From positions 1 to 20,688 of IMG/VR virus record IMGVR_UViG_3300009180_004363: 20,688 nt of DNA. One strand, 5' to 3'. Within the stretch, counting starts at the first letter, position 1; each line of letters starts with the position of its first letter. The position numbers and the translations under genes were made by a program. Below are positions 1-20,688 of this stretch, one piece after another. The DNA is from a virus. The notes beneath the pieces are model-generated. The model worked only from the letters and a program-made list of their open reading frames with translations, searched no databases and was not told the origin of the DNA.

Positions 1-3000
1 GAGTATGCTGGTATTGACCATAAGTCTATAAATTCATTGTATAAACTTGATAAGTCATCTAAAGTATCTACACTTAGATCAGTGTCGCCACTAATTATTG
101 GTCCGCCTCTTTTTAATTTTCCATGACTGGATTTATCTGCAAAATTTAATAATTTATCATAGGGTCTATATACCCAGCGACTTGAATCATTTGTTACATA
201 TAATACGTTACTGTCTGTGCCTTTAGTTTCAGTGAATTTAATTATCTTTGCATCATCAGCAACATCGTCAGATAACATTTCAAATTCATAGTATTCTACA
301 TTTTTTGTATTGCCAAACTCTCCCAAGCGAACCATATATTCTTCATAGGCTTTGGTCTTTGAGCCATCTTGGTGAGTCAACGGATTCAAACTGTCAAAGA
401 CCTGTACAGTGCCTTTATTAAATGTAATGGCATTTTTAAATAATACTTCGTTGCCTTGATCTAAAAATAGTTGACGAAGTTCAATATTTCGATTAAGTCC
501 AAACTGAGCTCTGCTTGCATTTACTATTTCTGTGTCTAATATTGTGCTTTCAATGTCCAATAAAGTATGACCCACTTCAGTCATAGAATCAAAATTAGGT
601 ATCAGTGATGTTCCATTAAAGACATAACCAGGAATATAATGAGCACCTGTCCAGTTTATGCTTTTCTTGCCGCCTGTAATAAAACTACGTTTCGCAGTAT
701 TCTGACTTGTGCTAAAGTATACATCTCCAAAAATACTTGTACTGTCCAAATGAACAACTGTTTCATATATTACAAAAACTAATTTAATACCGTAAATTCC
801 TGATCCTGTTTTCTTAGTCTTAATTAAAATATTATTAACATCTCTAGTAACCAATAGATCTTTGCTGAATAAAGGCTTGTTAAGTCTATCAACACATTGT
901 CCAGAATTTTCGTTGGTACCTTCTAAGTTTTCTAATTGCCCGTACTGTTTTGTAATTTTTATAAAATCAGCACAAGGATTTAAATCAATATAATTACCAG
1001 GAGCCAATAAATCATTACTCCAGAACATAAATTGTTTAGCACTTAGTTGCCAGTTACGAATATCTGCGCCTTCGGGTTCTTCATAGACTATGCCCATTGC
1101 TTCTAAATATTTGCCATAGCCTATTAGTATGTCATAGATTTCTTGTCTGTTAGAAAATAAACTACCATACTGAATAAATTTAATATTGTTACTATAATTA
1201 TTTTTTTCTTTAACAGTTATATTTCCAATTGTCACAGCAGTGGTAGATGAACCTGGTTTTGGTGTATAGTAAGGGAAAAATCCAAATTCTGAAGCAAAGC
1301 CGTTTAGACTATAATTTGCGCCATCAAATATAATTTTCATTCCTGAATAAAATATCTCACGCTCTGGATAGTGTTTAACTGTTCTTACTTGATAGTTTTC
1401 CTCAGGAACAAATAAGATATTTTTCTGTGTACTCATGCTGGTACTTTGAATTCTTACATTATCTTTATTAGTGAATCCGTTTAATAAAAATTCTTTATTT
1501 ACAACAATATTGCTGAACTTATCAATAACTTCTGAAACATAATCTTTGTTGTTTAACACACAGAATTCTGCGTATAAACTTTCAATACCCCCAGTATAAA
1601 TTAAGTCACCGTCAACTATTTGTCTATGATAGTTGTGTTCAATGGTGCCACGTTGCCAAAAGTTAGAAGTACGATCTAATTTATTGCCCCATGCGTTGGT
1701 AATAGTTTGTCCTGGCACCCAATTTAAATTAACATACTGTGCAGGAGCTAATAAGAAACGTGCTCTAGCTTGAGCAGCAAGTCCTCGTTGAGTGTTTAAA
1801 AATACTTGTTCATAAGGTCCTTGATCGCCTGCGGCCCAATTTTCAGAAGCTTCAAAAGTGTCTAAACTCAAATATATAGATGCTGCCAGCAATAATTCAT
1901 TAAAGACCAAAGGAGAAATTAAATTACCTGAACTAGTCACTGGGAAATCTTCCAGTGTGTCCGGATTTACATGATCAATGTCTATGTTTCTAGCAAAAGC
2001 AGGATTAACTACATTGTCTTCTGCTGGATTACTGATCTTTCCTACTCGCAATGCTTTCTTTAATGCAATACGTTTTGTAGGATTAGTCCAACTGTAATAA
2101 GTATCCCACCAAGTAGGTTTAATAGTATAGCCTAACATTTCCCATGGATGTGAGTGAGGTCTATCAGTGTCATACATGTAATTGTATACTGCTTTATATG
2201 ATCCCACTAAATAATCACCGTCACCTGTACCAAGTTGATACTTTAACGTAAACCCATTAGTTGCGGCATAGTTATCATTTTTCATGATAAAGATGTTATT
2301 TTCCAACATCCACTGGCGAAGTTCATTATTGATTGTTTGTTTAGATTTTTCCCAAGTGTTTGATGTATTTCTAAAATAACCAGGCTGACTTTCTAATATT
2401 TCTCTTTGATTGTTTGTTTCTACGTCATAGGCAATACTGCTCCAAACTGCCTTTTCATATTCATACAAATAGTATTCTACTAAGTTTACGGGATTACCTT
2501 GAGCATCTAATCCCTGTTTTAAATAATAACGTGTACCATCATGACGATGTAAAAAATAACCATTAACTACTGCATCAAAGTGAAGTGCAGGTTTATAAAC
2601 CGGAGTTAGACCTATTTTTGCTAAACTAGCAGGCACCATAGATCTAAATGTAGTAAACCACTGTTTAATATCAACTTTTTTGTTTCTATAAGTATCAGCA
2701 AATTCAATTTCAACATATTCTCCATTTAAAGAATTTAATTTATAATCACTGCCTCTTAATAAGATCTTTTTATCACAGATAATATGCAATATACTTTCTT
2801 TACCTGTGTGATGACTTATATTTTCAAATTCACTGTCTTTGAAATTGACTTTTAAATTTGATAAAGTTAAAATTCGTTGATAGTAATTATTGGATGATCC
2901 CCATCCAATCATATTACTATGGCTCCAAAATAAATCATCAGTTGCACTGACAATGTATATTTTGTTTAACGCTAGGTCCAGCACTTCGTGACTGGACAAC

Positions 3001-5825
3001 AAAGTATAATCTGTTGAGTTTATAACATTTTCTAATTCTGAATTAAGTTTAGATAAAAATATATCGTAGTGTTTGCCTTGTTTAATTAATATGTCACCCA
3101 AGTCATATGGTAAATTAGTAGCAACCACAGCAGTTTTACTCAATGGATCGCTGTGTTTTAAAAATGTGCCGCCACCAATGAACATGGTTGGCATAGAGTC
3201 TTGAACATCAATAAATTTTTTAATATCAGTGCTATTTGATAAGAAAGAACTAGCATTTTGATATAAACTATAATAATTTATTTTGTTCAGTGATTCATTC
3301 AACGGATTAACAACTAATGACGCAGGTGCTGTTTTAGACTGTGGATTTTGTATCATTGAATTGACACAGATTTTATCTCCTGTTTGAATTTTGTCAAAAA
3401 TTCCAGTGCTGGCATTGAGTTGCTTGTAGTATCCAACACTGCCGTCATCTAATATAGTATCATTTAGCGTATAATCAAAGTTATTGTATAATGGATTTGT
3501 TTTATCTTTAGTAAACACGCTTTGTAAAAAGTTCCAGTTATATAATGATTTTACATAAGCTGTTTTATATGTGCCATTGTATTCCCACAATAATTTTGTA
3601 TTTTCTATTGACAGTTCGTTGGCAATGTTGGTTCCAGAAATTGTTATACTTTCTCTTAGATCCAAAGTAATAGTTCCATTTCTAATACCGTTGTTAGAAA
3701 TATATCCACTGGGTATTACTTGTTTTTTTGTAATATTATTTGACAGCGTTGTTTTGTAAAATGTTATAGGATGAGGAAGATCATGACAGACAATTTTCAT
3801 AATCCCTTTGGATAATAATGGCAATACTTGTTCGGTATTGTCATCTCCTGTTTTTCCAGAAAATCTTATTAATCCATATCCTTCAACATCAAAATAAAAT
3901 TTATATTGATCAACTTCGTCGTAATAAATGTGAATTGATGTGAATCCATTTGTCACCGGAATAATTTCTGCAGACCACGCACTGTCTTCTGTTTTTTCGT
4001 ATAGTAAATCTTGCAGTTGTTTTGTAAAATCTAAACCTGTGCGTTTTTTATAAAAAGGAATTATTTTATCAATGGATTTATATCCATACGGTCCTTTAAT
4101 ACTTGATACCTCGTTAGTTGTAGTATTTGTATAGCTATATTCTTTGTCCACATCTGTAAAGAACGTAATTTGGTTTGGTATTACTTGTGTTACGTTGCTT
4201 TCTGATTCAATAGAATCAATATTTACATATCGACCCAAAACGTTGTCATAGGTTGTGCCTTCTTGAAAGCCTAAAATGACACCACCTTTAAAATTAGTAT
4301 TATTATACGATTTAATATCAATTTCGTTGCTGTCATAAAATTCAAATAATGGCGTTTGATTTGCTGTTATTTTGTTTTGAGCCAAGCGCCATTCATTATT
4401 TTTATAAACAACTTGATAGTATTCTGCTATTCCAGGAGAAACAATAATAGCTCCGTCGCCGTCTTTTATCTCTACATTCAGTGGAGAAAATGTTGTTCCA
4501 GTAGACAAGCCATTAACCTGCCACAATCCAGGAGTTGCTTCGAATACAACCTTATCACCGTCTTGTAAGGTGTATTTAAATTGATCTATTAGATCTGTTC
4601 TGTTTTCCCATCTTAATTTTTTACCAGGCAAAATAGCATTAATTTCAAATATATTGCCAGATGGCCAATTATATAACTTTACATCTTTATTAAAACTAAT
4701 AATAGGACGTGTGGCTTTATTTGCTATATTAATAAAATCTTCTACTTTTATATCTAAGAATTTAGCCACACTGCGTATTGTACTAATATGATGCCAACGA
4801 TCCATGGCCTGCCAATGGTTGGCATTATTAGTATATTTTTCTTGCACAACATATTCAACAAATTCAGTAGTCATATTACTACCGTCCCATTCGCTGTCGT
4901 CCCAAGAAGATTTAGGATAATCAAAAGTATTTCCGTATTGGTCCCATGGTCTTTTTTCTAAACCACTTATAGGAGTTCTTATTTCTAATTTTGATTTAAG
5001 AAACAAACCTATACTTTTCCCCACACCATAAACGTAATATGCTTTTATCTCTTCATTTATTGCTTTACCAGTTCCAGAGCCTGCACCAGTTGCAGTGAAT
5101 CCTAACTTAACTGTATTATCACTTGCACCTATTGCAGTGAAATCAGTGGTGCCTAATTCCGTAATTGTATAACTCTTGCCGGGAATAAAATTACCTGCAG
5201 ATATTTCATTAAAGGTTCTGTATTCAGTATCAATGGCACCAGTAAAATATACAACCATGCCATTTTGTAATTCTAATTCACGATTGATAGAATCATCTTT
5301 AATAGTTATAAATGGTTTACCTAACAAATCATTGACAATAGAAAATTTTGTAGAATTTAAATGAATTCTACAAGGTGGTAAATCATCAGTTAACCAATAA
5401 TATGAACTGTAGTCTGCTAATTTAATAGGATCTACTGGAAGATCCAATACGTTAATATTTTTATCTAAAACTACTCCGTCTTTTAATTGACTGCCTTTGA
5501 TATTAAAATAGTTATCAATATCATAATAAGAAACTTTGCCAAGATAAGTGTCGTCGCTTTTTTTAAGCACCAACATATTATTACCTTGACTTTCTCGTCG
5601 AACTTGATCACTTTCTACTTTAAAGAATTCTTCTATTTTGTTACTAGCTACTCTAGTACCATAAGTTTCTTTAAATGGTAGAATCTGCCCTTTGCTAGAC
5701 ATCACGTCTAGGCTGGAGTCTAACATTTTTTTATTAGGGTCTGTGGATAATCCGCTGGGTAATAAATTTATATTACTAACTTTAGCAGGAGTTAGTTGGG
5801 CAGGTTTTTTTACTTGTTTACTCAT
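1..5825 (-). CDS. Giant virion structural protein downstream of gp6, C-terminus outside window (partial)
   Basis: Reading the minus strand from ATG at 5825, I translated the frame codon by codon to base 1 and met no stop, giving at least 1,941 residues. The start overlaps the gp6 stop as ATGA, with AGGA a few bases upstream. The protein is rich in Asn, Tyr, Thr and Trp and has no signal peptide or membrane segment, as expected of a tail or baseplate protein. Residues about 213-252 form a small Gly/Thr-rich module containing GTTDFTAIGA and FTATGAGSGTGKA, a motif I know from many phage tail proteins. Other recognisable points are HWQAMDRWHH (about 336) and HPWEMLG followed by a WWD motif (1226 onwards), which I recall from very large structural proteins of marine T4-like phages. 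It occupies the place of T4 gene 7 (1,032 aa) but is much longer. A wedge or peripheral baseplate role is inferred from position. Host-contact function is possible but not shown. Confidence 0.85.
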   Translation of the reverse strand, partial: MSKQVKKPAQLTPAKVSNINLLPSGLSTDPNKKMLDSSLDVMSSKGQILPFKETYGTRVASNKIEEFFKVESDQVRRESQGNNMLVLKKSDDTYLGKVSYYDIDNYFNIKGSQLKDGVVLDKNINVLDLPVDPIKLADYSSYYWLTDDLPPCRIHLNSTKFSIVNDLLGKPFITIKDDSINRELELQNGMVVYFTGAIDTEYRTFNEISAGNFIPGKSYTITELGTTDFTAIGASDNTVKLGFTATGAGSGTGKAINEEIKAYYVYGVGKSIGLFLKSKLEIRTPISGLEKRPWDQYGNTFDYPKSSWDDSEWDGSNMTTEFVEYVVQEKYTNNANHWQAMDRWHHISTIRSVAKFLDIKVEDFINIANKATRPIISFNKDVKLYNWPSGNIFEINAILPGKKLRWENRTDLIDQFKYTLQDGDKVVFEATPGLWQVNGLSTGTTFSPLNVEIKDGDGAIIVSPGIAEYYQVVYKNNEWRLAQNKITANQTPLFEFYDSNEIDIKSYNNTNFKGGVILGFQEGTTYDNVLGRYVNIDSIESESNVTQVIPNQITFFTDVDKEYSYTNTTTNEVSSIKGPYGYKSIDKIIPFYKKRTGLDFTKQLQDLLYEKTEDSAWSAEIIPVTNGFTSIHIYYDEVDQYKFYFDVEGYGLIRFSGKTGDDNTEQVLPLLSKGIMKIVCHDLPHPITFYKTTLSNNITKKQVIPSGYISNNGIRNGTITLDLRESITISGTNIANELSIENTKLLWEYNGTYKTAYVKSLYNWNFLQSVFTKDKTNPLYNNFDYTLNDTILDDGSVGYYKQLNASTGIFDKIQTGDKICVNSMIQNPQSKTAPASLVVNPLNESLNKINYYSLYQNASSFLSNSTDIKKFIDVQDSMPTMFIGGGTFLKHSDPLSKTAVVATNLPYDLGDILIKQGKHYDIFLSKLNSELENVINSTDYTLLSSHEVLDLALNKIYIVSATDDLFWSHSNMIGWGSSNNYYQRILTLSNLKVNFKDSEFENISHHTGKESILHIICDKKILLRGSDYKLNSLNGEYVEIEFADTYRNKKVDIKQWFTTFRSMVPASLAKIGLTPVYKPALHFDAVVNGYFLHRHDGTRYYLKQGLDAQGNPVNLVEYYLYEYEKAVWSSIAYDVETNNQREILESQPGYFRNTSNTWEKSKQTINNELRQWMLENNIFIMKNDNYAATNGFTLKYQLGTGDGDYLVGSYKAVYNYMYDTDRPHSHPWEMLGYTIKPTWWDTYYSWTNPTKRIALKKALRVGKISNPAEDNVVNPAFARNIDIDHVNPDTLEDFPVTSSGNLISPLVFNELLLAASIYLSLDTFEASENWAAGDQGPYEQVFLNTQRGLAAQARARFLLAPAQYVNLNWVPGQTITNAWGNKLDRTSNFWQRGTIEHNYHRQIVDGDLIYTGGIESLYAEFCVLNNKDYVSEVIDKFSNIVVNKEFLLNGFTNKDNVRIQSTSMSTQKNILFVPEENYQVRTVKHYPEREIFYSGMKIIFDGANYSLNGFASEFGFFPYYTPKPGSSTTAVTIGNITVKEKNNYSNNIKFIQYGSLFSNRQEIYDILIGYGKYLEAMGIVYEEPEGADIRNWQLSAKQFMFWSNDLLAPGNYIDLNPCADFIKITKQYGQLENLEGTNENSGQCVDRLNKPLFSKDLLVTRDVNNILIKTKKTGSGIYGIKLVFVIYETVVHLDSTSIFGDVYFSTSQNTAKRSFITGGKKSINWTGAHYIPGYVFNGTSLIPNFDSMTEVGHTLLDIESTILDTEIVNASRAQFGLNRNIELRQLFLDQGNEVLFKNAITFNKGTVQVFDSLNPLTHQDGSKTKAYEEYMVRLGEFGNTKNVEYYEFEMLSDDVADDAKIIKFTETKGTDSNVLYVTNDSSRWVYRPYDKLLNFADKSSHGKLKRGGPIISGDTDLSVDTLDDLSSLYNEFIDLWSIPAY

Positions 5826-8800
5826 TTGCCGATCCTAATATTGTTGTCAGTGATTTCGTTTATAACAATGATGTCATTTACACTTGCCACACTGGTTACT
5901 ACTTCATTTCTGTCTGGTTGTATTTGAAATAATGTACCAAATCGTCCTTCAGCACTGATTGGAACAATGACCACACTGCTTAGATCATTGCTTAAACTTG
6001 AGTGTAGATATGCAGCCAATTCTGTAAAATAAAATATTTCACCAAATCCAAAATTTCCTGGAGTAAAGAATATGTCAATGGCATTTACTACTTTACTTTT
6101 AACTTCACTGTCAGTGAGTTTGCTTTTCATACTCTTAACTACTTTAAACTGTGCTTGAAACTGTGAAGCAGATAATGTTCCAAACAATGGTTTAAATTTA
6201 ACAGGATGAAATATAATTTCATCTGTCATCATTTTATAACTCAGTAAATTAGAAAAACTAGTTCTCAGTTCTTCTGTGGTTGCCGGCAACGGCGCCGCCG
6301 TTTTTGTATTATTTTTGCGTTTCCAAACAACATACTCTTCATTGTAGCTTTTAGTCAATACATAGACGTCAATGATATTAGTTAAACTAGGATTCAATGT
6401 TTGATCTGCTTCTACAACATGATTCCATTTAAACGGCAATGACATCTTGCCATTTACTTTTTTTAGAATAGGTTTAGTAGTTGATAGCTCTGCAGGAATA
6501 TTATAACTAAAATCTCCCTCATCATAGTTAATTAATGCAATTTGATTATTCTCAACTATATTTAAAAAGTGACGAGGGTCATCTGGTAAGAAGTCATTGT
6601 CCATGTCAATGGGTGTGACTTTAACTTTACTGTTATCAGTGTAACCATCATCATAAACATAGTATCCGCTGATTCTATATGTTTGTTTTTCTGCTAATTT
6701 TAATTTTTTAGTTGCAGTATCTTCAACTAATCCCAACACGGTAATTGAATCTTTACTTACATTTTGAAAGCTGGGATTAAAAGTTGTTGCAAAATTAATA
6801 TTATAAAAACGAATTAATTCTTCGCTGCCAAAAACATAATCAAGTTGTCGTATTGTTGCTGTCCAACCTGCTGTTTCTCTTTTTACATATATCAACCAAC
6901 CTGTGCTATCGTCTTTAGTGTCAAAAGCACTGGTCAAATTGATGACAGTAGTATCTGGAATAATAGTCCACTTAGGCGTTTGATTATCAAATTTCAAAGC
7001 AAAACTTTTTTTATCTTCTAGTTTTTCCATTAAAGTAGATCTTGTTGTGTCATCAAAGACTCTAGTAAATGCAGGTATGATACTTCGTATAACTTGATCA
7101 TCAACAATTGATTTACTAATTTCTACTGGACCCATGCCATTGGCTAATAGACCTGTGTAAACATAAGAACTATTTTCTAAACCCAAGCCATCGCCTTTGA
7201 TATCTAATATAGTAGACCAAGTAAACACACCATTACTATCTTCAAATTTAATAAAACTTCCTGGGCGCACTGTTCGCAACGGACCGCTGGTAGTAAATCC
7301 CAACTTCTGTGGAGTTGGGTTATATTTAGATTCAGATACAAAACCATTAGAACTGGTTATATCATAATATGCAGAATTCCATCTATAATCATAGACTTTA
7401 TAAACAACAGTGCCTGGAGTATGTAATCCTAATTTAGTTCCTTGGCGGGCACGAGAAATACCAGTGAATGTGTTGGTATTTTTGTCAATCCCTCTATAAC
7501 TGAATAATTCATTGTTAATTTGAATCATACCGCCGCCGATGTCAAAACTATCCCATGGGTCATCGGTGTTAATGCTGTTTACTTGAATTCCAGTTAAATT
7601 TTCCTGTCCAGCGGGAATTTCTGTTTTTAATGTTGTATGCCAGGCAGTCTTACCCATGTTAACTAAGTCAAAATTAGTTGAGTTAGTTTGTCCATCTAAG
7701 TTCAATTTACCATAGTAAAAATTCAACAAGCTAATATCACTGAGTTTATTTTCAATATATTCGTCTAGTAGATCAACTGTGCGACGACTTGTGTCATCTG
7801 CAATATAAAAATTCTTAGTATATTCTGTGCTATACAAATATCCATCATCGGCAAATTCCATTAATGGTCTACTCTTACCTGTGGGATCTTTTAAATCAAC
7901 ATTTCTACTGTGTCCACTAAATGTTCTGTTTTCAGCTTTCATAAACAATACATCATTGTTTAATGTTGGTAAGAAACCATTATAGTCATCACCTGTGACC
8001 ATTCTATTTTTACTGTAAAATGCTTCCGGTGCGTTTTGTTTGATTTCAGCTAATGACTCTGCAGGAAGTCCAGTGACCATATTGTCCTGCAACTCTAATA
8101 CCATGGTCAATGTTTGACTTTGATTGTTGGCATTATTGTATGTAATATCAAATATAACATTATTAATTTCACCAGATCGAACTTTGATAAAACTATTTTC
8201 CGCTGTTCTATACCAAATACGAATATACCCAGTAGGAACATTTGTAAATGTACCGTCACCAAATTTGATACTGGTGATGTCGTTGTCGCTGTATATCACT
8301 TCATAAATGTCTTTGCTAACACCGTTTTGTTCATTAACTACAATATTTGAAAAATCTAAGTTTCCAACTCTTGTCCAAGTTTTTAATACAGTACCGTATT
8401 GATCAACTGTTTGTACAAAATAATCTTCTTCGCTGATATTTTCTGTTTGTGGCAAATCAATTACTGCATTAGCCACTGGGGTAGATATGTATTCAATGGT
8501 ACTAGTAATATAACCCTGTTTGGCTAAAAAGAAAAATCCAGTTTTTGAGCTACCGACTCCTTTGCCATCATTTCTATACATGACACTAAATGCATTTTGA
8601 TAGTCTGGTTCAGACTGCGTAATAAAGCCAGAAGCATCAATATCAATAGGCAGCAAATCAAAATTCAAATCAATGCCATCTACTAAAGCACTGGTAGAGT
8701 AATTAGTTATTAAATTTGTATTATTAAATTGATATATTTCAAATATGTTACTAGATTCGTTGTTCACTGATCTTTTCACAGGTGTGCCAAATTTATTATT

Positions 8801-9298
8801 ATCACTGAATGCCGCATTTAGAATTCTAATAAAACGTTCATATTCTAACTCGCTGGTGTCACTGCCCCATTGTACTGTTTTGTTGGCCAAGTTGGCACCT
8901 GTACTATCAATGATTTGGTCAGTGGTAATAACACTTGTTACTTTTAAAAATCCTTGAGCAGGACGAACACGTTTTGGTTTATAAGACAGCATACGTGCAA
9001 TGCGTAGCACACTTTCACGTTTCTCTGCTGTATCTAAAATATTCTCCCTAGCATTTAAATCCATGCGGAATGCCAGGTTTTGTCCTACATAAGCTACCAA
9101 GTCTAATAATGCAATAAATTCACTGTTTTGAATGTAATCATTAAACTCTTCTGGATAGTTAACTTGCATATAGCCAACCATGCTGTCACGCAATGTATCA
9201 AAATCGTAGCTGGTAAATTCAGCATTTTTAAAACTGCTGTATACTATACTCCAATCTTCTGCACCGTATAAGTTTTCTTGTCTAATTGCTTTTGGCAT
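5822..9298 (-). CDS. gp6: Baseplate wedge protein gp6
   Basis: This is a T4 gp6-type baseplate wedge protein with a baseplate-J-like fold. Two gp6 copies dimerise in each wedge and hold the inner ring of the baseplate together. The N-terminus (about 28-110) carries the family signature, with YPEEFNDYI, SEFIALLDLVAYVGQNLAFR and ENILDTAEKRESVLRIARML. The C-terminus (about 1050-1158) has the dimerisation-region pattern, with FGFGEIFYFTELAAYLH, SVVIVP and FGTLFQIQ. At 1,158 residues it is far longer than T4 gp6 (660). The extra length lies in the middle, including a segment near 584-635 with FTGISRARQGT and a following HTPGTVV, a pattern seen in other phage tail proteins. It lies 4 bases after gp25 and overlaps the next gene by 4 bases. 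AAGGATAAGG just before the ATG serves as ribosome binding site. The order gp25-gp6 is the usual one in this phage group. Confidence 0.95.
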   Translation of the reverse strand: MPKAIRQENLYGAEDWSIVYSSFKNAEFTSYDFDTLRDSMVGYMQVNYPEEFNDYIQNSEFIALLDLVAYVGQNLAFRMDLNARENILDTAEKRESVLRIARMLSYKPKRVRPAQGFLKVTSVITTDQIIDSTGANLANKTVQWGSDTSELEYERFIRILNAAFSDNNKFGTPVKRSVNNESSNIFEIYQFNNTNLITNYSTSALVDGIDLNFDLLPIDIDASGFITQSEPDYQNAFSVMYRNDGKGVGSSKTGFFFLAKQGYITSTIEYISTPVANAVIDLPQTENISEEDYFVQTVDQYGTVLKTWTRVGNLDFSNIVVNEQNGVSKDIYEVIYSDNDITSIKFGDGTFTNVPTGYIRIWYRTAENSFIKVRSGEINNVIFDITYNNANNQSQTLTMVLELQDNMVTGLPAESLAEIKQNAPEAFYSKNRMVTGDDYNGFLPTLNNDVLFMKAENRTFSGHSRNVDLKDPTGKSRPLMEFADDGYLYSTEYTKNFYIADDTSRRTVDLLDEYIENKLSDISLLNFYYGKLNLDGQTNSTNFDLVNMGKTAWHTTLKTEIPAGQENLTGIQVNSINTDDPWDSFDIGGGMIQINNELFSYRGIDKNTNTFTGISRARQGTKLGLHTPGTVVYKVYDYRWNSAYYDITSSNGFVSESKYNPTPQKLGFTTSGPLRTVRPGSFIKFEDSNGVFTWSTILDIKGDGLGLENSSYVYTGLLANGMGPVEISKSIVDDQVIRSIIPAFTRVFDDTTRSTLMEKLEDKKSFALKFDNQTPKWTIIPDTTVINLTSAFDTKDDSTGWLIYVKRETAGWTATIRQLDYVFGSEELIRFYNINFATTFNPSFQNVSKDSITVLGLVEDTATKKLKLAEKQTYRISGYYVYDDGYTDNSKVKVTPIDMDNDFLPDDPRHFLNIVENNQIALINYDEGDFSYNIPAELSTTKPILKKVNGKMSLPFKWNHVVEADQTLNPSLTNIIDVYVLTKSYNEEYVVWKRKNNTKTAAPLPATTEELRTSFSNLLSYKMMTDEIIFHPVKFKPLFGTLSASQFQAQFKVVKSMKSKLTDSEVKSKVVNAIDIFFTPGNFGFGEIFYFTELAAYLHSSLSNDLSSVVIVPISAEGRFGTLFQIQPDRNEVVTSVASVNDIIVINEITDNNIRIGK

Positions 9299-9302
9299 TG
9301 CC

Positions 9303-9689
9303 TTATCCTTGTAGTTTATTTGAAGCTATGTCTCTGGAAAAAACTGCTACTAAATCAGTTATTGTCGCAGTGGGAACATAATTCAAAATTACTTTCACTG
9401 TTAATGTCTGTAAATCAACGTCCTCGGTAACGTCTAATGTATTAAGTTCTAGTCTAGGATCTCTGCTGATTATTCGCAGAGTATCCCCTCTAATGTAGTC
9501 TACTAATTCATGAGTTAATGGATCAAATAGTAAATCCCATACAATATAACCGTATTCGGGACTCATTAATCTTTCACCCTTACGAGTGTACATTTCATTG
9601 AGCAGATCACGTTTAGCAAGCTCAATATCATAGATTTTGAAGTTGCCCCATTCCTTGCCCACTGTACTATAACCTTTAAAGACTCTCAT
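9303..9689 (-). CDS. gp25: Baseplate wedge protein gp25
   Basis: At 128 residues it is close to T4 gp25 (132). It belongs to the gp25/TssE family, which forms the wedge core and contacts the tail tube-sheath start. The signature is clear: LAKRDLLNEMYTRKGERL, the following SPEYGYIVWDLLFDPLT, and DPRLEL corresponding to the conserved region around the Glu-Pro-Arg motif of the family. It is the first gene of the left late block and is followed after 3 bases by gp6. No Shine-Dalgarno sequence is visible before the ATG. A TATTTATT stretch on the plus strand (AATAAATA on the minus strand, 9695-9702) sits only a few bases upstream. An out-of-frame ATG lies 4 bases upstream of the chosen start. The start is supported by the typical opening MRVFKGYSTV. 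Confidence 0.95.
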   Translation of the reverse strand: MRVFKGYSTVGKEWGNFKIYDIELAKRDLLNEMYTRKGERLMSPEYGYIVWDLLFDPLTHELVDYIRGDTLRIISRDPRLELNTLDVTEDVDLQTLTVKVILNYVPTATITDLVAVFSRDIASNKLQG

Positions 9690-9733
9690 ACATGTATTTA
9701 TTATGGAATAATGTATGTAGATAATAAGTCAAT

Positions 9734-9760
9734 ATAAAAGGCACATTAAGTGCCTTTTAT
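9734..9760 (-). terminator. Hairpin terminator after the HNH gene
   Basis: ATAAAAGGCAC and GTGCCTTTTAT form an 11-bp perfect stem around a 5-base loop (9745-9749). Read on the minus strand, the TAA stop of the HNH gene touches the foot of the stem and the second arm ends in CCTTTTATATT. It should end the HNH transcript before gp25, separating a probable early gene from the late baseplate genes. The U-tract is short, so efficiency may be moderate. The symmetry would let it act on both strands. Confidence 0.75.
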
Positions 9761-10299
9761 TATCCTGTTGCTTGCCTTGGTTGTTCATAGCCTAGATATT
9801 CTGCCCAGGCGGGATCCCTCATGTGATAAGGATTATGTTGTTTAACAACTTTGACCATTTGCCAATAGCTGGGTTCTTTGGGCTTGGTCAATGGCTCTAT
9901 AGCTTTGGCACCTTTAAGCCAATTGCATGTACCACAACATGTAACTAAATTACTCCATGAACTATTACCGCCTTTGCTTTTTGGCTGTACATGATCTAAT
10001 GTCAAATCTTTGGCTTGAAATTGTTCTCCGCAGTATTGACAAGTGTAATTATCACGAAGATAAACCATTTTACGATTAAACAATACTTTATTTTTTGGAC
10101 GCACATAACGCTTGGTCATAATGATACTGGGCACAGGAATTGCTAATTTTTGACTGTGAACTACCCAATCATCATACTCTTTGACCACAGATACTTTGTT
10201 TAGATAAACTAGTTTGATGGCATAAGTCCAATCAATGACACTGGGTGGTAACATTGATAGTGGAGTACCATCGCTGTTTAAAAGTAATACATCACTCAT
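9760..10299 (-). CDS. HNH endonuclease
   Basis: This 179-residue protein has an HNH nuclease domain at about 80-130. It has a zinc ribbon CxxC at 87-90 and a second CxxC at 122-125, with the active-site segment LTLDHVQPKSKGG (99-111) giving Asp102-His103. Asn117 and Asn126 stand in the remaining HNH positions. The N-terminal 80 residues, from VLLLNSDGTPLSML to RYVRPKN, match a widespread stand-alone HNH family found in bacteria and phages. These enzymes nick or cut DNA with a divalent metal. The gene is not inside an intron or intein that I can see, so a homing role is not supported here. Roles in host DNA breakdown or in recombination/packaging remain open. It has its own strong promoter upstream and a terminator directly downstream, so it is a separate unit between the early cassette and late genes. 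Confidence 0.9.
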   Translation of the reverse strand: MSDVLLLNSDGTPLSMLPPSVIDWTYAIKLVYLNKVSVVKEYDDWVVHSQKLAIPVPSIIMTKRYVRPKNKVLFNRKMVYLRDNYTCQYCGEQFQAKDLTLDHVQPKSKGGNSSWSNLVTCCGTCNWLKGAKAIEPLTKPKEPSYWQMVKVVKQHNPYHMRDPAWAEYLGYEQPRQATG

Positions 10300-10339
10300 A
10301 TTTTTATTTAATCTTATAAATCGGTTGCCCGTAAAAACA

Positions 10340-10368
10340 ATTATACAGCCTTAAATATATATTGTCAA
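10340..10368 (-). promoter_or_regulatory. Perfect sigma70-type promoter for the HNH gene
   Basis: On the minus strand TTGACA (10368-10363) and TATAAT (10345-10340) are separated by exactly 17 bases. Both hexamers and the spacing match the bacterial housekeeping consensus. The predicted start, near 10333, gives a leader of about 33 bases before the HNH ATG at 10299. A host-type consensus promoter in a T4-like phage suggests early expression before the polymerase is modified. Confidence 0.85.
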
Positions 10369-10394
10369 CTATGGCGGTTTTTAAGGAGATTAAA

Positions 10395-10607
10395 ATGGAC
10401 ATCGACTCTCTCGAACATCATATCAGAACTGTGGACAACAGACACACTCAATTGGCAAGACAACTTGAACAAATTCTTTCCCAAAAATCATGGGATGAAT
10501 ATCAAGTAGAAACACTTAAAAAAGAAAAACTTAAACTCAAAGATGAACTATCAATGTTGTATAGAAAACGGCAAGATTTAATGCAGGATCATCACTATGA
10601 TGAATAA
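10395..10607 (+). CDS. DUF465 (YdcH-like) small coiled-coil protein
   Basis: This 70-residue, charged, all-helical protein carries the DUF465/YdcH signature VETLKKEKLKLKDEL near its C-terminus, preceded by a helix with HTQLARQLEQIL. I chose ATG 10395 because AAGGAG (10383-10388) lies at ideal spacing. The upstream TTG at 10362 in the same frame has no ribosome binding site and lies in the -35 region of the divergent HNH promoter. Family members are short helical-hairpin proteins with no settled biochemical role. It is the first gene of the plus-strand accessory cassette and overlaps the next gene by 11 bases. I see no convincing promoter for it in the 95 bases shared with the divergent HNH gene. 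Confidence 0.8.
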   Translation: MDIDSLEHHIRTVDNRHTQLARQLEQILSQKSWDEYQVETLKKEKLKLKDELSMLYRKRQDLMQDHHYDE

Positions 10608-11439
10608 TACACCAAAACGAATACTAATAATGGGCTTACCTGGAGCTGGTAAGACATATTTGGCACAACATATTGTTGACCATTTACAAGATGCTTATAA
10701 AATTAATGAAACTTCACTGACACCTTTTAGGAAAGTCAAAGTTGGTTGGTTAAATGCCGATGATGTGCGTAAGAAATACAATGACTGGGACTTCAGTACA
10801 GAAGGCCGAGTTCGCCAAAGTCTGCGTATGCGAGAACTGGCTGATAGCATGACAGATGTAGATTATGTTATCTGTGACTTTGTTGCACCATTAGTAGAAA
10901 TGCGTAACAACTTTAAAGCAGATTGGACTGTTTGGGTTGATACTATTGACAAAGGCCGTTATGAAGACACTAATAAAGCATTTATTACTCCTGAACAATA
11001 TGATTTTAGAATCACAGAACAAAAGGCAGAAAAATGGGGCGAGTTTATTGCTTCACACATTTTAGACAATCGCAGACGTCCTGTGTTTGATTGGAAAAAA
11101 CCTACGGTGCAGATGTTGGGTCGTTGGCAACCTTGGCACGAAGGTCATCGTGCATTATTTGAACGTGCCATTACCAAAACTGGACAAGTTGTTATTCAAA
11201 TTCGAGACTGTCAAGGTTGGCAAGGAAGCAATCCATTTGAAATTGAAAAGGTAAAATCATTTATTCGTCGTGATTTGGACATGGTATATCAAGGGCAATA
11301 TGAAATCCAAGTTGTTCCAAATATTGTAAATATTACATATGGCAGAGATGTTGGTTACAAAATCGAAGAAGAAACATTTGATAAAAATATAACAGACGTC
11401 AGTGCTACTAAAATTAGAAAGAGTTTAGGCCTTGAGTGA
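10597..11439 (+). CDS. APS-kinase-like / nucleotidyltransferase fusion protein
   Basis: The protein has 280 residues and two domains. Residues 1-160 are a P-loop kinase with Walker A GLPGAGKT (13-20), NADDVRKKYNDWDFS (53-67) and CDFVAPL (93-99). These are in the same order as the P-loop, DGDNIR-type and FISP-type motifs of adenylylsulfate kinase (CysC). Residues 168-280 are a nucleotidyltransferase of the cytidylyl/NMN-adenylyltransferase superfamily, with GRWQPWHEGH (175-184, HxGH motif) and SATKIRKS (269-276, matching ISxTxxR). The natural substrate cannot be read from sequence. Candidates are NAD salvage (kinase plus NMN adenylyltransferase activities, as in NadR but in the opposite domain order) or a sulfonucleotide or lipid/sugar-linked reaction. 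ATG codons at 10597 and 10600 are both possible starts. The gene is translationally coupled to its neighbours on both sides and precedes a DUF2061 protein. Confidence 0.88.
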   Translation: MMNNTPKRILIMGLPGAGKTYLAQHIVDHLQDAYKINETSLTPFRKVKVGWLNADDVRKKYNDWDFSTEGRVRQSLRMRELADSMTDVDYVICDFVAPLVEMRNNFKADWTVWVDTIDKGRYEDTNKAFITPEQYDFRITEQKAEKWGEFIASHILDNRRRPVFDWKKPTVQMLGRWQPWHEGHRALFERAITKTGQVVIQIRDCQGWQGSNPFEIEKVKSFIRRDLDMVYQGQYEIQVVPNIVNITYGRDVGYKIEEETFDKNITDVSATKIRKSLGLE

Positions 11440-11632
11440 TACACCCACACGCAGTTTAGCCAAAGCAATTAGTTGGCGAGTAACCGGTACAGTTGACACA
11501 TTTATTATAAGTTGGCTGATAACCGGAGAACTTGCTTTAGCTGGCGGAATTGCGATAACTGAAGTCGTTACCAAAATATTTTTGTTTTGGTGTCATGAAC
11601 GAGTATGGAATAAAGTTAGTTGGGGTCGATAA
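11432..11632 (+). CDS. DUF2061 small membrane protein
   Basis: This 66-residue protein matches the DUF2061 family, with the opening RSLAKAISWRVTGTVDTF, hydrophobic stretches around 20-32 and 33-52, and the ending FLFWCHERVWNKVSWG. It probably forms a two-helix hairpin in the inner membrane. The start is TTG (11432), since no ATG or GTG occurs in frame near the family's N-terminus. It overlaps the end of the kinase fusion by 8 bases, which suggests coupled translation. The function is unknown. From memory, bacterial DUF2061 genes are sometimes fused or adjacent to APS-kinase genes. If so, the pairing with an APS-kinase-like domain here is a meaningful association rather than chance. Confidence 0.85.
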   Translation: MSDTPTRSLAKAISWRVTGTVDTFIISWLITGELALAGGIAITEVVTKIFLFWCHERVWNKVSWGR

Positions 11633-11640
11633 AGTTGCTG

Positions 11641-11680
11641 TAATTGTCACAGACAATGATTAAAAATCATTAATTGACAC
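11641..11680 (+). repeat. Tandem palindromes and direct repeat upstream of the ligase promoter
   Basis: Two perfect inverted repeats lie directly before the -35 box. ATTGTC-ACA-GACAAT is at 11643-11657 and AATGATT-AAA-AATCATT at 11655-11671, overlapping by three bases. The block is framed by near-identical copies TAATTGTCAC (11641-11650) and TAATTGACAC (11671-11680), 30 bases apart and so on the same helix face; the second copy contains the -35 box. The arrangement resembles an operator or activator site. No binding protein is known to me. Confidence 0.5.
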
Positions 11681-11702
11681 AAAATCTCTATGCTGTTATA
11701 AT
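11674..11702 (+). promoter_or_regulatory. Perfect sigma70-type promoter for the ligase operon
   Basis: TTGACA (11674-11679) and TATAAT (11697-11702) are separated by exactly 17 bases, a full consensus match. The expected start near 11709 gives a leader of about 24 bases containing GGAG (11724-11727) before the ligase ATG at 11733. The -10 box lies in the loop of the terminator hairpin that ends the upstream unit. Confidence 0.88.
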
Positions 11703-11723
11703 ATGGCATAGAGATTTTTTTTT
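11682..11723 (+). terminator. Rho-independent terminator of the DUF465-kinase-DUF2061 unit
   Basis: AAATCTCTATGC (11682-11693) pairs perfectly with GCATAGAGATTT (11706-11717) around a 12-base loop, and nine T residues run from 11715 to 11723. This is a canonical intrinsic terminator on the plus strand, placed about 50 bases after the DUF2061 stop. The loop and the second arm are shared with the promoter of the next operon. A transcript starting near 11709 would lack the first arm and could not fold the hairpin. Confidence 0.85.
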
Positions 11724-11732
11724 GGAGACTAA

Positions 11733-13049
11733 ATGTTTGATCCTTGCTATTATGTTATCAGCAGTTTAGAAGATCACAATCTTCGCACTAACAAAGAACA
11801 AATTATCCTTGCCCAAGCTGAAGCAGGCAATGATGAATTTTTTGAAGGCTGTCGTCTTGCCTTAGACAGCACCATTACATTTGGTATTAAACAAGTTCCA
11901 GAACGCAGTGGGCCTGATGGCCCTGGTGTTGATTGGGACTCATTTACACTTATCATCACTGGTTTTGTTAATCGCAGTATCACTGGTAACCTTGCTCGGA
12001 GTACCATTGATCAGTTAATGTCAAACTGTACTAATGCACAATGGAATGGTTGGTATCGTCGCATCCTTATCAAAGATCTACGCTGTGGTGTCAGTGAAAA
12101 AACAATCAACAAGGTTGTGGAGAAGAAATATACTGACTATGCTATTCCAGTTTTTGGCTGTCAGCTTGCCCATGATAGTGCTAATCATGAAGCTAAGGTC
12201 CGAGGATCTAGACTTATCGAGGTTAAACTTGATGGTGTTCGTGTTATCACTATAGTGTACCCTGATGGTCGCGTCAACATGTTTAGTCGCAATGGTAAAG
12301 AGCTTGTTAACTTTCCTCACATAGCAGAGCAGTTTAAATCTATCACAGATACGCTGTTAGAGCCTTGGGTCTTTGATGGTGAGATTATGTCAAGCAGTTT
12401 CCAAGATTTGATGAAACAAGTACATCGTAAAAGCGATGTTAATGCAGAAGATGCAATTCTACATTTGTTTGATTGTATTCCATTGGTTCATTTTGAACAA
12501 GGAACCTGGAACGCTACCCAAGAATTTCGTAGCAATCATTTAAAAGAGTTCATGCTTCATCATCAAAACTCTTTGCCTAATGTAACAATGGTGGGTCAAG
12601 AACTAGTTGATTTGGACTCTGAATCAGGTCAACAAAAATATAAAGAAATTAATGCACTGGCCATCGAAGGCGGCTATGAAGGCATTATGATTAAGGATCC
12701 TTTGGCTCCTTATGAATGCAAGCGAAGTCATGCTTGGTTGAAACTAAAGCCTTTTATTGAAGTAAGTTTGGAGGTACAAGGTGTCGAAGAAGGAACAGGA
12801 AGAAATGAAGGACGATTGGGCGCACTTATCTGCGCCGGAGACGATGGAGGGCGATATATTGAAGTCAATTGCGGTAGCGGTTTTAGTGATCTCGATAGGA
12901 GCAACTTTTGGACTAATCGTAATTCACTGTTTGGAACAGTGGTTGAAGTAAGAGCAGATGCTATTACACAAAATCAAGATGGTACATATAGTCTGCGTTT
13001 TCCTAGATTTTTACGTTTCCGAGGTTTTGAAGCAGGGGAGAAATTGTAA
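11733..13049 (+). CDS. ATP-dependent DNA ligase
   Basis: This 438-residue ligase of the T4 gp30 type seals nicks in duplex DNA through an enzyme-AMP intermediate. The nucleotidyltransferase motifs are intact. They are motif I EVKLDGVR with adenylated Lys165, SRNGKE (185-190), WVFDGEIM (212-219), HLFDC (244-248), motif IV YEGIMIKDP (315-323) and motif V WLKLKP (335-340). An OB-fold domain follows to the C-terminus. The N-terminal 150 residues, with DLRCGVSEKTIN (115-126), form the helical DNA-binding domain of this family. It is somewhat shorter than T4 ligase (487). It is the first gene behind a perfect consensus promoter and is followed by small genes sharing TAATG and ATGA junctions, so it heads a replication-time operon. 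A ligase of its own would let the phage join Okazaki fragments independently of the NAD-dependent host enzyme. Confidence 0.96.
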   Translation: MFDPCYYVISSLEDHNLRTNKEQIILAQAEAGNDEFFEGCRLALDSTITFGIKQVPERSGPDGPGVDWDSFTLIITGFVNRSITGNLARSTIDQLMSNCTNAQWNGWYRRILIKDLRCGVSEKTINKVVEKKYTDYAIPVFGCQLAHDSANHEAKVRGSRLIEVKLDGVRVITIVYPDGRVNMFSRNGKELVNFPHIAEQFKSITDTLLEPWVFDGEIMSSSFQDLMKQVHRKSDVNAEDAILHLFDCIPLVHFEQGTWNATQEFRSNHLKEFMLHHQNSLPNVTMVGQELVDLDSESGQQKYKEINALAIEGGYEGIMIKDPLAPYECKRSHAWLKLKPFIEVSLEVQGVEEGTGRNEGRLGALICAGDDGGRYIEVNCGSGFSDLDRSNFWTNRNSLFGTVVEVRADAITQNQDGTYSLRFPRFLRFRGFEAGEKL

Positions 13050-13300
13050 TGGGCAATCAAACTGACTACTTTGAAAGAATTGGATATAAGCCAACATGGT
13101 ATATTGGTGATAGAGTATTTGGCTATTGGAATAAAATTCCATTTATTGGAACGGTTGGCAACGATACTGTGATTAATCATATAGAAGGTCCTCGGATTAG
13201 TGTGCATTTAGATTTGCCAATTAAGTTTGACAAGCAAGTATATCATGTTATAATAGTAAAACACGAAGATATCAAGGCTTTACATGAATACAAAGATTAA
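13049..13300 (+). CDS. Small phage protein of unknown function
   Basis: This 83-residue soluble protein has a predicted beta-rich core. GDRVFGYWNKIPFIGTVGND (20-39) resembles the opening strands of an SH3-like barrel, but I do not recognise the family. The start overlaps the ligase stop as TAATG, and AGGGGAG (13034-13040) is a strong ribosome binding site, so expression is coupled to the ligase. The 3' end overlaps the next gene by 17 bases. A nucleic-acid or ligase partner role is conceivable from position only. Confidence 0.7.
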   Translation: MGNQTDYFERIGYKPTWYIGDRVFGYWNKIPFIGTVGNDTVINHIEGPRISVHLDLPIKFDKQVYHVIIVKHEDIKALHEYKD

Positions 13301-13499
13301 AGAACTAGCACTTAAATGCTATAACCCTTACTCAAATTTTGATCACGATTTATTTGCAAAATTAATTGTAGAAGACATTATGCAAATTATGGCTGATCCA
13401 AAAACTTATAACAGATGCACTCACACTACACACGATTTAGATCGTGCTCAATGTGTTGCCAGCGAAATTGCTAAAAAAATCTACGAGGAATACTTATGA
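13284..13499 (+). CDS. Small phage protein of unknown function
   Basis: This 71-residue protein is mainly helical. MNTKIKELALKC and FAKLIVEDIMQIM, and a C-terminal helix ending IAKKIYEEYL, resemble short conserved hypothetical proteins common in T4-like phages. The start lies inside the end of the previous gene, with AAGG just upstream. The stop overlaps the next ATG as ATGA. It has no catalytic motif or membrane segment. Confidence 0.72.
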   Translation: MNTKIKELALKCYNPYSNFDHDLFAKLIVEDIMQIMADPKTYNRCTHTTHDLDRAQCVASEIAKKIYEEYL

Positions 13500-13699
13500 C
13501 TTATGTTACAGTTGATGTTGATCTATCAGATTTTGACACAGACGACTTAGTTGAAGAACTTGAACTTCGTGGAGAAGTTATCGGTGGTTTCAATAATTCT
13601 AGTTTAGTTACTACTATCTATGAAAAACGTAGACTAGGACAAGATTACCAAAGTGAACTAGATACTCTAATCTACGAAGTTACCGGAAGAGTTTTATGA
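13496..13699 (+). CDS. Small acidic phage protein of unknown function
   Basis: This 67-residue protein opens with an acidic segment, VDVDLSDFDTDDLVEELELR, a pattern I recognise from short hypothetical proteins of several T4-like phages. Both ends overlap neighbours as ATGA, and GAGGAA (13485-13490) precedes the start. The strong negative charge would fit a protein-protein contact or a DNA-mimic, but nothing in the sequence decides this. Confidence 0.72.
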   Translation: MTYVTVDVDLSDFDTDDLVEELELRGEVIGGFNNSSLVTTIYEKRRLGQDYQSELDTLIYEVTGRVL

Positions 13700-14010
13700 A
13701 AAATTGGCTACGAAATAAATTACACAACTTTATCTTTTCTTCAGAAAGTACTCAACCTGACTCTTATTCTGATAGAAAAATGAATGCTACGATTAGCAGT
13801 CGTGTCCATCACAGTCAAACACTGGGCAGTGAAAACGAGCCTTTACGATTTACAGTTTACAATGCTTCAGGAGGCAAAATTGTTGAAATTAGTCACTACG
13901 ATCAAAGAACGGATCGTCACTATACGAGCTTACATATTATTGGCAGTGACGAGGACTTTGGAGCTGAACTTGGAAAGATTGCGTTCCTCGAAGCACTTAA
14001 AAAAGGATAA
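13696..14010 (+). CDS. Small phage protein of unknown function
   Basis: This 104-residue protein opens with MKNWLRNKLHNFIF, an amphipathic basic helix, followed by a polar linker. A beta-rich part then runs from LRFTVYNASGGKIVEI to YDQRTDRHYTSLHII, and the protein ends with ELGKIAFLEAL. Similar proteins occur in marine T4-like phages without an assigned role. The start overlaps the previous stop as ATGA. The amphipathic N-terminus could touch a membrane or another protein; that is inference. Confidence 0.72.
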   Translation: MKNWLRNKLHNFIFSSESTQPDSYSDRKMNATISSRVHHSQTLGSENEPLRFTVYNASGGKIVEISHYDQRTDRHYTSLHIIGSDEDFGAELGKIAFLEALKKG

Positions 14011-14014
14011 TATT

Positions 14015-14251
14015 ATGCTTACTGAAAGCGAAATTGGATCGGTACTTGCCGCACAGTTGATGGCTGCGATTAGAAACCGAGAACAATCTTATGTCAGTCA
14101 TATTGATTCCCGATATTCACATTTAGAATCTCCTGGTAAAAAGCTCATGGCAGAACTGGTTGATATGATGTTTATCAAAGCAGTTGAACTCGACAAACAA
14201 CGCAGACAGCAGGATGCCGAACAACTAGTCATGGAAAATCTTAAAAAATGA
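14015..14251 (+). CDS. Small helical phage protein of unknown function
   Basis: This is a 78-residue helical protein. I start it at ATG 14015 because AAAAGGA (14001-14007) lies at good spacing and directly follows the end of the previous gene. Longer versions starting at 13784 would run through that gene in another frame. The sequence is polar, with a Gln/Arg-rich C-terminal helix (about 57-75) and a middle hydrophobic helix LMAELVDMMFIKAVEL. It has no known motif. The 3' end overlaps the next start as ATGA. Confidence 0.7.
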   Translation: MLTESEIGSVLAAQLMAAIRNREQSYVSHIDSRYSHLESPGKKLMAELVDMMFIKAVELDKQRRQQDAEQLVMENLKK

Positions 14252-14484
14252 CAATTACTTATTCAACACCTAAAATTACATTTAAAACTTGGCATTCAGG
14301 AATGAACGATTTTCATTTTTGTCCTGATGGTATTAGCCTTGTGCCAAGAGCAGGATTTCAAATCGATAATAAATGTCCCAGAGAATATAAGTTAATCATC
14401 GCCGAATGCATTAACAATGGATGGTTAAAAGCTGTATCACATCAGCCTATACACGAAGCTTTTATGGAAGAACTAACAAGATGA
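14248..14484 (+). CDS. Small phage protein of unknown function
   Basis: This 78-residue protein has a compact conserved-looking core: GISLVPRAGFQID (29-41), CPREYKLIIAECINNGWLK (44-62). I recall this pattern from hypothetical proteins of marine T4-like phages. The start overlaps the previous stop as ATGA, and its own stop overlaps the MazG-like start in the same way. No function can be assigned. Confidence 0.72.
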   Translation: MTITYSTPKITFKTWHSGMNDFHFCPDGISLVPRAGFQIDNKCPREYKLIIAECINNGWLKAVSHQPIHEAFMEELTR

Positions 14485-14849
14485 CAAACCCTTTTAAAGA
14501 TCAAGAACGATTTATGACTGCATGTGACCAAAAAGTCGATGCGTATTCTATTTCTCAATACAAAATGTATTTGAATCTCATTGAAGAAGAACACACAGAA
14601 CTTAAAGAAGCAGTTGCTGCCAATGACTTAGTTGAACAACTAGATGCACTAATTGATATTTTAGTTGTTACTATTGGTGCCATTCATAGTGCAGGTTTTG
14701 ATGGCGAAGGTGCATGGAAAGAAGTTATGCGAACCAACTTTGCTAAAATTGATCCAACAACCGGCAAAGTTCGAAAACGTGAAGATGGCAAAGTTCTTAA
14801 ACCAGAAGGTTGGACTAGTCCTGAACTAACACCTTTTCTAAAACGCTGA
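14481..14849 (+). CDS. MazG-like nucleoside triphosphate pyrophosphohydrolase
   Basis: This 122-residue protein belongs to the all-alpha NTP pyrophosphohydrolase superfamily (MazG / phosphoribosyl-ATP pyrophosphohydrolase-like). Such enzymes cut (d)NTPs to the monophosphate and pyrophosphate using Mg2+. The metal-binding pattern is present, with ExxE at 37-40 (EEEHTEL), ExxD at 52-55 and a further Asp59 in EQLDALIDILVV. The C-terminal part, with NFAKIDPTTGKV and REDGKVLKPEGW, is typical of the phage version. I chose ATG 14481 over a longer frame from 14421, because that extension overlaps the previous gene by 64 bases and lacks the family's N-terminus. It is the last gene of the plus-strand cassette and converges with the hub operon, 2 bases away, with no clear terminator between. 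Roles in dNTP pool control are plausible; a role in ppGpp signalling is speculative. Confidence 0.88.
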   Translation: MTNPFKDQERFMTACDQKVDAYSISQYKMYLNLIEEEHTELKEAVAANDLVEQLDALIDILVVTIGAIHSAGFDGEGAWKEVMRTNFAKIDPTTGKVRKREDGKVLKPEGWTSPELTPFLKR

Positions 14850-14851
14850 TT

Positions 14852-15580
14852 TTAATATGGCCAAGGGCCAGCAGTTTGATTGACCAGCTCTTGTAATTCA
14901 TTGTTATCTGCAGCCAAACTAATAGCAAAACTTTGATTAGGCACAGTCTTACCAGTTTCTTTAATATAATTTGTGGCGGCTGCCAATACTTGTTGATCCG
15001 TGGCAGGATCACCTGTTTGTTCGTTTAACTTGCTTTTGGCTATTAGCTCATTGGCATTGTCTAATCCCTGCCTAATAATTGATACCTCGTCAACATCAGG
15101 GCCATAGTCGTTACTGACTATCATCAATGCTTCTCGTATTCTTCTAGGACGATCTCTTTCATCAGCGGCAATAAAACTTGCCGCTTTATCCCATTCACCA
15201 TTTTGATATAAACCTGTTAGATCTATTTTACTGCCACCAATATATGCATAGCTTATATCGCCAACTTGATTTTGAAAACTAACCAACCCGTCAAAAACAT
15301 TTTGTGGAATTTTGGTCACGCCTGTAGAAGCCAAAGTTTTCTTCACAGATGCTTCATTACTAACAATATCCTTTGCCAACATATTATTAGCCTGTGCAGG
15401 ACTAATACCATTAGTTAAATTATTAATGAGATTTTTTTCAGTAACAGTTGTTCCAGTCAAACCTGGAATATCCGCAACGCCTTTACTCAGTGCCGCAGTT
15501 GCCGCGGCAGCTTCTCCAAGTTTTTTATCAAACTCTTCAAATGTCGCCGCAGATAAAAAAGTAGACATTTCTGTTGCCAT
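14852..15580 (-). CDS. Lysozyme-fold baseplate hub-associated protein, probably not catalytic
   Basis: This 242-residue protein follows gp5. Residues about 60-155 read like the C-terminal lobe of a phage lysozyme (T4/RrrD type). The region includes SPAQANNMLAKDI, IPQNVFDGLVSFQNQVGD (91-108), LYQNGEWDKAASFI (124-137) and RPRRIREALMI (144-154), in the same order as the AExLL-D, QfDALvSFxfNxG, LnxGdw and RRxxE elements. The usual catalytic start (a Glu, then D and TxGxG) is not found before residue 60. That part is replaced by an Ala-rich helix. I therefore infer a structural, enzymatically inactive relative. The last 80 residues are helical and unassigned. It starts 1 base after the gp5 stop, so it is probably co-translated with the spike. 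An unrelated structural helical protein is the alternative. Confidence 0.75.
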   Translation of the reverse strand: MATEMSTFLSAATFEEFDKKLGEAAAATAALSKGVADIPGLTGTTVTEKNLINNLTNGISPAQANNMLAKDIVSNEASVKKTLASTGVTKIPQNVFDGLVSFQNQVGDISYAYIGGSKIDLTGLYQNGEWDKAASFIAADERDRPRRIREALMIVSNDYGPDVDEVSIIRQGLDNANELIAKSKLNEQTGDPATDQQVLAAATNYIKETGKTVPNQSFAISLAADNNELQELVNQTAGPWPY

Positions 15581-15581
15581 A

Positions 15582-17087
15582 TTAACCTAATCTTGTGCCA
15601 ACAACATCACCGGTAGGTAATGTAATGTTATCAGTTGTGTTTGTTGAATTATTAATCATATCACTGCCATAGCCTCCACTTTGTGTGCCTGCATCATTTG
15701 TATTTACTGGATTATATCCATTGCTTTTCTTAATTGCACCAATGGCTTTGTCGCTGGCAGTGGCATCTGCTAAATCAACTTCATCTTGTTTTTCACTAGG
15801 AGTACTAATAGGTGCGCCCTGTTCTTTTTCTTCTGGTTTTCTAGGAGTCTCGTTGGGTTTGGGATCTGTTTTCATTTGTTGATTACCTGGACCAACTGGG
15901 TTGATTGCACCACTGTGACCAGACCACGGTTCACGCTCTGGAACCACACTACATATACTTTCAGTTACTCCTTGATTCACCGCTAGTTTATACTGTTGAA
16001 TTGCCGCTGCCAATTCAGCATCCGGACCATTCATATGAATAACATTTGCTGTTTCATAGTGTGCTGTACCGCTGTATATGTGACTACTGAGTACGCTGGT
16101 GAGTCTAGTACTACCTTGAACTGTTGAATTAAGATCACCTGCGGCTTGAATTTGTAAATTACCTTCTTTGGCATTCATGTTAATAGTTCTGCCTGCTTCT
16201 ATGTTAACATCATTATCTGCGTATAAGTTAATATTACTTTTACTTCTTATGTTTATATCGTTGCCACCATATATGTGAATCGCCCCATCATTGCTGAGTT
16301 CAACCCAGTTTTCACCATTCTTAGTAATTAAATAAATGTGCCCACCAGCATCGTCTAATAATAATTGTGTGCCGTTGGTAGTTCGAAGTCTGATCAGTTT
16401 ATTATTACCATCCTTATCGCCATCATCCATGACAAATTGATGTTGCCCTGGAGTTAGTATGCCCACTACTTTGCTGGGAGTTTCTCTGGTTGCACTGCTA
16501 CTGGTCAATCCTCTTAATAAATCTTTTTCCAAACCTTGTTTTTTTAGCGCATTGCTCATGGGCTTATGCTCTACATATTTTTCTAAATCTGGATTTGAGT
16601 CTCGTTTATTTTTTGGAGCTGCTGGTTTGTTTTTACCACCGTGTGTATTTTTAGAAGGTATACCTGGTACACTAACCTGTGTTCCTCGTTGATATAAACA
16701 TGCAAACCAATACCCGTCAGTTACCTTACCTGCATTAAAAGCTACAAGAACTTGTGCGTCTAAATCTGGAGGGACTGCCCAAAAGCCATAACTTTTCATT
16801 GTATCTTCATATTCAGTGACGTTTGCACCTTGATCAAATATACTAGTTGAACCGGCAAACGGACTTGCGTAGCTTACAGTTATCCAAGATTTTTCTAACT
16901 GTGGATCTCCACCAAACTCTTTTATATAGACTTCTAAACGACCCATGTTTTGTGGATCATTGTTCTTTTTCACTATACCGACATATACACCAGGACTTCT
17001 AGCCTTGCCGTTGTTATTGGCATTTTCATTATAGCTCTTGGGAGTCCTGGCATTACCATAAGGATTTGCAATATTACCGCTGCCCAT
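15582..17087 (-). CDS. gp5: gp5-like baseplate hub spike protein without lysozyme domain
   Basis: This 501-residue spike protein is of the gp5/VgrG type. Residues 31-140 form the gp5 OB-fold domain (GVYVGIVKKNNDPQNMGRLE, later WAVPPDLDAQVLVAF and GYWFACLYQRG). Residues about 145-205 are a charged, low-complexity linker. Residues 205-345 match the VgrG-like core and triple-stranded beta-helix, with GHIYLITKNGENWVELSNDG and repeats of the NDINIRSKSNINLYADNDVN kind. The last 115 residues are Pro/Asn/Thr-rich and probably disordered. T4 gp5 (575 aa) has a lysozyme domain between OB fold and beta-helix; here only the linker stands there. It would form the trimeric membrane-piercing needle under the tail tube. 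The start overlaps the upstream stop as TAATG, and the hub protein gene lies just before, as gp27 pairs with gp5. Confidence 0.92.
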   Translation of the reverse strand: MGSGNIANPYGNARTPKSYNENANNNGKARSPGVYVGIVKKNNDPQNMGRLEVYIKEFGGDPQLEKSWITVSYASPFAGSTSIFDQGANVTEYEDTMKSYGFWAVPPDLDAQVLVAFNAGKVTDGYWFACLYQRGTQVSVPGIPSKNTHGGKNKPAAPKNKRDSNPDLEKYVEHKPMSNALKKQGLEKDLLRGLTSSSATRETPSKVVGILTPGQHQFVMDDGDKDGNNKLIRLRTTNGTQLLLDDAGGHIYLITKNGENWVELSNDGAIHIYGGNDINIRSKSNINLYADNDVNIEAGRTINMNAKEGNLQIQAAGDLNSTVQGSTRLTSVLSSHIYSGTAHYETANVIHMNGPDAELAAAIQQYKLAVNQGVTESICSVVPEREPWSGHSGAINPVGPGNQQMKTDPKPNETPRKPEEKEQGAPISTPSEKQDEVDLADATASDKAIGAIKKSNGYNPVNTNDAGTQSGGYGSDMINNSTNTTDNITLPTGDVVGTRLG

Positions 17088-20074
17088 TATTTGCCACCTT
17101 TCAATTTATTTTTAATATATTCTAATTGTTGATCTGCTTTAACATCTGCTGGTAACAATAATCTGTCTGATCCTTGATTGCCAACTGGCTTAACTGCATT
17201 GCCATAATTATAATATTCATTGGCAGCAGCCATGCCGTCTTCAAAGTTACTATATCGATAATATTTGTCAGACTCATTGTCGTAGCCAATGCCAGTGGGA
17301 TTATTACTTGATGCGGCATTATTTTTTACTGATGTATTACCATTATAATCCGCACTGGTTTTCCATGCTTCCAATCCACCGTTGCCACTGCGTGTACTAG
17401 CTAGACTGGATATTGTTTTAGCATCATAAGGTTTAACATTAGTGACATTTGCTTCATCGTAGGCCTGTTTGTTTATTTTTTCCATGTGTGCCGCATTTGC
17501 ATTGACTTCCTCAATGTACTTGGCTTTAGCAATATCATATGCTTCATATTTACTCATTGTAGAACCTGGCGCTTTCATCAATGCTTTTGCTGCCGCAACC
17601 GGGTCATTGACAGGTGGAGCAGGATCTGCAGCCAATAATTCTTTTTGTTTTGATAAAGCATCACTCATTTTAGTACTTAACTTTGTGTTCTTAGGAGGTT
17701 CTGTACCAGGAACTGGTGCCATGTTGGCTGTGCCCTTTTCTCTGTCTCTTTCTTTTTCTGCTTCTTTTTTCAACTCATTTAATTTGTCAATGGCTCTTAC
17801 TGGGCTTTCTATTACATCATTCATATATTGTTCGAATGCCATTTCATTAGTTACACCTCGAGGTAGCACATAACTGGGAATAGTTGGATCTCTAACTGTT
17901 TTTAATTTTTGTGTCCATAAACCGTTTTTAAATTCATTAGTTACAAATTTAACCATGTATATACCCACAATTTGATCGTTGGGATTGAATATCAGCATAT
18001 CGTTTTTATCAAATTTGTTGTCAGGTACTTGAGTGTTAAAGTAAATCAATGAACTACCTGCATATTTCTGCGCCACACCATAGTTACCCCAAACTGGCGT
18101 TTTATTATTCCAGCTAGGATCTATTTTAGGCATTACTTCATTTAGTTTGCCTTTAATTGCCTTTGAAGTTTTTTCAGGAAATTTTATTTTATCTAAATTT
18201 ATTTTACCTTGAAGAATAACATTTGGCACACCCAGCCAATAAGGATCTGCAATGATTTCTAATTCTAATTCCATTAAATCTCTAGGGCTTAATTGAACTG
18301 CAAAAATCTTTTCCATGAGACGTTCATTTTCAGAATGTATGGTTTCTATGGATTCGTCAATGGCACTTATTTCCATTCTAGCACGAAGACTAGGGAAATC
18401 AATGGCTTGTTGTTTTTCTAAAATATCTACAAAATCAATGTCTTCGGCATAGCTTCCTTTAAGAGCATCTAATAATTCTGCTCTACTATTAATGGCGTTT
18501 GCTTGTTTAGCAGGAATACTAATAGTTGCCAATTCTTGTTCTCGTTTTCTTAATTCATTGTCAATGTCTTTTATTTTCTTTTGTAACGCTTCATAGTCTT
18601 TTCTACGCTGAATTTTTTGTGCTCCAGTAGAAGTAATATCTTTTAAATTACCTTTGTCGTCTTGCATGTCTTTGAGTGCTTGTTGATTATTGGCCTTGGC
18701 AGCTCTTAAATCAGCAATAGCAACCCTAACACCTTTATCATCTCTATGCACAAATGCACTGGTACGTTTATTATAGTTTTGTATATTCATCATACCAGGA
18801 CCTGCGGTTCCATAATCTGCCCAAACTTGTGCAAATGTAGGCAACGAATAAGTTTGATTAAACTGTAGATCTACTTTTAATATGTCACTGTTCAAACCAG
18901 TGTAATTATGATAATAAATTTTTTCTAATAAACCTTCTTGAATATAATATTTTAATTTTAGCTCAACTTTATCTTTGTTACTTAAACTGTTTAACAAATC
19001 TATTTCATCAGGATATTGAAACATATTTGGCTGATCAGCCAAATATATTAAGAATACATGCTTTACTGCATAACGTCCTCTGATATAATCATACAATTTA
19101 TAAACACTGTAAGTTTCTACCCTAAAGAATTGATAAACTGTTCCCAACATATCTTTCATATTTTTAGTGCTACGGTCACTGCTTCCACTGGCATCAGCAG
19201 TTGCAGGTTTTGGTCTACCAGGCAATAAATCTGAAATCTTTTTACAGCTCATCATGACATTTGTTATCTGTTGCATGATAGTTGTTCCAGGACGAGTAGT
19301 TATGTTCCAAATTTTAGTTGTGAATAAATTTCTAATATCCCATGCACCTTGTACACCTTTATCCGCAGGACCTTTAGTTGTAAGTTCATAACCAGGATCT
19401 TCCAAACGCGGTTCTAATATGAAGTGATACTCGTCATGATAATCATCTTTACTTGCAGGATTTTTGCCACCTGGTACATCTTTGCCACCTGCTTTTTGTC
19501 TTGCGGCAGCATATTTAAATTCTCGTTCTTCTAATGTTTGCTGAAGTTTTTCAAAATATTCTTTAAGATTTTTAACACCTTTAATGGTTGTAGTTTCTTT
19601 AATTGGTTGTACCAGATCAGTTTGTGCATGACCCCCAGTATGTGCAAATTTAATATTATACTCTGTGCCTCGCTCAGTGAGACTACTTTTAACTTCACTG
19701 GCAATGAACATAATGGGCCATATATATTTGTAAGGACTATCTTGTTTGCCACTAAGAAAGTCTTCTGCTAATATTTCCACTTCCAATAAGAATCTAGAAT
19801 CAATGTGATTTTCTATGCCCACTTCAAAGGCCGCGGCACGAATATAATCAAATAAACTCATGCCCAAAGGTTCAATAATTTTTAAATCACCAGTGGTATT
19901 GAATGCCACAGTTGTAAGTGCATTTGGACTTACTGCACTTTCCCATGACATATCTGACAATATAAATCTACCAGTTGTTGCTGTTTCAGCAATGACTACG
20001 CCCATTCTAGGATCCAATAAACTTGCTGCCTGAGGGTGTACTAATGTTAATCGTGTATAATATGTATGTGCCAT
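17087..20074 (-). CDS. Large baseplate hub protein, gp27 position
   Basis: This 995-residue structural protein lies directly upstream of gp5. The N-terminal ~180 residues, with FNTTGDLKIIEPLGMSLFDY (58-77) and IENHIDSRFLLEVEILAED (91-109), match a pattern I recall from hub proteins of marine T4-like phages. They could form the gp27/VgrG-N type barrel that adapts tube to spike. A long charged coiled coil follows at about 452-515 (IADLRAAKANNQQALKDMQ to RKREQELATI). The part from about 770 to the end is Lys/Ala/Pro/Asn-rich and low in complexity. It is more than twice the length of T4 gp27 (391), so a gp27 role rests on position and the N-terminal pattern. An alternative is a hub-tape accessory protein. 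The start overlaps the M23 gene stop as TAATG. Confidence 0.75.
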   Translation of the reverse strand: MAHTYYTRLTLVHPQAASLLDPRMGVVIAETATTGRFILSDMSWESAVSPNALTTVAFNTTGDLKIIEPLGMSLFDYIRAAAFEVGIENHIDSRFLLEVEILAEDFLSGKQDSPYKYIWPIMFIASEVKSSLTERGTEYNIKFAHTGGHAQTDLVQPIKETTTIKGVKNLKEYFEKLQQTLEEREFKYAAARQKAGGKDVPGGKNPASKDDYHDEYHFILEPRLEDPGYELTTKGPADKGVQGAWDIRNLFTTKIWNITTRPGTTIMQQITNVMMSCKKISDLLPGRPKPATADASGSSDRSTKNMKDMLGTVYQFFRVETYSVYKLYDYIRGRYAVKHVFLIYLADQPNMFQYPDEIDLLNSLSNKDKVELKLKYYIQEGLLEKIYYHNYTGLNSDILKVDLQFNQTYSLPTFAQVWADYGTAGPGMMNIQNYNKRTSAFVHRDDKGVRVAIADLRAAKANNQQALKDMQDDKGNLKDITSTGAQKIQRRKDYEALQKKIKDIDNELRKREQELATISIPAKQANAINSRAELLDALKGSYAEDIDFVDILEKQQAIDFPSLRARMEISAIDESIETIHSENERLMEKIFAVQLSPRDLMELELEIIADPYWLGVPNVILQGKINLDKIKFPEKTSKAIKGKLNEVMPKIDPSWNNKTPVWGNYGVAQKYAGSSLIYFNTQVPDNKFDKNDMLIFNPNDQIVGIYMVKFVTNEFKNGLWTQKLKTVRDPTIPSYVLPRGVTNEMAFEQYMNDVIESPVRAIDKLNELKKEAEKERDREKGTANMAPVPGTEPPKNTKLSTKMSDALSKQKELLAADPAPPVNDPVAAAKALMKAPGSTMSKYEAYDIAKAKYIEEVNANAAHMEKINKQAYDEANVTNVKPYDAKTISSLASTRSGNGGLEAWKTSADYNGNTSVKNNAASSNNPTGIGYDNESDKYYRYSNFEDGMAAANEYYNYGNAVKPVGNQGSDRLLLPADVKADQQLEYIKNKLKGGK

Positions 20075-20688
20075 TATTTGTCGCCTAATTTCAATAAAGG
20101 ATTTATTCTAATTGTCACAGTTCTTGGACTTGTTCTTGGCATAACTGGCTGTTGTCCTTTTAACGCAGGAGCAGTATCTTTACCTTGAACACGCTGATCT
20201 CCTGCAGAATTTCTTCTGCCACTGGCATCTACTGAAGGTACTTGACCAGAATCTTTTCCTTGAGCAGTGTAATTTGGATCTTTCTTTGCTGTGCTGTTTC
20301 TCAATGATGAACCACCTTGCTCAAATGTAGCATTATATTCATAAGGTTTACCAGTTGTAGGATCTATAGTAGTTAGTGGATCAACTGATTTGGGAGGTCT
20401 ACCTTGTCTTATTTCATAATGTAGATGTGCTCCAGTGCTATCTCCAGAGTTTCCTGTGTGAGCAATAAGACTTCCGGCTGGTAATGTAGCACCAAATTTG
20501 GTTCCCTGTGGTATACTATCTAAATGTCCAAATATATATTCTGTTCCCTGATTATCAACGGCTCTGACCACATTACCAAATCCTTTTTGTTCACCTGCAT
20601 ATACCACTCTTAATTCTTTATTATTATATATAGGACTGCCAATAGGAGTTGCATAATCAATACCTTGATGATACGATCTTCCGAACAA
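20074..20688 (-). CDS. M23 family metallopeptidase, virion-associated (5' end outside window)
   Basis: The visible 204 residues start inside an M23 (lysostaphin/LytM-type) zinc endopeptidase domain. They show FGRSYHQGIDYATP with the zinc ligands His7 and Asp11, His55 in IFGHLDS and HLHYE with His88 and His90. These residues would cleave peptide cross-links in peptidoglycan. The domain normally has strands before the first His, so the gene must continue beyond base 20688; the TTG at the window edge is not a credible start. The C-terminal 100 residues are Gly/Ser/Lys/Gln-rich and look like a flexible tether. The gene overlaps the hub protein gene as TAATG and belongs to the hub operon. A role in local wall digestion during DNA injection is more likely than lysis; that is inferred from context. 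Confidence 0.88.
   Translation of the reverse strand: MFGRSYHQGIDYATPIGSPIYNNKELRVVYAGEQKGFGNVVRAVDNQGTEYIFGHLDSIPQGTKFGATLPAGSLIAHTGNSGDSTGAHLHYEIRQGRPPKSVDPLTTIDPTTGKPYEYNATFEQGGSSLRNSTAKKDPNYTAQGKDSGQVPSVDASGRRNSAGDQRVQGKDTAPALKGQQPVMPRTSPRTVTIRINPLLKLGDK

Follow-up and report, generated by a model that had tools for sequence, protein, structure and literature searches.

The promoter(early) stem-loop cassettes, or PeSLs, are said to have been described in T4-type phages such as RB49 and Phi1 by Arbiol et al. in 2010 and Comeau et al. in 2014, and the RB49/Phi1 pair is reportedly the source of the concept. PMC4503421 cites PeSLs as composite motifs of promoter and terminator through which genes are shuffled in T4-type phages. 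In our genome scans, RB49 had a nested layout at position 3201 (minus strand), in which TATAAT is the hexaloop of a hairpin with a T-rich tail, TTGACATACAAGGGAGATTCTCTATAATGGGAGTCTCCCTTTTCTTTT; the same was found in Phi1 at 3202 (minus strand). A second nested case was located in RB49 at 112374 (minus strand), with a counterpart in Phi1. RB49 also contained tandem terminator-promoter pairs, as well as hairpins in the spacer or around the -10 box that have no U-run. The scans of T4, KVP40 and nt-1 returned no clean nested case, only weak and chance-like ones, and a literature search for a promoter within a terminator yielded no matching papers. The layout itself is already known, as it is present in RB49 and Phi1.

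The locus in this study belongs to an uncultivated large phage, and the window is the whole of its virus record, IMGVR_UViG_3300009180_004363, with a length of 20,688 bases. A plus-strand run of small genes (10362-14849) is flanked on both sides by minus-strand baseplate genes (gp25-like, gp6-like and hub/lysozyme). The gp6-like baseplate protein was nearest to those of RaK2, 121Q, PA5oct and Atu_ph07-type large phages, at about 32-42% identity, and RB49 and T4 were absent among the 50 matches listed. Within the plus-strand run, a joint separates two genes. On one side is the final gene of the upstream unit, coding for a DUF2061 predicted membrane protein of 66 aa (11432-11632, plus strand; Pfam PF09834, E 3.3e-22), with its stop codon at 11630-11632. 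On the other side is a gene for an ATP-dependent DNA ligase of 438 aa (11733-13049, plus strand; PF01068, E 1.6e-19; phrog_114, E 2.3e-93), preceded by a GGAG ribosome-binding site (11724-11727, plus strand) that recurs as GGAG or close variants in relatives. The region 10597-11439 encodes a 280-aa protein with a kinase-like P-loop in its N-terminal part and a C-terminal part weakly like nicotinamide-nucleotide adenylyltransferase.

Because the same nested layout occurs in RB49 and Phi1, the mechanism can be regarded as known in kind, and we read the joint in the window as PeSL-like in an unrelated phage lineage. It is probably a composite joint in which promoter and terminator are nested, with a function like that of the PeSL cassettes in T4-type phages.

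Architecture of the promoter-terminator joint

As claimed in the preliminary description, a perfect sigma-70 promoter and a terminator hairpin with nine T's occupy the same 50 bases, all on the plus strand. The -35 box, TTGACA, lies at 11674-11679 and is separated by a 17-nt spacer from TATAAT at 11697-11702, with an extended -10 TGT at 11694-11696. The left arm of the hairpin (11681-11696) starts just behind the -35 box and runs within the spacer, including the TG of the extended -10 (11694-11695). The -10 box is exactly the hexaloop, and the right arm (11703-11718) overlaps both the predicted start site, placed at 11708-11710 from the -10 spacing, and the leader at the 5' end of the ligase mRNA. 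The nine-T run (11715-11723) provides the U-tract, so that a stem-loop is followed directly by a U-run as in intrinsic (Rho-independent) terminators. The 12-bp stem reported before (11685-11696 with 11703-11714) is the core of a 16-bp hairpin (11681-11718), in which four further A-U pairs take up part of the T-run. Because the stem is A/U-rich with 4 G-C pairs, the termination efficiency is uncertain. A bidirectional terminator was considered and rejected; the minus strand offers only TTTTG past the hairpin, which makes a one-way terminator likelier.

The nesting of the promoter in the hairpin is not a product of chance. Over 1,500 dinucleotide-shuffled versions of the window, 0.05 perfect promoters were expected per version, and a nested perfect promoter-hairpin appeared once in total. 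The promoter is one of three in the window that match at 12/12 (promoter/terminator scan), and the hairpin is the longest stem that the scan detected. The segment 11660-11745 folded at -22.2 kcal/mol (z = -4.7), with none of 200 shuffles as stable, and the hairpin by itself at -18.9 kcal/mol. In structural terms, the folding supports the earlier proposal that a transcript that enters from upstream is able to fold into the complete hairpin with its U-run. It also agrees with the proposal that a transcript started internally would escape, as the arm remnant in RNAs begun at 11708-11710 did not fold into a terminator hairpin.

From this anatomy, we suggest that polymerase arriving from the upstream gene would transcribe the full hairpin and the U-run and terminate at about 11719-11723. 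Host sigma-70 polymerase, which is assumed here, would initiate at about 11708-11710 and produce the ligase mRNA, which could not fold the terminator because only the right arm is retained. Occlusion of the joint promoter by read-through is plausible. The joint would mark an edge that stays in place as entire genes upstream of it are acquired, lost or swapped, and the ligase gene would keep its own promoter, shielded from anything upstream.

The two other 12/12 promoters in the window are at 10340-10368 (minus strand), facing an HNH endonuclease gene (9760-10299), and at 13227-13254 (plus strand), at the 3' end of the ORF 13049-13300 and before the ORF 13284-13499.

Conservation before the ligase gene

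The ligase search recovered 80 loci, 79 of which had readable upstream DNA, and in 19 of the 79 the same nested element was found 5' of the ligase gene. All of the 19 loci fall into one clade (support 99/99), in which the element is a single change on the ligase tree; all have a 12/12 promoter, and the -10 box sits 28-31 bases ahead of the ATG. TTGACA and TATAAT were unchanged across 14 distinct copies of the element. The T-run was kept in all relatives, and G-U pairs and loop-length changes were present in the hairpin. Compensatory changes occurred in the stem at columns 20/52 (AU, UA and GC) and 28/44 (GC to AU). The covariation score was 0.131, compared to 0.074 +/- 0.010 in shuffles, of which none of 500 was as high, and to at most 0.067 in slid controls; nine of the 16 stem pairs never vary, and double changes were found in only two pairs. 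The -35 box is not part of the hairpin, and the start site comes before the right arm and the T-run, so that neither function alone explains this conservation. The promoter and the terminator look to be under separate constraint, and both look selected.

The expectation that hairpin and promoter are conserved together holds for the 19 loci of this one ligase clade, but not beyond it: 45 of the 60 other ligase loci have a strong promoter, in most cases at a similar position, but no hairpin. Of the two, the promoter is therefore the more widespread, and the terminator is particular to one clade. Matches to the sequence pattern of the element in viral contigs sit ahead of a ligase gene, and two near-complete relatives, G001 and G002, have the nested form once per genome. 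A dispersed repeat was ruled out, since the nested sequence occurs solely before the ligase gene. In Rfam, the element gave only sub-threshold chance matches, and BLAST against named phages gave no convincing match; a T4 match 5' of segC (E 8), with neither TATAAT nor a long U-run, was attributed to chance. The nested joint is real and, judged by its conservation, appears functional, and the proposed mechanism is strongly suggested.

The upstream stop codon and turnover of upstream genes

Among the 16 joints examined, 15 have the upstream stop codon adjoining or overlapping the -35 box, at a distance of 8-16 nt from the core of the hairpin. The window is the sole exception, with 53 nt from the stop codon to the core. 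In Escherichia coli, bringing the stop codon closer to the tR2 terminator, from a distance of 28 nt to one of 5 nt, cut termination from about 90% to <10%, and termination was maximal at stop-codon distances >27 nt (PMC4824070). A translating ribosome may therefore weaken the terminator in the 15 joints. From these distances and the tR2 data, the joint in the window should terminate well, and those of most relatives may leak if the upstream gene is translated. The view of the joint as an insulator that ends one operon and starts the next is therefore least certain in most of the relatives. Just 5' of the joint in the window, at about 11648-11661, TAATTGTCACAGA resembles the joint start TAATTGACACAGA of relatives. 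This may be the remnant of an earlier joint, which would account for the long gap after the stop codon that was found in the window alone.

It is possible, though somewhat unlikely, that the hairpin is a terminator that senses translation and not a constant insulator. The left arm would then be covered when a ribosome sits at the upstream stop codon, and polymerase would read into the ligase gene and occlude its promoter; with the upstream gene untranslated, transcription would end and the internal promoter would take over. The contact between stop codon and -35 box in nearly all of the joints and the collapse of tR2 termination next to a stop codon are consistent with this. However, full termination is expected at the distance found in the window, and the fusion is also common at promoters that have no hairpin, so it may serve compactness or recombination rather than gating. 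Of the 20 perfect promoters in each of two relatives of about 235 kb, 10 and 11, respectively, have the -35 box in contact or overlap with the upstream stop codon, compared to a TAA before 4 of 245 and 3 of 230 other TTGACA sites.

Many of these perfect promoters share almost the same sequence (TTGACACAAATTGGTTTTGG...TATAAT) and occur in clusters. The clusters lie at 136241-140407 in G001 (235,561 bp) and at 26780-31000, 160136-161836 and 230168-231587 in G002, with promoters spaced roughly 200-1,500 bases apart and the upstream TAA stop often fused to the -35 box. At position 201271 of G001 (1772-1836 of locus L132), the -10 box of a perfect promoter opens a very stable hairpin, TATAATACTTGCTTG...CAAGCGAGTATTATA, that reaches an ATG and has no U-run; it could control translation. 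At L133:2120 and L136:2350, the -10 box lies at the centre of an inverted repeat (AATAATCCATTATAATATGGATTGTT) that also has no U-run, as at several RB49 promoters.

Four different gene families precede the joint among relatives, and the upstream gene changed at least six times over 14 tips of the ligase tree. In locus L004, TAATTGACACA...TATAAT stands between the genes F8 and F13, and TAATTGACA with the nested element comes after F13. In L005, F13 is absent and F8 leads directly into TAATTGACACAGA with the nested element. The difference between the two loci is one whole gene, exactly between two TAATTGACA joints, and this may be the expected remnant of recombination between two like joints. 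We infer that the joint marks a border for the exchange of upstream genes, a role that the preliminary description had missed.

Both the turnover at the joint and the clean single-gene difference between like joint ends argue against a plain terminator of the upstream unit, in which overlap with the promoter would reflect genome compaction with no linked function and no role in recombination. We consider that explanation unlikely, even though phage genomes are compact and other promoters in these genomes likewise overlap upstream genes. It is very improbable that the palindrome serves a DNA-binding protein of the phage as operator and is not a terminator: a long near-perfect palindrome does span the -10 box, and RB49 has such palindromes without a U-run over -10 boxes, but the G-U pairs, the loop-length changes, the T-run kept in all relatives and the lack of a second copy elsewhere in G001 and G002 speak against it.

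In line with the stop codon/-35 fusions and the clusters of near-identical promoters, we tentatively propose, with considerable doubt, that the variable regions of this lineage might consist of single-gene modules with standard ends (a stop codon fused to the next -35 box, TAATTGACA...TATAAT) that are swapped by recombination. The nested terminator at the ligase gene might then be a specialised joint that protects an important gene, with termination set by the translation of the incoming upstream gene. Given such standard ends, swaps between near-identical promoters would keep the reading frame, the termination and the promoter.

Comparison with PeSLs and other known systems

With this locus, a composite promoter-terminator joint of the kind known from T4-type phages is seen in a distant large-phage lineage, and in its most compressed form, since the -10 box is the hairpin loop and, in relatives, the stop codon is fused to the -35 box. 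It offers a testable model for phage gene exchange that would leave transcription intact, and a candidate natural insulator-promoter part of 50 bases.

The tandem terminator-promoter pairs of RB49, which are rarer in the relatives of the window, likewise end and start units within about 80 bases; the terminator stands beside the promoter in those pairs, whereas the two are nested in the window. Intrinsic terminators that are repressed by ribosomes, such as those in the tR2 constructs and the pyrBI attenuator (PMC4824070), resemble the joint of most relatives in having a hairpin a few nt past a stop codon. They differ in that they have no internal promoter, and their effect was measured only in E. 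coli constructs.

The PeSLs likewise combine a strong sigma-70-like promoter with a terminator stem-loop at the borders of gene modules. The early promoter of a PeSL has its equivalent, by sequence, in the 12/12 promoter with an extended -10, invariant in relatives, and the stem-loop in a predicted hairpin with nine T's, a z of -4.7 and compensatory changes, which should be able to terminate. The phage lineage is different, being nearest by its baseplate protein to large phages of the RaK2/PA5oct/Atu_ph07 type and not of the T4 type. PeSLs occur in many copies over variable regions; G001 and G002 have numerous promoters of similar sequence with no hairpin. Compared to the many promoter/hairpin composites of RB49, the lineage of the window has a single nested copy per genome that is locked to the ligase gene, and in most of its relatives, unlike in PeSLs, the upstream stop codon is fused to the -35 box.
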